This document shows positions 1 through 64,000 of a stretch of 64,000 nucleotides of DNA, one piece after another. Numbering within the stretch: position 1 is the first letter of the stretch; every line of letters begins with the position of its first letter. The translations under genes and the position numbers were made by a program. The DNA is from Acidihalobacter prosperus (GTDB lineage: Bacteria; Pseudomonadota; Gammaproteobacteria; DSM-5130; Acidihalobacteraceae): positions 480,637 through 544,636 of the forward strand of contig NZ_JQSG02000006.1 of NCBI RefSeq assembly GCF_000754095.2, in the 5' to 3' direction. The notes under the pieces were generated by a model, which ran no database searches, was not told the DNA's origin, and was given only the letters and a program-made list of their open reading frames with translations.

Positions 1-291
1 GATCAGGCGCGCGTAGGGCGATTCCGCGAGCTGGTAGTAGTCCTGGCGGTCGCCGGGCCGGCTGACGCGCTCGATCACGCCCAGAGACGAAAGAATCCGC
101 GCATTGGTGCAGACGCTGGCCCGGCTGACCTGCAGCCGCTCGGACAGTTCGGAAAAGCTCACCGGGCCGCCGTTGAGCACCATGAAGCCGAGCATGCGGC
201 CGGCGATGCGCGGCAGGCCGTCCGACTCGATGGAAAGCCCCACGCGTTCTATGAAGCATTCGAGGGCGGAAATTTCGGGATGTGCGCTCAT
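1..291 (-). CDS. GbsR/MarR-like transcriptional regulator (N-terminal part)
   Basis: The reading frame begins at an ATG at 291 and runs off the left edge after 97 codons. It contains a winged-helix region (residues about 25-85) with the pattern GRMLGFMVL, then LSERLQVSRASVCTNARIL as recognition helix, then a wing around RPGDRQDYY. This arrangement is typical of the GbsR branch of MarR regulators, which control osmoprotectant or transporter genes. The C-terminal effector region is not visible, so the ligand cannot be guessed. The upstream stretch 301-345 is unusually A/T rich for this window and has GTTT...AAAC half-sites, so it probably holds the promoter and an autoregulatory operator (inference). 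Confidence 0.7.
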   Translation of the reverse strand, partial: MSAHPEISALECFIERVGLSIESDGLPRIAGRMLGFMVLNGGPVSFSELSERLQVSRASVCTNARILSSLGVIERVSRPGDRQDYYQLAESPYARLI

Positions 292-369
292 GAGGCAATT
301 CTAAACGTTTCGTTTGTTTTGTAAACACTGAACAACATAAACGCACACGGACGGATCGAACCATCGACC

Positions 370-933
370 TCAGGGCCGGCGCGCGAGCCAGTTGGCGAGC
401 GAGGCGAGCTGCGCGGTCAGGACGTCGAGCGGGAAGGCCGCGTTGGCCGGGCTGGGGTTCGGCGTCACCCAGACCGGCACGCCGTCGAGCGTCTGCGACT
501 GCAGACCCCATACGGCGGCGGGCGCCTCGCCACTGGTGTAACGCAGATACTGCGACCAGGGCGTACGCCCCTGAAACCAGATCGCGCGCGGCGCCAGTCC
601 GTGCAGGCGCATGCGCAGTGCCGATGCGCCCGCGCGGTAGTCGGCGGCGCGCAGCTGGGCCACCCCGGGCGTGGACCGCTTGACCAGATCGGTGAAGCCG
701 ATGCGGTGCGCCTCGAACAGGCGACGCATCGAGTCCGGGCTGGGCGAGAGCGTTTCGTCGATCAGGCCGGAGGCGTTGAGCATCGGCCAGAAGCGGTTGC
801 GGGGATGCGCGAAATAGACCTGCGCGGCGACGGACGCGGGAGAGGGATTGAGTCCCACCGAGATCAAGCGCAACCCCGGCGCGAGCAGATCGGGCAGGGT
901 CTCCGGCGGGATCAGCGACTCACGCGGATCCAC
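370..933 (-). CDS. mug: Mug/TDG-family mismatch-specific uracil-DNA glycosylase
   Basis: A 187-residue protein of the uracil-DNA glycosylase superfamily, Mug/TDG branch, which removes uracil or other damaged bases from mismatches in double-stranded DNA. The first active-site motif is near residues 26-33 (VGLNPSPA, matching the GINPG-type motif) and is followed by FAHPRNRFWPML. The second motif is NPSPANAAF near the C-terminus. Length matches the family (about 165-190). The start at 933 lies inside the 3' end of the upstream receiver gene (22-nt overlap), so the two are probably co-transcribed. No regulatory signal of its own was seen. Confidence 0.85.
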   Translation of the reverse strand: MDPRESLIPPETLPDLLAPGLRLISVGLNPSPASVAAQVYFAHPRNRFWPMLNASGLIDETLSPSPDSMRRLFEAHRIGFTDLVKRSTPGVAQLRAADYRAGASALRMRLHGLAPRAIWFQGRTPWSQYLRYTSGEAPAAVWGLQSQTLDGVPVWVTPNPSPANAAFPLDVLTAQLASLANWLARRP

Positions 934-1352
934 AGCACCTCGCCGTCGCGTGCGATCGGGCGTTTGGGGATCAGGTAGTCGGCACGGTACACCACGCCGA
1001 GAAAGAAGCGATTGAGGGTGAAGGCCCAGCGCGCGTCCAGCGCCGTGGTTGCGCTGGCCACCTGGCCGCGGAAGCCGATGCGGCGGGCATGACGCAGCAC
1101 CTTGAGCCCGGCCAGCTCCGTCTCCATGGAGATGTCGGTGACCACCGCATCGTAACGCTCACGCCCGGCATCGAGCATGGCCATGCCTTCCGCTGCGGTG
1201 CGGGCGCGCTCGCAGGTCGCGCCGCGTGCGGCAAGGTCCGCCGTCAGTCGCTCGGCGTAGAAATCATTGTCGTCGACCACCAGCACGTGCCTGAAAGCGG
1301 GCGATTCGCCCACCGCCAGCCCGTGCCAGCGCCGGATGGGCGTGGTGGACAT
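912..1352 (-). CDS. Stand-alone response-regulator receiver domain protein
   Basis: A 146-residue protein consisting almost only of a CheY-like receiver. Acidic pocket residues are D27-D28 (VLVVDDND), the likely phospho-acceptor is D73 (VVTDIS), and K130 (IPKRP) is the conserved lysine. No output domain follows. Residues 1-20 form a short N-terminal extension. No histidine kinase is encoded nearby, so the cognate kinase is unknown. The gene overlaps mug by 22 nt. The stretch between beta-4 and K130 (ALDARWAFTLNRFFLGV) is longer and more hydrophobic than in CheY, so it may be a divergent or pseudo-receiver. Confidence 0.7.
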   Translation of the reverse strand: MSTTPIRRWHGLAVGESPAFRHVLVVDDNDFYAERLTADLAARGATCERARTAAEGMAMLDAGRERYDAVVTDISMETELAGLKVLRHARRIGFRGQVASATTALDARWAFTLNRFFLGVVYRADYLIPKRPIARDGEVLWIRVSR

Positions 1353-1509
1353 GCCTGCCTCTGCGCCGAAGGGCGCGCCTGTAAGCAGCCGGCTTTGTAC
1401 CTGCCGCCGGCGACGCTGTCAAACCGAGTCCTTCATGCATCTGCCGCAGATACGTAGCGCGCAACCTGATAGGCTATTTTCCCGACGCCCTCCACCACGC
1501 GCGAGAAAC

Positions 1510-2892
1510 ATGAAACGAGGCAGCCAAGAAGACGGCCGTATTCTGATGCCCTGGGAACGCGCGCTGGACCGCGTGCTCACCCCGTTCGAAGAATTCATCC
1601 ACCATCAGACCACCGGCGGCATCCTGCTGCTGAGCGCGGCGCTACTGGCCCTGCTAATCGCCAACTCGCCGCTGGGACCAGCCTATCAGCATCTGCTGCA
1701 CGCCAAGCTCGCCCTGCGCTTCGACGGCTGGGTGCTGTCGCTTAGCCTGCATCACTGGATCAACGACGGCCTGATGACCTTCTTTTTTTTCCTGGTCGGA
1801 CTCGAAATCAAGCGCGAGCTGCTGGTCGGTGAACTGTCCGACCTGCGCCAGGCCGCCATGCCCGCCATCGCCGCGGTCGGTGGCATGTTGGTGCCCGCCG
1901 GGCTGTACATGCTGACCGTTCACGATCCGCTCGGCGCGCGCGGCTGGGGCATTCCGATGGCCACCGACATCGCCTTCGCGGTCAGCGCCCTGGTGATACT
2001 CGGGCGACGCATCCCCGCGGGACTGATCACCTTCCTGGTCGCGCTCGCCATCGTCGACGACCTCGGCGCGGTGGTCGTCATCGCCGTGTTCTACACCGAA
2101 AACCTCGACCTGATCCCGCTGGCCGCGGCGGGTGGCCTGCTGTTGCTCCTGATCGTCTTCAACCTCGGCGGCATCCGCCATCCGCTGCCGTATTTCCTGG
2201 TCGGCGTGCTGATGTGGCTGGCCATGCTGCAGTCGGGCATCCATGCCACCATCGCCGGCGTGCTGCTCGCACTCACCATCCCCTCGCGCCCGAAATACGA
2301 CCCGCAGGGTTTTTTACTCAGCATCGACAAACTCATGGACCGCTTCCGCACCCACGATCGCGGCGACGGCAACATCCTGGCCAATCAGCGCCAGTTCTCC
2401 ATACTGCAGGCCGTCGAGCAGCGCGCGCAGAGCGCCGCCACGCCGCTGCAGCGCATGGAGCACGCGCTGCACCACCCCGTCGGCCTGATCGTGATGCCGC
2501 TGTTCGCGCTGGCCAACGCCGGCATCCCGCTCGGCCTCGGCGAGCTGCACCTGGCGCTCGGCTCGCCCATCCTGCTCGGCGTCGCCGCCGGGCTGGTGCT
2601 CGGCAAGCTGGCCGGCGTATTCCTGTTCACCTGGCTGGCCGTGCGGCTTGGCGTCGGCCATCTACCCACCGGTACCGACTTCCGCCACATCGTCGGCATC
2701 GGGCTGCTGGCCGGCATCGGCTTCACCATGTCCATTTTCATCACCGAGCTTGCCTTCACCGGTCACGAACAGGCGCTGACATTCGCCAAATCCGGCATTC
2801 TTCTGGCCTCGCTCGTGGCCGGCATCGGCGGCTATCTCTGGCTGCGTTTCGCCATCCCGAAACCGGCCGCCACCACAAGCCCGACGACCTGA
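1510..2892 (+). CDS. nhaA: Na+/H+ antiporter NhaA
   Basis: A 460-residue inner-membrane Na+(Li+)/H+ antiporter that exports sodium using the proton gradient. About twelve hydrophobic segments are visible. The discontinuous-helix motif ATDIAFA gives D153 and the ion-binding pair is D183-D184 (VDDLGA). Both sites are essential in NhaA. The C-terminal half keeps FALANAG and GIGFTMSIFI. I chose the ATG at 1510 because the family begins with a short cytoplasmic helix (here PWERALDRVLTPFEEFI). The frame is open further upstream, but that part is not family-like. Its presence suits a salt-exposed organism. Confidence 0.95.
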   Translation: MKRGSQEDGRILMPWERALDRVLTPFEEFIHHQTTGGILLLSAALLALLIANSPLGPAYQHLLHAKLALRFDGWVLSLSLHHWINDGLMTFFFFLVGLEIKRELLVGELSDLRQAAMPAIAAVGGMLVPAGLYMLTVHDPLGARGWGIPMATDIAFAVSALVILGRRIPAGLITFLVALAIVDDLGAVVVIAVFYTENLDLIPLAAAGGLLLLLIVFNLGGIRHPLPYFLVGVLMWLAMLQSGIHATIAGVLLALTIPSRPKYDPQGFLLSIDKLMDRFRTHDRGDGNILANQRQFSILQAVEQRAQSAATPLQRMEHALHHPVGLIVMPLFALANAGIPLGLGELHLALGSPILLGVAAGLVLGKLAGVFLFTWLAVRLGVGHLPTGTDFRHIVGIGLLAGIGFTMSIFITELAFTGHEQALTFAKSGILLASLVAGIGGYLWLRFAIPKPAATTSPTT

Positions 2893-2914
2893 ACCGCCCA
2901 GCAGAGGAGCTGTC

Positions 2915-3496
2915 ATGGCACGCACCCCCTCCACCATGCTCGAACTCGGCACGCCGGCCCCGCGCTTCAATCTGCCGGAACCGGCCGCCGACCGCGACGT
3001 CACCATAGACGACTTCGCCGACGCGCGCGGTCTGCTCGTCGTCTTCCTGAGCAATCACTGCCCCTATGTGCACCGCATCCGCGAGGCGCTCGCGGACTTT
3101 GCGCGCGAATACGCGGCGCACGGGATCGCCACCGTCGGCATCAACGCCAACGACGCCAGCCGCTACCCCGACGACGCGCCGGAAAAGATGGTCGAGGAGG
3201 TCGAACGCTTCGGCTACGAATTTCCCTACCTGTTCGACGAACGCCAGTCCGTGGCCAAGGCCTATCAGGCCGCCTGCACACCCGATTTCTTCCTGTTCGA
3301 CGGCGAGCGCGGTCTTTACTACCGCGGCCAGTTCGACGACGCCCGCCCGGGCAACGATGTGGCCGCCACCGGCCGCGACCTGCGCGCCGCATGCGACGCC
3401 CTCCTCGCCGGCGAGCCGGCACCCGCGGAACAGCTGCCCAGCCTTGGCTGCAACATCAAGTGGAAGCCCGGCAACGAGCCGGATTATTACGGCTGA
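2915..3496 (+). CDS. Thioredoxin-fold redoxin (peroxiredoxin-like, single Cys)
   Basis: A 193-residue cytoplasmic redoxin of the AhpC/TSA-like thioredoxin family. The fold begins after the LGTPAPRFNLPEP segment, and the putative reactive cysteine is C49 in SNHCPYV. The resolving position of a classical CxxC is not a cysteine. A further Cys lies in QAACTPDFFLFD, which holds the cis-proline-like TPDFF. Small proteins of this type are annotated as thioredoxin family protein with unknown partner. The gene starts 22 nt after nhaA with a GAGGAG ribosome site, so it is likely co-transcribed with it. Confidence 0.8.
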   Translation: MARTPSTMLELGTPAPRFNLPEPAADRDVTIDDFADARGLLVVFLSNHCPYVHRIREALADFAREYAAHGIATVGINANDASRYPDDAPEKMVEEVERFGYEFPYLFDERQSVAKAYQAACTPDFFLFDGERGLYYRGQFDDARPGNDVAATGRDLRAACDALLAGEPAPAEQLPSLGCNIKWKPGNEPDYYG

Positions 3497-3556
3497 GACG
3501 CGCCCCAAGCCCATCGTGAGGGGCGGTACGCCGAGGGCGGAACCGGCACGTCGCGC

Positions 3557-3910
3557 TCAACCCCGCGCGGCGGCCACCGCCTCGCGAATCGGCCGTACCG
3601 GACGCAGCTCGATACAGCCGACACGGGCCGGAGGAATGCCGGACGCGATGCGGATGGCCTCGTTGAGGTCCCGCGCCTCGATCAGATAAAACCCCGCAAG
3701 CTGTTCCCGCGTTTCGGCGAAAGGGCCGTCGGTCAGGATCAAGCGATCGTTCCTGACCTTCAGCGTGGTCGCCGTTTCCACCGGCTGCAACGCTTCCGAG
3801 GCAAGGCAATGCCCGCTTTCACGGATCGACGCGTCGTAGTCGACGCAGTCCCCGTCCGGCAACGCCTGCGCGCCGTGCTCGTCCAGATACACCAAACACA
3901 CGTATTTCAT
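3557..3910 (-). CDS. YCII/DGPF-domain protein (distal partner of ECF42 sigma)
   Basis: A 117-residue YCII-related protein carrying the signature DGPFAETREQLAGFYLIEA in the middle of the chain. Such small ferredoxin-like-fold proteins have no firmly assigned reaction, but they are the hallmark partners of ECF42 sigma factors. The start at 3910 (MKYVCLVY) is the family start. It is the last gene of a leftward five-gene run headed by the sigma factor. A second, different YCII copy lies two genes upstream. Confidence 0.85.
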   Translation of the reverse strand: MKYVCLVYLDEHGAQALPDGDCVDYDASIRESGHCLASEALQPVETATTLKVRNDRLILTDGPFAETREQLAGFYLIEARDLNEAIRIASGIPPARVGCIELRPVRPIREAVAAARG

Positions 3911-3971
3911 CCCGGCTGCCTCCATCGTCTCGACGCTGCCGTCCGCGCTGTCTTCCGCCCGCACCGACTCT

Positions 3972-4439
3972 TCAGGCGGGACCGTCGGCGACCGACTGCC
4001 GAATGTCCTCGGGACTGACATCGCGCACGTGGGTGGCCACGGACCAGCGATGCCCGAACGGATCCTCCAGCAAGGCATAACGGTCGCCCCAGAACATATC
4101 GGCGAGCGGCATGACGATCCGGGCGCCGGCGGCAACCGCCTTGGCGACGACCGCGTCCACATCCTCGACGTACAGATGGATGGTGACCGGGGAGCCCTTG
4201 AGGGCCCTCGGGCCGAAGGAACCATATGCCGGGTATTCGTCGACCAGGAAAATGGCCGAATCCCCTATCCGCAGGTAGGCGTGCAACAGCCGGCCCTGCG
4301 GATCCGGCAGCCGCGCCATCTCCCTTGCCCCGAAAGCCTGCACGTAGAACGCGATGGCCTCGCTCGCGCCATCGCAGATCAGATGCGGCGTAACCGTGCG
4401 CATGTCGGGGGGGATGGGCCGGATGTCTGAATGCGTCAT
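3972..4439 (-). CDS. VOC (glyoxalase/bleomycin-resistance, PhnB-like) protein
   Basis: A 155-residue VOC-superfamily protein with two beta-alpha-beta-beta-beta modules. The segments VTPHLICDGASEAIAFYVQAFGA and the ending DPFGHRWSVATHV are typical of the PhnB-like branch. It may bind a divalent metal through H and E residues, but the substrate is unknown. The ATG at 4439 is preceded by a GGAGGAG site, which is why the open frame further upstream is not used. It is part of the ECF42 sigma-factor operon. Confidence 0.85.
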   Translation of the reverse strand: MTHSDIRPIPPDMRTVTPHLICDGASEAIAFYVQAFGAREMARLPDPQGRLLHAYLRIGDSAIFLVDEYPAYGSFGPRALKGSPVTIHLYVEDVDAVVAKAVAAGARIVMPLADMFWGDRYALLEDPFGHRWSVATHVRDVSPEDIRQSVADGPA

Positions 4440-4455
4440 GTGGAATCTCCTCCGG

Positions 4456-4905
4456 TCATGAGGCACGCGGATCGCGCGCGTCTTGGCATTTTGCCTGCAG
4501 TTCGCCCTCAAGGACGCGGAAACGCTCTATCGCGTCGCCGGCTTCGAAATCATCCGATGCCATCAGCGGGCGCACTTCGATTTCGCAATCGCCGCCGTCG
4601 GTGGTCGGGTTCGGATAACGTCGGCTCCACTCGATCGCCGTCTCGCGCGAGTCGGCCTCGATCAGGGTATAGCCGGCGATCAGTTCCCGGTTTTCCGCAA
4701 AGGGACCGTCGACCACGCAGCACTCCCCACCTGCATAACGCACGCGCCACCCCTGGCTGCTGGGCTGTAGGCCGCTGGCGTCGAGCAGCATGCCCGCCTG
4801 GGCGAGCGCCTCGTGATATTCGGCCATTCGCGCGATCAGCGCCTCGCCGGGCATACGGCCTTCCTCGGATGCTTGCGTTGCCTTGACTATGATCATGAAG
4901 CGCAT
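4456..4905 (-). CDS. YCII/DGPF-domain protein (second copy)
   Basis: A 149-residue YCII-family protein with the core VVDGPFAENRELIAGYTLIEA and a C-terminal extension after EIEVRPL. It is longer than the 117-residue copy downstream, and the two are clearly paralogous but divergent, so they are not a recent duplication. A strong AAAGGAGG ribosome site sits just upstream of the ATG at 4905. It belongs to the run controlled by, or acting with, the ECF42 sigma factor. Confidence 0.85.
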   Translation of the reverse strand: MRFMIIVKATQASEEGRMPGEALIARMAEYHEALAQAGMLLDASGLQPSSQGWRVRYAGGECCVVDGPFAENRELIAGYTLIEADSRETAIEWSRRYPNPTTDGGDCEIEVRPLMASDDFEAGDAIERFRVLEGELQAKCQDARDPRAS

Positions 4906-4967
4906 GGCTTCCTCCTTTGGTATCGATGCCCGGCCGCAAACCAGCGGACGGGCGGTCGTCAAGCGGC

Positions 4968-5459
4968 TCAGTCCTGCCCGTAAGCTCGTTGCAAGGCTTC
5001 CAGGTCCAGCTTTTTCATATTCATAAAGGCTGTCATCACGCGCCCCGATCTTTCGGGATCCGGATCGCGCATCATGGCGTTCATGTCGGTCGGGACGACC
5101 TGCCAGGACACGCCGTAGCGATCCTTCAGCCAGCCGCATTGCTGCGCCTGCTCGTCCCCGCCCGCCGTCAGCCTCGCCCAGTAATAATCGATCTCGGCCT
5201 GTGTCTTGCAATCGATCTGCAGCGAAATCGCTTCATTGAAGCGGAACAGCGGGCCACCGTTGAGCGCGACGAAATCCTGCCCGTCCAGCACGAACGCAAC
5301 CGTCATCACCGACCCGGCAGGACGACCGTGGACCTCGCGGCCAGCGTCGCCGTAGCGGCTGACGGCTTCGATCCTGGCGTTGGGGAAAACCGAAACATAA
5401 AAGCGTGCCGCATCCTCGGCCTGATCGTCGTACCACAGGCAGGGCGTAATTCTCTGCAT
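4968..5459 (-). CDS. PhnB-like VOC protein (3-demethylubiquinone methyltransferase-like fold)
   Basis: A 163-residue VOC protein of the PhnB/YdcN type, with MQRITPCLWYDDQAEDAARF at the N-terminus, GGPLFRFNEAISLQI in the centre and WQVVPTD near the C-terminus. Databases often label such proteins 3-demethylubiquinone-9 3-methyltransferase, but they have no SAM-binding fold, so that name should not be taken as function. The start at 5459 is preceded by GGAGGG. It is the first partner gene after the ECF42 sigma gene, with 171 nt between them. Confidence 0.85.
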   Translation of the reverse strand: MQRITPCLWYDDQAEDAARFYVSVFPNARIEAVSRYGDAGREVHGRPAGSVMTVAFVLDGQDFVALNGGPLFRFNEAISLQIDCKTQAEIDYYWARLTAGGDEQAQQCGWLKDRYGVSWQVVPTDMNAMMRDPDPERSGRVMTAFMNMKKLDLEALQRAYGQD

Positions 5460-5630
5460 GATGGAAGCCCTCCAGGTGCGGGCATCGGCCAGCCCCATGC
5501 CCGCTATACCCTATGGTCGATCCGAGCAGGCGGGAATCGACAGCCGGACGAAAAAAATCGTGTCCCCTTGCCGCAGCCGCCTGCGGCCATGCGGCAGGCC
5601 TAACCCGCGAACCCATAGCGTGAACAGACC

Positions 5631-6890
<1,260 letters not shown>

Positions 6891-7045
6891 TCACCTGCCC
6901 TCCATGCTTCGCGTCAGCCCGGCACCCGTGATCCTCGACCACCGCGACACACGCCGTGCCACCCCGGCCCCAGAACTTATACGCCAGCACCGACGGCGGC
7001 GCGACCTGCCAGCGGACGAAAGCCAGCGCCCACGGCGGCCGCGCT

Positions 7046-8425
7046 TCAGGGCAGGCGACGCCAGGCCCAGAGCGCCACGGCGATCTGCAGCGATCCGCCG
7101 AGCGACATGGCGAGGGTCAGGCCGCGGACGTTCGGGTGGAACAGGGCGTACAGCGTGCCGAGGAGGGCGATGCCGAGCGTGGCGCCGGCCATCCGCGCGA
7201 CGTTGACGAGGGCGGCCGCGCTGCCGGAGTGGCGTGGCTCGACCGCGCCGACGGCCGCGCCCATGAGCGGTCCGGTCGCCAGCCCCATGCCGAGACCGGC
7301 CAGCACCAGCCCTGCCTGCGACGCCGCAAGCGTACCGTCGACGACGCTGCCGGCGACCACGAGCAGGCCGACCCCGATCATGCCTAAACCGCCGCCGATT
7401 ACGCTGCCCAGCCCCAGCCTGCGCGTGAGATGTCCCGAAAACGGCGAGCCGAGGGCAAACACGAGCGCCATCGGCATCAGCGCGAAACCGGCGCCGGCAG
7501 GCCCCAGCGTGCCAGCGGTCTGCCAGTACAAGGGCAGCAGAAACACGGCGCCGTACATGCCGAAGGTCATGGCGGCGGTGGCCGCCATCGCGCCCTGAAA
7601 GACCGGCTGGCGAAATAACGGCAACGGCACCATGGCGGCATTGCCATGACGGCTTTCGACCCGCACGAACAGCGTGCCCGCAATCGCCGCGATCGCCAGC
7701 GCCATGGCGGACAGGATCGGCGCGCGCTGCAGCTCGATGCCGGCCAACGCCAGTGCGCCCAGGCTCAGGGCGCCGAACACCTGGCCGCCTACGTCGAAAT
7801 GGCGACCCTCGCGATGTGCCGACTCGGGGATCGTACCCAGAGCCAGTGCGGCGGCCAGGAGCGCGAACGGCAGAGCCAGGACAAACACGCTGCGCCAGCC
7901 GAAGGCATCGACGAGCAACCCGCCGGTTACCGGCCCGATGGCGAAGGCGAGCCCGTTGCAGGCCGCCCAGATGCCGAGCACCCGCGCCCGTCGCTCGGCA
8001 TCCGGCCACAGCACGCGTATGAGCGCGAGCGAAGCCGGCATCAGGCATGCGGCCCCCAGGCCGGCGAGCACGCGTCCGGCCAGCAGCGCGTCGATGTCGG
8101 GCGCGAGCGCGCAGAGGATCGAGGCGACGGCGAACACGGCTGCGCCGGCGACGAACACGCGGCGCCGGCCGAACAGATCGGCCAGCAGGCCGCCGCTGAG
8201 CAGCAGGGCGGCGTAGACGAGGTTGTAGGCGTCGACCACCCATTGCAGAGTCGCTACCGGGACGCGGAAATAATGCCCGATGGGCTGCACCGCCAGATTC
8301 GTCACCGAGGTGTCTATCTGTGCGATGAGCACGGCGGCGCACAGTGCGGTCAGTAGGGCGATTTCGCGTGCGGGCGCGGTGCGATTCGTCGAGGTATTCA
8401 TGGCTGAGAGGCTGTCGTTGGACAT
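7046..8425 (-). CDS. MFS drug exporter, DHA2 (EmrB/QacA) type
   Basis: A 459-residue inner-membrane major facilitator transporter. Motif A-like GLLADLFGRRRVFV lies between TM2 and TM3, and motif C-like GPVTGGLLVDAFGWR is in TM5. About 14 hydrophobic segments can be drawn, as expected for drug:H+ antiporter family 2. The start is uncertain: 8425 (MSNDSLS) has a weak AGG upstream, and an internal ATG lies at 8401. It is followed downstream by the ECF42 sigma gene on the same strand (155-nt gap), and a VOC gene lies upstream. The substrate is unknown. Confidence 0.85.
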   Translation of the reverse strand: MSNDSLSAMNTSTNRTAPAREIALLTALCAAVLIAQIDTSVTNLAVQPIGHYFRVPVATLQWVVDAYNLVYAALLLSGGLLADLFGRRRVFVAGAAVFAVASILCALAPDIDALLAGRVLAGLGAACLMPASLALIRVLWPDAERRARVLGIWAACNGLAFAIGPVTGGLLVDAFGWRSVFVLALPFALLAAALALGTIPESAHREGRHFDVGGQVFGALSLGALALAGIELQRAPILSAMALAIAAIAGTLFVRVESRHGNAAMVPLPLFRQPVFQGAMAATAAMTFGMYGAVFLLPLYWQTAGTLGPAGAGFALMPMALVFALGSPFSGHLTRRLGLGSVIGGGLGMIGVGLLVVAGSVVDGTLAASQAGLVLAGLGMGLATGPLMGAAVGAVEPRHSGSAAALVNVARMAGATLGIALLGTLYALFHPNVRGLTLAMSLGGSLQIAVALWAWRRLP

Positions 8426-8495
8426 GGTCGACCTGCATGGGCTGCATGAATAGGGCGGCCGCGGGGGATCGCCCCCACGGCCGCGACGCGAAGCA

Positions 8496-8864
8496 TTACT
8501 TGGGCGCGTGCACGCCAACCCGGTTGCCTTCCGAATCGATGAAGATGCCGATGTAGCCGATGTCTTCGCTGACCAGGGTCTTTTGCAAGACCACGCTGCC
8601 GCCCGCGGCTTCGACGCGTCCGAGCACGGCGTCGACGTCCGGTGTGGCGTCGAGGTAGATCAGCGTGCCGTCGCTGCCGGGCTTGAGGGCAGCCATCTGC
8701 GTGACCGCGCCGGAGGTGGCCGGCATCTCGTAGGGGAAGATGCCGAACCGGGCGCCCCCCATTTCCTCGCGGCGAAGCGTGGTCTGCATGACGGTCTCGT
8801 AAAAGCGCACGGCGCGCTCGAAATCGACGGCGGGTATCTCGAACCAGTTGATGACGCGTTTCAT
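8496..8864 (-). CDS. VOC-family (glyoxalase-like) protein
   Basis: A 122-residue single-domain VOC protein with VINWFEIPAVDFERAVRFYE at the N-terminus and FIDSEGNRVGVHAP at the end. AGGAGG lies 8 nt before the ATG at 8864, which fixes the start. It is transcribed divergently from the WYL regulator at 9029. The shared intergenic region holds an operator-like inverted repeat, so it is probably the regulator's target. The substrate is unknown. Confidence 0.85.
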   Translation of the reverse strand: MKRVINWFEIPAVDFERAVRFYETVMQTTLRREEMGGARFGIFPYEMPATSGAVTQMAALKPGSDGTLIYLDATPDVDAVLGRVEAAGGSVVLQKTLVSEDIGYIGIFIDSEGNRVGVHAPK

Positions 8865-8947
8865 CTCCAAATCCTCCTGAGTGGCTTGCGGGTTACCGGC
8901 TCGGTTGCCGGCAAAACCAGCCTAAGCCCCCGAAGCTGCCAGCGTTT

Positions 8948-9009
8948 TGTCAGGAGATGGGGTGATTTTCTGCGTGTGCGCGACACTCCTGACACACCCT
9001 TGTCAGGAG
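8948..9009. promoter_or_regulatory. Operator-like triple repeat of TGTCAGGAG between VOC gene and WYL regulator
   Basis: The 9-mer TGTCAGGAG occurs at 8948-8956 and again at 9001-9009. Its exact reverse complement is at 8986-8994. The last two form a perfect inverted repeat with a 6-nt spacer (8986-9009), ending 19 nt before the regulator's ATG. The placement fits an autoregulatory operator for the WYL regulator that also controls the divergent VOC gene (inference). Confidence 0.6.
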
Positions 9010-9028
9010 GGTGGGCTAAGCTTGGGAC

Positions 9029-9727
9029 ATGAGACGTGCCGACCGACTGTTCAAGATCGTCCTGCTGCTCGGCCGCGGGCGGGTGGTGACCGCGCGCCGC
9101 ATGGCGGAGGAACTGGAGGTTTCGGAGCGCACGATCTACCGCGACGTCGCCGACCTGATCTCGGCGGGCGCGCCCATCGACGGCGAGGCCGGCGTGGGCT
9201 ACCGCATGCGCGCCGGCTATCAGGTGCCGCCGCTGATGTTTGACGGCGATGAACTGGAGGCGCTGGCCCTGGGGGCGGCCATGGTGCGCGCCTGGGCCGA
9301 CCCCGAACTCGCGAAGGCGGCGGATCGCGTGCAGGCGAAGATCGACGCGGTGCTGCCGAATCATCTACGCGGGCGCTGGGACCGCGAAACCCTGCTCGCG
9401 CCGGACTTTTTCATCGCGCCGGAGACGGTGACCGGCATGGCGGAATTGCGCCGCGCGATCGACCGGCGACTGATGGTGCATCTCGCCTACCGGCGTGACG
9501 GCGGCGAATCGACTGAGCGGGTCGTGTGGCCCCTGGGGCTGGCGTTCTGGGGGCTGAAGTGGACGCTGGGTACCTGGTGCGAGCTGCGCGGGGATTTCCG
9601 CACCTTCCGTCTCGACCGCATTCAGGGGCTGCACGTGCTGCCCTCGCAGTTTCCCGATCTGTACGGCCGCCGCTTCGAGGACTACATCGCCGACGCGCGC
9701 GAACGGCGGCCGGCGTCGGGCGATTGA
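9029..9727 (+). CDS. YafY-type HTH/WYL-domain transcriptional regulator
   Basis: A 232-residue regulator. An HTH_11 winged helix lies at residues 1-60 (RRMAEELEVSERTIYRDV) and a WYL domain at about 135-220, with WPLGLAFWGLKWTLGTW and the arginine-rich end FRTFRLDRI. WYL proteins sense small ligands or nucleic-acid fragments and usually control a neighbouring gene. Here the divergent VOC gene is the obvious candidate. The triple TGTCAGGAG repeat lies directly upstream of its start. Confidence 0.88.
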   Translation: MRRADRLFKIVLLLGRGRVVTARRMAEELEVSERTIYRDVADLISAGAPIDGEAGVGYRMRAGYQVPPLMFDGDELEALALGAAMVRAWADPELAKAADRVQAKIDAVLPNHLRGRWDRETLLAPDFFIAPETVTGMAELRRAIDRRLMVHLAYRRDGGESTERVVWPLGLAFWGLKWTLGTWCELRGDFRTFRLDRIQGLHVLPSQFPDLYGRRFEDYIADARERRPASGD

Positions 9728-9739
9728 GGCACGCCGCCG

Positions 9740-10468
9740 CTAGCTCGCGTCATGAAAAATGATACCGAGCGCATGACGCCGGCCGTTGCGCACGCGGCTG
9801 ACGCCATGGCGCATGTTGACCCGATGATCGCCGCGCGCCCCGCGCGCCGGGCGGTAACGGACCGCGAACACGGCGGCATCGCCCTGGCGCAGCGGAACCA
9901 CCTCCGCACGGCTTTGCTGGCGCGGACGCTGCTCGCTCAGCACGAGCTCGCCGCCGCCGAAATCGCTGCCTGGCTCGGACAGCAGCACCACCGCCTGCAG
10001 CGGAAATACGAGATCGCCGTAGACATCTTGATGCAGGCAATTGAAATCGTCGGCACCGTAGCGAAGGAGTAGCGGCGTCGGTCGCGCCTGTCCGACCTCG
10101 CGGCAGTCGCGGAGGAACGCCTCGTGCAACGGCGGATAGCGGCGTTCGACGCCCAGCCGTCCGTTCCAGACATTGGCCATCGCGTACAGGCGCGCGTAGA
10201 GCGCCGTCCGCAGTGTCGCGACGACATGCGGCAGCGGATAGCCGAAATAGCGATATTCGCCCCGCCCGAAGCCGTGCCCCGCCATGTGGACACGGCTGCG
10301 AAAATGCACGGGTTCATCGTACATCTCCGCCAATGTCAGGCAGTCCTCGCGCGGCAGCAAGCCCTCCAGGATCGCGTATCCCCGCGCATCGAGCGCCGCA
10401 TCCAACGCCGGCCAGTCGTATGCGTCCACGCGTGCCGACAGACCGCCTGCGTGCGTCCGTGCGTTCAT
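9740..10468 (-). CDS. 2OG-Fe(II) oxygenase coupled to ada
   Basis: A 242-residue member of the 2-oxoglutarate/Fe(II) dioxygenase fold. The iron-binding HxD is H146-D148 (LHQDVYGD), the distal histidine is probably H221 (RHGVS), and an arginine-rich strand (RRHALGIIFH) that could bind 2-oxoglutarate follows. It is not a canonical AlkB: the AlkB NxYxxG/RxxxxxR signature is not seen. It resembles an uncharacterised bacterial dioxygenase family. The ATG at 10468 overlaps the ada stop by 4 nt, so the genes are translationally coupled and probably both part of the alkylation response. Confidence 0.8.
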   Translation of the reverse strand: MNARTHAGGLSARVDAYDWPALDAALDARGYAILEGLLPREDCLTLAEMYDEPVHFRSRVHMAGHGFGRGEYRYFGYPLPHVVATLRTALYARLYAMANVWNGRLGVERRYPPLHEAFLRDCREVGQARPTPLLLRYGADDFNCLHQDVYGDLVFPLQAVVLLSEPGSDFGGGELVLSEQRPRQQSRAEVVPLRQGDAAVFAVRYRPARGARGDHRVNMRHGVSRVRNGRRHALGIIFHDAS

Positions 10469-11550
10469 GCCCCCGATTCGCTGTCGAGCAGCGCGCGCTT
10501 GCGCTCGATGCCCCAGGCATACCCCGAGATCGATCCGTCTCGGCGCACCACCCGATGGCACGGGATGGCGACCGCGAGCGGGTTCGCCGCGCAGGCACCG
10601 GCCACCGCCCGCACCGAGGCTGGTCTGCCGATCCGCTGCGCGATCTCGCTGTAGCTGGCCGTCTGACCGGGCGGAATCGCCCGCAGGGCCTGCCAGACGC
10701 GCTGCTGAAACGCGGTACCGCGGATATCGAGCGGCAGCTCGACGCCCTGCCCCGGATGGTCGATCAATCCGACCACGCGCGCCACGAGGCCTTCATAGCC
10801 GGCATCGGCACCGATCAGATTGGCGCGCGGGAAGCGGTCCTGCAGATCGCGCAGCAGCGCCTCTGGGTCGTCGCCGATCAATATCGACACGACGCCCTGC
10901 GCACTCGACGCGACCACGAACGCGCCCAGCGAGGCCTCGCCGACGGCGAAACGGATATCCTCGTTGCCGCCACCCTTGCGATAGGTCTCGGGCGGCATGC
11001 CCAGCATGGCCCGCGCCTGTTCGTAGAAGCGGCCGCTCGAACCGAAACCGGCCGCGTAGATCGCATCCGTCACCGTGGCCGCACCCGCCAGCCCCTCGCG
11101 CACGCGGCACAGCCGCACGCCGGCCGCATAGCGCTTCGGCGTCATGCCCATCGTCGTCTTGAACAAACGGTGGAAATGGCTCGGACTGAGGCCCGCGTCC
11201 GCGGCCAGCTCGGCGAGCGTCGGCTCGCGTTCGCCGCTTTCGATCATGCGGCAGGCCCGTTCGACCAGGATCGAGCGGCGTCGTGCGCTCGACGGTCCGT
11301 CCGGGTTGCAGCGCCGGCACGGACGGAAGCCCAGTGCCCGCGCCTCCTCGGGCGTCGCATGGAAGCGCACGTTTTCGGGACGGGGGCGGCGCGACGGGCA
11401 GGATGGGCGGCAATAGACGCCCGTGGTCGCGACCGAGTACCAGAATTCTCCGTCGCCCGCGGCATCGCGCGCCAGGATGCGCACCCAGCGCGGGTCGTTT
11501 GTGGTGGCGCCGGGCGGCGCCGACGTAGGCATACGCGTCTTGGTGGTCAT
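10465..11550 (-). CDS. ada: Ada: methyl-DNA sensor regulator and O6-methylguanine-DNA methyltransferase
   Basis: A 361-residue bifunctional adaptive-response protein. The N-terminal Zn domain has C47, C51, C78 and C81; methyl transfer from DNA phosphotriesters to one of these activates the protein. An AraC-type HTH pair lies at about 95-190. The methyltransferase domain has acceptor C331 in IPCHRVV. It repairs O6-methylguanine suicidally and activates alkylation-repair genes. I prefer the ATG at 11550. A GTG at 11592 would add 14 residues. The downstream 2OG-Fe(II) oxygenase overlaps by 4 nt. Confidence 0.95.
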   Translation of the reverse strand: MTTKTRMPTSAPPGATTNDPRWVRILARDAAGDGEFWYSVATTGVYCRPSCPSRRPRPENVRFHATPEEARALGFRPCRRCNPDGPSSARRRSILVERACRMIESGEREPTLAELAADAGLSPSHFHRLFKTTMGMTPKRYAAGVRLCRVREGLAGAATVTDAIYAAGFGSSGRFYEQARAMLGMPPETYRKGGGNEDIRFAVGEASLGAFVVASSAQGVVSILIGDDPEALLRDLQDRFPRANLIGADAGYEGLVARVVGLIDHPGQGVELPLDIRGTAFQQRVWQALRAIPPGQTASYSEIAQRIGRPASVRAVAGACAANPLAVAIPCHRVVRRDGSISGYAWGIERKRALLDSESGA

Positions 11551-11948
11551 CACGTTTTCGTACCTCGGTGCATGAGGCAAAGATACAACCACATGCTCCG
11601 GCCTGCCTCACTCCGATTCCTGCCATCATATTCGGATCGCACACCAAGAACGGCGGCGGGACGCAACACGCCGGTACGCGGCCCAACGCGCCGAACTTTG
11701 CTGTCGCGGATATTAAGTAGTGGTCGGGCGTGACGCGGGGTGCCTTTGGCTCAACCCACACTTCCCGCCAGCTGCATGCTGGTGGCGGGAACGTCGGCAC
11801 AGGGTTGCGGCGCGTGTCTGGAATCGCCCCGGCGCCATCAGCAACAGGAGTGGAACCGCCTGGATCGCACGGTCCTGAACGGTGGGGACATGCGTGACCA
11901 TCGGACCGGGCCCGAGGCGGAGCGCTCAAGCGGGGAGGGATCGAATAA
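11551..11948. other. Non-coding stretch between ada and tRNA-Phe with a strong hairpin
   Basis: No convincing gene lies here. A perfect 9-bp inverted repeat, TTCCCGCCA at 11762-11770 and TGGCGGGAA at 11783-11791, encloses 12 nt and would form a stable stem-loop in either strand. No T-tract follows, so it is not a classical terminator. The stretch upstream of ada (about 11551-11640) presumably carries the ada promoter, but no clear Ada box was recognised. Confidence 0.5.
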
Positions 11949-12024
11949 TGGTGGCCAGGGACAGAATCGAACTGCCGACACGGGGATTTTCAGTCCCCTG
12001 CTCTACCAACTGAGCTACCTGGCC
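11949..12024 (-). tRNA. tRNA-Phe (anticodon GAA)
   Basis: A 76-nt tRNA gene with the CCA end encoded. The acceptor arm is GGCCAGG/CCTGGCC, the D arm has the AGCTCAGTTGGTAGAGC pattern, and the anticodon stem is GGGGA/TCCCC with loop CTGAAAA, giving anticodon GAA. The T arm contains GTTCGATTC. The sequence closely matches bacterial tRNA-Phe. It is transcribed leftwards from a promoter about 50 nt upstream. Confidence 0.97.
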
Positions 12025-12073
12025 GGACGGGGTGCCGCTGATTGCCACGCGCGGGATGGCGCGGCGAGGGCGC

Positions 12074-12103
12074 ATTAAACCGGCTCCGGGCACCCGCCGT
12101 CAA
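12074..12103 (-). promoter_or_regulatory. Sigma-70 promoter for tRNA-Phe
   Basis: Read on the minus strand, a -35 TTGACG (12103-12098) and a -10 TTTAAT (12079-12074) are separated by 18 nt. Each matches consensus at 5 of 6 positions. Transcription would start near 12066, giving a 5' leader of about 40 nt before the tRNA. Confidence 0.65.
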
Positions 12104-12108
12104 GCCCC

Positions 12109-12378
12109 TCAGGCGGGCGGCACATAACCCTCGGGCTTGCTCACTTCGCCGCCGAAGAGGAACTTGTCCATCTCCTCCTCCAGAAACTTGCGCGCCTTGG
12201 GGTCGACCGGGCTGAGGCGGTACTCGTTGATGAGCATGGTCTGGTGGCGCAGCCAAAGCTGCCAGGCCTCCTTGGAGATCTGCTCGTAGATCCGCTTGCC
12301 GAGTTCGCCGGGGTAGGTCGGGCGATCCAGGCCCTCGGCCTCCTTGCCCAGGTAGGCGCATTGCACCATGCGTGTCAT
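12109..12378 (-). CDS. yggX: YggX family Fe(II) trafficking / oxidative damage protection protein
   Basis: An 89-residue protein of the YggX family. It begins [18 protein letters not shown] with the conserved cysteine C7 and contains the family segments [18 protein letters not shown] and [13 protein letters not shown]. It protects Fe-S clusters and links iron handling to oxidative stress. The start at 12378 gives the standard family length. It lies 25 nt downstream of mutY, the conserved gammaproteobacterial order, where a DNA-oxidation repair enzyme with an Fe-S cluster neighbours an Fe-S protector. Confidence 0.95.
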
Positions 12379-12403
12379 GACGTCGTTTCCTCGTGGTGTT
12401 TGG

Positions 12404-13453
12404 CTATGGCCCGTCGGGCCCATCCAGCAGGGATACCACCGGTGCGGGCATGCCCCCCGGCGGCGGTTGACCGGGTTTATACCAGACCTGGACCGCGTCT
12501 TTCACCCCCGCAGTCGCGGGGCCATGCACGCGCCCGACCAGCGGATGGATATGCAGGCGGAAGTGGGTGAAGGTATGGCGTATGGGTTCGAGCGCCCGCC
12601 ATTGCGTCGGCGACCGGCCGACGAGCGCGCGGGCCAGGGTGTCGGCCTCGGCCGTTCCCGCGGCCTCCGGCAGGCTCCACAGACCGCCCCAGACCCCGCT
12701 CGGCGGGCGCCGCTGCAGCAACACCGCGCCTTGGTCGTCGTGCAGCAGCAACATCCAGGTCTGCCGCTCGGGCAGGCTCTTGCGCGGTTTCGGGGCAGGC
12801 CAGTCGGTCTGCCGGCCCTCGCGCAGCGCCACGCAGTCTCCGGCCACCGGGCACGCCGCGCACCCAGGGCTGGCACGCGTGCACAGGGTCGCGCCGAGGT
12901 CCATCATCGCCTGCGCGTAGGGGCCGGCCTGCCGCGGCGGCGTTCTCCCCTCGGCCAGCGCCCACAAGCGGCGCATGACGGCGGGCGTCCCCGGCCAGCC
13001 ATCCACCCCGGCATGACGCGCGAGCACGCGCTTGACGTTGCCGTCGAGTATGGTCGCCGGCTCGCCGTGAGCCAGCGCGAGAATCGCGCCGGCGGTCGAC
13101 CGGCCGATGCCCGGCAGCGCGGTCAGCGCGTCCAGGTCGGGAGGCAGGCAGCCATGGCGCTCGAGCGCCAGGCGCGCGGCCCGATGGAGATTCCGTGCAC
13201 GGGCGTAGTAGCCGAGACCGGTCCACAGTTCGAGCACCTCGTCCTCGCTACCCGCCGCCAACCGCTCCAGGGTCGGGAAGCGTTCCATGAAGCGATCGAA
13301 ATAGCCGATGACCGTACCCACCTGGGTCTGCTGCAACATGATTTCGGAGACCCAAACGCGGTAGGGATCGGGCCTGCGCTGCCAAGGCAGATCCTTGCGC
13401 CCATGACGGCGCCACCAGGCGAGCACGCGCCGGCTGAACGAGTTTGCGGGCAT
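12404..13453 (-). CDS. mutY: A/G-specific adenine DNA glycosylase MutY
   Basis: A 349-residue base-excision enzyme that removes adenine paired with 8-oxoguanine. The catalytic glutamate is E37 ([11 protein letters not shown]). A helix-hairpin-helix follows ([12 protein letters not shown]), with catalytic D137 in ILDGNVKRV. The 4Fe-4S loop is C191-x6-C-x2-C-x5-C207. The C-terminal NUDIX-like domain for 8-oxoG recognition covers about residues 230-345. The ATG at 13453 is the family start. yggX follows closely. Confidence 0.96.
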
Positions 13454-13470
13454 GCGTTCGGTGCTCAAGA

Positions 13471-14097
13471 TCAGAAATTGAAACCGGGGATATTGACCGG
13501 CGCGGGACGGCTCGGCCTGCGTATCGGTTCGCCGCGGGCCGCGCGTTCGAGGCGCCTGACGGTTGCCTGCAGCTGACGCCGGACCTTGGCCTCGATCAGA
13601 AACGGACCGATTACGGGTGGCACCCAGATCTTCGGTACCAAATGCGCACGCAGCACCAGCTGTGTTCGTCCGCCGGGCGCGGCAAGATAGCGCCAACGCA
13701 GGCGACCGTCGCTGAAGTCGCTGAGCGCGGGCACGGTGATACCGACGAAGCCGCCGCGATCGGGATGCAGGTCCATCACGTCGGTCAGGCTGGGACAGAA
13801 GAACAGCAGGCAGCCCTGCAGCCGGATGCGCAGTCGCCGTGCGCCTGCGGGCGCGCCGGCGAGCACGCGCACGGAGCGGGCGCCTGGCAGCAGCAGGGCC
13901 AGATCGCGCGGGCTGTCGAGCACGGCGGCCACCCGCGGTACCGGCGCATCGATCAATGCGCGCAGATCGAGGTCGAGCGCATCGGCGTAACGCACCGAAA
14001 GCCACTCGATCTCGGCCGCGCGCGCGGAGCCGGGCAGCAGCGCGCAGACCAGCGCCGCGGCCAGCATGCCAGCACAGCTGCGCGCCGCCGGACCCAT
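13471..14097 (-). CDS. Exported SRPBCC/START-like protein
   Basis: A 208-residue protein with a cleavable signal peptide (about residues 1-27, ending ARA-A). The mature part resembles the SRPBCC/polyketide-cyclase fold that binds hydrophobic ligands, with a pattern DAPVPRVAAVLDSPRDLALLLPG at the start of the fold and a C-terminal long helix (EAKVRRQLQATVRRLERAA). It is probably periplasmic. The gene directly abuts asmA upstream (asmA stop at 14098) and mutY downstream (17 nt), suggesting one leftward transcript. The ligand is unknown. Confidence 0.7.
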   Translation of the reverse strand: MGPAARSCAGMLAAALVCALLPGSARAAEIEWLSVRYADALDLDLRALIDAPVPRVAAVLDSPRDLALLLPGARSVRVLAGAPAGARRLRIRLQGCLLFFCPSLTDVMDLHPDRGGFVGITVPALSDFSDGRLRWRYLAAPGGRTQLVLRAHLVPKIWVPPVIGPFLIEAKVRRQLQATVRRLERAARGEPIRRPSRPAPVNIPGFNF

Positions 14098-15975
14098 CTA
14101 CTTGAACAAGCCCTTCAGACCGGGCAGCGCCTTTTCGAGCTTTTGCTTGATCTGCTCGCCGGCCTTTTGCCTCTCTTGGTTCAGGCGCTGCTGCAAGGCA
14201 TCCTTGGCCATCGACTTGAGATCGATTTCGTAGCCGGGATGATGCAACGGCCCCCGGATCAGCAGCGGGATCGGCGTCCCCTTGCCGTTGGCCTGGGTGA
14301 AGCGCAGCGCATAGTCGATTTCGCGCTTGAGCAGATCGACCGTCCCGCTGCCGTTGGCCGCGAAGCGGATCGCGTCGAGCTTGAGGTCGCGATTGTCGAT
14401 CACTCCGTTTCCGACCTGCGCGGTCGCGGTCAGCGAGGCGAATCGGGTTTCCGCACCGGGCGGCCCGACCGGACTGCCCTGCTTGAGCTCGCGCAGCTTG
14501 ATCAGCACCGACTGGATCTGATCGGCCAGCCGCGAGCGCTGCACCGATCCGTCGTGCACCGCCAGCGACAGGCTGCCGCCCAGGGCGCCCACCAGCGCCC
14601 GCTCGGAGAGGCCGCGCGTATCGAGATCGGCCTTAATGTCGGTCTTGCCGGTGAGGTAGCGGTCGCCGGCGTAATCCTTGAGCAGATCGCCGATCTGGAT
14701 CCCGCCGAGCGCCGCCTTGACCGACATCGTCGGGGTAGCGCGCCGCGCGTCGAGGCTTGCCGCGCCCTTGAAGGTACCGCCGTACAGGTCGGCACTCATG
14801 TCGCTGACGCGCAGCAGACCGTCGCGTGCGCTCAGCGCCAGCTTGACCTGGCTGAGCTTAAGCTTGCGCGCGGTGAGCTTGCCGATGCTCAGGGTGCCGT
14901 CGGCATTCACGCGGCGCAGCTCGCCCAGCGGGATCGCCAGCGGCTTGTCGGACCACGGCGCGGGAGCCGCGGGCGTACCGCCACTGCCGCCCTTGGCGGG
15001 CGGCGGCGGCGGCGGAAGGTACTGGTCGGCATCGAGCTGGTCGAGCGCCAGCGCGAACGCAATGTGCGGATGCGCAAGATCGGTGACGTCGACGTTGCCG
15101 GTCAGCTGGCTGCCGTTCACGCTCAGCTTGAGGGGTTTGAGGACGATCCGCCCGCCTTTGACCAGATCCACGTCGAGACTGCCCTGCAGCGTGGTTTCGA
15201 TGGCACCCTTGGGCACCGCATCGCCCTTGGCGGACAGCTTGAGGTCGATGTTGTTCAGGCGGTAGCGGGCCGCCGCCAGATCCGCGCTCAGCTGCGCGGT
15301 CATGCGACCGTCCAGGCCGAGAGCCGGTTTGCTGTTCTCGATATGGAAATCGAGCTTGATCGGCGCGCTGCGCCCTGGCGCGAGATGCCCCACACTCAGG
15401 TCGAGCGGTGCCATCACAAGGCGCCGCCCAACGAGCTTGTCGTCCAGCGTGATGCGTGCGCGCTGGACCTCGACGCCGGCGACCGCCAGCGCGAAGGGTG
15501 CACCGGCGACCACGCCGGCGGCACTGGGCTGGGCCGGCGTGGATGCCGGCGCCGGCGCCGATTTCGCCGCGGCTCCGGCGAGTCCCTGCCAGTTGGCGCT
15601 GCCATCGGCCTTGCGCACCAGATTCACGTCCAGGCCGCTTAGCACGACCCGATCGACCACCAGCTTGCGCCGCAGCAGCGGCATCAATTCGACGTCGAGA
15701 TCGAGCCGGTCGATGCTTGCGAAGGGCTTCTGCGTGTCGAAGCCGGCCGGATTGCTGAGGCTCACCTTGGCGAGTCGCAGGCCGAGGCGCGGATAGATCG
15801 TGAGACTCATCTTGCCGTCGATGTTCAGCGTGCGCCCGGTCTTCTCCTTGACCAGACGCTCGATCTGAGGCTTGTAGTCGTTGGGGTTGAAGGTCATCAC
15901 GAATGCGGTCAGACCGACCACCGCGAGCAGCAACACGACGACCGCCAGCAGGAACAGTCGCTTGATCCATTTCAT
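14098..15975 (-). CDS. AsmA-family envelope protein
   Basis: A 625-residue protein with one N-terminal transmembrane helix (about residues 5-27) and a long periplasmic part. The AsmA N-terminal motif FNPNDYKPQIERLVKEKTGRTL appears just after the membrane segment. The middle has a low-complexity Ala/Pro linker and a Pro-rich run at about 310-325. AsmA-like proteins are bridge-like lipid-transfer factors affecting outer-membrane phospholipid homeostasis. The C-terminal tail is Lys/Gln rich (QQRLNQERQKAGEQIKQKL). No neighbour specifies its cargo. Confidence 0.88.
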   Translation of the reverse strand: MKWIKRLFLLAVVVLLLAVVGLTAFVMTFNPNDYKPQIERLVKEKTGRTLNIDGKMSLTIYPRLGLRLAKVSLSNPAGFDTQKPFASIDRLDLDVELMPLLRRKLVVDRVVLSGLDVNLVRKADGSANWQGLAGAAAKSAPAPASTPAQPSAAGVVAGAPFALAVAGVEVQRARITLDDKLVGRRLVMAPLDLSVGHLAPGRSAPIKLDFHIENSKPALGLDGRMTAQLSADLAAARYRLNNIDLKLSAKGDAVPKGAIETTLQGSLDVDLVKGGRIVLKPLKLSVNGSQLTGNVDVTDLAHPHIAFALALDQLDADQYLPPPPPPAKGGSGGTPAAPAPWSDKPLAIPLGELRRVNADGTLSIGKLTARKLKLSQVKLALSARDGLLRVSDMSADLYGGTFKGAASLDARRATPTMSVKAALGGIQIGDLLKDYAGDRYLTGKTDIKADLDTRGLSERALVGALGGSLSLAVHDGSVQRSRLADQIQSVLIKLRELKQGSPVGPPGAETRFASLTATAQVGNGVIDNRDLKLDAIRFAANGSGTVDLLKREIDYALRFTQANGKGTPIPLLIRGPLHHPGYEIDLKSMAKDALQQRLNQERQKAGEQIKQKLEKALPGLKGLFK

Positions 15976-16192
15976 AGGCTCGACTCCAGGCAGAGGGCGA
16001 TACGGCTTTGCATCATCTTAGCCGCTTGCGTCCGGCGCGTGTATGACTGACGCATTACCGCGCAAGGGTTAAACTCCCAAGGCAGAACCCTGCAGCAAGA
16101 CGCGAAAAACATGACCATAAACCACACCAGCGCCCGTGCATGCGGGCATCCCGAGGCCTGGCCTCACGGGTCGCTTGAGGACGGAGGCGCTC

Positions 16193-16669
16193 ATGCGCGG
16201 TGACGCGTCCCCGAACTTTCGCCGCAAGCCGCACATCCTCATCGTCGACGCACACAATGCAGACCGCTCGCAGATGGCCGAAGCCTTCATGCGCCAGCAG
16301 GCGGGCGATCTGCTCGAAGTCGCCTCCGCCGGCATGCACAGCATGCCGCTGGACCGGCGCACAGTGCAGGTAATGGAGGAAGTCGGTCTCGATATCCGCC
16401 GCCAGGAAGAGAAGCTCGTGTCCCGCGAGCGTCTGCTCTGGGCCGACGTGATCATCGTTATCGACGACCCCGCCGAAACCCTGCACGCCGCCGTTCCCCC
16501 GAACGCGACCGAAAAGCGCTGGCTGATCACCAAACCCCGGCCTCAGGACGACGACGAGGACGCGCTCGCAGCCTATCGGGCGACCCGGGACGAGGTACGC
16601 CAGCGGGTCGAGTCGATGGTCAAGTCGCTGCGGCTGTTTTACGGCCGGAGCCGCTCCTCGTCCGCCTAG
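16193..16669 (+). CDS. LMW phosphatase/arsenate-reductase-fold protein lacking the catalytic cysteine
   Basis: A 158-residue protein with the low-molecular-weight tyrosine phosphatase/ArsC fold. The P-loop, normally Cys-x5-Arg-Ser, reads [12 protein letters not shown] at residues 19-30: the nucleophilic cysteine is D19 and the second cysteine position is D24, while R25-S26 and the following helix are kept. The rest is intact ([26 protein letters not shown]). The GGAGG ribosome site before 16193 argues for a real gene. It cannot use the usual phosphatase chemistry, so a binding or regulatory pseudo-enzyme is likely (inference). It converges on moaC with a 4-nt overlap. Confidence 0.8.
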
Positions 16670-17160
16670 ACCTCGGAAGCAGCGTCGGACTCGCCCCAGT
16701 CGCCGCTCTTGCCGCCGGACTTGCGTACCAGACGCACCCCGTCGATGGTCATGCCGCGGTCGACCGCCTTGCACATGTCGTAGACGGTGAGCAGGGCCAC
16801 CTGGACCGCCGTCAGCGCCTCCATCTCGACGCCGGTACGGCCGCGCGTCTCGGCCCGGCAGCGGCAGCGTACGCTGGATTCGTCGCCGTCGATGCGGAAA
16901 TCCAGCTCCACGTGCGTCAGGGCCAGCGGGTGGCACAGCGGCACCAGCTCGGCGGTACGCTTGGCGCCCATGATGCCGGCGATGCGTGCGATGCCGAGCA
17001 CGTCACCCTTCTTGTGGCCGCCCTGGCGGATCAGGTCGAGCGTCTGCGGCCGCATGCGGATACGGCCCTCGGCCACGGCCACGCGATGCGTCTCGGCCTT
17101 GGCGCCGACGTCGACCATATGCGCCTGGCCCTTGCGGTCGAAGTGGGTCAGTTCGTTCAT
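16666..17160 (-). CDS. moaC: Cyclic pyranopterin monophosphate synthase MoaC
   Basis: A 164-residue molybdenum-cofactor enzyme that converts the MoaA product to cyclic pyranopterin monophosphate. It contains the conserved [17 protein letters not shown] region, and [11 protein letters not shown] segments, with the catalytic lysine in the C-terminal RKSGGKSG loop. It is transcribed divergently from moaD-moaE across a 47-bp region that contains a perfect palindrome. No moaA or moeA is in the window. Confidence 0.96.
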
Positions 17161-17173
17161 CGTGTTCCTGAGT

Positions 17174-17192
17174 TAGAATGACGGTACCGTCA
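17174..17192. promoter_or_regulatory. Perfect 14-bp palindrome and -10-like box between moaC and moaD
   Basis: TGACGGTACCGTCA (17179-17192) is a perfect palindrome in the 47-bp divergent region. A -10-like TAGAAT (17174-17179) for the rightward moaD transcript overlaps its left edge. A matching -35 is weak. The location would let a regulator bound there affect both moaC and moaDE (inference). Confidence 0.5.
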
Positions 17193-17207
17193 CAGACTAG
17201 CAGAAGC

Positions 17208-17441
17208 ATGAGCATCACAGTCCGCTATTTCGCCAGCCTGCGCGAGCGCGTGGGCCGCGGCGAGGATCGCATCGATATGGCCGACATCGCCACCGTCGGC
17301 GACGTCTGGGCCAAAGTCGCGCCGGAAGCAGCCGGCGACATCCGCGTCCTCGCCGCGCTCAATCAGGAATATGTCGCCACCACGCACCCGGTCAGCGACG
17401 GCGACGAGATCGCCTTCTTCCCGCCGGTTACGGGTGGCTGA
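17208..17441 (+). CDS. moaD: Molybdopterin synthase small subunit MoaD
   Basis: A 77-residue ubiquitin-like sulfur carrier ending in the functional Gly-Gly (FPPVTGG), which is thiocarboxylated and inserted into molybdopterin synthase. The ATG at 17208 (MSITVRYFASLRE) is the family start. An upstream in-frame GTG would add ten non-conserved residues. The stop is directly followed by the moaE ATG at 17442, so MoaD and MoaE are translationally coupled. Confidence 0.95.
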   Translation: MSITVRYFASLRERVGRGEDRIDMADIATVGDVWAKVAPEAAGDIRVLAALNQEYVATTHPVSDGDEIAFFPPVTGG

Positions 17442-17885
17442 ATGGCCTGTGTCCGGCTTGAACCCGCGGGTTTCGATCCCTGGATGTCGTTGGCCGCGTA
17501 CGTGTCCGAACACCGGCTCGACGACGGCCGTGTCGGCGCCACGGCGGCTTTCGTCGGCACCATGCGCGACTTCAACGTCGGCGACGGCGTCAGCGAACTG
17601 TTCCTCGAGCACTACCCGGGCATGACGGAACGCGAACTCGGACTGATCGTCGGCGAAGCCGAGGTCCGCTGGCCGCTGGTCGACACCTTGGTGATCCACC
17701 GGGTGGGGCGCCTGCTGCCCGGCGAGCCGATCGTGTTGACGGCGGCCTGGTCGGCGCACCGCGCCGCCGCGTTCGAGGCCTGCCGCCACCTGATGGAAGC
17801 GCTCAAGCAGCGCGCGCCCTTCTGGAAGCGCGAAACCCTGGGCGACGGCCGCAGCCGCTGGGTGGAGCAGAACACGCCCGGCTGA
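17442..17885 (+). CDS. moaE: Molybdopterin synthase large subunit MoaE
   Basis: A 147-residue catalytic subunit that, with MoaD, adds two sulfurs to cyclic pyranopterin monophosphate. Family segments seen are GATAAFVGTMRDFN, LFLEHYPGMTERE, IHRVGRLLPGEP and the active-site lysine region LKQRAPFWKRE. It starts immediately at the moaD stop. It converges with the htrA-like gene, and a GC-rich hairpin covers its stop codon. Confidence 0.96.
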   Translation: MACVRLEPAGFDPWMSLAAYVSEHRLDDGRVGATAAFVGTMRDFNVGDGVSELFLEHYPGMTERELGLIVGEAEVRWPLVDTLVIHRVGRLLPGEPIVLTAAWSAHRAAAFEACRHLMEALKQRAPFWKRETLGDGRSRWVEQNTPG

Positions 17886-17894
17886 GTGCCGGGC
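17876..17894 (+). terminator. Hairpin over the moaE stop codon
   Basis: GCCCGGC (17876-17882) pairs with GCCGGGC (17888-17894) around a 5-nt loop that contains the moaE stop codon. No T-run follows, so it would be a weak or factor-assisted terminator between the convergent moaE and htrA-like genes. Confidence 0.35.
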
Positions 17895-17915
17895 GGCGTC
17901 CCGCCGTCTTCCGTC

Positions 17916-19292
17916 TCAGCCGCCGAGCGTCAGGAACAGGGCGCCGTTACCGCGGCGGACGTTGAACAGCAGCGACTGGCGGTGGCGCTTGACCTCCCGC
18001 TCGAAGGCCGCCATGTCGCGCACCGGCACCTGGTTGACCGACTGGATCACGTCCCCCTTCTGCAGCCCCCCGCGCTCCGCAGCGGAACCTGCGGCCACCG
18101 CCATCACGGCGATGCCGTGCAGCTTGGCCTGAAGTGCCAGCTCGGCCGGCACCTCGCCCAGCGTCGCACCCGCCAGCAATGGGCTGAGGCGCGCGCCGGC
18201 AACGGTCGCGTGCGCCGGCTTGGCGATCACCACCGCAAAGCGCAGCGGCCGGTCGTGCCGCAGCACCTGCACCTCGACCCGAGTACCGACACGCAGCAGC
18301 CCGAAGATATTGCGCATCTGCGCGGCATCGCGGATATCATGCCCGTTGACAGCAGTCACAATATCGCCGGCCTTGAGTCCGGCCTTGTCAGCGGGCGAGC
18401 CGGGCTGGACCTGGGCGATGATCGCACCCTGCTCCTGCTTGACGCCGAAGGCCTTCGCGAGCGCCGGAGTGAGGCTCTGCGCAGCGATGCCGATATGCCC
18501 CCGTTCGACTCGGCCGTACTTGACCAGCTGGTCCATGACGTCGATGGCCATGTTCACCGGAATGGCAAAGCCGATGCCGATATTGGCGCCGTCGGGACCG
18601 AGAATCGCGGTGTTGATGCCCACCAGATGGCCGCGCAGATCGACCAGCGCGCCGCCGGAATTGCCCGGGTTGATCGGGGCGTCGGTCTGGATGAAGTCCT
18701 CGTAGGATTCGATACCGAGGCCGCTGCGGCCCAATGCCGACACGATGCCGGAGGTCACCGTCTGCCCGAGTCCGAAGGGATTGCCGATGGCGACCACGTA
18801 GTCGCCGACCCGCAGCCGCGTCGAGTCGCCCAGGGGCAGTTGCGTCAGGTGTTCCGCCGGAATCTGCAGCACGGCGATATCCGTGGCCTTGTCGCGCCCG
18901 ACCAGGCGGGCGTCGAACTGGCGGCCGTCGCGCAGCGTGACCGTGATCTTCTGCGCATCCTTGACCACATGATTGTTGGTCAGCACATAGCCCTTGGCGG
19001 CGTTGATGATGACGCCCGAACCCAGTTCCTCGACCTTCTGCTCCTCGGGCACGTCGGGCAGGCCGAAGTACTGCCGGAAACGAGGGTTGTCGAGCAGGGC
19101 GTTGCGCACCTTCACCTCGCCGTGCGCCGAGATGTTGACCACGGCCGGCAGCACTTTGCCCAGCATCGGCGCCAGCGAGGGCATCTGACTGCCGTCGGCG
19201 ACCGGCGGCAATTCGGCGTAGGCCGGCGGGAGTCCGGCAAAGAAGAGTGCTGCAAGCAGCAGGGCAGGCAGTACGCGGCGGGGGCGCTTCAT
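17916..19292 (-). CDS. DegP/DegQ (HtrA)-type periplasmic serine protease
   Basis: A 458-residue Do-family protease/chaperone. A signal peptide occupies about residues 1-26 (ending AYA-E). The chymotrypsin-like domain has the triad H108 (TNNHVV), D138 (ATDIAV) and S212 (GNSGGA). PDZ domains span about 255-345 and 365-455. It degrades or refolds damaged envelope proteins. It is the third gene of a leftward run hsp20-cbpA-htrA, suggesting joint heat-stress control of cytoplasmic and periplasmic proteostasis. An ATG 9 nt upstream (19301) is an alternative start. Confidence 0.94.
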   Translation of the reverse strand: MKRPRRVLPALLLAALFFAGLPPAYAELPPVADGSQMPSLAPMLGKVLPAVVNISAHGEVKVRNALLDNPRFRQYFGLPDVPEEQKVEELGSGVIINAAKGYVLTNNHVVKDAQKITVTLRDGRQFDARLVGRDKATDIAVLQIPAEHLTQLPLGDSTRLRVGDYVVAIGNPFGLGQTVTSGIVSALGRSGLGIESYEDFIQTDAPINPGNSGGALVDLRGHLVGINTAILGPDGANIGIGFAIPVNMAIDVMDQLVKYGRVERGHIGIAAQSLTPALAKAFGVKQEQGAIIAQVQPGSPADKAGLKAGDIVTAVNGHDIRDAAQMRNIFGLLRVGTRVEVQVLRHDRPLRFAVVIAKPAHATVAGARLSPLLAGATLGEVPAELALQAKLHGIAVMAVAAGSAAERGGLQKGDVIQSVNQVPVRDMAAFEREVKRHRQSLLFNVRRGNGALFLTLGG

Positions 19293-19374
19293 CGGCGGCA
19301 TGTCTCCGGAACGGGGTGGCCCATTGTAAGGTTTGCGTGCAGGGTGGGCACGCGCGCCCGCCCTGCCGCGATAC

Positions 19375-20292
19375 TCAGGCCAGATGCGCGCGCGGATCGA
19401 AGGGCAGCTCGCGGCGCATGCGTTCGTAGAAATCGCGCTGCGCCTCGGTTTCGGCAGGCGGCGTTTCGATGCGCAGTTCGACGTACTGGTCGCCGGCCGG
19501 ACGGCCGGGCAGTCCCCGGCCCTTGAGGCGCAGTTTGCGGCCGCTGCCCGAGCCTGCCGGCACGCGCAGCTCGACCTTGCCGGCCAGCGTCGGCACCGTG
19601 ACCTGGGCGCCCAACGCGGCCTCCCAGGGCGCCACCGGCAGCGACAGGATCACATCTCGACCGTCCAGCCGGAACAGCGCGTGCGGACGGATGTGCACGA
19701 CCAGATAGAGGTCGCCGGCCGGGCCGCCGCCCGCGCCTGGCTGCCCCTGTCCCGAAAGACGGATGCGCTGCCCTTCGGTCACGCCGGCCGGAATCGTGAC
19801 GTTGAGCGCGCGGCCGCCGACCTGCAGCGCCTGGCGGCCGCCGTGATAGGCGGTTTCCAGATCGAGATCGAGGCGCGCTTCCTGATCCTGGCCGCGCGCG
19901 CCGAATCCGCCACGGGCACGGCCGCCGGCGCCCTGACGCACGCCGGCACCGAACAAGGTCTCGAAAAAATCGCTGAAGCCGGCGCCGCCCGCAAAGCCTG
20001 CGCCACCGAATCCGCCCTGGCCGAAACCGCCGGCCTGTTCCCAGCCCGGCGGCGGGCGAAAATCCTGGCCGGCCTTCCAGTTGGGGCCCAGCTGATCGTA
20101 GGCGCGTCGCTTTTCCGCGTCGCCCAATACTTCGTTGGCCTCGTTGATCTCCTTGAAGCGCGCCTCGGCTTCCGGCTCCTGGCTTACGTCCGGATGGTAT
20201 TTGCGCGCCAGGCGTCGATAGGCCTTCTTGATCTCGGCCTGATCGGCATCCCGCGCGACCCCGAGAATCTTGTAGTAATCCTTGAATTCCAT
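19375..20292 (-). CDS. cbpA: DnaJ-class co-chaperone CbpA (curved-DNA-binding protein)
   Basis: A 305-residue type II J-protein. The J domain is residues 1-70, with the HPD tripeptide in RKYHPDVS. A Gly/Phe-rich linker (about 85-130) follows, then two beta-barrel substrate-binding domains without a zinc-finger region. This matches CbpA rather than DnaJ. It stimulates DnaK and binds curved DNA in its relatives. It lies between hsp20 and the HtrA-type protease in one operon. Confidence 0.93.
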
Positions 20293-20369
20293 ATGCTCGT
20301 CTTGGCCTGGCAGTCAACGGCAACGGCCACCTCCCGCGCCGAAGACGCGGCAGGCGGCCGTGTGGCAGT

Positions 20370-20810
20370 TCAACCCTCGATCTGGATCTTGCGCGGCAGT
20401 ACGCGCGCGTGCTTCGGGATGCGCACTTCGAGCACGCCCTTGTCCACGCGCGCGGTGATCTGATCCGCATCCGCCGTATCGGGCAGCGTGAAGCGGCGGT
20501 AGAACTGGCCGCGCACGCGCTCGACGCGCCGATACTGCTTGCGCGTCTCCTCATCGACGGTTTCGCGCTCGCCCTTGACGGTGAGCACGCCGTTTTCCAT
20601 GTGGATGTCGATGTCCTTGGGATCGACGCCCGGTACGTCGGCATGAATCACGAAGGCATTTTCCTCCTCACGGATATCCACCGACGGCAGCCAGTCGCTG
20701 GTCACCGCCTCGTCGCCCGCGGCATGTTCGCCGGGCAGGCCGAAGGCATTATCCATTTCACGGTAAAGCTGGTTGAGCAGGCCAAAAGGCTGATAACGCA
20801 CCATTGACAT
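20370..20810 (-). CDS. Hsp20/alpha-crystallin small heat-shock protein
   Basis: A 146-residue small heat-shock protein. The alpha-crystallin domain is at about 42-135 (SVDIREEENAFVIHADVPGVDPKDI, GVLTVKGERE). The C-terminal I-x-I-like anchor is KIQIEG. It holds unfolding proteins for DnaK/CbpA refolding. The ATG at 20810 has AGGAG upstream. A heat-shock-type promoter sits about 60-90 nt before the start. First gene of the hsp20-cbpA-htrA run. Confidence 0.94.
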   Translation of the reverse strand: MSMVRYQPFGLLNQLYREMDNAFGLPGEHAAGDEAVTSDWLPSVDIREEENAFVIHADVPGVDPKDIDIHMENGVLTVKGERETVDEETRKQYRRVERVRGQFYRRFTLPDTADADQITARVDKGVLEVRIPKHARVLPRKIQIEG

Positions 20811-20869
20811 GACGGAATCTCCTGCAAATGTTTGATTCATCGGATCGAGCCGCGATCCGCTTGACATAC

Positions 20870-20898
20870 AGATGCAGGCGGTCAGGCGCATTATCAAG
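20870..20898 (-). promoter_or_regulatory. Sigma-32-like promoter of the hsp20-cbpA-htrA run
   Basis: On the minus strand, CTTGATA (20898-20892) and CTGCATCT (20877-20870) are separated by 14 nt. They resemble the heat-shock elements CTTGAAA and CCCCATNT at 6 of 7 and 6 of 8 positions, with acceptable spacing. The box touches the stop of the preceding DUF2007 gene. The call is by eye only. Confidence 0.5.
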
Positions 20899-21223
20899 GG
20901 CTGTTCGTTCCCTCCGGGCGCAGCGTGCCGCAACGCCAGCATTCGCCGAACTGTCCCTCGTTGCGCTCGTCGCATTGCGGGCAGATCCACGACGGCCCCG
21001 GCGGTTCGGCGAGTGCCTCCTGCAACTCGCGCACCACCTCTTCGGCGTGCGCGGCGTCGGCGTCGTCGACCCAGATCTCCGGCCAGCATTCGTTCACCGG
21101 CAGATCGCCGATGCCGCCGCCGAGGTAGTAATTGCGCAGCTCGCTTTCGATGCCGCTTTGCCCGAGCAGGTTGTGCACGTGCCCGGCGCTGAGCAGATCC
21201 GGCGCCGCGTAGATTTTTTTCAT
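20894..21223 (-). CDS. DUF2007-type protein with C-terminal zinc ribbon
   Basis: A 109-residue protein. Residues 1-75 match the DUF2007 putative signal-transducing domain (KKIYAAPDLLSAGHVHNLLGQSGIE, YYLGGGIGDLPVNECWPEIWVDD). The C-terminus has a RanBP2-like zinc ribbon with four cysteines (WICPQCDERN, then CWRCG). The function of the family is unknown. It lies between yicC and the heat-shock operon, all on the minus strand. Confidence 0.75.
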   Translation of the reverse strand: MKKIYAAPDLLSAGHVHNLLGQSGIESELRNYYLGGGIGDLPVNECWPEIWVDDADAAHAEEVVRELQEALAEPPGPSWICPQCDERNEGQFGECWRCGTLRPEGTNSP

Positions 21224-21246
21224 CGCCCCTCCGCCTGGGCCGCGTG

Positions 21247-22113
21247 CTATTCGATGTTCTGCACCTGCTCGCGCATCTGCTCGATCAGCACCTTGAGTTC
21301 GACCGCCGCCTGCGTGGTCTCGATGTCGGCGGACTTCGAACCCAGCGTGTTCGCCTCGCGGTTGAATTCCTGCATCAGGAAGTCGAGCCGGCGGCCGATC
21401 GGCTCCTGGCGCCCGAGCACGGATTCAAGCTCGGTCAGATGGCTGTCGAGACGGTCGAGTTCCTCGTCGACGTCGAGGCGCTGCGCCACCATGGCCAGCT
21501 CCTGCTCCAGCCGCCCAGGCTCGGCTTCCACCCCCAGTTCGGCCAGCCGGGCACGGTATTTGTCGCGCAGCGCGGCAACCAGATCCTGGCGTCTTTCCCG
21601 CACGCGCGCCACCAGCGCCGCGATCGACTGCGCGCGCTGGCGCAGCAACGCGGCCATGCGCTCGCCCTCGCCGTGCCGGGCCTGGATGAATTCCGCCACG
21701 GCTTCCTCGGCCAGCCGCAACGCGGCCGCGTGCAAGGGACCGAGGTCGCGGACCGGCTCGCGCACCACGCCCGGCCAACGCAGCACCTCCAGCGCATTGA
21801 ACTGCGTCGAGGCACCCATCAGCCCCTCGACCTGTTCGCAGGCCTCCAGCAGGCCCTGTATCAATGCGTGATCGATGTTCAGAGCGGTCGCGCCGCCCGT
21901 CGGCGGCGTATAACGCAGCCCGCAATCGATCTTGCCGCGCCCCAGCCGCGCCTGCAGGCGCTCGCGCAGCGCGCCCTCCAGCGCGCGCAGATCCTCCGGT
22001 AGCCTCAGGCTCAGATCCAGATAACGATGATTCACGCCGCGCAGCTCGCAGGCGAGCGTACCCCAGTCGCCCTGCGATTCACGGCGGGCAAAAGCCGTCA
22101 TGCTCTGTACCAC
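21247..22113 (-). CDS. yicC: YicC-family endoribonuclease
   Basis: A 288-residue YicC protein, a family with endoribonuclease activity in RNA and sRNA turnover. It begins MVQSMTAFARRE as family members do, and the start codon is GTG at 22113 with GGAGGAG upstream. The central ATQFNALEVLRWPGVV and C-terminal EPIGRRLDFLMQEFNREANT are conserved signatures. It is divergent from rph across about 100 nt, a common gammaproteobacterial pairing of two RNA-processing genes. Confidence 0.94.
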   Translation of the reverse strand: MVQSMTAFARRESQGDWGTLACELRGVNHRYLDLSLRLPEDLRALEGALRERLQARLGRGKIDCGLRYTPPTGGATALNIDHALIQGLLEACEQVEGLMGASTQFNALEVLRWPGVVREPVRDLGPLHAAALRLAEEAVAEFIQARHGEGERMAALLRQRAQSIAALVARVRERRQDLVAALRDKYRARLAELGVEAEPGRLEQELAMVAQRLDVDEELDRLDSHLTELESVLGRQEPIGRRLDFLMQEFNREANTLGSKSADIETTQAAVELKVLIEQMREQVQNIE

Positions 22114-22217
22114 GATGCTCTCCTCCAGCGGATCCCGCCGCGCATTCTACGCGCCTGAATGGTTCGCCGCGCGGGCAACCCCTATAATGCCTACCCCGTC
22201 AATTCAAGGAGTCTTGC

Positions 22218-22934
22218 ATGCGACCCAGCGGCCGTGCCCCGAACGAACTGCGACCGATCAGCTTCACCCGCCACTACACCATGCATGCGGAGGGCTCGGT
22301 CCTGGTCTGCTTCGGCAACACGCGCGTGCTGTGCACGGCCACCGTGGACGAGCGTCAGCCACCCTGGCTCAAGGGCAGCAGGAAAGGCTGGGTTACCGCC
22401 GAATACGGCATGCTGCCGCGCTCGACCGGCTCGCGCATGCCGCGCGAGGCCAGCCGCGGCAAGCAGGGCGGACGCACGCTGGAAATCCAGCGTCTGATCG
22501 GCCGCTCGCTGCGCGCCGCTGTGGACCTCGAGGCCCTCGGCGAGCGTCAGATCACCCTCGACTGCGACGTGATCCAGGCCGACGGCGGCACGCGCACGGC
22601 CTCGATCAGCGGCGGCTTCATCGCCCTGTGCGACGCCATCGCCGGGCTGCGCAAGCGCGGCCAGCTCAAGCGCGATCCGCTGCACGGCATGGTCGCATCC
22701 GTGTCGGTCGGCATTCACAACGGCCAGCCGGTGCTCGACCTCGACTACGCCGAGGACTCCAGCGCGGAGACCGACATGAACGTGGTGATGAACGACGCCG
22801 GCCACTTCATCGAAGTGCAGGGCACCGCCGAAGGCCACGCCTACCGCCGCGACGAGCTCGACGCGATGCTCGACCTGGCCGCCGGCGGCATCGAACAGAT
22901 CATCGCCATGCAGCGCCAGGCACTGGAAGACTGA
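22218..22934 (+). CDS. rph: Ribonuclease PH
   Basis: A 238-residue phosphorolytic 3'-5' exoribonuclease that trims tRNA 3' ends. Features include the N-terminal [35 protein letters not shown] in the phosphate-binding region, and [18 protein letters not shown]. The full family length is present, so unlike in E. coli K-12 there is no truncation. rdgB follows with a 1-nt gap. Confidence 0.97.
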
Positions 22935-22935
22935 G

Positions 22936-23553
22936 ATGAGCGTTTCGCCGCTGCACGGCGTCGAACGTCTTGTGCTCGCCTCCGGCAATCCCGGCAAGGT
23001 GCGCGAGCTGGGCGCCCTGCTCGCCGGTAGCGGGGTGCAGGTGGTGGCGCAGGCCGACTTCGGCGTGCCCGAGGCCGAGGAGACAGGGCTGAGCTTCGTC
23101 GAGAACGCGATCCTCAAGGCGCGCAACGCCGCACTGCACACCGGCCTGCCCGCGGTCGCCGACGACTCCGGCCTCGAGGTCGATGCCCTGGACGGCGCAC
23201 CGGGGATCTATTCGGCACGCTACGCCGGCCCCGAGGCCGACGATGCCGCCAACAACGCCAAGCTGCTCGGCGCGCTCGCCGGCGTGCCGGAGGCGGCGCG
23301 CACCGCGCGCTTCCGCTGCGCGATGGTGTTCCTGCGCCATGCCGGCGACGCCTCGCCGGTAATCGCCCAGGCCGCCTGGGAGGGCCGCATCCTCGCCGCC
23401 CCCGCGGGTGCCGGCGGTTTCGGCTACGACCCGCTGTTCGCCGTGGCCGGGCTGGATAGCACTGCCGCCGAGCTGGGCCCGGCCGAGAAGAACCGCCTGA
23501 GCCACCGCGGCCAGGCGGTGCGCGCCCTGCTCGCCGCGCTCACTGGCGGCTGA
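22936..23553 (+). CDS. rdgB: dITP/XTP pyrophosphatase RdgB (HAM1 family)
   Basis: A 205-residue house-cleaning nucleotide pyrophosphatase that hydrolyses non-canonical purine triphosphates. The N-terminal LASGNPGKVRELGALL, metal site VADDSGLEVDALDGAPGIYSARYAG and C-terminal GGFGYDPLF plus LSHRGQAVRAL are all present. It lies in the rph-rdgB-hemW run typical of gammaproteobacteria. Confidence 0.97.
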   Translation: MSVSPLHGVERLVLASGNPGKVRELGALLAGSGVQVVAQADFGVPEAEETGLSFVENAILKARNAALHTGLPAVADDSGLEVDALDGAPGIYSARYAGPEADDAANNAKLLGALAGVPEAARTARFRCAMVFLRHAGDASPVIAQAAWEGRILAAPAGAGGFGYDPLFAVAGLDSTAAELGPAEKNRLSHRGQAVRALLAALTGG

Positions 23554-23558
23554 CCGGC

Positions 23559-24716
23559 GTGAGCGGGTTCGCCGAACCCATCCCCCTGTCGCTCTACGTG
23601 CACCTGCCCTGGTGCGTGCGCAAGTGCCCGTATTGCGACTTCAATTCGCATGCGGCCAAGGGCGATCTGCCAGAAACGGAGTACGTCGCCGCGCTGCTCG
23701 CCGATCTCGAGGCCGAGCTGCCGCGCGTCTGGGGCCGGCGCATCGAGAGCGTGTTCATCGGCGGCGGCACGCCCAGCCTGTTCTCCGCCGCCGCGCTCGG
23801 CGACCTGCTCGACGGCCTGCGCGCGCGCCTGCCGCTGCGCCCCGACGTCGAGATCACGCTGGAGGCCAATCCCGGCACCTTCGAGCAGGCGCGCTTCGCC
23901 GACTACCGCGGGCTCGGCATCAACCGGCTGTCGATCGGCGTGCAGAGCTTCGACGACGACGCGCTGCGCCGCCTCGGTCGCATCCACGGCGCCGACGAGG
24001 CCAGGCGCGCCGCCGAGATCGCACACGCGGCGGGCTTCGAGGACTTCAACCTCGACCTCATGTTCGGCCTGCCGGGACAGGACCTCGCCGCTGCCCGGCG
24101 CGACATCGACGCCGCGCTGGCGCTCGCGCCCACCCACCTTTCGTACTACCAGCTCACGCTGGAACCCAACACGCTGTTCCACCACGACCCGCCCGCGCTG
24201 CCCGACGAGGATCTGATCGCCGCGATGCAGCAGGCCGCGCAGACGCGACTCGCCGAGGCCGGCTTCGCGCAGTACGAGGTCTCGGCCTACGCGCGCCCCG
24301 GCATGCGTTGCCGGCACAATCTCAACTACTGGCGCTTCGGCGACTACCTCGGCATCGGCGCGGGCGCCCACGGCAAGCTCACCGACCCGGCGAGCGGATC
24401 GGTCGAACGCCACTGGAAGCTGCGCCAGCCGGCGCAGTACATGGCCGCGGCACGCGCGGGCGATGCCGCCGGCGGCCGCGACACGGTCGCACCCGCCGAG
24501 TTGCCCTTCGAGTTCATGCTCAACGCCCTGCGCCTGCGCGAGGGCTTCGACCTCGCCCTGTTCGAGGCGCGCACCGGCCTGCCGCGCAACTGCATCGAGG
24601 ACACCCTGAACGAGGCGCTCGGGCGTACACTCGTCGAACGGGAGGGCGAGCGGGTCCGCCCCAGCGCGCTGGGCTGGAACTTCCTCAACGATCTGACGGC
24701 CCTGTTCCTGCCCTGA
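23559..24716 (+). CDS. hemW: Radical SAM heme chaperone HemW
   Basis: A 385-residue radical SAM protein. The cluster motif is in WCVRKCPYCDFNSH, with GGGTPS and RLSIGVQSF downstream. HemW lacks the second HemN Cys, binds heme and delivers it to respiratory enzymes. It is often mislabelled as coproporphyrinogen oxidase. The GTG start at 23559 lies 5 nt after rdgB. The C-terminal HemN-like domain (LPRNCIEDTLNEAL) is complete. Confidence 0.94.
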   Translation: MSGFAEPIPLSLYVHLPWCVRKCPYCDFNSHAAKGDLPETEYVAALLADLEAELPRVWGRRIESVFIGGGTPSLFSAAALGDLLDGLRARLPLRPDVEITLEANPGTFEQARFADYRGLGINRLSIGVQSFDDDALRRLGRIHGADEARRAAEIAHAAGFEDFNLDLMFGLPGQDLAAARRDIDAALALAPTHLSYYQLTLEPNTLFHHDPPALPDEDLIAAMQQAAQTRLAEAGFAQYEVSAYARPGMRCRHNLNYWRFGDYLGIGAGAHGKLTDPASGSVERHWKLRQPAQYMAAARAGDAAGGRDTVAPAELPFEFMLNALRLREGFDLALFEARTGLPRNCIEDTLNEALGRTLVEREGERVRPSALGWNFLNDLTALFLP

Positions 24717-24756
24717 AGCGAGACAATCGTCGGCGAATTGCCGCGAAGGTGACGCG

Positions 24757-24996
24757 ATGGACGACGAATACACACCGATCGCCTGCGACCGATACAGCGA
24801 ATTGGAGCTTGCCATCCTGCGGCGCCAGCGCCTGCGCTTGAGCCTGCGCGGCCGTGGCGGCCTGCGCCGCATCGAGACCCTCGATCCGGTCAACCTGCGC
24901 ACTCGGCGCCAGGCCGAATATCTGATCGCTCGCAACCCGGCGGGCCTGGCGCGCGTGCTCAGGCTGGACCGCATCGCCGAGGCGCGCCCGCTCTGA
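24757..24996 (+). CDS. rof: Rof (YaeO) family Rho-binding antiterminator
   Basis: A 79-residue Sm-like-fold protein. It matches Rof in YTPIACDRYSELELAILRRQRLRL and the later EYLIARNPAG...LRLDRI. Rof binds Rho near its primary RNA site and inhibits termination. A ribosome-like AAGGTG precedes the ATG at 24757. It follows hemW by 40 nt. The assignment rests on the conserved N-terminal pattern and size. Confidence 0.75.
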   Translation: MDDEYTPIACDRYSELELAILRRQRLRLSLRGRGGLRRIETLDPVNLRTRRQAEYLIARNPAGLARVLRLDRIAEARPL

Positions 24997-25072
24997 CAAC
25001 GACACGATCCAAGCGCCCGCAGTGGCGCGAATCCGGCCGCAAGGCCACCACCACCCCAAGGAGTTGATCGCC

Positions 25073-25600
25073 ATGAAGCTGAGCCTGTCGCACCGTATTG
25101 CCGCCGTCGCCCTGACGCTGACCGCCTGCCTCTGGCTCGGCAGCGCGCAGGCTGCCGAGCACGAAGACAAGGGACCGAAACTGAACGACCATGCCGCACT
25201 CGCCGGCCTGCACGAAGCCAAGGGGCTGTTCCTCATCGACATCAACGACCCCAATCGCGTGGCGCACGTGCTCAAGGTCGTCGGCATGACGCGCAATGGG
25301 CTGGCGGAGCAGGGCGTGAAGCCGCACCTGATCGTGGTCTTCGTCGGCCCGGCCGTGGCCTTTCTGACCAAGGACCGCCGCGGCATCGGCTACATGCAGG
25401 AACGCGCGGTCTCGCAGATCCAGCGCGAGATCGGCGGACTCGCGCACGCCGGCGTGCCGGTCGAGGCCTGCGGCATCGCCATGAAGGGGATGGACGTGTC
25501 GCCCAAGGACCTGATCCCCGCGGTCAAGCCGGTGGGCAACGGCTTCATCTCCGCGATCGGCTATGAGGCCAAGGGCTACTCGCTGGTGCCGGTGTACTGA
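25073..25600 (+). CDS. Exported DsrE/DsrF-like family protein
   Basis: A 175-residue protein with a signal peptide (about residues 1-28, ending AQA-A) and a DsrE-like fold (FLIDINDPNRVAHVLKVV, LIVVFVGPAVAFLT, GVPVEACGIAMKGM). One cysteine (in EACG) is near the position used by sulfur-carrying relatives. Periplasmic DsrE-type proteins occur in sulfur oxidisers, but the reaction is unknown. AAGGAG precedes the ATG at 25073. It ends at a strong bidirectional hairpin. Confidence 0.8.
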   Translation: MKLSLSHRIAAVALTLTACLWLGSAQAAEHEDKGPKLNDHAALAGLHEAKGLFLIDINDPNRVAHVLKVVGMTRNGLAEQGVKPHLIVVFVGPAVAFLTKDRRGIGYMQERAVSQIQREIGGLAHAGVPVEACGIAMKGMDVSPKDLIPAVKPVGNGFISAIGYEAKGYSLVPVY

Positions 25601-25609
25601 GGTCGCTCG

Positions 25610-25645
25610 CCGCGCCGCCGGCGGTATGCGGCGGCGCGGTTATTC
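25610..25645. terminator. Strong hairpin between convergent dsrE-like and trmB-like genes
   Basis: CCGCGCCGCCG (25610-25620) pairs perfectly with CGGCGGCGCGG (25629-25639) around an 8-nt loop, followed on the plus strand by TTATT. An 11-bp GC stem placed exactly between two convergent genes fits a bidirectional intrinsic terminator, although the T-tract is short. Confidence 0.6.
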
Positions 25646-26446
25646 CAGCAGCGCCCGGGCCGCCGCGCCGGTCCGCACCCGCGCGTAGCTCGCCTCGTCC
25701 ATCGCCTCGATCAGCAGGCGCCCGAGCACGTCGGACCTGACGTATTCCACCCCGAGCAGGCTTAGGATGGGGTTGCTGGTCACCACCGCCTCGCCGCTTT
25801 CGCCCGCACCGAATTCGGCGATCACCGCATCGCGGAAATCCGCCACCACCACGGCCACGCGCCGCCCGTCGAGACGCTGCCGCGCGCTCTCCCCGCAGTC
25901 GGCGAGGTCGTAGCAGTGCGGCCCGTCGAGGGTGGCCCGGCCGTAGATCGCCACGTGCACGTCCACCCCGCGCGCGCTCGCCTGCTCCAGCGCCGGACCG
26001 AGCACCCCGATCTCCTCGTCCCAGACCGCCGCGTACAGCGAGCGGCCCGCGCCCTCGATCTGTGCCAGGCAGGCGGTGAGAATCGCCGCACGCTCGCGCA
26101 GTGACCACACCAGCCCCGGCTCGCGCGGTGCCGGCAGTTCGGACAGCCGCGCCTCCGCCAGGGCGAGATCGTCCTCCAGGCGCCGCCGGATGGTGGCCAG
26201 CACTTCGCGGTAGGGCACCGCGGCATAGAGCACGGGCTCGGAGCGCTGCACCAGCACCGCGCCCTTGGTCTCCAGGCGCTGCAGGGTCTCGTAGATCTTC
26301 GAAGGCGGCACCTGGGCCCGCTTGCCCACCTCGTGCCCGTTCAGGGGCGAACGCTGCAGCAGGGCGTGGTAGGCCCGTGCCTCGTAGGGCGAGAAGCCGA
26401 GACGCGACAGCGCGGACAGCAGGTCTTCGGGCAGGTTTGCACTCAT
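25640..26446 (-). CDS. TrmB-family transcriptional regulator
   Basis: A 268-residue regulator with an N-terminal TrmB winged helix (LSRLGFSPYEARAYHALLQ, AQVPPSKIYETLQRLETKGAV) and a C-terminal ligand domain of phospholipase-D-like fold. TrmB proteins usually sense sugars and are commoner in archaea than in gammaproteobacteria. It is divergent from a RidA-family gene, and two similar palindromes lie in the shared 91-bp region, so control of ridA and itself is likely. Confidence 0.82.
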   Translation of the reverse strand: MSANLPEDLLSALSRLGFSPYEARAYHALLQRSPLNGHEVGKRAQVPPSKIYETLQRLETKGAVLVQRSEPVLYAAVPYREVLATIRRRLEDDLALAEARLSELPAPREPGLVWSLRERAAILTACLAQIEGAGRSLYAAVWDEEIGVLGPALEQASARGVDVHVAIYGRATLDGPHCYDLADCGESARQRLDGRRVAVVVADFRDAVIAEFGAGESGEAVVTSNPILSLLGVEYVRSDVLGRLLIEAMDEASYARVRTGAAARALLE

Positions 26447-26481
26447 CGCGCGAGGCTAACACAGGGCGTCAAAATGTTTAC

Positions 26482-26519
26482 ACCACTGCGGTGGTTAATG
26501 AGTACACTACCCGGGTAGT
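26482..26519. promoter_or_regulatory. Tandem palindromic operators between trmB-like and ridA-like genes
   Basis: Two related dyads lie 24 bp apart centre to centre. ACCAC-TGCG-GTGGT is at 26482-26495 and the perfect ACTACCCGGGTAGT at 26506-26519. They share the pattern CACYAC(N3-4)GGTRGT. The spacing of about two helical turns suggests two regulator dimers on one face of the DNA (inference). Confidence 0.6.
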
Positions 26520-26537
26520 CAATCGCATCCCAGGGAG

Positions 26538-26933
26538 ATGATCATGCGCCAGTTGTACTCGTCAGGCTCAAGCTACGAACAGACGCTCGGCTACTCGCGT
26601 GCCGTGCGGGTCGACGACACGCTGTATGTATCCGCAACCGCGGCCGGGGGCCCGGACGGACGCATCGTCGGCAACAACCTGTATGCGCAGACGCGCTACA
26701 TCCTGCAGAAGCTCGAAGCGGTGCTGACGGAGGCGGGTTTCGCGCTGGCGGACGTGGTGCAGAGCCGGCTCTACGTCACCGACATTGCGCAATGGCGCGA
26801 GGCGGGGAGGGCGCACGGCGAGGTGTTCGGCGACATCCGCCCCGCCCTCACGCTGCTGCACGTGCTGCCCTTCGTCGATCCCGAGATGCTGATCGAGATC
26901 GAGATCACCGCACGCAGGAGCGCCGCCGGCTAG
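26538..26933 (+). CDS. RidA/YjgF-family protein
   Basis: A 131-residue Rid-family protein (LYVSATAAGGPDGRIV, YILQKLEAVLTEAGFALADVVQSRLYVTDI). RidA itself hydrolyses reactive enamine/imine intermediates using an arginine in the region around RLYV, and a substrate-binding glutamate is in EIEITA. The N-terminus (YSSGSSYEQTLGYSRAV) departs from canonical RidA, so it is probably another Rid subgroup. GGGAG precedes the start. Its stop overlaps the convergent HiPIP gene by 4 nt. Confidence 0.88.
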   Translation: MIMRQLYSSGSSYEQTLGYSRAVRVDDTLYVSATAAGGPDGRIVGNNLYAQTRYILQKLEAVLTEAGFALADVVQSRLYVTDIAQWREAGRAHGEVFGDIRPALTLLHVLPFVDPEMLIEIEITARRSAAG

Positions 26934-27220
26934 ACCCGCGGCGAGTAGGCGATGCAGTAGCCGCGCGGGCTGATGCTGCCCGCGACGACGGTGCAGGCGC
27001 CCATCGCGGAAGGCGAGGGGCCGGGCTCGAAGTGCACACAGTTGGCGCAGGACACGCTGCCGTGAGGGTGCGTCTGATACAGCATCGCGGCCTTGGATAC
27101 CTTGGCGGCCTGCGCCGTGTCCGGCAGCAACCCGGCGCCGATGCCGGCGGCGAACACGGTCGCCGTGCCGCGCAGCAGACGCCGACGGGTTGGGTCGAAA
27201 GCGGTCTTTCCGGTTTTCAT
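26930..27220 (-). CDS. High-potential iron-sulfur protein (HiPIP), Tat-exported
   Basis: A 96-residue periplasmic electron carrier. The twin-arginine signal TRRRLLRG is at residues 11-18, followed by a hydrophobic stretch to about A39. The 4Fe-4S cluster ligands are C58, C61, C76 and C89 (CANC-x14-C-x12-C). HiPIPs carry electrons from bc1-type complexes to oxidases or reaction centres, or act in iron and sulfur oxidation. The ATG at 27220 is preceded by GGGAG. Its presence supports a chemolithotrophic or phototrophic lineage. Confidence 0.92.
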   Translation of the reverse strand: MKTGKTAFDPTRRRLLRGTATVFAAGIGAGLLPDTAQAAKVSKAAMLYQTHPHGSVSCANCVHFEPGPSPSAMGACTVVAGSISPRGYCIAYSPRV

Positions 27221-27245
27221 AGGGCTCCCTCGCTCGATGGGACGC

Positions 27246-28571
<1,326 letters not shown>

Positions 28572-28681
28572 GCGAATGGGGCCTGCTTACCGTACGGCTG
28601 TCACCTTATACACACAGCGCGGTCTCCGTGCAACGCCTGTTTTCGGACGGCCGCACGCGTATCGCGCCCAAGGCCACCGCC

Positions 28682-28819
28682 CAATAAAGAATATAAATAT
28701 CAAAAACTTACGATTACTGATCAAATCTTCGACAAGTTAACGGAACTGTAATGCCGACGCGCATTTGGAGGCTTTGTCACCGTCTCGTCCACAGACTTAT
28801 CCACAGCTTCTGTGGACAA
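28682..28819. other. A/T-rich block next to a cluster of three DnaA-box sequences
   Basis: The 413-bp rimO-rpmE gap (28572-28984) has an A/T-rich block at 28682-28752, rare in this window. Next to it is a cluster of DnaA-box-like 9-mers: TCGTCCACA (28785-28793, 7/9), the perfect TTATCCACA (28797-28805) and TTGTCCACA on the minus strand (28819-28811, 8/9). An unwinding-type A/T block beside DnaA boxes resembles an origin or a DnaA-binding regulatory locus. dnaA and rpmH are not nearby, so calling it oriC would be premature. Confidence 0.5.
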
Positions 28820-28909
28820 CCCGAGAAATCCCCTAGACACGCGGGCTTGGCAAAACATTCAGCGAAAAAACCACAGATGACATAGCGTCTGACTCGGGTT
28901 AACGGCCTA

Positions 28910-28938
28910 TTGCCCCGGGAGCGACAAGCCTGTAGAAT
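28910..28938 (+). promoter_or_regulatory. Sigma-70 promoter for rpmE
   Basis: TTGCCC (28910-28915) and TAGAAT (28933-28938) are separated by exactly 17 nt, matching sigma-70 consensus at 4 of 6 and 5 of 6 positions. Transcription would begin near 28945, about 40 nt before the rpmE ATG. Confidence 0.65.
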
Positions 28939-28984
28939 CCGCGTCCCTTTAAGGCGCATTGAGAGCTTGACCGAGGACGCCGCG

Positions 28985-29188
28985 ATGAAAGCGAACATCC
29001 ACCCCGATTACCATGACATCAAGGTCACCTGTAGCTGCGGCAGCAGCTTCACGACCCGTTCCACCTACGGCAAGTCCGAGCTTCAGGTCGAAGTCTGCTC
29101 GCAGTGCCACCCGTTCTACACCGGCAAGCAGAAGATCGTCGACACCGCCGGTCAGGTCGACAAGTTCCGGCGCCGCTACGGCATGTAG
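28985..29188 (+). CDS. rpmE: 50S ribosomal protein L31, zinc-binding type
   Basis: A 67-residue L31 of the zinc-containing (C+) type. Cysteines C16 and C18 (TCSCGS) and C38 and C41 ([13 protein letters not shown]) form the metal site. Zinc-free paralogs used under zinc starvation lack these. The promoter at 28910-28938 and a terminator right after the gene indicate a monocistronic unit. Confidence 0.97.
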
Positions 29189-29191
29189 GCC

Positions 29192-30010
29192 GTGCAGGGC
29201 GGGACGCGAATACCGAGGGCGCTCCTGGCGAGCGCCCTTTTTTGTTGCCTAGCCGCCGCTCCGCTGCGCCTGCTCGCCGACTGCGGCGATGCCATGGCGC
29301 AAACCGTCGTGCACGTCAGCCATGTCTACGACGGCGACACGGTACGCCTGCGCTCGGGCGCGCACCTGCGCCTGATCGGCCTCGACACGCCCGAAGTCGC
29401 GCATCGCGAGCGCCCGGCCCAACCTTTCGCCAACGCCGCGCGCCGCGCCCTCAGCGACCTGCTGACGCTGCACGGCTGGACGCTGCGCCTGCGTTTCGAC
29501 AACGAACGCCGCGATCGCTACGGCCGGAGTCTCGCGCACGCCTATCTGCCCGACGGCACCAGCGTCTCCGCCGCGCTGCTGCGGCGGGGGCTGGCGACCG
29601 CGCTGGCCGTACCGCCGAATCTGGCGGAAGCCGCCTGTTACCAGCGCGCCGAAGCCGATGCGCGCGGCCGACAGCTTGGCCTGTGGAGCCTGGCGCGCTA
29701 CCGGCCGATCGCGGCCACGTCACTGCCGCGCGATGCCCGCGGTTTCCGCGTCGTACGCGGACGCGTCACCCATGTGGGCTTCTCGCGTCGTGCCGCCTGG
29801 ATCGATCTTGAGGGCCGCGTGGCGCTGCGCATCGACCGCCGCGATCTGGACTACTTCCGGGCGATCGACCTGCGACGCCTGCAGGGCACCTGGGTCACCG
29901 TGCGCGGCTGGGTCCACACGTATCGCGGCGAACGCCGGATCGCGCTACGGCACCCGCTGGCCCTGGAATGGGATACGCGCGCGAATGCGCATCCGTCGCG
30001 GGAGGACTGA
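29192..30010 (+). CDS. Exported thermonuclease-family (SNase-like) nuclease
   Basis: A 272-residue protein with a probable signal peptide (RALLASALFCCLAAAPLRLLA, about residues 9-29) and a staphylococcal-nuclease domain (about 38-170). Active-site segments are VYDGDTVRL, RLIGLDTPE and RDRYGR. A C-terminal OB-like part (about 180-262) follows. The start is GTG at 29192, 3 nt after rpmE, but the rpmE terminator lies inside the signal-peptide codons. An ATG at 29294 would give a leaderless 239-residue form. Either the gene uses read-through or an internal start. Confidence 0.8.
   Translation: MQGGTRIPRALLASALFCCLAAAPLRLLADCGDAMAQTVVHVSHVYDGDTVRLRSGAHLRLIGLDTPEVAHRERPAQPFANAARRALSDLLTLHGWTLRLRFDNERRDRYGRSLAHAYLPDGTSVSAALLRRGLATALAVPPNLAEAACYQRAEADARGRQLGLWSLARYRPIAATSLPRDARGFRVVRGRVTHVGFSRRAAWIDLEGRVALRIDRRDLDYFRAIDLRRLQGTWVTVRGWVHTYRGERRIALRHPLALEWDTRANAHPSRED
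29217..29243 (+). terminator. Intrinsic terminator of rpmE
   Basis: GGGCGCTC (29217-29224) and GAGCGCCC (29230-29237) form a perfect 8-bp stem with a 5-nt loop, followed at once by six T residues (29238-29243). It lies 29 nt after the rpmE stop. It also falls inside the longest reading frame of the downstream nuclease gene. Confidence 0.85.
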
Positions 30011-30133
30011 AGCGCAGACCGCACGACAAGAACGCTCACGAGGCATGGCGACCCACCTGGCCATCCCCTATCATTCATGGGCCATGCGAGGCCCGCCACC
30101 GGCATCCGCCCACCCCATTTGCATACACAAACC

Positions 30134-31390
30134 ATGAGCCCGACCGAAGCCATGCCAACCGATCTGAAACAAGCCGCCCTCGACTATCACGCACTGCCCA
30201 AGCCGGGCAAGATCGCCACCGAGATCACCAAGCCCACGCGCACGCAACGCGATCTGGCGCTCGCCTACACGCCCGGGGTCGCCGAGCCGGTACGGGCCAT
30301 CCACAAGGACATCGAGGCCGCCTACCGCTATACCGCCAAGGGTAATCTGGTCGCCGTTATCACCAACGGCACCGCCGTGCTCGGACTCGGCGACGTCGGC
30401 GCGCTGGCCGGCAAGCCGGTGATGGAAGGCAAGGTCGTCCTGTTCAAGGCCTTCGGCGGCATCGACGCCTTTGACATCGAGGTCGACACGCACGACCCCG
30501 ACGAATTCATCGAAACCGTCGCTCGCATCGCCGGCGGCTTCGGCGGCATCAATCTTGAAGATATCGCCGCGCCGCACTGCTTCCGCATCGAGCGGGAACT
30601 GCGCGAAAGGCTGGACATCCCCGTGTTCCACGACGACCAGCACGGCACCGCCGTAATCATCTGCGCGGGCCTGATCAATGCCCTGCGCATCGCCGGCAAA
30701 CGGCTTGAGGATGCGCGCATCGTATGCCTGGGCGCCGGCGCCGCCGGGCTCGCCTCCATGCATCTCCTGACGACCCTGGGCGCGAAGCGCGAGAACATTC
30801 TCATGATCGATCGGCAGGGCGTGATCCGCAGCGACGACCATCGCGCCAATGAGTACCAGCGGGAATTCGCGGCGGACACCGACCGGCATACCCTGGCGGA
30901 CGCCTGCGTCGACGCCGACGTGTTCGTCGGCGTGTCCGGGCCCGACCTGTTGACCGCGGACGTGCTTTCAACCATGGCGGACAACCCCATCGTCTTCGCC
31001 CTGGCCAACCCGGACCCCGAAATCGACCCGGCACTGGCCCACCGCACCCGCGACGACGTCATCATGGCCACAGGCCGTACCGACTATCCCAATCAGATCA
31101 ACAACGTGCTCGGCTTCCCCTACATCTTCCGCGGCGCCCTCGACGTGCATGCACGCACCATCAACGACGCCATGCTGACCGCGGCGGTGCATGCGCTCGC
31201 CGCGCTGGCACACGAGCCGGTGCCGGACAGCGTGCTCCAGGCCTACGAAGTCGACACGCTGAGCTTCGGGCGCGAATATTTCATCCCCAAGCCCTTCGAC
31301 CCGCGCCTGATCGACGTCGTCCCCGCGGCCATCAGCCAGGCCGCGATAGACTCCGGCGTGGCCCGCACCGACCAGGCGGTCCGCCCCTGA
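30134..31390 (+). CDS. NADP-dependent malic enzyme (short form without PTA domain)
   Basis: A 418-residue oxaloacetate-decarboxylating malate dehydrogenase converting malate to pyruvate, CO2 and NAD(P)H. The N-terminal domain includes TPGVAEPVRAI and the active-site segment NGTAVLGLGDVGALAGKPVMEGK. The metal site is in NLEDIAAPHCF, and the Rossmann part begins IVCLGAGAAGLA. MaeB of E. coli has an extra 330-residue phosphotransacetylase domain that is absent here. The start may be 30134 or the ATG at 30152; neither has a clear ribosome site. Confidence 0.93.
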   Translation: MSPTEAMPTDLKQAALDYHALPKPGKIATEITKPTRTQRDLALAYTPGVAEPVRAIHKDIEAAYRYTAKGNLVAVITNGTAVLGLGDVGALAGKPVMEGKVVLFKAFGGIDAFDIEVDTHDPDEFIETVARIAGGFGGINLEDIAAPHCFRIERELRERLDIPVFHDDQHGTAVIICAGLINALRIAGKRLEDARIVCLGAGAAGLASMHLLTTLGAKRENILMIDRQGVIRSDDHRANEYQREFAADTDRHTLADACVDADVFVGVSGPDLLTADVLSTMADNPIVFALANPDPEIDPALAHRTRDDVIMATGRTDYPNQINNVLGFPYIFRGALDVHARTINDAMLTAAVHALAALAHEPVPDSVLQAYEVDTLSFGREYFIPKPFDPRLIDVVPAAISQAAIDSGVARTDQAVRP

Positions 31391-31439
31391 GACCGGCGTC
31401 GATCGCACGCACGCCGGCGCGGTGCCCCCGGAACGCGGC

Positions 31440-32375
31440 ATGACCCCTCTCGAGCCCGGCTACAGCCTACTCGTCGACAGCAGCATCTACGTGTTCCGGG
31501 CCTGGCACACCTGGCCCGACGATCTGCGCGACGCCGAGGGCGAGCCGGCCAACGCGGTGTACGGGTTTGCCGAATTCCTATATGAGCTGCTCGACGTCCA
31601 GCGACCCGCACGCATCGCCTTTGCCTTCGACGAGACCCTGCACGGTTCGCAGCGACGCACGCTGTTTCCCGAATACAAGGCCAATCGCCCGCCAGCGCCG
31701 CCCGAGCTGCGTCGCCAGTTCGGTCACTGCCGCCGCCTTGTCGAAGCACTCGGTCTGGGCATGCTGGCGCGTCCGGGTTACGAAGCGGACGACGTGATCG
31801 GCACATTGGCACGCCGCGAGCGGGCATCCGGCCGGCGCGTCGCGCTGCTCACCGGCGACAAGGATCTCGCGCAGCTGGTGCGCGAGGGCGACGTGTGGTG
31901 GGACTATGCGCGCGCGCGCAGGCTCGGACCGCGAGGCGTCGAGCGCGTGTTCGGCGTCAGACCGGAACTGATCGCCGATCAGCTGGCGCTCGCCGGCGAC
32001 AAGGTGGACAACATCCCCGGCATACCCGGCGTCGGCATGGCCACCGCTGCGCGCCTGCTGCGGCCCTTCGACGGCCTCGATGCCCTGCTCGCCGATATCC
32101 CCCGCATCGGCGGCCTCAAGCTGCGCGGCGCCGCCCGCCTGATGCGCCTGGTCGAGGAACATCAGGATATCGTGCGCCTGGCCCGGCAACTCACTGGAAT
32201 CGACTGCGACGTGCCGCTTGCGATCGAACACCCGACCGTACCGCGCGCGGCCGACCCCCGACAGCTCGAGGCGTGTTTCGACGCCTTCGGTTTCGGCACA
32301 CGCCTGCGCGAGCGCTGGCACCGTCTGCTGGAAAACTGGCCGCCCACCGCCGAACCGCTGCCAGTCGCGCCCTAG
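31440..32375 (+). CDS. 5'-3' exonuclease (Pol I N-terminal/ExoIX-like flap nuclease)
   Basis: A 311-residue flap-nuclease-family protein. Metal-binding acidic residues lie in LLVDSSIYVFRAW, AFDETLHGSQRR, YEADDVIGTLA and TGDKDLAQLV. The helix-3-turn DNA-binding element is in NIPGIPGVGMATAARLL. It corresponds to the free 5'-3' exonuclease/ExoIX (Xni) type, which processes flaps and RNA primers. The ATG at 31440 is preferred. It converges with a TetR gene, overlapping by 4 nt. Confidence 0.88.
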   Translation: MTPLEPGYSLLVDSSIYVFRAWHTWPDDLRDAEGEPANAVYGFAEFLYELLDVQRPARIAFAFDETLHGSQRRTLFPEYKANRPPAPPELRRQFGHCRRLVEALGLGMLARPGYEADDVIGTLARRERASGRRVALLTGDKDLAQLVREGDVWWDYARARRLGPRGVERVFGVRPELIADQLALAGDKVDNIPGIPGVGMATAARLLRPFDGLDALLADIPRIGGLKLRGAARLMRLVEEHQDIVRLARQLTGIDCDVPLAIEHPTVPRAADPRQLEACFDAFGFGTRLRERWHRLLENWPPTAEPLPVAP

Positions 32376-32989
32376 TCACGCGAATATCCCACCGCGCGCA
32401 GGAACAGCCGCACCAGCCCGTCCACCAGTTCGTCCAGCGTTCTCCCGGCAAACCGATCCTGGCCGGGCAGGCATTTGACGATCAGCGCCTCGCGCACCAT
32501 GCCTAGAAACATCAGCGTGCTCAGGCGTGCGTCCAGCGGTTGCACACGGCCTTCCCGCTGCAGTTCGTTGAGCGAGAATTCGATGTAATCGGTAAAGGTC
32601 TTCCAGCGATGCTCGAAGAAGGAGTTCGCCGCGGCGCGCCCCTCCAGCAGACTCTGCAATTCCATCTTGAGCAGATCGGGTTGCTCGGCCATGCCGCGCA
32701 CGAAGGTTCGGATCAGGCCCCGCAGCACGGCCGCGAAGTCGGATTCGCCGGCGAGCACGGTTTCGATGTAGTCCTCTCGGGTGCACGCCAGTTCGTCGAG
32801 CACGGCCTCGTAGAGCGCCTCCTTGGAACGGAAATAACGGTACAGCGCGGCCGGGCTGACGCCGACCGCGCTGGCGATGTCGTCGACCGATACGCCGTGG
32901 AATCCCTTGTCGGCGAACAATCCCGCGGCTTCGCGCAGGATCGAGGCCCGCCGCTCGGGGGCACGCAAACGCTTCTGCATGGCGGTCAT
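32372..32989 (-). CDS. TetR-family transcriptional regulator
   Basis: A 205-residue TetR regulator. The HTH is at about residues 15-60 (REAAGLFADKGFHGVSVDDIASAVGVSPAALYRYFRSKEAL). The C-terminal ligand domain includes LMFLGMVREALIVKCLPGQ. It lies 62 nt downstream of a tusA gene on the same strand, so tusA-tetR is probably one operon. The dyads at 33318-33346 upstream of tusA are the likely autoregulatory operator (inference). The ligand is unknown. Confidence 0.9.
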   Translation of the reverse strand: MTAMQKRLRAPERRASILREAAGLFADKGFHGVSVDDIASAVGVSPAALYRYFRSKEALYEAVLDELACTREDYIETVLAGESDFAAVLRGLIRTFVRGMAEQPDLLKMELQSLLEGRAAANSFFEHRWKTFTDYIEFSLNELQREGRVQPLDARLSTLMFLGMVREALIVKCLPGQDRFAGRTLDELVDGLVRLFLRAVGYSRD

Positions 32990-33051
32990 TCCTGTGGCCC
33001 AGCCGCCCAGTATACAAGCGCGCTCCCGGCCCACCCCACGGCCAGGCGCCG

Positions 33052-33279
33052 CTATTGCTTGCGGATGAAGAAAACGAAGCGGTCCGACTCCTGGGCCTGC
33101 TCCAGCAGCGCGCTGCCGGTCTGCTTGCAGAAGGCTTCGAAATCCTTGACCGCGCCAGGGTCGGTCGCCATCACCTTCATGACCTGACCGCTGGACATCT
33201 CGTTCATGGCCTTCTTGGTGCGCAGGATCGGGAGCGGGCAGTTTAGGCCGCTGGCGTCCAGTTCCGTGTCGAAATTCAT
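33052..33279 (-). CDS. TusA/SirA-family sulfur carrier (copy 1)
   Basis: A 75-residue TusA-family protein with the catalytic cysteine in the CPxP motif (LNCPLPILRTKKA). It carries sulfur as a persulfide for tRNA thiolation or, in sulfur oxidisers, cytoplasmic sulfur trafficking. A close paralog is at 47257. The two share almost the whole core (ATDPGAVKDFEAFCKQTG) and an extra cysteine there. It heads a probable tusA-tetR operon. Confidence 0.9.
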   Translation of the reverse strand: MNFDTELDASGLNCPLPILRTKKAMNEMSSGQVMKVMATDPGAVKDFEAFCKQTGSALLEQAQESDRFVFFIRKQ

Positions 33280-33317
33280 ATCGGTTCACCTCGCATGACG
33301 ATTGGCGTTAGAATCCC

Positions 33318-33346
33318 CGAACACAAGTTAGTGTTCGTTTACTAAC
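33318..33346. promoter_or_regulatory. Overlapping dyads upstream of tusA-tetR and sucA
   Basis: CGAACAC (33318-33324) and GTGTTCG (33331-33337) form a perfect 7-bp inverted repeat with a 6-nt spacer. GTTAGT (33327-33332) and ACTAAC (33341-33346) form a second overlapping one. They sit 39-67 bp before the leftward tusA start, where a TetR operator is expected. They also lie upstream of sucA, which they might affect. Confidence 0.5.
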
Positions 33347-33457
33347 ATAGATGCGCGTACCCTGGGCGTCAACTCCGGCCAGCCAATCCCGCGTACGTGC
33401 GTTAGTATTGAACTTAATGTGACAGCTCACGCAGCCACCCGGAAGACGGCCGCCTCC

Positions 33458-36298
33458 ATGGACGACGCACAAGAGCCACCGCCCGATTCGCCCTCGATGC
33501 AGGACGAATGGGCCAGTTCGCTGCTTTATGGCAGCAACGCCGATTACCTCGAGGCCCTGTACGAAACCTACCTGCAGTCGCCGGACGGCGTGCCGCAGGC
33601 CTGGCGGCGCTATTTCGATGCGCTGCCGCGCGTCGACGGGCATGCTCACGACGTCGCGCATGCGCCGATCCGCGCGCTGTTCGTACGCAGCGATCGCCAC
33701 CCGGGCGGACACAGCGCGCAACCGAGCGCTTCCGGCATCGCCAAACAACTGCGCGTGCTGCAGTTGATCAACGCCTACCGTTTTCTCGGTCACCGCGCCG
33801 CCGACATCGATCCGCTGGAACTGCACTCCGCATCCCGTCCCGAGGAACTGCAGCTCGCGCATTACCAACTGGGCGAGCACGATCTCGACACGCCCTTTCA
33901 TACCGGCTCGATGGTCGGCGTCGAGCGTGCGCCGCTGCGCGAGATCGTCCGCAGGCTGGAAGCCACGTATTGCGGCACGATCGGGGCGGAATACATGCAC
34001 ATTGGCGCCACCGCCGAAAAACGCTGGCTGCAGCAACGTCTCGAAGGCGCCTACGGCAGCCCTGAACCCGACGACGAACGCCGCCTGTACCTGCTGCAGC
34101 GGCTGACCGCCGCCGAATCGCTGGAGCAACATCTGCACAGCCGCTATGTCGGCCAGAAGCGGTTTTCGCTCGAAGGCGGAGAAGGCCTGATTCCGTTGCT
34201 CGATATCCTGATCGAGCGCGCCGGCGGCAACGGCGTGCGCGAAATCGTCCTCGGCATGGCCCACCGCGGGCGCCTCAACGTGCTGATCAACATCATGGGC
34301 AAGGCCCCGAGCGAGCTGTTCCAGGAGTTCGAGGGCGTGCATCAGGGCAGGGCGCTGGCCGGCGACGTCAAATACCATCTCGGATTTTCCAGCGACCGCA
34401 TGACCTCGGGCGGGCCGGTTCATCTGGCACTGGCCTTCAATCCCTCGCACCTTGAGATCGTCGGCCCGGTGGTCGAGGGCTCGGTGCGCGCGCGTCAGGA
34501 CCGCCGCGGCGACGCCGAAGGGCGCGAGGTGTTACCCGTGATCATCCATGGCGATGCCGCCTTCGCGGGCCAGGGCGTGGTCATGGAAACGCTCAACATG
34601 TCACAGACGCGGGGCTTCTCCACCAAGGGCACCGTGCACATCGTGATCAACAACCAGATCGGCTTCACCACCAGCACCCGCACCGACGCGCGCTCCAGCC
34701 ATTACTGCACCGACGTCGCCAAGATGGTCGGCGCCCCCATCCTGCACGTCAACGGCGACGACCCCGAGGCGGTCGCCTTCGTCACCGAGCTGGCGCTCGA
34801 CTACCGTCTGCATTTCCACAAGGATGTGGTCATCGATCTCGTCTGTTATCGCCGCCACGGCCACAACGAGGCCGACGCGCCGGACGTGACCCAGCCGATG
34901 ATGTATCAGCGCATCAAGGCCTTGCCGACCACCCGTGCGCGCTATGCCGAGCGGCTGGCGACGCTGGGCCTGATCGATGAAAACCGCGCCCGCGAACTGG
35001 CCACCGGCTGCCGCGAGCAGCTGGAGGCGGGTCTGGTCGTGGTGCCCAACCGCATCGACAGCCAGGCGCTCGATTACCCCTTCGCCGTCGACTGGCGTCG
35101 CTACGTCGAGGCCGATCCCGCGGAAGACCCGCCCACCGCATTGCCGCTGGAGCGCCTGCAAGCCTTATCGGAAGCCCTGCAGAAACTGCCCGAGGGTTTC
35201 GCCTTGCATCCCCGCGTCGCGAAAATCATGGACGACCGGCGCAAGATGGCGGCGGGCGCGCTTGCCATCGACTGGGGCTTTGCCGAGACCCTCGCCTACG
35301 CCACGCTGGTCGACGCCGGACACCGCGTGCGCCTGTGCGGCCAGGACGCCGCACGCGGCACCTTCTTCCACCGCCACGCGGTGCTGCACAACCAGCTCAA
35401 GCGCGGGACCTACGTGCCGCTGCGCCACGTGTGCCCCGGCCAGGGCGACTTCCTGGTCATCGACTCGCTGCTGTCGGAAGAGGCCGTGCTCGCCTTCGAA
35501 TACGGCTACGCCACCGCCTCACCCGATGCGCTGGTGCTCTGGGAGGCCCAGTTCGGCGATTTCGCCAACGGCGCGCAGGTCGTCATCGACCAGTTCATCA
35601 GCGCAGGCGAGGAGAAATGGGCACGTCTCAGCGGCCTTGTGCTGCTGCTGCCGCACGGCTACGAAGGCCAGGGCGCGGAACATTCGTCGGCTCGCCCGGA
35701 ACGCTTTCTCCAGCTCTGCGCCAACGACAACATGCAGGTGTGCACGCCGACCACCCCGTCGCAGATGTTCCACCTGCTGCGTCGGCAGATCCTGCGACCG
35801 CTGCGCAAGCCGCTGATCGTGCTGTCACCCAAGAGCCTGTTGCGCCACAAGCTTGCCGTCAGCAGCCTGGACGAGCTCGCCGAGGGCCGCTTTCAGGAGG
35901 TCATCGGCGAAATCGACGAGCTGCCGGGACGCGGCGTCGCCACGGTCGTGTTCTGCAACGGCAAGATCTACTACGAACTGCTGCAACGCCGACGCAGCGA
36001 GGGTCGCGAGGATATCGCCCTGATCCGCATCGAACAGCTCTACCCCTTCCCCGAGGCGGAAATCAAACGTGTGCTGCGGCATTTCCCGCAGGCCAGGCGC
36101 TTTGTCTGGTGCCAGGACGAACCTCGCAACCAGGGTGCCTGGCCGTCCCTATCCTGGACCATGAACCACACCATCGGCATGAAACGCCCGGTGATGGAAT
36201 GCGTGGCCCGTCCGGCTGCCGCGGCTCCGGCCGTGGGCCAGTCCGAACTTCACACCCGCCAGCAGCATGCGCTGCTGGAGGCCGTATTCAATCCCTGA
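33458..36298 (+). CDS. sucA: 2-oxoglutarate dehydrogenase E1 component SucA
   Basis: A 946-residue thiamine-diphosphate enzyme that decarboxylates 2-oxoglutarate and transfers succinyl to the E2 lipoyl group. The N-terminal E2-binding segment ([20 protein letters not shown]) is present. Active-site segments include [11 protein letters not shown], ThDP-binding [12 protein letters not shown] with NNQIGFTT, and the C-terminal ENWGAWPS-like [11 protein letters not shown] 33458 is the likely start; a GTG at 33419 would add 13 residues. It leads the sucA-odhB-lpd operon. Confidence 0.97.
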
Positions 36299-36335
36299 GA
36301 ACCGGCATCCCGTCGGCGCAAGGAGTCAAACCAGG

Positions 36336-37577
36336 ATGAGCATAGAGGTCAAAATCCCGCCGCTCCCCGAATCCGTCGCGGACGCCACCCTGGCCGCCTG
36401 GCACAAACAGCCGGGCGAGGCGATCCATACCGACGACAATCTGGCCGATCTCGAAACCGACAAGGTCGTGCTCGAGCTGCCGGCCCCCGGCAGCGGCGTA
36501 CTCGACGAAATTCTGGTGCCAGCCGGCGCCACGGTGACCGCCGGGCAGGTCATCGCACGCCTGAGGGAAGGCAACGGCGCCGATGACCAGGCGCGAGCCG
36601 CCGTCGTGGAAGCGCCGCCGCCTGCCGCCGGCACGGCGGCTGGTCCGGCCGGACCAGCCGCGCGCCAGCTCATGGCGCAACACGATCTCAAGCCCGAACA
36701 GATCGCGGGCAGCGGACGCAACGGCCGGATTCTCAAGGAGGACGTGCTCGCGCACCTCGCGGCCGTCGATCAGGCCACCCCAGCGCCCGTCGCGGACACG
36801 ACGCCGCCACCCACGCCCCCTGCCGAAACCGGCGTGCCGCGGGACGACGCGCCCGAGTCCCTGCCCACCGGCGGCGAGCGCGTCGAGCGACGCGTCCCCA
36901 TGACGCGCCTGCGCGCGCGCATCGCCGAGCGGCTGCTCGCGGCGCAGCGCAACACCGCGATGCTCACCACCTTCAACGAGGTGGACATGGCGCCGGTGAT
37001 GGCGCTGCGCCAGCGTTACCGCGAGGCCTTCGAGAAGGCTCACGGCACCCGCCTCGGCTTCATGTCATTCTTCGTCGCCGCGGCCGTGGCGGCGCTGCAG
37101 CGCTTTCCCGCCGTCAACGCCTCCATCGACGGCAACGACATCGTGTACCACGGCTTCTATGACATCGGCATCGCGGTCTCGTCCCCGCGCGGCCTGGTGG
37201 TACCGGTGCTGCGCGAGGCCGACCGCCTTTCCGCCGCCGAGATCGAGCGGCGTATCGCCGACTTCGGCGCACGCGCGAAGGAAAATGCCCTCGGGCTCGA
37301 GGAGATCACCGGCGGCACCTTCACCATCACCAATGGCGGTGTGTTCGGGTCGCTGCTGTCGACGCCGATTCTGAACCCGCCGCAGAGCGCGATTCTCGGC
37401 ATGCACAAGATTCAGGAGCGGCCGACGGTGGTCGACGGCGCCATCGCCGCACGGCCAATGATGTACCTCGCGCTGTCATACGACCACCGTATCATCGACG
37501 GCCGCGAGGCGGTCCAGTTCCTCGTCGCGATCAAGGACGCGCTCGAGGATCCGGCCCGTCTGCTGCTCGGTTTGTGA
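36336..37577 (+). CDS. sucB: 2-oxoglutarate dehydrogenase E2 (dihydrolipoyl succinyltransferase)
   Basis: A 413-residue E2 core protein. One lipoyl domain spans residues 1-78, with lipoylated K43 (LETDKVVLE). An Ala/Pro linker follows, then a peripheral-subunit-binding domain (about 107-143) and the catalytic acyltransferase domain (about 185-413) with [18 protein letters not shown] precedes the ATG. It transfers succinyl to CoA between SucA and the lipoamide dehydrogenase encoded next. Confidence 0.97.
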
Positions 37578-37590
37578 GCAGGGAGGCCCC

Positions 37591-39030
37591 ATGAGCGACC
37601 AGGACTACGATCTCATCGTCATCGGCGGCGGACCGGCCGGCTACGTCGCGGCCCTGCGCGCCGCCCAGCTCGGCATGCGCACCGCGTGCATCGATCGCTG
37701 GCGCGATCCCGAACGCGGCCCCAGCCTGGGTGGCACCTGCCTCAATGCCGGCTGCATTCCTTCCAAGGCGCTGCTGGAGACCTCTCACCAGTACGCGCGC
37801 CTGCGCGACGAACTGGCCGGACACGGCATTCTCGTCGACGGCATCACTCTCGATCTCGCGCAGGCCCAGGCGCGCAAACAGGCCGTGGTCAAGCGACTGA
37901 CGCAGGGCATCGCGACACTGTTCTCGACGCAGGGCGTGGACTGGCTCAAGGGTCACGGCCTGCTGCTGGGTCCGCGCCGGGTCGGCTACACGCCGCACGG
38001 GCGCAAGAACCCCAAGGAACTGAGCGCCGAGCACATCATCCTCGCGCCAGGCTCGCACCCGGCGACCCTCGAGACCGCACCCGTCGACGGCGAATACATC
38101 GTCGATTCCGACGGCGCCCTCAATTTCACCGAGGTTCCCCGGCGGCTGGCCATCGTCGGCGCCGGCGTCATCGGCCTGGAGCTGGGTAGTGTCTGGCGCC
38201 GCTTCGGCGCCGAGGTGCTGCTGCTGGAAGCGCAAAGCAGCTTCCTGCCGATCGCCGACGCGGGGCTGGCGCGCCTTGCGCTCAAGTCCTACACCGCGCA
38301 GGGGCTCGGCATCCGCCTCGGCGCACGCGTCAAGGAGGCCCGCGTCAGCGGGCGCAGCGTCAAGGTCCATTACCTCGACGCCGACGGCGAACAGCAGGAG
38401 CGCTTCGATCGCGTGATCGTGGCCGTCGGCCGGCGCCCCAATACCGGCGACCTTTACAGCGACGACAGCGGGCTGCAGCTCGACGAACGCCGCTTCATCG
38501 GCGTCGACGGCCACTGCCGCACCAATCTGCCCGGCGTCTGGGCGATCGGCGACGCCGTACGCGGGCCAATGCTGGCCCACAAGGGTTCGGAGGAGGGCAT
38601 CATGGTGGTCGAGCGCATCGCCGGCGAGGCGACCGCCATCGTCTACGACCACATTCCATCCGTGATCTACACACATCCGGAGTTCGCCTGGGTCGGCCCC
38701 AGCGAGGAGCAGCTCAAGCAGGCCGGCATTGCCTACCGCTGCGGCCGCTTTCCAATGGCCGCCAATGGCCGTGCGCTGGCGCAGGGCGACGCGGTCGGCG
38801 AGATCAAACTGCTCGCACACGCGGAAACCGACCGCCTGCTCGCTGCCCACCTGTTCGCGCCCGACGCCTCCGAACTGATCGCCCAGGCGATGCTCGCGCT
38901 GTCGATGGAAGCCACGGCCGAGGATCTCGCACGCACGCTGTTCGCCCATCCGTCGCTATCGGAAGCGGTTCACGAAGCGGCGCTGGACGTCGCGGGGCAG
39001 GCCCTGCATCTTGCCAAGAAGCGGCGCTGA
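37591..39030 (+). CDS. lpdA: Dihydrolipoyl dehydrogenase (E3)
   Basis: A 479-residue FAD enzyme that reoxidises dihydrolipoamide. FAD binding is at VIGGGPAGYVAALRAA, and the redox disulfide is C50-C55 (GGTCLNAGCIPSK). NAD binding is at IVGAGVIGLELGSV, and the catalytic His-Glu pair is in AHPSLSEAVHE. It is 13 nt after sucB with a GGGAGG site. It ends only 9 nt from the convergent ubiB stop. Confidence 0.97.
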   Translation: MSDQDYDLIVIGGGPAGYVAALRAAQLGMRTACIDRWRDPERGPSLGGTCLNAGCIPSKALLETSHQYARLRDELAGHGILVDGITLDLAQAQARKQAVVKRLTQGIATLFSTQGVDWLKGHGLLLGPRRVGYTPHGRKNPKELSAEHIILAPGSHPATLETAPVDGEYIVDSDGALNFTEVPRRLAIVGAGVIGLELGSVWRRFGAEVLLLEAQSSFLPIADAGLARLALKSYTAQGLGIRLGARVKEARVSGRSVKVHYLDADGEQQERFDRVIVAVGRRPNTGDLYSDDSGLQLDERRFIGVDGHCRTNLPGVWAIGDAVRGPMLAHKGSEEGIMVVERIAGEATAIVYDHIPSVIYTHPEFAWVGPSEEQLKQAGIAYRCGRFPMAANGRALAQGDAVGEIKLLAHAETDRLLAAHLFAPDASELIAQAMLALSMEATAEDLARTLFAHPSLSEAVHEAALDVAGQALHLAKKRR

Positions 39031-39039
39031 CGCCGCCAT

Positions 39040-40734
39040 TCAGCGGCAGCGCACCCAGGCCGCAAGCAGCGCGCCCAGCCCACCCGCGGCCAGCAACCAG
39101 CTCGCGGCGGGGACACCCAGCCAGCGCTCCAGGCCGGCCGGCTCCAGCGCGTAGATCAATGCGGCGGAAATCAGCAGCGCGCCGCCACCGGTTCTCAAGA
39201 CGCCCTGGCGACGGCCGTCGCGCAGCGACTCGCGCAAGGCCGTCAGTTCCTCGACCTGCGCCTGCATCTGCAGACGCCCCGTGGCCCCGCGCTCCAGGAA
39301 CTGGTGCAGCAGCTGCGGCAGCTCGGGCAACTGCTCTAGCACGCGCGGCATGCGAATGCGCGCCTCCTTGACGAAGGCGCGCACGCCGATCTGTTCGCTC
39401 ATCCAGCGTTCGATGAAGGGCTTGGCCGTCTTCCACAGGTCGAGGTCGGGATACAGCTGGCGGCCCAGGCCCTCGATGTTGAGCAGGGTCTTCTGCAACA
39501 GCACCAGCTGCGGCTGCACCTGCATGTCATAGCGGCGAGCCGTCTGGAACAGCCGCAGCAAGACATGGCCGAACGAGATCTCCTTGAGCGGACGTTCGAA
39601 GATCGGCTCGCAGACGGTGCGGATGGAAGCTTCGAATTCGCTGATCCGGGTCGTCGCGGGCACCCAGCCCGATTCCACGTGCAGCTCTGCCACCCGACGG
39701 TAGTCGCGGTTGAAAAAGGCGTAAAAATTTTCCGCCAGATAACGCTGGTCTTCGGTGTCAAGGCTGCCGACGATGCCGAAATCGACCGCGAGATACTGCG
39801 CCGAGCGTGGGTCGTCCGCATTCACGAAGATATTGCCGGGATGCATGTCGGCATGGAAAAAATTATGACGGAAGACCTGCGTGAAGAAGATTTCCACGCC
39901 GCGTTCGGCCAGCACCTTGAAATCGACCCCGGCCGTGCGCAGTCGCTCGACGTCGGCGATGGGTATGCCGCGGATGCGCTCCATCACGATCACGCGGCGG
40001 CGCACGTAATCCCAGTAGATCTCGGGGATGTAGAGCTGATCCGAGCGCTCGAAGTTGCGCCGCAGCTGGCTGCCGTTGGCCGCCTCGCGGAACAGATCCA
40101 GTTCGTCGAGAACGGTTTTTTCGTACTCGTCCACCACCTCGCGCGGACGCAGGCGTCGGGCCTCCGGCCAGTAGCGATGGGCGAGATCGGCGATGGCGTG
40201 AAGCAGCGCGAGATCGCGCCGGATGACGCGGTCGATTTCGGGCCGGACCACCTTGACCACCACCTCGCGCCCGTCATGCAGCACCGCGCCATGCACCTGC
40301 GCGATCGAGGCCGAGGCCATCGGCTCGTCCTCGAAGGTACGAAAGATTTCCGCGATCGGGCGCCCATAGGCCTGTTCGATCAGCTGTCTGGCCTGCGCAC
40401 CGGGGAAGGGCGGCACGTGATCCTGCAGCCGTGCCAGTTCCAGGGCGATGTCGTCGGGCAGCAGATCGCGTCGCGTCGACAGCATCTGCCCGAACTTGAT
40501 GAAAATCGGCCCCAGATCCTCCAGCGCCCGGCGGATGCGCACGCCGCGGTTGAGATCGCGCTGGCGCAGCCAGTGCCAGGGCATGAGATACAGAATGAAA
40601 CGCAGTGGCCGGAACAGATGGATGGCGAACACCACCTCTTCGAGCCCGTGGCGCACCAACACGAAATTGATGTGAATCAGCCGCAACATCTGTCGCGGCA
40701 AGGCCAGCACGCCGGCGTTGGGACGCCGGCTCAT
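39040..40734 (-). CDS. ubiB: UbiB-type ubiquinone biosynthesis atypical kinase/ATPase
   Basis: A 564-residue member of the ABC1/ADCK/UbiB family needed for the ubiquinone hydroxylation steps. Motifs are KFGQML with the RRDLLP segment, the Ala-rich loop ASASIAQVH, the lysine in [10 protein letters not shown], and the catalytic/metal motif [13 protein letters not shown]. Two C-terminal transmembrane helices occupy about 510-562. It overlaps ubiJ by 4 nt, as in the conserved ubiE-ubiJ-ubiB operon. Confidence 0.96.
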
Positions 40735-41354
40735 GCGCGCCCGTCGGCCGCGCGTGACTCCAGTCGGGCAAGGCGGGCCTCGAGCCGGTCCAGCCCTTCG
40801 CGGAGCTGGTCGACGGCATCCATGAAGTCGTCCAGTTCCGCACGCGCGGGTGACATCCCGGCTTCTTCGGTGACGTACTCTCCCAGATCGCCGGCAAGGT
40901 GATCGCGGGTGCGTCGTCCCCACGCGCCCAGTCCGCGCAGGCGTTCGGCCACCGCGTGTGCGAGCGCATCGCCCATCGGACCGCTCAGCCATTCCTCCCA
41001 ATCCAGCTCGATGCCGCGCAATACCGACCAGAGCCGGTGCGCGATTTCCGCGTCGCCCTCGATCGCCAGCTCGCTGCCGGCGGCGGCAGCCTGATCGGAC
41101 AGCGCCGTGCGCAGCAGGGCCAGCGGCGTGGCGCGGATGGTTGCGTCGGGGGGATCCCCCAGCGTCGTGTGCACCGCGATCCGTCCGCCGGTCTCGGGTA
41201 CCAGCATCAGATTCAAACCGGTACCGTCCAGTTCGAGCGCGACCCGGCTGCCGGCGATCCGGTCGAGACCGGCGGCCATCTCCGGGTCGGCCTGCAAATA
41301 GAGGTTCAAGGCATTTTCCAGACCCGCCGCCAGGCTGGTGACCAGCATCGCCAT
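40731..41354 (-). CDS. ubiJ: Ubiquinone biosynthesis accessory factor UbiJ
   Basis: A 207-residue protein with an N-terminal SCP2 sterol-carrier domain (about 15-115) and a C-terminal coiled-coil ([24 protein letters not shown]). UbiJ, with UbiK, scaffolds the soluble Ubi complex and binds isoprenoid intermediates. Its position between ubiE and ubiB confirms the identity, as the sequence itself is poorly conserved. Confidence 0.93.
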
Positions 41355-41415
41355 CAGAAATACCCGTCGATCGCCAGGGACTCGTACGAATATGCCGTAT
41401 CAGCCGTCAGCGCCG

Positions 41416-42174
41416 TCAAAACTTGTAGCCTCTGTGCACGGCGACGATGCCGCCGGTGAGATTGTAATAATCGCTGCGCTCGAAGCCGGCCTCGACCATC
41501 ATCTCGCGCAGGTGTTGCTGATCCGGGTGCATGCGGATCGACTCGGCGAGGTATCGATAACTGCCGGCGTCGCCGGTCACCATACGTCCCATCAGCGGCA
41601 GGGCCGTGAAGGAGTAGGCGTCGTAAATCTTGCCCAGCCCCGGCAACACCGGCTTGGAGAACTCCAGCACCAACAGCCGTCCACCCGGTTTGAGTACGCG
41701 GTACATCGAGCGAAGCGCGGCGGCCTTGTCGGTGACGTTGCGAAGACCGAAGGCGATGGTGACGAGGTTGAAATGGTTGTCCGGGAACGGCAGCGCCTCG
41801 GCGTTGACCTGCGCGAAACGCAGGTTGCCCGCGACGCCCGCGTCGACCAGGCGCGCCCGGCCCTGGCGCAGCATCGAAGCGTTGATGTCGGCCAGCACCA
41901 CCTCGCCGTCGGGTCCGACGAGATGCGAGAAGCGCTCGGCCAGATCGCCCGTGCCGCCGGCCAGATCGAGCACGCGCTCACCGCGCCGAACCGCCGCCAG
42001 GTTGACCGTATAGCGCTTCCACAGGCGATGCACGCCGAACGACATCAGGTCGTTCATCACGTCGTAACGGTCGGCCACGGAATGAAACACCTCCGCCACC
42101 CGCCGCGCCTTCTCGCCCACCGGCACCTGCTGGTAGCCGAAGTGCGTGGTGTCCTTGCTGTCGCCCTGATCCAT
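41416..42174 (-). CDS. ubiE: Ubiquinone/menaquinone C-methyltransferase UbiE
   Basis: A 252-residue SAM-dependent methyltransferase for quinone ring C-methylation. The SAM site is [14 protein letters not shown], followed by LADINASML. Family signatures are [18 protein letters not shown] and [11 protein letters not shown]. First of the ubiE-ubiJ-ubiB set on the minus strand. The upstream DUF971 gene is 3 nt away. Confidence 0.97.
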
Positions 42175-42177
42175 GCG

Positions 42178-42558
42178 CTACTCCTCCGCGCCCGCGCGGC
42201 GCCGGTGGCCGGCCGCCGCAAGCCGGTCCAGGTAATCCTGCCAGTTGGATGCCTGATTCTCGCCCAGTCGGTGAAGATAGCGCCAGTCATAGATGCCGGT
42301 ATCGTGACCGTCGGAGAACACCAGCTTCACGGCGTAGTTGCCCACCGGCTCGATGCCGACGATGTTGACGTCTTCCTTGCCGGTCTGCAGCACCTCCTGG
42401 CCGGGGCCGTGGCCACGCACCTCCGCCGATGGCGAGAACACGCGCAGATATTCGCAGGGCAGGCGGAACCGCTCGCCATTTTCATAGGCCAGTTCCAGCA
42501 CGCGCGATTGCTGATGCAGACGGATTTCGGTGGGTCGCTCGCTGCTCATCGGTCTCAT
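42178..42558 (-). CDS. DUF971 (gamma-butyrobetaine hydroxylase-like N-terminal) protein
   Basis: A 126-residue protein with the DUF971 fold found at the N-terminus of gamma-butyrobetaine hydroxylases (TEIRLHQQSRVLELAYENGERFRLPCEYLRVFSPSAEV, FSDGHDTGIYDWRYL). The stand-alone form is common next to hslVU and ubiE, and its role is unknown. An ATG at 42549 is an alternative start. It is co-directional with both neighbours. Confidence 0.88.
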   Translation of the reverse strand: MRPMSSERPTEIRLHQQSRVLELAYENGERFRLPCEYLRVFSPSAEVRGHGPGQEVLQTGKEDVNIVGIEPVGNYAVKLVFSDGHDTGIYDWRYLHRLGENQASNWQDYLDRLAAAGHRRRAGAEE

Positions 42559-42590
42559 CGGGCCTCAATGTTCGGTAAATGCATATGCCG

Positions 42591-43928
42591 CTAGAGAATG
42601 TAGCGGCTCAGATCCTCGTCGACAGCCAGTTCGCCGAGTGCCTCGTCAACGTCCTTGGCATCGATCACCAGATGCTCGCCATGGCGATCCGGCGCATCGT
42701 ACGAGAGGTCCTCCAGCAGACGCTCCATCACGGTGTGCAGGCGGCGGGCGCCGATGTTCTCGGTCCGCTCGTTGACCTCGAAGGCGATCGCGCCGATGCG
42801 GCGCACCGCCTCCGGCGTGAATTCGACCGTCAGCCCCTCGGTCGCCAGCAGTGCCGTGTACTGTTCCACCAATGAGGCATCCGGCTCGGTGAGGATACGC
42901 ACGAAGTCGTCGGCGGTCAGCGCGTCCAGCTCGACGCGAATCGGCAGACGTCCCTGCAGCTCCGGGATCAGATCCGAAGGCTTGGACAGATGGAACGCGC
43001 CGGAGGCGATAAACAGGATGTGGTCGGTACGCACGCTGCCGTACTTGGTGCTGACCGTACTGCCCTCGACCAGCGGCAACAGATCGCGCTGCACGCCCTC
43101 GCGCGACACGTCGGTGCCGCCGTGCTCGCCCCGCCGCGCCACCTTGTCCAGTTCGTCCAGGAACACGATGCCGTTCTGCTCGACCTCGCGCACCGCCTGC
43201 AGCTTGAGTTCCTCGTCGTTGATCAGCCGCTGCGCCTCTTCCTCGATCAACAGACTGCGGGCCTCGCGGATACGCAGCTTGCGCCGCTGGCTGCGGCCGC
43301 CGGAGAGATTCTGGAACAGTCCCTGCAGCTGGCTGGCCATCTCCTCCATGCCGGGCGGTGTCATGATTTCAACGCCGGCCCCCATGGCGGACAGCTCGAT
43401 CTCGATTTCGCGCTCGTCCAGCTCGCCGTCGCGCAGCCGCTGACGGAATTTCTGCCGGGTCGCGCCCTCGCCGGGCGAGGACACATCCGGCTCCGACAGG
43501 AAGTCGCTGCGCGCGCGCGGCAGCAGCGCATCGAGGATGCGTTCCTCGGCCGCTTCCTCGGCACGATGACGCACCTTGGTCTTTTCCGTCTCGCGGGCCA
43601 GCTTGATCGCGGCATCAACCAGATCGCGCACGATCGACTCCACATCGCGGCCGACATAGCCCACTTCGGTAAATTTGGTCGCCTCGATCTTGATGAAGGG
43701 CGCATTCGCCAGCTTCGCCAGCCGGCGTGCGATCTCGGTCTTGCCCACGCCGGTCGGGCCGATCATCAGAATATTCTTGGGCGTGACTTCCTGACGCAGG
43801 CCCTCGGGCAGCTGCTGGCGGCGCCAGCGGTTGCGCAGTGCGATCGCGACGGCGCGCTTCGCCTGGGCCTGGCCAACGATGTATTTGTCGAGTTCCTCGA
43901 CGATTTCGCGCGGGGTCATGGGAATCAT
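42591..43928 (-). CDS. hslU: ATP-dependent protease ATPase subunit HslU
   Basis: A 445-residue AAA+ unfoldase that feeds the HslV peptidase. Walker A is GPTGVGKTE and the pore loop is GYVGRDVES. The inserted I domain occupies about 110-240, Walker B is FLDELDKV, and the C-terminal anchor is DLSRYIL, which docks into HslV. The start [10 protein letters not shown] matches family starts. It is 32 nt after hslV. Confidence 0.98.
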
Positions 43929-43960
43929 GCGTGCGTCCTGGGCGGACGCCGGGCGGTTGT

Positions 43961-44500
43961 TCACTCGTCCAGCGTTTCGATGGTCAGATTGCGATTCGTA
44001 TAAATGCAGATGTCGGCGGCGATATTCAAGGCGCGCTCGGTCACTTCGCGCGCATCGTGCGCGCTGCCTTCGAGCAGCGCGCGGGCTGCGGCCTGTGCGA
44101 AGGCGCCGCCCGAGCCGATGGCGATCAGGCCGCCCTCGGGTTCGATCACGTCGCCATTGCCGGAAATGATCAGCGACACTTCGCGGTCGGCCACCGCGAG
44201 CAGCGCCTCCAGACGCCGCAGCGCGCGGTCGCTGCGCCAGTCCTTGGCCAGTTCGACGGCCGCGCGGGTCATGTTGCCGCCATGCCGTTCGAGCTGGCCC
44301 TCGAAACGTTCGAACAAGGTGAAAGCGTCGGCCGTACCGCCGGCGAAACCGGCCAGGATGCGGTCGTGATAGAGCCGCCGGACCTTGCGCGCGTTGCCCT
44401 TCATGATGGTGTTGCCCAGCGTCACCTGGCCGTCGCCGCCCATGGTGACCTGCCCCTCGCGTCGCACCGAGAGAATTGTCGTACCGCGGTATTGCTCCAT
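43961..44500 (-). CDS. hslV: ATP-dependent protease peptidase subunit HslV
   Basis: A 179-residue threonine peptidase of the bacterial proteasome-like ClpQY complex. The nucleophile is the first threonine of TTILSVRR at residue 7, so a six-residue propeptide (MEQYRG) must be removed. Conserved segments are [15 protein letters not shown] and [16 protein letters not shown]. It lies upstream of hslU and downstream of xerC. A TAGAAT -10-like box sits in the 73-nt gap to xerC, but no good -35 was seen. Confidence 0.97.
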
Positions 44501-44573
44501 TCGCCGACCTCCACCTGCACTGGCCGGGCATTCTAACACCGTTACCCAAACCCACGCGGGACGCCGGTTCGGC

Positions 44574-45473
44574 CTACTCCGGCGTCTTGCGTCGACGCGC
44601 ACGCGGATGCGCCTGGTCGTAGACCGAAGACAGGTGCTGAAAATCGAGGTGGGTATAGACCTGCGTGGTGGAGATATTGGCGTGGCCCAACAGCTCCTGT
44701 ACCGCACGCAGATCCCCGGAGGATTCGAGCATGTGGCTGGCGAAGGCATGGCGCAGCAGATGCGGGTGCAGCGGCACGTCGAGGCCGCTTTCACGCGCCA
44801 GGCGGGTCAATCGCTGCTGTACAGCGCGTTCGCCCAATCGCTTGCCGCCGCGGCCGACGAACACCGCCCGCTCGCCTGGCGCGGCCAGTTCGGCGCGTGC
44901 GCGCAGCCAGTCAACGAGCGCCGCGCGCGCCTGACGCCCGACCGGCACGTCACGCGTCTTGCGGCCCTTGCCGATGACCCGGACCATGCCGCCGCCCAGA
45001 TCGAGATCGATCAGATCGAGGGTCACGCTTTCGGCCAGGCGCAGTCCGGAGGAATACATCAATTCGAACATCGCCCGGTCGCGCACGGCGAGCGGATCGT
45101 CTTTGCGCTTCGCCAGCAATTGCCCGAGCTGCTCCGGCGCGAGCACCTCGGGCAGGCGCCTCTGGCTCTTGGGCGCGCGCAGGTCCAACGCAGGATGCTG
45201 GGTCGCCAGGCCTTCGGCCAGCAAAAAATGGTGGAACCCCCGAATCGCCGAAAGCCGCCGTTGCAATGTGGTGGCGCTACGCCCCTTGCGATGCTCGCCG
45301 GCAATGAATTCGCGCACATCCTGGGCCGTGGCCACGGCCGCCGTACGCCCGCGCGCATCCAGAAAAGCCTGGTAGAGCAGGAGATCGCGGCGGTAGGCGG
45401 CGACGCTGTGCGGCGAATACTGGCGCTGACCCGACAACGCGTCGAGATAGGCCTCGACCGCGGATTCGCTCAC
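44574..45473 (-). CDS. xerC: Tyrosine recombinase XerC
   Basis: A 299-residue site-specific recombinase that resolves chromosome dimers at dif with XerD. It has the N-terminal SAM-like domain ([12 protein letters not shown]). Catalytic residues are R in SSGLRLAE, K in [10 protein letters not shown], HxxR in [13 protein letters not shown] in [11 protein letters not shown] and the nucleophile Y in VYTHL. Genomic context dapF-DUF484-xerC is the standard gammaproteobacterial arrangement. It starts within the DUF484 stop (4-nt overlap). Confidence 0.96.
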
Positions 45474-46168
45474 GTGCGCCCGAGCCGATTGCTCACCGCG
45501 GCGCCCACGAGCTCGCCCAGATAGCCGAGGAACAAGGTGCCCATGCTCGGATGAAAGCGCGCCGTGTCGCGGCTGCCGAGCGCGAGCACCCCCAGCGGCT
45601 GGGTATCGACCAGCGGAATCAGCACGGCCGATCCCAGACTGTCGGCCACTTCACCCCCGAACAGCCAGTCGAGCTGCGCGCGCTCGGCGCGCCCGCAAAT
45701 CGGGCGGCGATGTTCGAACAGGCCGGAGAAATGCGCCAGACCGGGATCGTCCGCCGGGCTGGCGTAAGGCGCGCCGGCCGCCTCGGTGCCGATCAGACGG
45801 ACCACCACCTCGTCGGCCTTGAATTCGTCGCAAAGCTGTTCGCGCGTGGTCGCCAGCACGCTGTCGAGACTGTCCGCCTGCAGCAGGCCCAGCCCCAGCC
45901 GATGCAGATTGGCGCTGAGCTGCTCGTTCTCGCGCGCGAGCTGGATCAGCTCCTTGAGCTTGCGTTCGGTCTGGCGGTTGCGTTCGCGCAGTACCGCCGT
46001 CTGCCGCTCGACCAGCGACACCGCGCCATGCGTGGGGTGGGGCAGGCGCAGCACCTCGAGCAGGGACAGATGGCGCGCAAAGAAATCCGGATGCGCGCGC
46101 AGGTAATCCGCCACCTCGGTCTCGCTCAGGGGATCCTGGCAGGGTTCGCTGGTCGTTTGTCGGGTCAT
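45470..46168 (-). CDS. DUF484 (GAF-like) protein
   Basis: A 232-residue DUF484 protein. An N-terminal helical part has YLRAHPDFFARHLSLLEVLRLPH. A short coiled coil follows (ERQTAVLRERNRQTERKLKELIQ), then a GAF-like domain (about 95-230). It is always found between dapF and xerC in gammaproteobacteria; its function is unknown. It shares one base with the dapF stop and overlaps xerC by 4 nt. Confidence 0.92.
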   Translation of the reverse strand: MTRQTTSEPCQDPLSETEVADYLRAHPDFFARHLSLLEVLRLPHPTHGAVSLVERQTAVLRERNRQTERKLKELIQLARENEQLSANLHRLGLGLLQADSLDSVLATTREQLCDEFKADEVVVRLIGTEAAGAPYASPADDPGLAHFSGLFEHRRPICGRAERAQLDWLFGGEVADSLGSAVLIPLVDTQPLGVLALGSRDTARFHPSMGTLFLGYLGELVGAAVSNRLGRT

Positions 46169-47004
46169 CAGGCCACACGCCCTTCGTAAACGGTGGTGGC
46201 GGGGCCGGTCATTCTGAGAGATTTGCCCTCGCCCTCCCATCTAATCATAAGCCCACCGCCGGTCAGGTCAACCGCCACGGCCTCCTCCAGCCAGCCGCGA
46301 TCGCGGCCGATCGCCACCGCCGCGCAGGCACCGCTGCCGCAGGCCTGCGTTTCGCCCGCGCCACGCTCGAATACGCGCAGCCGGACATGCCGCGGCGACA
46401 CGATTTGCATGAAGCCCACGTTGACGCGTTGCGGGAAGCGTGGGTGCGCCTCGATCAGCGGCCCGAGCCGTGCCACCGGCGCCTCGTCGACATCGTCCAC
46501 GCGCAGTACCGCATGCGGGTTGCCCATGGAGACCGCACCGATCTCGTACTGTTCGCCGCCGACCTCCAGGGCATAGCTTTTCGTGCGCGCCGGCGCGTCG
46601 AAGGGTATCTCGGCGGGCTCGAACCGGGGCACGCCCATGTCCACGCACACCGGGCCGTCCGGCTCCAGCCGTAGCCGCATCGGGCCGCTGATCGTCTCGA
46701 CCCGGATCTCCGGGCCGCTCGCCAACCCGTGATCGACGACGAAACGGGCGAAACAGCGCGCGCCATTGCCGCACTGGCCCACCTCGCCGCCGTCGGCATT
46801 GAAGATACGGTAGCGAAAGTCGGCCTCGCCGCCCTCCGCCGGTTCCACCAGCAGCAGCTGGTCGCAGCCGATGCCGCGATGACGGTCGGCCAGCCTGCGC
46901 ACGTTTTCCGGCGTCGGATCGAAATGCTGGTTGATGGCGTCGATGACGACGAAGTCGTTGCCGAGGCCATGCATCTTGGTGAATCTCAGGCCCTTGTGTT
47001 CCAT
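46168..47004 (-). CDS. dapF: Diaminopimelate epimerase DapF
   Basis: A 278-residue PLP-independent epimerase converting LL- to meso-diaminopimelate for lysine and peptidoglycan. The two catalytic cysteines are in [11 protein letters not shown] and QACGSGACA. The N-terminal [12 protein letters not shown] is the family start. In related genomes lysA sits directly upstream. Here tusA copy 2 and a methyltransferase gene separate them. Confidence 0.97.
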
Positions 47005-47256
47005 GCCGCCCCTCCTGGTCCGCCGACCTACTTCTTGAAACGCTAATAAAGGTCAGCCATACTGCCGCGGTTCCCCTGCGGCCACTTCGCGCGCTCGGAG
47101 CACCAGCCCGCACGGGTATGGGATCGGGTCGGCAGCCCTTGCAAGGGTCCATAGTATCACCCGTCCCGCTCGCCGTCGTGACGGCATGCTGAGTTCGGCC
47201 GAGTTGGGCGCGCAGGGCGCCCGACCGCCACAACCTCGAAGTAAGGAGTGATTTAG

Positions 47257-47487
47257 ATGACGACTGCTAACAAGGAACTGGATGCCCGCGGCCTGAACTG
47301 CCCGCTGCCGATTCTGCGCACCAAGAAGGCCATCAACGAGCTGAGTTCCGGCGAAACCCTGAAAGTGATCGCCACCGATCCGGGCGCGGTCAAGGATTTC
47401 GAGGCCTTCTGCAAGCAGACCGGCAACGAGCTGGTCGAGCACAGCGAGGCCGGCGGCGAGTTCACCTTCCTGCTGCGCAAGTCCTGA
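47257..47487 (+). CDS. TusA/SirA-family sulfur carrier (copy 2)
   Basis: A 76-residue TusA-family protein with the CPxP cysteine (LNCPLPILRTKKA), closely similar to the copy at 33052-33279. It has AAGGAG before the ATG and is the only rightward gene in the 39.0-49.6 kb leftward stretch. A hairpin follows it. Two TusA copies suggest one housekeeping and one sulfur-oxidation-related carrier, but the sequence does not say which is which. Confidence 0.9.
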   Translation: MTTANKELDARGLNCPLPILRTKKAINELSSGETLKVIATDPGAVKDFEAFCKQTGNELVEHSEAGGEFTFLLRKS

Positions 47488-47509
47488 TCCGGGACTGATG
47501 CGCGGAAAA

Positions 47510-47539
47510 CCGGGGCGCGCGGCACATTCGCCGCCCCGG
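47510..47539 (+). terminator. Hairpin after tusA copy 2
   Basis: CCGGGGCG (47510-47517) pairs with CGCCCCGG (47532-47539). GTTT follows after one C. The stem is strong but the T-tract short. It lies between convergent tusA and the methyltransferase gene, so it may serve both. Confidence 0.5.
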
Positions 47540-47555
47540 CGTTTCCTCCAGCAGC

Positions 47556-48221
47556 TTAACGGCCCCGGCCGTGGATCACGCAATGCCGGTCGCTGACCGC
47601 GCGCACCGCGAATCCCTCCAGCCCCGCCTCACGCAGCTGTTCGCCGATTTCGTCGAGCGTGAACGCCGCGCATAGAGAGTTGTAGAAATCCTCCTGCAAC
47701 ACCGCAGGCTCGCCCGCCGCATACCGGTCGCGCATCGCCAGCGCCTGCTCGCGACTTCGCGGACGCAGCAGATCCACGACGAACACCGGCGCGCCCGGCG
47801 CCGCATAGCGCTTCACGGCAGTCCACAATACCTGCGGGTCGTGCAGGTGGTGCAACAGGCTGTTGGAGATGACCGCGTCGTAACGCGGCATCGGCGCCCT
47901 GTCCGCCGGCAGCAGCGCCTTGTGCAGATGCACGCGGTCTGCCAGTCCGGCGTGCTCGATGCGCGCGCGCCCCGCCGCCATCATCGCCTCCGAACCGTCG
48001 ATGCCGTCCACCCGGCAGCGCGGATAGGCGGCCGCGAAGCGCAAGCTGATATCTCCTGGCCCGCAACCGAGGTCGAGCACGTCGCCGCTGCCGGACCAAT
48101 CGGGGAATGATTCGCGGAACAGCTCGATCACGCGCGTGTGCGGCGCCTCGAAATCGGCTTCGGCGTAAGCCTTCGCCTGGGCTTCGTCCAGCATCAGCTC
48201 CGGCTCGGGGATGCGCTGCAT
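47556..48221 (-). CDS. Class I SAM-dependent methyltransferase
   Basis: A 221-residue methyltransferase with SAM motif I VLDLGCGPGDISLRFA, motif II VDGIDGSEAM and post-motif ISNSLLHHLHDP. No accessory domain identifies a substrate. It begins 4 nt after the lysA stop on the same strand, so it is likely co-transcribed with lppL-lysA. It is not part of the usual lysA-dapF neighbourhood. Confidence 0.85.
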   Translation of the reverse strand: MQRIPEPELMLDEAQAKAYAEADFEAPHTRVIELFRESFPDWSGSGDVLDLGCGPGDISLRFAAAYPRCRVDGIDGSEAMMAAGRARIEHAGLADRVHLHKALLPADRAPMPRYDAVISNSLLHHLHDPQVLWTAVKRYAAPGAPVFVVDLLRPRSREQALAMRDRYAAGEPAVLQEDFYNSLCAAFTLDEIGEQLREAGLEGFAVRAVSDRHCVIHGRGR

Positions 48222-48225
48222 GCGC

Positions 48226-49482
48226 TCAGGCTCCGTCGTCAGGCAGGCAGGTCTCGCCCGCCATCAGCTGGTCGAGGGATTCGCGGGCGCGGACCTGATA
48301 GGCCTGTGGTCCGTCGACCATCACCTCCGGCGGCCGCGGACGCGCATTGTAGTTCGAGCTCATCGAGAATCCGTAGGCGCCGGCGCTGCGCACGGCCAGG
48401 ATATCGCCCTCGGCGAGATCCAGCGCGCGCTCCTTGCCGAGGAAGTCGCCGGTTTCGCACACCGGGCCGACCACATCGTAGAGCGACGTCTCGCCCGTGC
48501 GCGGCCGCACCGGCACGATTTCGTGCCAGCCCTGATACAACGACGGCCGCAGCAGGTCGTTCATCGCCGCGTCGACGATGGCGAATCGCTTGTGCGCCGT
48601 CGTCTTGAGGTACTCCACCCGCGTCAGCAACACGCCGGCATTGCCGACGATGGCGCGCCCAGGCTCCAGCAGGATTTCCAGCGGCCGGTCACCGATGCGC
48701 GCCTTGAGCGCGGCGGCGTATTCCGCCGGCGACGGCGGCGTCTCCTCGCGGTAGCGGATACCCAGCCCGCCGCCGAGATCGAGGTGGCGAATGACCATGC
48801 CCTCGGCCTGCAGCGCCTCGACCAGCGCCAGCACGCGGTCGAGCGCGTCCTGGAACGGCGCCAGCCGGGTCAGCTGGGAACCGATATGACAGTCCACGCC
48901 GACCACGTCGAGATGCGGCAGGGCGGCTGCGCGACGGTAAACGGCCGGCGCGGATTCGATATCGATGCCGAACTTGTTCTCCTTGAGCCCCGTGGCGATG
49001 TACGGGTGCGTGCCGGCGTCCACGTCGGGATTCACGCGCAACGATACCGGCGCCCGCAGACCGAGCGCGCCGGCCACGTCGTTGAGTCTTTCCAGCTCGG
49101 GCGCCGATTCGACGTTGAAGCAGCGGATGCCAACTTCCAGCGCGCGGCGCATTTCGTGCGCCTGCTTGCCGATGCCAGAAAACACGACCCGCGCCGGGTC
49201 GCCGCCGGCTCTCAGCACCCGCTCCAGTTCACCCACGGACACGATGTCGAAACCCGAACCCAGACGCGCCAGCAGATTGAGCACGGCCAGGTTGCCGTTG
49301 GCCTTGACCGCGTAGCAGATCAGATGCGGGTGCTCGCCGAGCGCTTCGTCGAAGGCCCGCCAGTGACGTTCCAGCGTGGCCCTGGAATAGACGTAGCAGG
49401 GCGTGCCGAAACGGGCGGCTATTTCCTCCAGGAACACGGACTCGGCGCTCAGTACGCCCTCCCGATAGACGAAATGATCCAT
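48226..49482 (-). CDS. lysA: Diaminopimelate decarboxylase LysA
   Basis: A 418-residue PLP enzyme that makes lysine from meso-diaminopimelate. The PLP lysine is in YAVKANGN, and the PLP phosphate loop is in HLDLGGGLGI and EPGRAIVGNAG. The C-terminal catalytic cysteine is in GPVCETGDFLG. The ATG at 49482 follows the lppL stop by 1 nt, so it is translationally coupled. Confidence 0.97.
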   Translation of the reverse strand: MDHFVYREGVLSAESVFLEEIAARFGTPCYVYSRATLERHWRAFDEALGEHPHLICYAVKANGNLAVLNLLARLGSGFDIVSVGELERVLRAGGDPARVVFSGIGKQAHEMRRALEVGIRCFNVESAPELERLNDVAGALGLRAPVSLRVNPDVDAGTHPYIATGLKENKFGIDIESAPAVYRRAAALPHLDVVGVDCHIGSQLTRLAPFQDALDRVLALVEALQAEGMVIRHLDLGGGLGIRYREETPPSPAEYAAALKARIGDRPLEILLEPGRAIVGNAGVLLTRVEYLKTTAHKRFAIVDAAMNDLLRPSLYQGWHEIVPVRPRTGETSLYDVVGPVCETGDFLGKERALDLAEGDILAVRSAGAYGFSMSSNYNARPRPPEVMVDGPQAYQVRARESLDQLMAGETCLPDDGA

Positions 49483-49483
49483 A

Positions 49484-49624
49484 CTAGCTCCCGGCGGCTG
49501 GCTGCGTGGCGCCCTGGTTCGAGGGCAGGTAAAGCGGTCCCTTGTGGCCACAGCCGGACAGCGCCGCGCACAGCAGGATCGCACAGGCGAACGGCAACAG
49601 CCGCCGCAGGCAGAATGGCATCAT
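49484..49624 (-). CDS. Small lipoprotein LppL/LptM-like
   Basis: A 46-residue lipoprotein. A hydrophobic signal ends in a lipobox LSGC, giving lipidated C25, followed by GHKGPLYLP. This short lipoprotein with the GxKGPLYLP signature sits upstream of lysA across gammaproteobacteria. Relatives (LptM/YifL) help assemble the LPS transport machine LptD. Its stop is 1 nt before the lysA ATG. Confidence 0.88.
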   Translation of the reverse strand: MMPFCLRRLLPFACAILLCAALSGCGHKGPLYLPSNQGATQPAAGS

Positions 49625-49733
49625 CGGAAAAGACCTTGAGGTGGCGCCGAAACGCGCACGAGTATAACAGCACGCACCCCGGACACGGATCGGTTCGCGC
49701 AACCGCCCGCCGCCCACTGCGCATGGAGCCCGC

Positions 49734-50387
49734 ATGCCCCCCAGCCTTGATTACGTCGAATCCGGTCCCACGCAGGGACACCGCCACACCTGCGTCTGGC
49801 TGCATGGGCTGGGCGCCGACGGCAACGACCTGAAGCCCTTTGCCGATGCGCTGAATCTGCCGGCGCGACATACGATACGGCAGGTCTTCCCGCACGCGCC
49901 GCTGCGTCACATCGCGCTCTGGGGCGATGTCCCGCTGCGCGCCTGGTATCGTTTCGCCAGCCTGGATTTCGGTCGCGGCGAGCATGCCGGCGACATCCGC
50001 AGCGCGACCGCGCTCGTCGAAACCCTGCTGATTCGCGAGCGCAACGCCCTGCCCGCGAGCGGCCGTCTGGTCGTCGGCGGCTTCTCCCAGGGCGGCCTCA
50101 TCGCGCTGGCCGCCGGCCTGGCGGGCAACGTGCCGGTGGATGGCGTGGCCGCCCTGTCGACCTATCAGTGGTCGGCAAGCATGCCGGCGCAGCCTTCGCC
50201 GCCGGTCTTCATGGCCCATGGCGACGCCGACTCGGTCATACCGATCGCAATCGGCCGAGCCTCGGCGCAGCGGCTGGCTTCCCAGGGCGTCGCCGTGGAC
50301 TGGCGCGAATACGCCATGGCGCATGCGATCTGTCAGCCGGAGATCGGCGACCTCGCGGGCTGGCTCGGGGCGCGACTGAAAGACTGA
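49734..50387 (+). CDS. Carboxylesterase/phospholipase (alpha/beta hydrolase)
   Basis: A 217-residue cytoplasmic esterase of the Est/acyl-protein-thioesterase-like family. The oxyanion loop is VWLHGLGADGND, the nucleophilic serine is in GGFSQGG, the aspartate is in AHGDADSVIP, and the histidine is in MAHAIC. Substrates are short-chain esters or lysophospholipids. It is divergent from lppL across 109 bp. Confidence 0.9.
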   Translation: MPPSLDYVESGPTQGHRHTCVWLHGLGADGNDLKPFADALNLPARHTIRQVFPHAPLRHIALWGDVPLRAWYRFASLDFGRGEHAGDIRSATALVETLLIRERNALPASGRLVVGGFSQGGLIALAAGLAGNVPVDGVAALSTYQWSASMPAQPSPPVFMAHGDADSVIPIAIGRASAQRLASQGVAVDWREYAMAHAICQPEIGDLAGWLGARLKD

Positions 50388-50441
50388 CGCCCCGCTTGCG
50401 CCGGCATTGGCACGGACACGCCATGGGACTATGCTCACCTC

Positions 50442-50819
50442 ATGGACCGGGATCCCCCTTCATCGGGCCCACTCGCATCCGGTGTGGCGCTCGAACCCGC
50501 CGAGCCGCTGTGGCAGCGTGTTCCCACGCGCATGCCCGACGGCCGTCCCGTCAGCGATTTCATGATGCTCATCCCGCGCCTGCGCCAGCAGCCGCCGCAC
50601 ATCCTCCAGCGCACTCTGCGCGAGATCGACGGCGTGCTCGCGCGCTACCGCAGCGTGGTGCTGTTCGCCGATCTCAACCTCAAGATCAACACCCTCTGGG
50701 TCAGCGTGCGGCCGGTCCCCGGGATCTGCCTGGAACTGCCCGCGGCGGTGAAACTCTGCGTCCCCGAAGCCGTGTTGATCGGCCAGCCACGACCGCAAAG
50801 AACATGGCGAAGGCGCTGA
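50442..50819 (+). CDS. Conserved small protein of unknown function
   Basis: A 125-residue protein not recognised. The middle reads like a compact alpha/beta domain (DFMMLIPRLRQQPPHILQRTLREID, then VVLFADLNLKINTLWVSV). There is no signal peptide or membrane segment. Codon use matches neighbours and it overlaps the following DUF2905 gene by 16 nt, so it is probably real and translationally coupled. Confidence 0.6.
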   Translation: MDRDPPSSGPLASGVALEPAEPLWQRVPTRMPDGRPVSDFMMLIPRLRQQPPHILQRTLREIDGVLARYRSVVLFADLNLKINTLWVSVRPVPGICLELPAAVKLCVPEAVLIGQPRPQRTWRRR

Positions 50820-51004
50820 TCGCGCTTGGCGCCGTCCTGATCGTCGCGGGGCTCGCCTGGCCCTGGCTCGCCCGGCTGGGCCTGGGCCGTCTGCCCGGCG
50901 ATTTCGTGTTCCGCCGCGAGGGTTTCGTCTTCTATTTTCCGCTGACCACCTCGATCGTGGTCAGTCTGGTGATCTCGCTGCTGATCTGGCTGTTCAGGAA
51001 ATAG
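50804..51004 (+). CDS. DUF2905 small membrane protein
   Basis: A 66-residue inner-membrane protein with two hydrophobic helices (about 4-22 and 44-63) separated by LGRLPGDFVFRREGFVFYFP, the signature of DUF2905. The function is unknown. Its start lies within the upstream gene's 3' end, and its last 11 nt overlap the convergent gene at 50994. Confidence 0.85.
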   Translation: MAKALIALGAVLIVAGLAWPWLARLGLGRLPGDFVFRREGFVFYFPLTTSIVVSLVISLLIWLFRK

Positions 51005-51749
51005 AGGCCCGGAGCTCCGACGCCGCCCGCAGCTCGGCCAGCCAGGCCTCCACGTCGATCGGCAGGTAGCCGATGACCTCGAGTCGCCGGTCCGCGAACG
51101 CATCCCGCCCGGGAAAAGCCTGTTGCCAGACCTCGATCGCGGCATCGCGGTGCGCCAGCAGGCCATCGATATGCGGTCGGAACAGGCGCAGCATGGCCGT
51201 GATCCAGCGATTGACCGGCCACGAAGGATTCGCGTGGTCGATAGCAAAGCGTGGCACCAGCGCCTTGACCGTGGACGCCGGATACCAGGTCTCGCCGGTC
51301 ACCCAGCGATTGGTGGTGAACAGGCCGACCGGATAGCCCCAGTCGTCCATGGCGATCGCCACCAGGTGTGCGATCGCCTCCTTGCCTTCCGGCCAGGCCT
51401 CGTCGACGTGCATCGCCGCATAGGGCGCAGGCGGCGCGTCGAGCAGACCGGTGCGGATGAAGGCGTGAAAGTGCCCGTGCTCCGTCGTGTCGTCACGGTG
51501 CGCGTGGTAGTAGTACTGCGCGCGACTGTCGGCGTCTCCGACCTCCTCGCGCGGGTAATGCTCGTACTCGACGAACTCACCCTGACCGCGCAGGATTTCG
51601 CCGACCACGTTGAGTCCGCCGCGTTCGAGCGCGCGGTAGCATTCGCGGATTTCGTCGCCGGCGGCGAGCAGCGCCGCGCGCACCCCGGCCCCCAGGGCCG
51701 TGGCGACCGGAGCGGCCAGCGGCGGGAGCGGCGGCGTCATGTCATCCAC
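50994..51749 (-). CDS. Conserved protein of unknown function, His-rich centre
   Basis: A 251-residue soluble protein without recognised function. The centre is rich in histidine, tyrosine and acids (YYYHAHRDDTTEHGHFHAFI), which could hold a metal. Other parts are WVTGETWYPA and a long C-terminal helical region. No signal peptide was seen. It lies between DUF2905 (convergent, 11-nt overlap) and a Cys-rich peptide gene (same strand, 40 nt upstream), with which it could share a transcript. Confidence 0.65.
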   Translation of the reverse strand: MDDMTPPLPPLAAPVATALGAGVRAALLAAGDEIRECYRALERGGLNVVGEILRGQGEFVEYEHYPREEVGDADSRAQYYYHAHRDDTTEHGHFHAFIRTGLLDAPPAPYAAMHVDEAWPEGKEAIAHLVAIAMDDWGYPVGLFTTNRWVTGETWYPASTVKALVPRFAIDHANPSWPVNRWITAMLRLFRPHIDGLLAHRDAAIEVWQQAFPGRDAFADRRLEVIGYLPIDVEAWLAELRAASELRASIS

Positions 51750-51789
51750 GGATCATGCGCCCAACCAGGCTCCGCCACGCCCGGAGCGT

Positions 51790-52044
51790 CTACATGCTCG
51801 AAGAGGATTTCTGCATCCCCGCACCCTTGGCTGCGCAGGGATTTTTGTCGGCGCAACCTTTCTTGTCCATCGTCTTCTTGGCCGCGCAGGGATTCTTCGA
51901 GGCGCAGGGACTCGCCATCTTGGGGGCGCAGGGCTTGCACGGCGTGGCCGCATACGCGGGCACCGCGGCGCCGGCCGCAAGACCGATCAAGGTGCTGCCC
52001 GCCAGGGCAATCGCCGCCTTCTTCGCTTTCGGGTTTCTCTGCAT
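51790..52044 (-). CDS. Small exported Cys-rich protein with NPCAAK repeats
   Basis: An 84-residue protein. A signal peptide (about 1-32, ending AYA-A) is followed by a 52-residue mature part made of short Cys-Pro repeats: PCKPCAPK, SPCASK, NPCAAK, KGCADK, NPCAAK. There are six cysteines and many lysines. Such peptides are low-complexity and may bind metal (copper or zinc) or be a modified peptide. No bufB/bufC-type maturation genes are adjacent. A GGGAG ribosome site lies upstream of 52044. Confidence 0.7.
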   Translation of the reverse strand: MQRNPKAKKAAIALAGSTLIGLAAGAAVPAYAATPCKPCAPKMASPCASKNPCAAKKTMDKKGCADKNPCAAKGAGMQKSSSSM

Positions 52045-52253
52045 CGTTAGTCTCCCTTGGCTATCCTCATGTTCGGGTCCAGGGCATGCCCTGAATCATT
52101 TCGACCGCCACGGCGCGCGGCGAGTTCGCCCGTCCGTCCGATGTCGCCGCATCGCGACGGCTGCCCGGCATCGGAGCGGCGTGCTAGTGTCGCGGATTCA
52201 TGGGGCGCACAACCCCATCGCATCCTGCGATGCCCGCGCCCGGGAGTCACCGA

Positions 52254-53855
52254 ATGGCCTTCGATCCGACGCGCCGCCTGCTGCTACGGGCCGCGCCATG
52301 GCTGGCCCTGCTGACCGCCGGACGAGCGGTTGCTGGGGATATCGCGCATGCCGCCGATTCCGACACCCTGCGGCTCGGCCCGGCCCAGCCCTTCGATTTC
52401 GAACGCCTGCGCCAGCGCGCGCGCGCGCTGGCCGCGCGGGACTACCGTCCGCTGCCGATACGCCATCCCCACCTGCTGGATCGCATCGACTACGACCGCT
52501 ACCAGCAGATTCGCTATCGCAGCGCCGATGCGCTCTGGCGCGATAGCCGCCGACCGTACCCCGTGGAATTCTTCCATCTCGGCCGTTATGCGCGCCGACC
52601 CGTGGAGATTTACGCGCTCGCGGACCGGATGGCACGCCAGGTCCGCTACAGCCCGGACCTTTTCGACTATGGCCGCAGCGGCCTGCGTGCCCAGGCTCCC
52701 GCCGATCTCGGCTTTGCCGGCTTCCGCGTCATGCACGACGACCATCGTCCCGGCGACTGGCTCGCCTACATGGGGGCCAGCTACTTCCGCAGCGCCGGCA
52801 CGCAGAACCAGTACGGCCTCTCGGCGCGCGGCGTCGCGGTCGACACCACAGCGCCCGGTACGCGCGAGGAGTTCCCGGATTTCACCACCTTCTGGCTGGA
52901 GGAACCTCCCGGCGCCGACGAGATCGTGGTCTACGCCCTGCTCGATGGCCCGAGCCTGACCGGCGCCTACCGCATGCGCTGGCGCAAAGAGCGCGAGGCC
53001 GTCACCACGGACATCTCGGCGGAACTGTTCCAGCGCCGCGATATCGCACAGCTCGGCGTTGCGCCGTTGACCAGCATGTACTGGTACAGCGAAACCAATC
53101 AACGCACCGCCCCCGATTGGCATCCCGAAATCCACGACAGCGACGGCCTGGCGCTGTGGACCGGGCAGGGCGAACGCATCTGGGTGCCGCTGAACAACCC
53201 GCCGCGCGTGCAGACCAACAGCTACCAGGACCTCGACCCCAAGGGTTTCGGTCTGCTGCAGCGCGACCGCGACTTTCGCCACTACCTCGACGACAGCACC
53301 TACTACGATCGGCGCCCCAGCGTGTGGGTCGAACCGCAAGGTGCGTGGGGCAAGGGCGCCGTGGTGCTGGTGGAAATCCCCACCACCGACGAAACCAGCG
53401 ACAACATCGTCGCCTTCTGGCAACCCGCGCGCGGCGCGCGCGCGGGCGACACCTGGCCGCTGACCTATCGGCTCCATTGGGCCGCCCACGAACCCTTCCC
53501 GCCCGCCGTCGCGCACGTCGTCGGCACTCGTCTCGGCCAGCCCGGCATACCGGGCCAGCACACCCCGCGCGACCCGCACGGCCGCAAGTTCGTGATCGAA
53601 TTCACGGGCGGGCCGCTGGCCGACATGCCGCAGCGGTTCGACATCAAGCCCGTGGTCACCGCCTCGCGCGGCAGCGTGAGCAACGCCTTCGTGCTCAAAA
53701 TCCTCGGCACCGACCTCTGGCGCGCGCAATTCGACCTGCATACCGAAGGTGCCGAGCCGATCGACCTGCGCTGTTACCTTCGGTTGGGAGACAGCACACT
53801 GAGCGAAACCTGGCTGTACCAGTATTGGCCGGGGAATAACGGCTTCACGAGATGA
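52254..53855 (+). CDS. opgD: Periplasmic glucan biosynthesis protein OpgD (MdoD)
   Basis: A 533-residue OpgG/OpgD-family protein that shapes osmoregulated periplasmic glucans. The twin-arginine signal (PTRRLLLRAAP) at the N-terminus indicates Tat export, which is the OpgD rather than OpgG trait. Family segments include FFHLGRYARRPVEIYAL and the C-terminal WLYQYWPGN. GGGAG lies before the ATG at 52254. No opgH is in the window. Two hairpins follow the stop. Confidence 0.93.
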   Translation: MAFDPTRRLLLRAAPWLALLTAGRAVAGDIAHAADSDTLRLGPAQPFDFERLRQRARALAARDYRPLPIRHPHLLDRIDYDRYQQIRYRSADALWRDSRRPYPVEFFHLGRYARRPVEIYALADRMARQVRYSPDLFDYGRSGLRAQAPADLGFAGFRVMHDDHRPGDWLAYMGASYFRSAGTQNQYGLSARGVAVDTTAPGTREEFPDFTTFWLEEPPGADEIVVYALLDGPSLTGAYRMRWRKEREAVTTDISAELFQRRDIAQLGVAPLTSMYWYSETNQRTAPDWHPEIHDSDGLALWTGQGERIWVPLNNPPRVQTNSYQDLDPKGFGLLQRDRDFRHYLDDSTYYDRRPSVWVEPQGAWGKGAVVLVEIPTTDETSDNIVAFWQPARGARAGDTWPLTYRLHWAAHEPFPPAVAHVVGTRLGQPGIPGQHTPRDPHGRKFVIEFTGGPLADMPQRFDIKPVVTASRGSVSNAFVLKILGTDLWRAQFDLHTEGAEPIDLRCYLRLGDSTLSETWLYQYWPGNNGFTR

Positions 53856-53870
53856 TGCACAGTGAAAATG

Positions 53871-53915
53871 GCCCGCGCATATCATGCGGGCGACGCATCA
53901 CACGCCACAGGCGTG
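53871..53915. repeat. Two adjacent hairpins between opgD and the RayT transposase (REP-like/terminator)
   Basis: GCCCGC (53871-53876) pairs with GCGGGC (53886-53891), and CACGCC (53901-53906) with GGCGTG (53910-53915). Two short GC hairpins next to a RayT gene resemble a REP doublet, the substrate type of this transposase family. They could equally serve as opgD/rayT terminators. No other copies were searched for. Confidence 0.4.
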
Positions 53916-53916
53916 C

Positions 53917-54768
53917 TCAGGTCACGCCTTGTAGCATCGCCGACCTGACAATGCGCCCTACCGTGGCCAGATGCAGCCCGAAATGTTCCGCAATCTCCCG
54001 GTAACTGTAGGCACCCGTAGCATAGGCCTCGACAATGGCATCGTTACGCTCCGCATGCCGGGTTTCGATGGCCGCCAGCGATTTCGGCGGCGCTCTACGT
54101 TGCACGCGCGGGATAGCGAATCGATCGTTAGGTTTTGCGGCCTTCTTCTGCGCCCACCGCACGAACGCCTCGTCGCCCAGATAGATTTGCTGGCGCAGCG
54201 CTGTCCACACACTTTGCTGCCCGATGCCTTCGGCCACAAACTGCGCGTAGCGACGTCGGGCGACTGAGCGGCGGCTGGCAAACAGCGCCAACAACCCCTG
54301 CGTGGCCAGCCAATCCGGAGGCGTTGCTTCGCCCATCATTGCCGGATAGCTACTCCAGGGGTAATCGATCGGATGCTTGATCATCCCCGCACGAACCGGA
54401 TTGAGCACGACATAACGGGCAAGTTCCAGCAGGTAGTGATCCTTGTCGACCAGAATGCCCTTAAAGCGGCCCTGGAACAAATGCCCGCATTTATGGTGAC
54501 GACGGTTCGTCGCCTGCGTGTATACGCCGTTGAGCTGCCGCATGCCTTTGGAAAGCTTCCCATCCGGCGTCTCGATGACCAAGTGATAATGGTTGGTCAT
54601 CAAGCAATAGGCGTGGCAAATCCAATTGAATTGACCCACAACCTCGGCCAGCACCCTCAAAAACGTCAATCGGTCTTCGTCGTCTTCGACAATCGGCTCA
54701 CGCCGATCACCCCGCGAGGTGACGTGGTAGAGCGCTCCGGGAAACTCAATGCGTAGAGGACGTGCCAT
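53917..54768 (-). CDS. REP-associated tyrosine transposase (RayT, Y1_Tnp) with C-terminal HTH
   Basis: A 283-residue HUH-type Y1 transposase. The N-terminal MARPLRIEFPGALYHVTSRG, the HUH pair in NHYHLVIETP and the helix with GHLFQGRFKG followed by YLLELARYVVLNPVRAGM are typical. The catalytic Tyr is in that last helix. Residues about 235-280 add a helix-turn-helix (EAYATGAYSYREIAEHFGLHLATVGRI) used for DNA recognition. RayTs are domesticated relatives of IS200/IS605. A degenerate copy of its 5' end is at 55213-55358. Confidence 0.9.
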   Translation of the reverse strand: MARPLRIEFPGALYHVTSRGDRREPIVEDDEDRLTFLRVLAEVVGQFNWICHAYCLMTNHYHLVIETPDGKLSKGMRQLNGVYTQATNRRHHKCGHLFQGRFKGILVDKDHYLLELARYVVLNPVRAGMIKHPIDYPWSSYPAMMGEATPPDWLATQGLLALFASRRSVARRRYAQFVAEGIGQQSVWTALRQQIYLGDEAFVRWAQKKAAKPNDRFAIPRVQRRAPPKSLAAIETRHAERNDAIVEAYATGAYSYREIAEHFGLHLATVGRIVRSAMLQGVT

Positions 54769-54820
54769 AGAGGGCGCCATAGCCGATGAGGAGGGATGTT
54801 GCATTACGAGGCCAGACCCC
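54675..54820 (-). repeat. Repeat copy A: 5' end of rayT plus upstream DNA
   Basis: These 146 bp cover the first ~30 codons of rayT and about 50 bp upstream. They recur in the same orientation at 55213-55358 (exact offset 538, no indels, about 86% identity by hand alignment). Both copies end at the same GACCCC, which probably marks the outer boundary of the mobile unit. Confidence 0.8.
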
Positions 54821-54874
54821 ATTGTTTTCCAGGAGGTTGCAATGGCAGCCTCCTTTCAAAAAAATTTTGGCCCG

Positions 54875-55129
54875 TTATTTGTGCCGGATTTCCTGAAGCG
54901 CCTCGTTTATCTTGAACAGAACGATCAGCAATTCACACCAAATTCTGGCCGCGATCGCTCCAGCAACCATGTAAAAAACCCCTTCGAAGAATTTTCCAGC
55001 GGTAAAGCCGCCGTACCCGTCAAACATCGAGGCCAGCCCACCTATCAAAACAGCCAAGAGCGTTATCCAGTAAATTCCCGTAATAATTCTTGGTATCAGC
55101 ATTTTGTCGAAAAAGAAAATATCCCTCAT
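54875..55129 (-). CDS. DUF4282 small membrane protein
   Basis: An 84-residue protein with two transmembrane helices (about 17-36 and 46-65), ending ARIWCELLIVLFKINEAL, the DUF4282 signature. An AAGGAG site precedes 55129. Base composition is lower in GC than the core genes, as expected for an accessory gene. A hairpin (AGGAGGTTGC/GCAGCCTCCT, 54831-54854) lies downstream. The function is unknown. It sits between the two rayT-related repeats. Confidence 0.78.
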   Translation of the reverse strand: MRDIFFFDKMLIPRIITGIYWITLLAVLIGGLASMFDGYGGFTAGKFFEGVFYMVAGAIAARIWCELLIVLFKINEALQEIRHK

Positions 55130-55212
55130 GTCAAGCTCCTTGTTGTCCGTATCTGCGGCAAATTTCCATCACGGGCAGCACACTCTATTTGTGCCCACGG
55201 CTGACTGGTACA

Positions 55213-55358
55213 CTTCGGCGTCTTCGACAACCGGCTCACGCCGATCGCCCCGCGAGGTGACGTGGTAGAGCGCTCCGGGAAACTCCATACGTAGAGAATG
55301 CGCCCTGGAAGGCACCATAGCGGATGATGACGGATGCTACAATACGAGACCTGACCCC
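55213..55358 (-). pseudogene. Repeat copy B: degenerate 5' remnant of a rayT gene
   Basis: This remnant is homologous to the rayT start region (copy A). The position of the rayT ATG is mutated to AGG, and the coding part stops after about 30 codons, where homology ends abruptly at 55213. It is a non-functional fragment. Its outer end joins directly onto a truncated membrane-protein gene at about 55359, marking an insertion or recombination junction. Confidence 0.75.
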
Positions 55359-55627
55359 TGTTTTTGCGCTGCTTGGCGTGAACCTTCACGAACGCGGAGG
55401 AAGAGACTTTCAATAACATGACCACGCGTGCCAGTACTGAAGAGCAGCGAACGAAAAAATAGTTTTGCCTGCGGCACATTCTTTCCAACGAAGTCATAGC
55501 GAAAGGCGATGAACGATGGATAGGTGCTGCACACAGTGCCGCGCCGAAGAATGGTGAACCACAACGTAAACAGAGAGGCTGCAAGGGCAATCAACGATAC
55601 GGCGGGCGAGATGTCTGCAAAGGCCAT
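55337..55627 (-). pseudogene. 3'-truncated small membrane-protein gene of a cassette
   Basis: The frame encodes 96 residues: a membrane helix (AVSLIALAASLFTLWFTIL), then RRGTV and FFRSLLFSTGTRGHVIESLFLRV. The last dozen residues come from the rayT remnant, and the stop codon lies inside it, so the native C-terminus has been lost. Its ATG (55627) sits about 10 nt after the attC-like site's crossover point, the usual spacing in an integron cassette. The product, if made, is chimeric. Confidence 0.6.
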
Positions 55628-55631
55628 AAGG

Positions 55632-55697
55632 GGCTAACGTGGAAGTGAGCGGCCTGCGCGGCTTTTCGCGCAGGTCCGCTCGACTGTAGGGTTCGGC
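55632..55697 (-). repeat. Integron attC-like recombination site
   Basis: Read on the minus strand it begins GCCGAAC (55697-55691, R''-like) and ends GTTAGCC (55638-55632, R'-like). Between them is a 14-bp imperfect palindrome, GAGCGG-CCTGCGCG (55647-55660) against CGCGCAGG-T-CCGCTC (55667-55681), with a single bulged T. A bulged base, AAC...GTT ends and 66-bp length are the structural hallmarks of attC. It lies 1 nt beyond the stop of the DUF2971-like gene. Confidence 0.65.
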
Positions 55698-55698
55698 G

Positions 55699-56475
55699 TC
55701 ATTTTTTCTCCAGCGGTGGTGCGGGCTCAATACGGAACTTGCTCAATTCGTCTCTAAGGAAGCTCGAATCGGCTTCAGGAGCAAGCAGGATTTCCCGAAT
55801 CACAGCAGTTGCAATTGCGTTCCGAAAGTCGAACCCAAGTTGCAGAGAAGGCGGAAATTCAATCAGCGAGCCGTCCTTTAGGGCGAAATGCCCGATGCCT
55901 ATGGCAGACAGAGAAATGCGCAATTCATGTTCTTCTCGGAAGCGGTCGCTGTCCTTGAGGTACGTGTAAAGAATCGGATTGGACAGGTACTCCTCGTTGG
56001 TTCGATGAGTACCCCTGGGAACATAGTTAACCAACCCGTAGTTCACCGAGAATATTTGACGACACGGATTTTCTTCATAGAGAAGGACGGTGCCCTCGGG
56101 GTTTAGTGCCGAGTTGAGCATAGCCCTCAGCTTCCCGAACTCGAACACTACGCAGGCTTTTCCCTTCTCGCTTCCGTTCGCGTAGTTCTCCCAAATGTAG
56201 CGGGAATTCTCGACCGAAAAGCAGCATGCGTAGGTTCTGCTTCTGCATTGGTCATAGTAGTCGGCCGCTGAGAAGTCGGGAGCCTTCTCGAACGTCGCGG
56301 CAGCATTGAGAGGTTGATCCTTCGGCAACTGCCTCCCGTCATTTTCGTCGGCGTTCGGAAAGTCTGAATAGCTGTCGACGCGATTGAAATAGAGATAGTT
56401 GTTGGCGACCGATCGCAATAGATTCTCGACCGTCATGACCTTGTACAGCAGTTGGTTATCTGGCGGGATACGCAT
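55699..56475 (-). CDS. DUF2971-like cassette protein
   Basis: A 258-residue soluble protein resembling DUF2971 (LLYKVMTVENLLRSVANNYLYFNRVDSYSDFPNADE, SRYIWENYANGSEKGKACVVFEF). The function is unknown. Such genes are frequent in integron cassettes and islands. GC content is clearly lower than in flanking core genes. The ATG at 56475 directly abuts the left end of the IS5 element, so the native promoter or the preceding cassette junction has been replaced by IS DNA. Confidence 0.7.
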   Translation of the reverse strand: MRIPPDNQLLYKVMTVENLLRSVANNYLYFNRVDSYSDFPNADENDGRQLPKDQPLNAAATFEKAPDFSAADYYDQCRSRTYACCFSVENSRYIWENYANGSEKGKACVVFEFGKLRAMLNSALNPEGTVLLYEENPCRQIFSVNYGLVNYVPRGTHRTNEEYLSNPILYTYLKDSDRFREEHELRISLSAIGIGHFALKDGSLIEFPPSLQLGFDFRNAIATAVIREILLAPEADSSFLRDELSKFRIEPAPPLEKK

Positions 56476-57779
56476 TAGCAGGCTGTTGAAAAAGTCCTGT
56501 AAACCCGGAAGATTGGTTTTGTATTGTTGAGTGAGGGTTGTGGCCGATGCGCGGTGCCGACATACATCAGGATGGGCTGTTCAGCACGGTCAGCCCGGAG
56601 CAACGGGTGCCGAAGGACCATCCTCTGCGCCCGATCCGGCGGATGGTCGATCAAGCGCTCAAAGAACTCGACGCTGACTTCGATGCGCTGTATGCCCATA
56701 TGGGCCGTGACTCGATCCCGCCGGAGAAGCTGCTGCGCGCGCAACTGTTGATGGCGTTCTACACCATCCGCAGCGAACGCCTGTTGGTCGAACAGATCGA
56801 CTACAACCTGCTGTTTCGCTGGTTTGTGGGCTTTTCCATGGACGATCCGGTCTGGCACCACTCCACGTTTACCAAGAACCGTGACCGCCTGCTTGCAGGC
56901 GATGTGGCCCGCACCTTCTTCGCCCGGGTGCTGGATCAGGCCCGTGCGGCCGATCTGCTGTCTAGCGAACACTTCAGCGTCGATGGCACGTTGATCGAAG
57001 CGCTGGCCTCGCACAAGAGCTACCGGCCCCGGGACGAGGACGCGCCGCCGAGCGGTGGCGGGCGCAATCCCACGGTGGACTTTCGCGGGCAGAAGCGGTG
57101 TCGGGAAACGCACGTCTCCAGGACCGACCCGGATGCCTTGCTGTATCGCAAGAGCGAAGGCACGACCGCCAAGCTCAGCTACCTCGGACACCTGCTGATG
57201 GAAAACCGCCACGGCCTGATCGTCGAGTCGCAGACGAGCCAGGCCACCGGCACGGCCGAGCGCGAGGCCGGTGTCGAGCTTGTCGACGCGCTCGGCGGGA
57301 GCCACCGGATCACGCTGGGCGCGGACAAGAACTATGACACGCAAGGCTTTGTGGCGGCGATGCGTGGACGAAACGTCACGCCGCATGTGGCTCAGAACAC
57401 GGCCGGGCGCCGCTCGGCCATCGACGGGCGCACCATCGGCCATCCCGGTTACCGAACCAGCCTGACGATCCGCAAGCGGATCGAAGAATGCTTCGGTTGG
57501 CTCAAGACCATTGCGGGTCTGCGCAAAAGTCGGTTTGTCGGACGCGAGAAACTGGATTTCCAGTTTGTGCTCAGCGCGGCGGCCTACAACCTGGTGCGGA
57601 TGCGCAATCTGGGACTGGCAGCATGTTGAAGGCACACATCAAGGGATCGGTGCGCCCAGAGATCGGGATTTGGGCTGTTTTCGGGAAAAATCAGGCCCCA
57701 GATCCGAAGGGGCACGTCGCCAATGGACCCTGATCAACATGATAACCGCTAAATCGGGGGAATTTTCAACAGCCTGCTA
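56476..57779 (+). mobile_element. IS5-family insertion sequence, complete
   Basis: About 1.3 kb. The left end reads TAGCAGGCTGTTGAAAA (56476-56492) and the right end is its exact inverse (57763-57779), both with further partial matches inward. The terminal TA may be a 2-bp target duplication rather than part of the inverted repeat, as in IS427-type IS5 elements. One DDE transposase gene is encoded. About 150 bp of non-coding DNA follows it before the right end. The IS joins a DUF2971-like gene to a truncated C39 peptidase gene. Confidence 0.88.
56547..57629 (+). CDS. IS5-family DDE transposase
   Basis: A 360-residue transposase. It has an N-terminal DNA-binding region (SPEQRVPKDHPLRPIRRMVDQAL), the first catalytic Asp in FSVDGTLIEA, the second in LGADKNYDT, and the Glu in the C1 motif RIEECFGWLKT. 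The full length and open frame suggest it is active. The ATG at 56547 is preferred over non-ATG codons slightly upstream. Confidence 0.93.
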   Translation: MRGADIHQDGLFSTVSPEQRVPKDHPLRPIRRMVDQALKELDADFDALYAHMGRDSIPPEKLLRAQLLMAFYTIRSERLLVEQIDYNLLFRWFVGFSMDDPVWHHSTFTKNRDRLLAGDVARTFFARVLDQARAADLLSSEHFSVDGTLIEALASHKSYRPRDEDAPPSGGGRNPTVDFRGQKRCRETHVSRTDPDALLYRKSEGTTAKLSYLGHLLMENRHGLIVESQTSQATGTAEREAGVELVDALGGSHRITLGADKNYDTQGFVAAMRGRNVTPHVAQNTAGRRSAIDGRTIGHPGYRTSLTIRKRIEECFGWLKTIAGLRKSRFVGREKLDFQFVLSAAAYNLVRMRNLGLAAC

Positions 57780-58044
57780 CAAGCATTTCGTGGTGCTCAG
57801 GCGGGTGCTTGACGACAAATATTATGTGGCGGATCCGGCGCTCGGGAATCGGATTATGAAAAAGGATCAATTCGAAAAATCGTGGAATGGGATCATTTTT
57901 GCGGTGATAGGCAAGGGCTTCGATCGCAATACCTCGCTGAGGAATCCAGTCGCTCCGCCTACCGTCAAGAGATTCTCGATTTCCGCACCATTGAGCGATG
58001 CAGAGCTGTACGAATATGGATTTTCTCAAAAGGATTTGTTCTGA
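57780..58044 (+). pseudogene. fapD: 5'-truncated C39 peptidase (FapD-like) gene
   Basis: Immediately after the IS right end the frame reads YKHFVVLRRVLDDKYYVADPALGNR and continues for 88 codons. This is the C-terminal part of a C39 bacteriocin-processing-type peptidase, keeping the catalytic His (KHFVV) and Asp (ADPALGN). The N-terminal part with the catalytic Cys is missing. An ATG in the IS (57739) could fuse 13 codons on, giving a 101-residue inactive product. Its position before fapE- and fapF-like genes identifies it as fapD. Confidence 0.75.
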
Positions 58045-58087
58045 GAATCAATCCTCGCGAACTCGATGAATTGAAATGGAGACAATC

Positions 58088-58963
58088 ATGAATACCGTTC
58101 AACGGAACATCCAGCAGAGGATTTCACAGGAAATCGTTTCGCTGGATCAATTGCGCAGAAAAAAGCGTATCCAGAAATGGACCATTACCGTACTGGGGGG
58201 CTGCATCGCCGCCTCGCTGGCCGTGCCGAATTCCGGCGTTGCCTTGCCGCGCGGCGGCGCCATACCCCTGAGCGCCGTGGAGGTGGGTGACGATGTGCTT
58301 GCCGGTATGCGTGGACGCTATGTGACGCCTGCCCAGGTGGTGTACTTCGGCGTCGAAATGCTCACGCGCTGGCAGACCGCCGACGGCGCGGCATACAACG
58401 CCGGGCTATACATCGGCGTAGACCGTAGCGGTAACGGCTTCAAGCCCAATGTGACCATTCTGAGCCGTGAGCAGCGTTCGCCGGGGCAGGCAGGCGGGTC
58501 GCAAGTGGGGCCGGTGGCCTCCAACGGCAGTATCAGTGCCGGCGGTATCGAGAATGTGCAGGGCGTGGGGCAGTCCGTGCAGGTAACGGGAGACGCCAAT
58601 GGCGCCCGCAATCAGATCACGATGAACATCGGCAGCGGCGAGATCAAGATCGGCGCACCCAGCGGCGAAGGCTGGAGTAGCGGTACGGTGGCGACATCGG
58701 ATGGCAATCAGAAGCCGAGCCTGGGCACCCAAGTGGGCGGTGGCAAGGCCAGTGTCAGCATTGCCATTCCCGGCCAGGGTATCGCCCGGCAGGAAATTTC
58801 CAGCCTCAAGGGCGTGCAGCAGCAGGTGCAACTGGTCGGCAGCCTCAACCAAGTCATCAATCACACCACGCTGATCGCCAAATTCAACGAGCAGGTGTCA
58901 AGTCAGAAAGGCCTGAACATGAATGAGGCGCTGAACGCCATGCACGGTCTGTCGGTTTACTGA
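58088..58963 (+). CDS. FapE-like protein of a functional-amyloid operon
   Basis: A 291-residue exported protein. A hydrophobic segment at about 31-52 (WTITVLGGCIAASLAVPNSGVA) follows a basic N-terminus. The segment GMRGRYVTPAQVVYFGVEMLTRWQ is reminiscent of the N-terminal domain of FapE. The middle and C-terminal parts are Gly/Asn/Gln/Ser rich (SISAGGIENVQGVGQSVQV, GDANGARNQI). GGAG precedes the ATG at 58088. Order fapD-fapE-fapF supports the call. The identity rests on order plus weak motif similarity, so FapE is tentative. Confidence 0.6.
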   Translation: MNTVQRNIQQRISQEIVSLDQLRRKKRIQKWTITVLGGCIAASLAVPNSGVALPRGGAIPLSAVEVGDDVLAGMRGRYVTPAQVVYFGVEMLTRWQTADGAAYNAGLYIGVDRSGNGFKPNVTILSREQRSPGQAGGSQVGPVASNGSISAGGIENVQGVGQSVQVTGDANGARNQITMNIGSGEIKIGAPSGEGWSSGTVATSDGNQKPSLGTQVGGGKASVSIAIPGQGIARQEISSLKGVQQQVQLVGSLNQVINHTTLIAKFNEQVSSQKGLNMNEALNAMHGLSVY

Positions 58964-59037
58964 AAAGCCGACATCGCACCAAGTGGTTTATTTCAACACA
59001 CAATAAATCCAATAATCGACTCGTAAGAGGGGACATC

Positions 59038-60381
59038 ATGTCGGACTACCGCACTCCCGTATCTTTTCGGACCATGCCCGGGATTCGCCCATCGGCCGTA
59101 CGCAGGACCGCTGGGCGCCTGCTCGGCCTAGCCTGCCTCGCCGTGCTTTTGCCGGCGGAAGGAATCGCTGCGCCGGCGGTTGACGATGATCTGGAGCTGG
59201 AAATCAATGTACTTAAACAGCGGCTCCAGCACCTCGAGGCAGCCTATCGCAAATTCCGGGCCGCCACTCCGGGTTTGCCCGCGCCTACGGATCGCGAGCT
59301 TGGGCACTTGCGCGGCAAGGGGCCTGCCCCCGACAAGGCCGTGCCAGCCGCAGCCACCACGGCACAACCGGAGGCACCTGCGGATACGGCTGGCGACGAC
59401 ATCAAGAAGCGCCCGGACGCCAGCAAAAGTGCCCAGGCCGTTTATCAGGAACAACATGCGCTTTTCGAGCGCAAATTCACCTTCGAACCGGGCCTGAGTT
59501 ACGCCTATTCGGACCGCAATCAGATCAGCCTCAACGGTTTTCTGGCGCTCGACGCCATTTTTCTGGGTTCGGTCAGTGTCGACAAGGTCAAATCGCATAA
59601 CCTGACGCTCGACCTGACCGGCCGTTATGGTCTGACTCCGAATATCCAGATGGATTTCAATATCCCATATCTCTATCGATATACGGTTTACGAATCGGCG
59701 GGGCAGGGCAGCGTCGGGACGCAGTACAGCAGCGGCAGCTCGTATCTCAACCCGCGCTTCCGCATCGGGGATGTAAACGCGGGTGTGTATTACCGCTTGC
59801 TGACCGAGACCGAATCACGCCCGGATATCGTGTGGAATTTCCGTGTCAAGGCGCCTACCGGCTCCTCGCCTTATGGCATCAAGACCATCAGGCCGCAGTC
59901 GACCAATTCGAGCCTCAACTATCCCGAGACCCTGCCCAGCGGCACCGGTACCTGGGCGTATTCGACCGGGCTGTCGCTCGTCAAGACCACGGACCCGGCG
60001 ATACTGTTCGCCAATCTCGGTTATTTTTACAACCAGCCGCAGCACTTCAACGACATCAGCAGCAATCCCGGGCAGGTGGTGCCCGGTAGCGTCAAGCTGG
60101 GCGACTCGCTCCAGTATGGTCTGGGGATGGCCTTCGCGCTCAACGATACCACCAGCATGAGCTTCGGCTATACCCAGCGGGTCACTTTCCTGAGCCGCAC
60201 GAAAATCGATGGGCAAAGCTGGCAGGATGTGAGCGGCAGTGAAGGCAATGCGGCCATCCTGAATATCGGCGCAACGCACGCCATCAGCAACCGGGCCTCC
60301 CTGGTGTTCGGCCTGGGTATCGGCCTGACCAACGATGCGCCCGATATTCAGGTCAGCGCGAAATTGCCTTATCAGTTCTGA
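59038..60381 (+). CDS. FapF-like outer-membrane amyloid secretion porin
   Basis: A 447-residue outer-membrane protein. A long signal region (about 1-45) is followed by a short coiled coil (LEINVLKQRLQHLEAAYRKF), an Ala/Pro linker and, from about residue 145, a beta-barrel with alternating aromatic strands, ending KLPYQF with a C-terminal Phe. A coiled-coil plug followed by a 12-strand barrel is the architecture of FapF, the exporter of Fap amyloid subunits. A GAGGGG site precedes the ATG. It is the last gene of the truncated operon. Confidence 0.75.
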   Translation: MSDYRTPVSFRTMPGIRPSAVRRTAGRLLGLACLAVLLPAEGIAAPAVDDDLELEINVLKQRLQHLEAAYRKFRAATPGLPAPTDRELGHLRGKGPAPDKAVPAAATTAQPEAPADTAGDDIKKRPDASKSAQAVYQEQHALFERKFTFEPGLSYAYSDRNQISLNGFLALDAIFLGSVSVDKVKSHNLTLDLTGRYGLTPNIQMDFNIPYLYRYTVYESAGQGSVGTQYSSGSSYLNPRFRIGDVNAGVYYRLLTETESRPDIVWNFRVKAPTGSSPYGIKTIRPQSTNSSLNYPETLPSGTGTWAYSTGLSLVKTTDPAILFANLGYFYNQPQHFNDISSNPGQVVPGSVKLGDSLQYGLGMAFALNDTTSMSFGYTQRVTFLSRTKIDGQSWQDVSGSEGNAAILNIGATHAISNRASLVFGLGIGLTNDAPDIQVSAKLPYQF

Positions 60382-60545
60382 AGCTGCTTTTCCCAGCCTG
60401 TCGAAGCGCCTGCGCCGCTTGAACCGCCGCGCACGCGCCTCGGCAGGCTTGCGTGCGTCCATCCGTACCTTTATGGTCCATGCATCGCGCAGGGGGACCC
60501 TGCCAAGCGGACGCCGGATTATCGCAATACTTCACGCAGCCACTC

Positions 60546-60845
60546 ATGACCCAGCCGCTCTCCCAGGATGCATTCGATCGCCAGGTCGAGGTGCTGTTTT
60601 CGGCGCATGGGGCAGGCGCCTTTGCCGCATGCGCCGGCGCCCTGCCCGATTTCACCTTGTTCGTGGACGGCGAGCATGTCGTGGCGGAGCCCCAGGGTAG
60701 CCCACGGCATCGTTACGGCGCCTATTGCGAGCTGGAGGAGCCATTGACGGGCGAGGCGCTGGAAGTACGGGTTCGGCGCTGGCTACGCGGTGGCGAGGCT
60801 TATACTCTCTATCTCAGCATGAACGTCTGCCGCTATAGCTGCTGA
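60546..60845 (+). CDS. Small protein of unknown function
   Basis: A 99-residue soluble acidic protein, not recognised. It has no signal or membrane segment and ends in a cysteine-containing tail (MNVCRYSC). The frame has GC-rich codon use like the neighbours, and the gap to lemA is 55 nt, so it may be co-transcribed. The start is uncertain, since an upstream frame is also open. The 164-bp gap before it (60382-60545) shows no clear promoter. Confidence 0.5.
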
Positions 60846-60900
60846 GCAGGCCGATGCGCACCGGCAGGGCATGCCGGTGCGGGAAAACAGGGGGAAACCG

Positions 60901-61497
60901 ATGGCCATTTCGACGATCGTGGTGCTGGTGCTGATCGGGGCGGGCGTGTTCTACGTCATCGCCATCTTCAATCAGCTGGTCGCGCTGAAGAACCGCTATA
61001 TAAACGCCTTCGCGCAGATCGAGGTGCAGCTCAAGCGCCGTTACGATCTGATCCCCAATCTGGTGGAGACCGCCAAGGCCTATCTCAAGCATGAGCGCGA
61101 GACGCTGGAGGCGGTCATCGCGGCGCGCAACGCGGCGGCTGCGGGCCTCGCGGCGGCGCACGCGGCGCCCGGCGACGCGGCGGCGATGAGCCAGCTCGGT
61201 AACGCCGAGGGGGTGCTCGGCAGCGCGCTCGGCCGGCTCAACGTGGTGATGGAGGCCTACCCGGACCTCAAGGCCAGTCAGAACATGATGCAGCTCACCG
61301 AGGAGCTGACCAGCACCGAGAACAAGGTCGCCTTCGCGCGGCAGGCGTTTAACGATCAGGTGATGGCCTACAACACCTACCGCCAGTCCTTCCCGCAGAA
61401 CATGCTGGCGACGACCTTCGGCCACCCCCGCGATGCGGCCTTGCTCGAATTCGACGACAGCGAACAGATCCAGCAGGCGCCGAAGGTCAGCTTCTGA
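60901..61497 (+). CDS. lemA: LemA family protein
   Basis: A 198-residue LemA protein: one N-terminal transmembrane helix (about 3-22) and a long helical bundle ([45 protein letters not shown]). LemA often accompanies an M48 metalloprotease, as here 18 nt downstream. It may present or regulate the protease at the inner membrane. A GGGGG-type site precedes the ATG at 60901. Confidence 0.93.
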
Positions 61498-61515
61498 TCG
61501 CAGGCCCGTCGCGGG

Positions 61516-63459
61516 ATGGATTTCTTCCAGGCTCAGGACGACGCCCGGCGCAGCACGCTCTGGCTGGTGCTGCTGTTCGCGCTGGCGGTGCTGGGGCTGA
61601 TCCTGCTCACCAACCTCTTCGTGCTCGCCTTCGTGCTCTATGCCCACGGCGACGTGGGGCTGCTCAACCTCAAGGACGTGCTGCGCCATTACGGCTCGGG
61701 CGCCTCGGTGCTGGTGGGGCTGGGCGTGGCGGGGCTGGTCGGGCTCGGCAGCCTGTTTCGCATGGTCCAGCTCGCCGCCGGCGGCGCCGTGGTGGCCGAG
61801 TCGCTGGGCGGGCGGGTGCTGCCGGGCGACAGCGAGGGCCTCGACGAGCGCAAGGTGCTCAACGTGGTGGAGGAAATGGCCATCGCCTCGGGCATGCCGG
61901 TGCCGACCGTCTACCTGCTGGACGACGGCGCTATCAACGCCTTCGCCGCCGGCTGGACGCCGAGCGACGCGGTGATCGGCATCACGCGCGGCGCGATCCG
62001 CCAGCTCGACCGCGACGAGCTGCAGGGCGTCGTGGCGCACGAGTTCAGCCATATCCTCAACGGCGACATGCGCCTCAACATCCGTCTGGTCGGGGTGCTC
62101 GCCGGCATCCTGCTGATCGGCGAAATCGGCCAGTTCATCCTGCGCACCCTGCGGCGCGCACCACTTGCGGGCGGACGCAGAAAGGGCGCCGCGATCCCCG
62201 CGCTGTTCGTGCTCGGCCTGGGGCTGTGGGTGATCGGCTACGCCGGCACCTTCTTCGGCACCTGGATCAAGGCGCTGGTCAGCCGCCAGCGCGAATTCCT
62301 GGCGGACGCCTCGGCAGTGCAGTTCACGCGCAACCGCGCCGGCATCTCCGGGGCGCTGAAGAAGATCGGCGGTTCGATGGCCGGCTCGCTGCTGTCGAGT
62401 CCCATGGCGCCGCAGTTCAGCCATGCCTATTTCGCGCGCGGGGTGTCCGGCGGGCTGCAGTCGCTGTTCGCCAGCCATCCGCCGCTGGAGGACCGCATCC
62501 GGCGCATCCTGCCGCGTTGGGACGGCCGCTTCATCGCGCCGCCGCCCCCGCCGCCCGTGCCCGAGGAGTCGGAAAGCGCCGCAGGGAAACAGGCACGGGA
62601 GCGCGGTCGCCGCCGCGCGGTGCTGACCGGGGTGCTGGCGGGCACGCTGGGCGATCTGGTGGCGCAGACCGGTCAGCCGGACGCCGCGCAACAGGCCTAT
62701 GCGCACGATCTCATCGCCGGCCTGCCGCCGCAGTTGCGCGAGGCGAGCGGCAATCCGCAGACGGCGCGCGCCGTGGTCTACGCCCTGCTGCTGGACGGCG
62801 ACGCCGACGTGCTGGCCAGGCAGTGGCAGACGCTCGACGGCAAGGCGGACGACAGCGTGGCCGATCTGACGCGCCGATACCTGCCCGCGGCGGCAGGCCT
62901 CGAACGGGCGCAGCGATTGCCGCTGGTCGAGCTGAGTCTGCCATCGCTGCGCGGCCTGTCGCCGCAACAGTACGCACGCTTCCGCGGCGTGCTGAACGAA
63001 CTCATGGCGGCGGACGGGCGCATCAGCCTGTGGGAATGGGTCGTGCGCCATCTGGTGCTGCGCGGGCTGGACCTGCACTTCGCCCTGCGCAAGCCGGCGC
63101 GGCAGACCTATTACGTGCTCGGTTCGGCCAAGGCCGCCTGCGAGACCGTGCTTTCGTTGATCGCGCTGGCCGAGCACGCCGACCCGTCCGAGGCGCAGCG
63201 GGCCTTCGCGGCGGGGCGGCACGCCGTCGGCGCAGGGGCGCTGCGTTTCGTGCCGCGCGACGAGCTGGACCTGAATCGACTCGACGGGGCGATGGACGAG
63301 CTCGAAAAGCTCAAGCCGCCGCTCAAGCGCCGTTTTCTCGATGCCTGCGCGGCCTGCATCGCCATGGACGGCGACGTCACCGTGGGCGGCGCCGAGCTGC
63401 TGCGCACCGTGGCCGTGGCGCTGGACTGCCCCATGCCGCCGCCGCTGCCGCTCGTCTAG
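61516..63459 (+). CDS. M48 (HtpX-like) membrane metalloprotease with extended C-terminus
   Basis: A 647-residue zinc protease. Two TM helices lie near the N-terminus (about 17-42 and 65-84). The zinc motif is AHEFSHILNGD, the third ligand is in RQREFLADASAV, and two more TM segments lie between. The protease part ends at about 345. A helical C-terminal part of about 300 residues (LAGTLGDLVAQTGQ onwards) is not found in HtpX. Pairing with LemA suggests envelope-protein quality control. Confidence 0.9.
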   Translation: MDFFQAQDDARRSTLWLVLLFALAVLGLILLTNLFVLAFVLYAHGDVGLLNLKDVLRHYGSGASVLVGLGVAGLVGLGSLFRMVQLAAGGAVVAESLGGRVLPGDSEGLDERKVLNVVEEMAIASGMPVPTVYLLDDGAINAFAAGWTPSDAVIGITRGAIRQLDRDELQGVVAHEFSHILNGDMRLNIRLVGVLAGILLIGEIGQFILRTLRRAPLAGGRRKGAAIPALFVLGLGLWVIGYAGTFFGTWIKALVSRQREFLADASAVQFTRNRAGISGALKKIGGSMAGSLLSSPMAPQFSHAYFARGVSGGLQSLFASHPPLEDRIRRILPRWDGRFIAPPPPPPVPEESESAAGKQARERGRRRAVLTGVLAGTLGDLVAQTGQPDAAQQAYAHDLIAGLPPQLREASGNPQTARAVVYALLLDGDADVLARQWQTLDGKADDSVADLTRRYLPAAAGLERAQRLPLVELSLPSLRGLSPQQYARFRGVLNELMAADGRISLWEWVVRHLVLRGLDLHFALRKPARQTYYVLGSAKAACETVLSLIALAEHADPSEAQRAFAAGRHAVGAGALRFVPRDELDLNRLDGAMDELEKLKPPLKRRFLDACAACIAMDGDVTVGGAELLRTVAVALDCPMPPPLPLV

Positions 63460-63481
63460 AGTCGACTTTGCGCCCTCCGGC

Positions 63482-63679
63482 TCAGCCGTGCGCGCCGTGC
63501 ACGAAGGCCCAGAGCACCACCAGCAACATCACGAGCACATACAGGCGCAGCCCCCAGAACACAGTCTCCTGCCAGGGTTTCAGCTTGATCGGGCGGACCT
63601 CCGGCAGCGGTGCGAGCCAGTTTTCCTCGCTGAGCAGATGGTGGAGTTCCTCGGGATCGAAATCGCGCAGGTGTTTCAT
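63482..63679 (-). CDS. Small single-pass membrane protein
   Basis: A 65-residue protein with an acidic/aromatic soluble N-terminus (HLRDFDPEELHHLLSEENW) and one transmembrane helix (about 41-60, VFWGLRLYVLVMLLVVLWAF). The function is unknown. Its ATG overlaps the stop of the upstream Nramp-like gene by 4 nt, so it is probably translationally coupled and may be a small partner of that transporter (inference). Confidence 0.65.
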   Translation of the reverse strand: MKHLRDFDPEELHHLLSEENWLAPLPEVRPIKLKPWQETVFWGLRLYVLVMLLVVLWAFVHGAHG

Positions 63680-64000
63680 GGCGGGGCTCCGAAGGCATGG
63701 GGAAACACGGTGGCGACCGCATAGAGCACGTTGCAGCCGATCAGCATCAGCATGATGCCGATGGCCAGGGCGTTGCGTGCCGGCGAGTTGACGTGCGCGC
63801 CCATCAGTTCGCGGTCATTGAGCAGCATCAGCAGGAACAGCATCGCGGCGGGCATGAATACGGTGGCGATGACCTGTACGCTCAGGTTGAGAAAGCCGAG
63901 CGGCAGGTGGGGAAACAGCACCACGCCAGCGGCCAGCGCCGTGCCGAGCACAGCGGGTGCGTAAAACGCCCAGGCCTGCCGGGGCGGCGCATTGAGCGAG
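63676..64000 (-). CDS. Nramp-family divalent metal transporter (C-terminal part)
   Basis: The frame enters from the right edge and gives the last 107 residues of an integral membrane protein with three hydrophobic segments (SVQVIATVFMPAAMLFLLMLL, ALAIGIMLMLIGCNVLYAVATVF). The loop NDRELMGAHVNSP matches the end of Nramp/NRAMP-like Mn2+/Fe2+ transporters. The metal-binding region is outside the window, so the family call is moderate. It overlaps the small membrane protein gene by 4 nt. Confidence 0.7.
   Translation of the reverse strand, partial: SLNAPPRQAWAFYAPAVLGTALAAGVVLFPHLPLGFLNLSVQVIATVFMPAAMLFLLMLLNDRELMGAHVNSPARNALAIGIMLMLIGCNVLYAVATVFPHAFGAPP

Follow-up and report, generated by a model that had tools for sequence, protein, structure and literature searches.

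The window analysed here, i.e., the whole stretch of 64,000 nucleotides from Acidihalobacter prosperus, contains genes of the functional-amyloid (Fap) type that begin inside a peptidase gene, at the right end of an insertion sequence (IS). The initial annotation proposed that fapABC and the 5′ part of fapD had been lost or moved by IS activity, and that Fap fibres had been lost from this locus. The question is how the operon came to be cut, where its first half is found, and what this would mean for its function. The relevant features of the window are, from left to right:

55633–55697, minus strand: attC-like site after the cassette gene, recognized by eye and fold
55699–56475, minus strand: remainder of an integron-cassette gene, 258 codons; the first 23 codons lie on contig C3 beside another IS copy
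56475–56478: left 4-bp IS flank, TTAG, which pairs with the right-hand flank of the copy on C3
56479–57776, plus strand: IS5-family insertion sequence of 1,298 bp, one of at least four identical copies in the genome
56538–57629, plus strand: IS transposase, 363 residues, DUF772 and DDE domains
57777–57780: right 4-bp IS flank, CTAC, which pairs with the left-hand flank of the copy on C3
57777–58044, plus strand: 3′ part of fapD, with the catalytic His and Asp and without the catalytic Cys
58088–58963, plus strand: complete fapE, 291 residues (295 if translation started at the upstream ATG at 58076)
59038–60381, plus strand: complete fapF, FapF porin family, 447 residues
60871–63459, plus strand: LemA and M48 peptidase genes, a flank marker that in genus mates adjoins the C3-side neighbours

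A C39 fragment starting at the right end of the IS, followed by a FapE-like protein and a porin, had been described correctly, and the oppositely oriented cassette gene reported to the left of the IS is seen at 55699–56475 on the minus strand. Matches to NF033581, FapD, FapE, and FapF bear out that Fap genes are cut here by an IS5-family element. The fapD fragment starts with the flank CTAC and comprises 87 codons (57781–58041) and a stop codon (58042–58044). It matches positions 87–127 of Pfam PF03412 and positions 137–224 of 224 in the NCBIfam FapD model (5.1e-27, 94.6 bits; cut-off 330). Profile searches agree that the 291- and 447-residue proteins are relatives of FapE (1e-30, 106.7 bits, below the curated cut-off of 250) and FapF (1.8e-120, 402.6 bits, below the curated cut-off of 700), and the NCBIfam bit scores for all five families discussed here (FapB, FapC, FapD, FapE, and FapF) fall below the curated cut-offs. 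FapF matches the solved FapF barrel 5o65 over residues 127–447 with E=6.4e-89, and a profile built from seven relatives matches the same barrel at 1.9e-121; the match to the solved FapF coiled coil 6fue (E=0.5) is no evidence by itself. Given such strong matches, and with the other half of fapD adjoining an identical IS copy, chance is not a serious explanation, and the genes are, as judged by sequence, relatives of the Fap genes. A scan of positions 57400–61000 returned no sigma-70 promoter (shuffles average 1.3) and five terminator-like sites (shuffle mean 2.9), one of them within the IS end at 57654, and because of this result read-through from the transposase gene into fapE and fapF is unproven.

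The transposase is placed in the IS5 family by NF033581 (1.3e-79, 267.6 bits, above the cut-off of 140), and the element has the IS5-type DDE transposase, terminal inverted repeats, and 4-bp target duplication of that family. The genome (3,359,675 bases in 8 contigs) carries at least four copies, all identical over 1,298 bp, a lower bound obtained by scoring 40 of 79 first-look candidates. Mismatch-free copies of the 1,298-bp element also occur in at least eight places in the chromosome of a second species of the genus (G002), again a lower bound from 40 scored first-look candidates. Judging from these identical copies, IS activity looks recent. Flanks match in two of the four copies in the window's genome (TTAA/TTAA in both) and in six of the eight in G002. 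Since two of the eight G002 copies also have non-matching flanks, which in their case are not reciprocal, mismatched flanks alone prove little.

The initial annotation suggested that fapABC and the 5′ part of fapD be sought beside another copy of the IS, and this search succeeded. Searching the genome with the C39 peptidase profile yielded four locations. The match in the window covers profile positions 84–127, and a match at C3:615020–615283 covers positions 4–83. A third match, at C6:355 kb on the contig of the window, is a 132-residue ORF beside a 910-residue ORF that appears helicase-like by eye. The fapD 5′ part on C3 abuts an IS copy identical to that in the window and corresponds to positions 5–137 of 224 in the NCBIfam FapD model (147.6 bits; cut-off 330). 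Upstream of it, on the same strand, are genes for FapB (205 residues, 4.5e-38, 130.8 bits, below the cut-off of 190) and FapC (445 residues, 6.2e-54, 183.8 bits, below the cut-off of 195). The place of fapA is taken by a 113-residue ORF without a Pfam or NCBIfam match. The combined gene order is fapC, fapA-like, fapB, and fapD 5′ on C3, followed by fapD 3′, fapE, and fapF in the window. Deletion of fapABC was rejected since the genes are present on C3; of the two proposed fates of the operon's first half, moved stands and lost does not.

The sequences flanking the two IS copies correspond crosswise. Read in the same orientation, the window copy is bounded by TTAG and CTAC and the C3 copy by CTAC and TTAG, the arrangement of a reciprocal exchange. 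Joining the fapD halves across one CTAC gives a single reading frame of 247 residues, which shares 48% identity over 181 residues with FapD from a second fap locus in the same genome. The break falls between residues 160 and 161, with Cys78 on the C3 side and His162 and Asp178 on the window side. Among 78 relatives, the catalytic residues are conserved in 78/78 (Cys), 77/78 (His), and 77/78 (Asp), and the joined sequence is needed to have all three. In the assembly the gene is interrupted, and a working peptidase is not expected from either half.

The other join, across one copy of the second duplication, likewise gives an in-frame protein, of 281 residues, with 23 codons on C3 and 258 in the window; the window part resembles DUF2971 with E=0.044, under the cut-off. 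Beyond the IS copy on C3 are argH (Pfam lyase and argininosuccinate-lyase domains), the integrase gene intI (TIGR02249, 2.1e-142, 474.1 bits, above the cut-off of 265), and cassette-like ORFs, and the array of cassettes continues in the window to the left of the IS. When about 8.2 kb was scanned with a strict attC motif, two sites were obtained, both on C3 (mean 0.18 and maximum 2 in 200 shuffles), and none inside the window. The site at L005 5724–5792 has seven of seven terminal pairs, and that at L005 4638–4745 is doubtful, with six of seven pairs and an overlap with an ORF start. Visual inspection and folding suggest three further plausible attC-like sites, including one in the window. A chromosomal integron thus appears cut by the same IS exchange (L005 3567–7509, i.e., C3:609.6–613.5 kb, and window 55600–56478). 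The exchange would have parted intI and the first cassettes from the remaining ones, which are now on different contigs. Near the cassette array is also a gene for a REP-associated tyrosine transposase (53917–54822, minus strand, 82.0 bits; cut-off 80).

Gene order was compared with two genus mates, G001 and G002. In G002, a carbon-nitrogen hydrolase gene (690,328–691,183) and the LemA/M48 pair (698,137–700,709) are 7 kb apart, and in G001, about 4.7 kb separates thiC from a 150-base match to LemA. In the window's genome, genes from the hydrolase/thiC side and LemA instead flank the two separated fap halves. At the other breakpoint, argH in G002 is followed within about 80 bp by DNA matching the window from about 52.1 kb and below, and argH-intI in G001 is followed about 2.4 kb on by DNA matching the window from about 55.4 kb down. 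A map of sampled stretches of C3 and C6 on G002 (matches of at least 1,200 bases) shows reversed order for C3:619–705 kb (692–603 kb in G002), C6:55–71 kb (582–566 kb), and C6:500–533 kb (54–22 kb), and direct order for C3:605–609 kb (18–22 kb) and C6:541.5–544 kb (698–701 kb). On this map, the order at both ends is recovered when the segment bounded by the IS copies in the window and on C3 is flipped. G002 differs by further rearrangements, since its 487–104 kb region matches C3:177–523 kb, and three matches of 66–93% (C3:722–725, C3:739–743, and C6:690–693 kb) fall elsewhere. FapF matches are found in 8 of 56 genomes, the window's genome included. Neither genus mate has a FapF match, and thus no close relative showed the operon in uninterrupted form; at the fap site, G002 has other ORFs.

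GC skew changes sign at the window IS. It is −0.043 to the left of the window IS and +0.037 to the right; in sampled stretches, it is negative along C6:1–537 kb except for the first 20 kb (+0.004), and positive past the IS. At a 4-kb scale, some intervals left of the IS (8–16 kb) are near zero or slightly positive. On C3, the skew turns positive at about 589–593 kb, drops a little below zero in the integron region that precedes the IS, and is negative beyond the element. This signal fits a recent reversal, and an assembly error that exchanged the same flanks would give the same signal.

Taken at face value, the assembled sequence points to a real inversion between two IS copies that split the fap operon between the window and C3, a reading to which we assign a probability of roughly 0.6. 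An ancestral operon with the order fapC-A-B-D-E-F would have had the nitrilase-type carbon-nitrogen hydrolase gene on one side and the LemA/M48 pair on the other. One copy of the IS would have inserted into fapD between codons 160 and 161 with duplication of CTAC, and a second copy, in opposite orientation on the same chromosome, into an integron cassette gene behind argH and intI with duplication of TTAG. Homologous recombination of the two identical copies, probably of the RecA type, would then have inverted the intervening DNA, roughly 0.67 Mb or more, leaving fapC-A-B-D5′ beside intI and fapD3′-E-F beside the outer cassettes. The inverted stretch would measure 132 + 537 = 669 kb if the end of C3 meets the start of C6; this size is only an estimate because that junction is not demonstrated in G001 or G002, where the two contig ends are not side by side. 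The initial annotation had named IS activity as the cause. The IS is indeed involved, and the outcome requires an insertion in fapD and then, as assembled, a reciprocal exchange with an IS in the cassette gene. Inversions that arise when oppositely oriented IS copies recombine are already known. An unameliorated inversion of such size within one replichore is normally selected against, which counts against this reading.

A possible, if less probable, explanation is that fapD and the cassette gene each carry one IS, and that the assembler crossed over between the identical 1.3-kb copies, in which case there was no inversion and the operon is otherwise in one place. Such a swap would leave the same traces in the assembled sequence as an inversion, and undoing it recovers both duplications, both genes, the neighbour order of the relatives, and a coherent GC skew. 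The first version of the genome consisted of 46 large contigs from Ion Torrent data at 8.5-fold depth (PMC4208320), which is also in line with an error of this type. Some weight against it comes from the two other IS copies, which are joined as in G001, so that blind pairing of IS flanks is improbable; this evidence is weak. The DNA neighbouring the first of these copies is adjacent in G001, with flanks 135 bp apart (2.6 kb in G002), and that of the second corresponds to G001 pieces at 2,122–2,125 kb and 2,126–2,127 kb, with flanks that were not found together in G002. As both are TTAA-flanked, duplications alone could not reveal a swap between those two. Furthermore, the arrangement conflicts with that in the relatives, which suggests that it was not copied from a reference, and a simple inversion is topologically permitted. 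An exchange in the cell rather than in the assembly is for these reasons the reading that we prefer, and the interruption of fapD by an IS holds in both.

Recent transposition, suggested by the at least four identical copies here and at least eight in G002, could also have driven the rearrangement through IS ends acting jointly instead of by homologous recombination. This would be a variant of the inversion, overlapping with it in its odds, and we consider it quite unlikely since both duplications are cleanly and reciprocally swapped with no new duplication at either junction, as expected for an exchange inside the copies. Finally, the genome does carry another fap locus, but the idea that fapABC and the 5′ part of fapD were deleted, and that the genes on C3 belong to a second, unrelated Fap locus ending at an IS by chance, is hardly credible, because the C3 and window halves meet at position 137 of the FapD model, their IS flanks match crosswise, joining them keeps the reading frame, and the other fap locus is in a third, separate place (C6:221.9–233 kb).

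The initial annotation also raised the case of relatives with the same genes and no upstream amyloid genes. This is not the pattern among FapF loci from named records, where in the best 80 of 198 confirmed loci FapB is found in 74, FapC in 77, FapD in 78, and FapE in 78. In the same 80 loci, phmmer matches to the 113-residue FapA-like protein occur in seven, and inspection by eye gave no clear case of fapC before fapB as observed here, with the order in L122 and L160 blurred by overlapping ORFs. In a metagenome-assembled record (L157 4549–5296), fapD matches are spread over two overlapping ORFs. Two Methylotenera loci (L091 and L095) have a FapF-like protein and no other Fap match in the fetched flank, which for L091 comprises only about 3 kb upstream. 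As in the Pseudomonas fapABCDEF operon, homologues of FapB, FapC, FapD, FapE, and FapF are present, with D-E-F in the usual order and a FapF related to the 5o65 barrel. Unlike that operon, fapC is placed upstream of the fapA-like gene and fapB, the FapA-like protein has no family-model match, and the operon is cut in fapD. Acidithiobacillus ferrivorans, another acidophile with a degraded fap operon, has one that is very likely partially deleted (PMC3792158), whereas here both halves can be located, on separate contigs, and what split them can be recognized. With known IS-pair inversions, the present case shares the identical inverted copies at its two breakpoints and the exchanged target duplications; as seen in the assembly, it differs in that each breakpoint breaks a gene, i.e., the protease gene of an amyloid operon and an integron cassette gene. 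A search of open-licence papers found none on a fap operon with an insertion sequence, or on Acidihalobacter and amyloid.

The predicted loss of Fap fibres is not supported. The second fap locus (C6:221912–233072) has matches to FapB, FapC, FapD, FapE, and FapF. It comprises a 110-residue ORF (34% identical over 47 residues to the 113-residue FapA-like protein), FapB, a 761-residue FapC in whose gene TRF found no tandem repeats, FapD with its catalytic residues, and FapE. Its fapF is set apart from the other fap genes by genes for a UDP-GlcNAc 2-epimerase, a YaiO-type barrel, and a glycosyltransferase, and encodes a protein of 347 residues that aligns without the N-terminal coiled-coil region. 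For the Pseudomonas fap system in E. coli, it is reported (PMC5557850) that FapC secretion needs FapD and its active cysteine, and that FapD supplied from a plasmid restores secretion, i.e., it works in trans. Because FapD is required in that system, the split locus, which as assembled would be unable to make its own FapD, is not expected to work alone. If its subunits are exported at all, this would have to rely on FapD from the second locus. Because this FapD is uninterrupted and may serve both loci, it does not follow that the fibres were lost. That fapE and fapF are intact is in keeping with a recent insertion, to which the identity of the IS copies also points. It is conceivable, though we think it improbable, that the inverted IS pair is a standing switch that flips the large segment within the population, with both operon halves in use. 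In such a case fapC-A-B would have its own promoter, fapE-F would rely on transposase read-through, and the protease would be supplied in trans by the second locus, forming one amyloid system from three places.

The site is flagged for users of the assembly, and gene order nearby needs a long-read check before it is used. For other genomes, a seemingly missing half of an operon is worth seeking at the other copies of the same IS. Here, the insertion, the exchange, and the genes broken at both breakpoints are all readable from the sequence.
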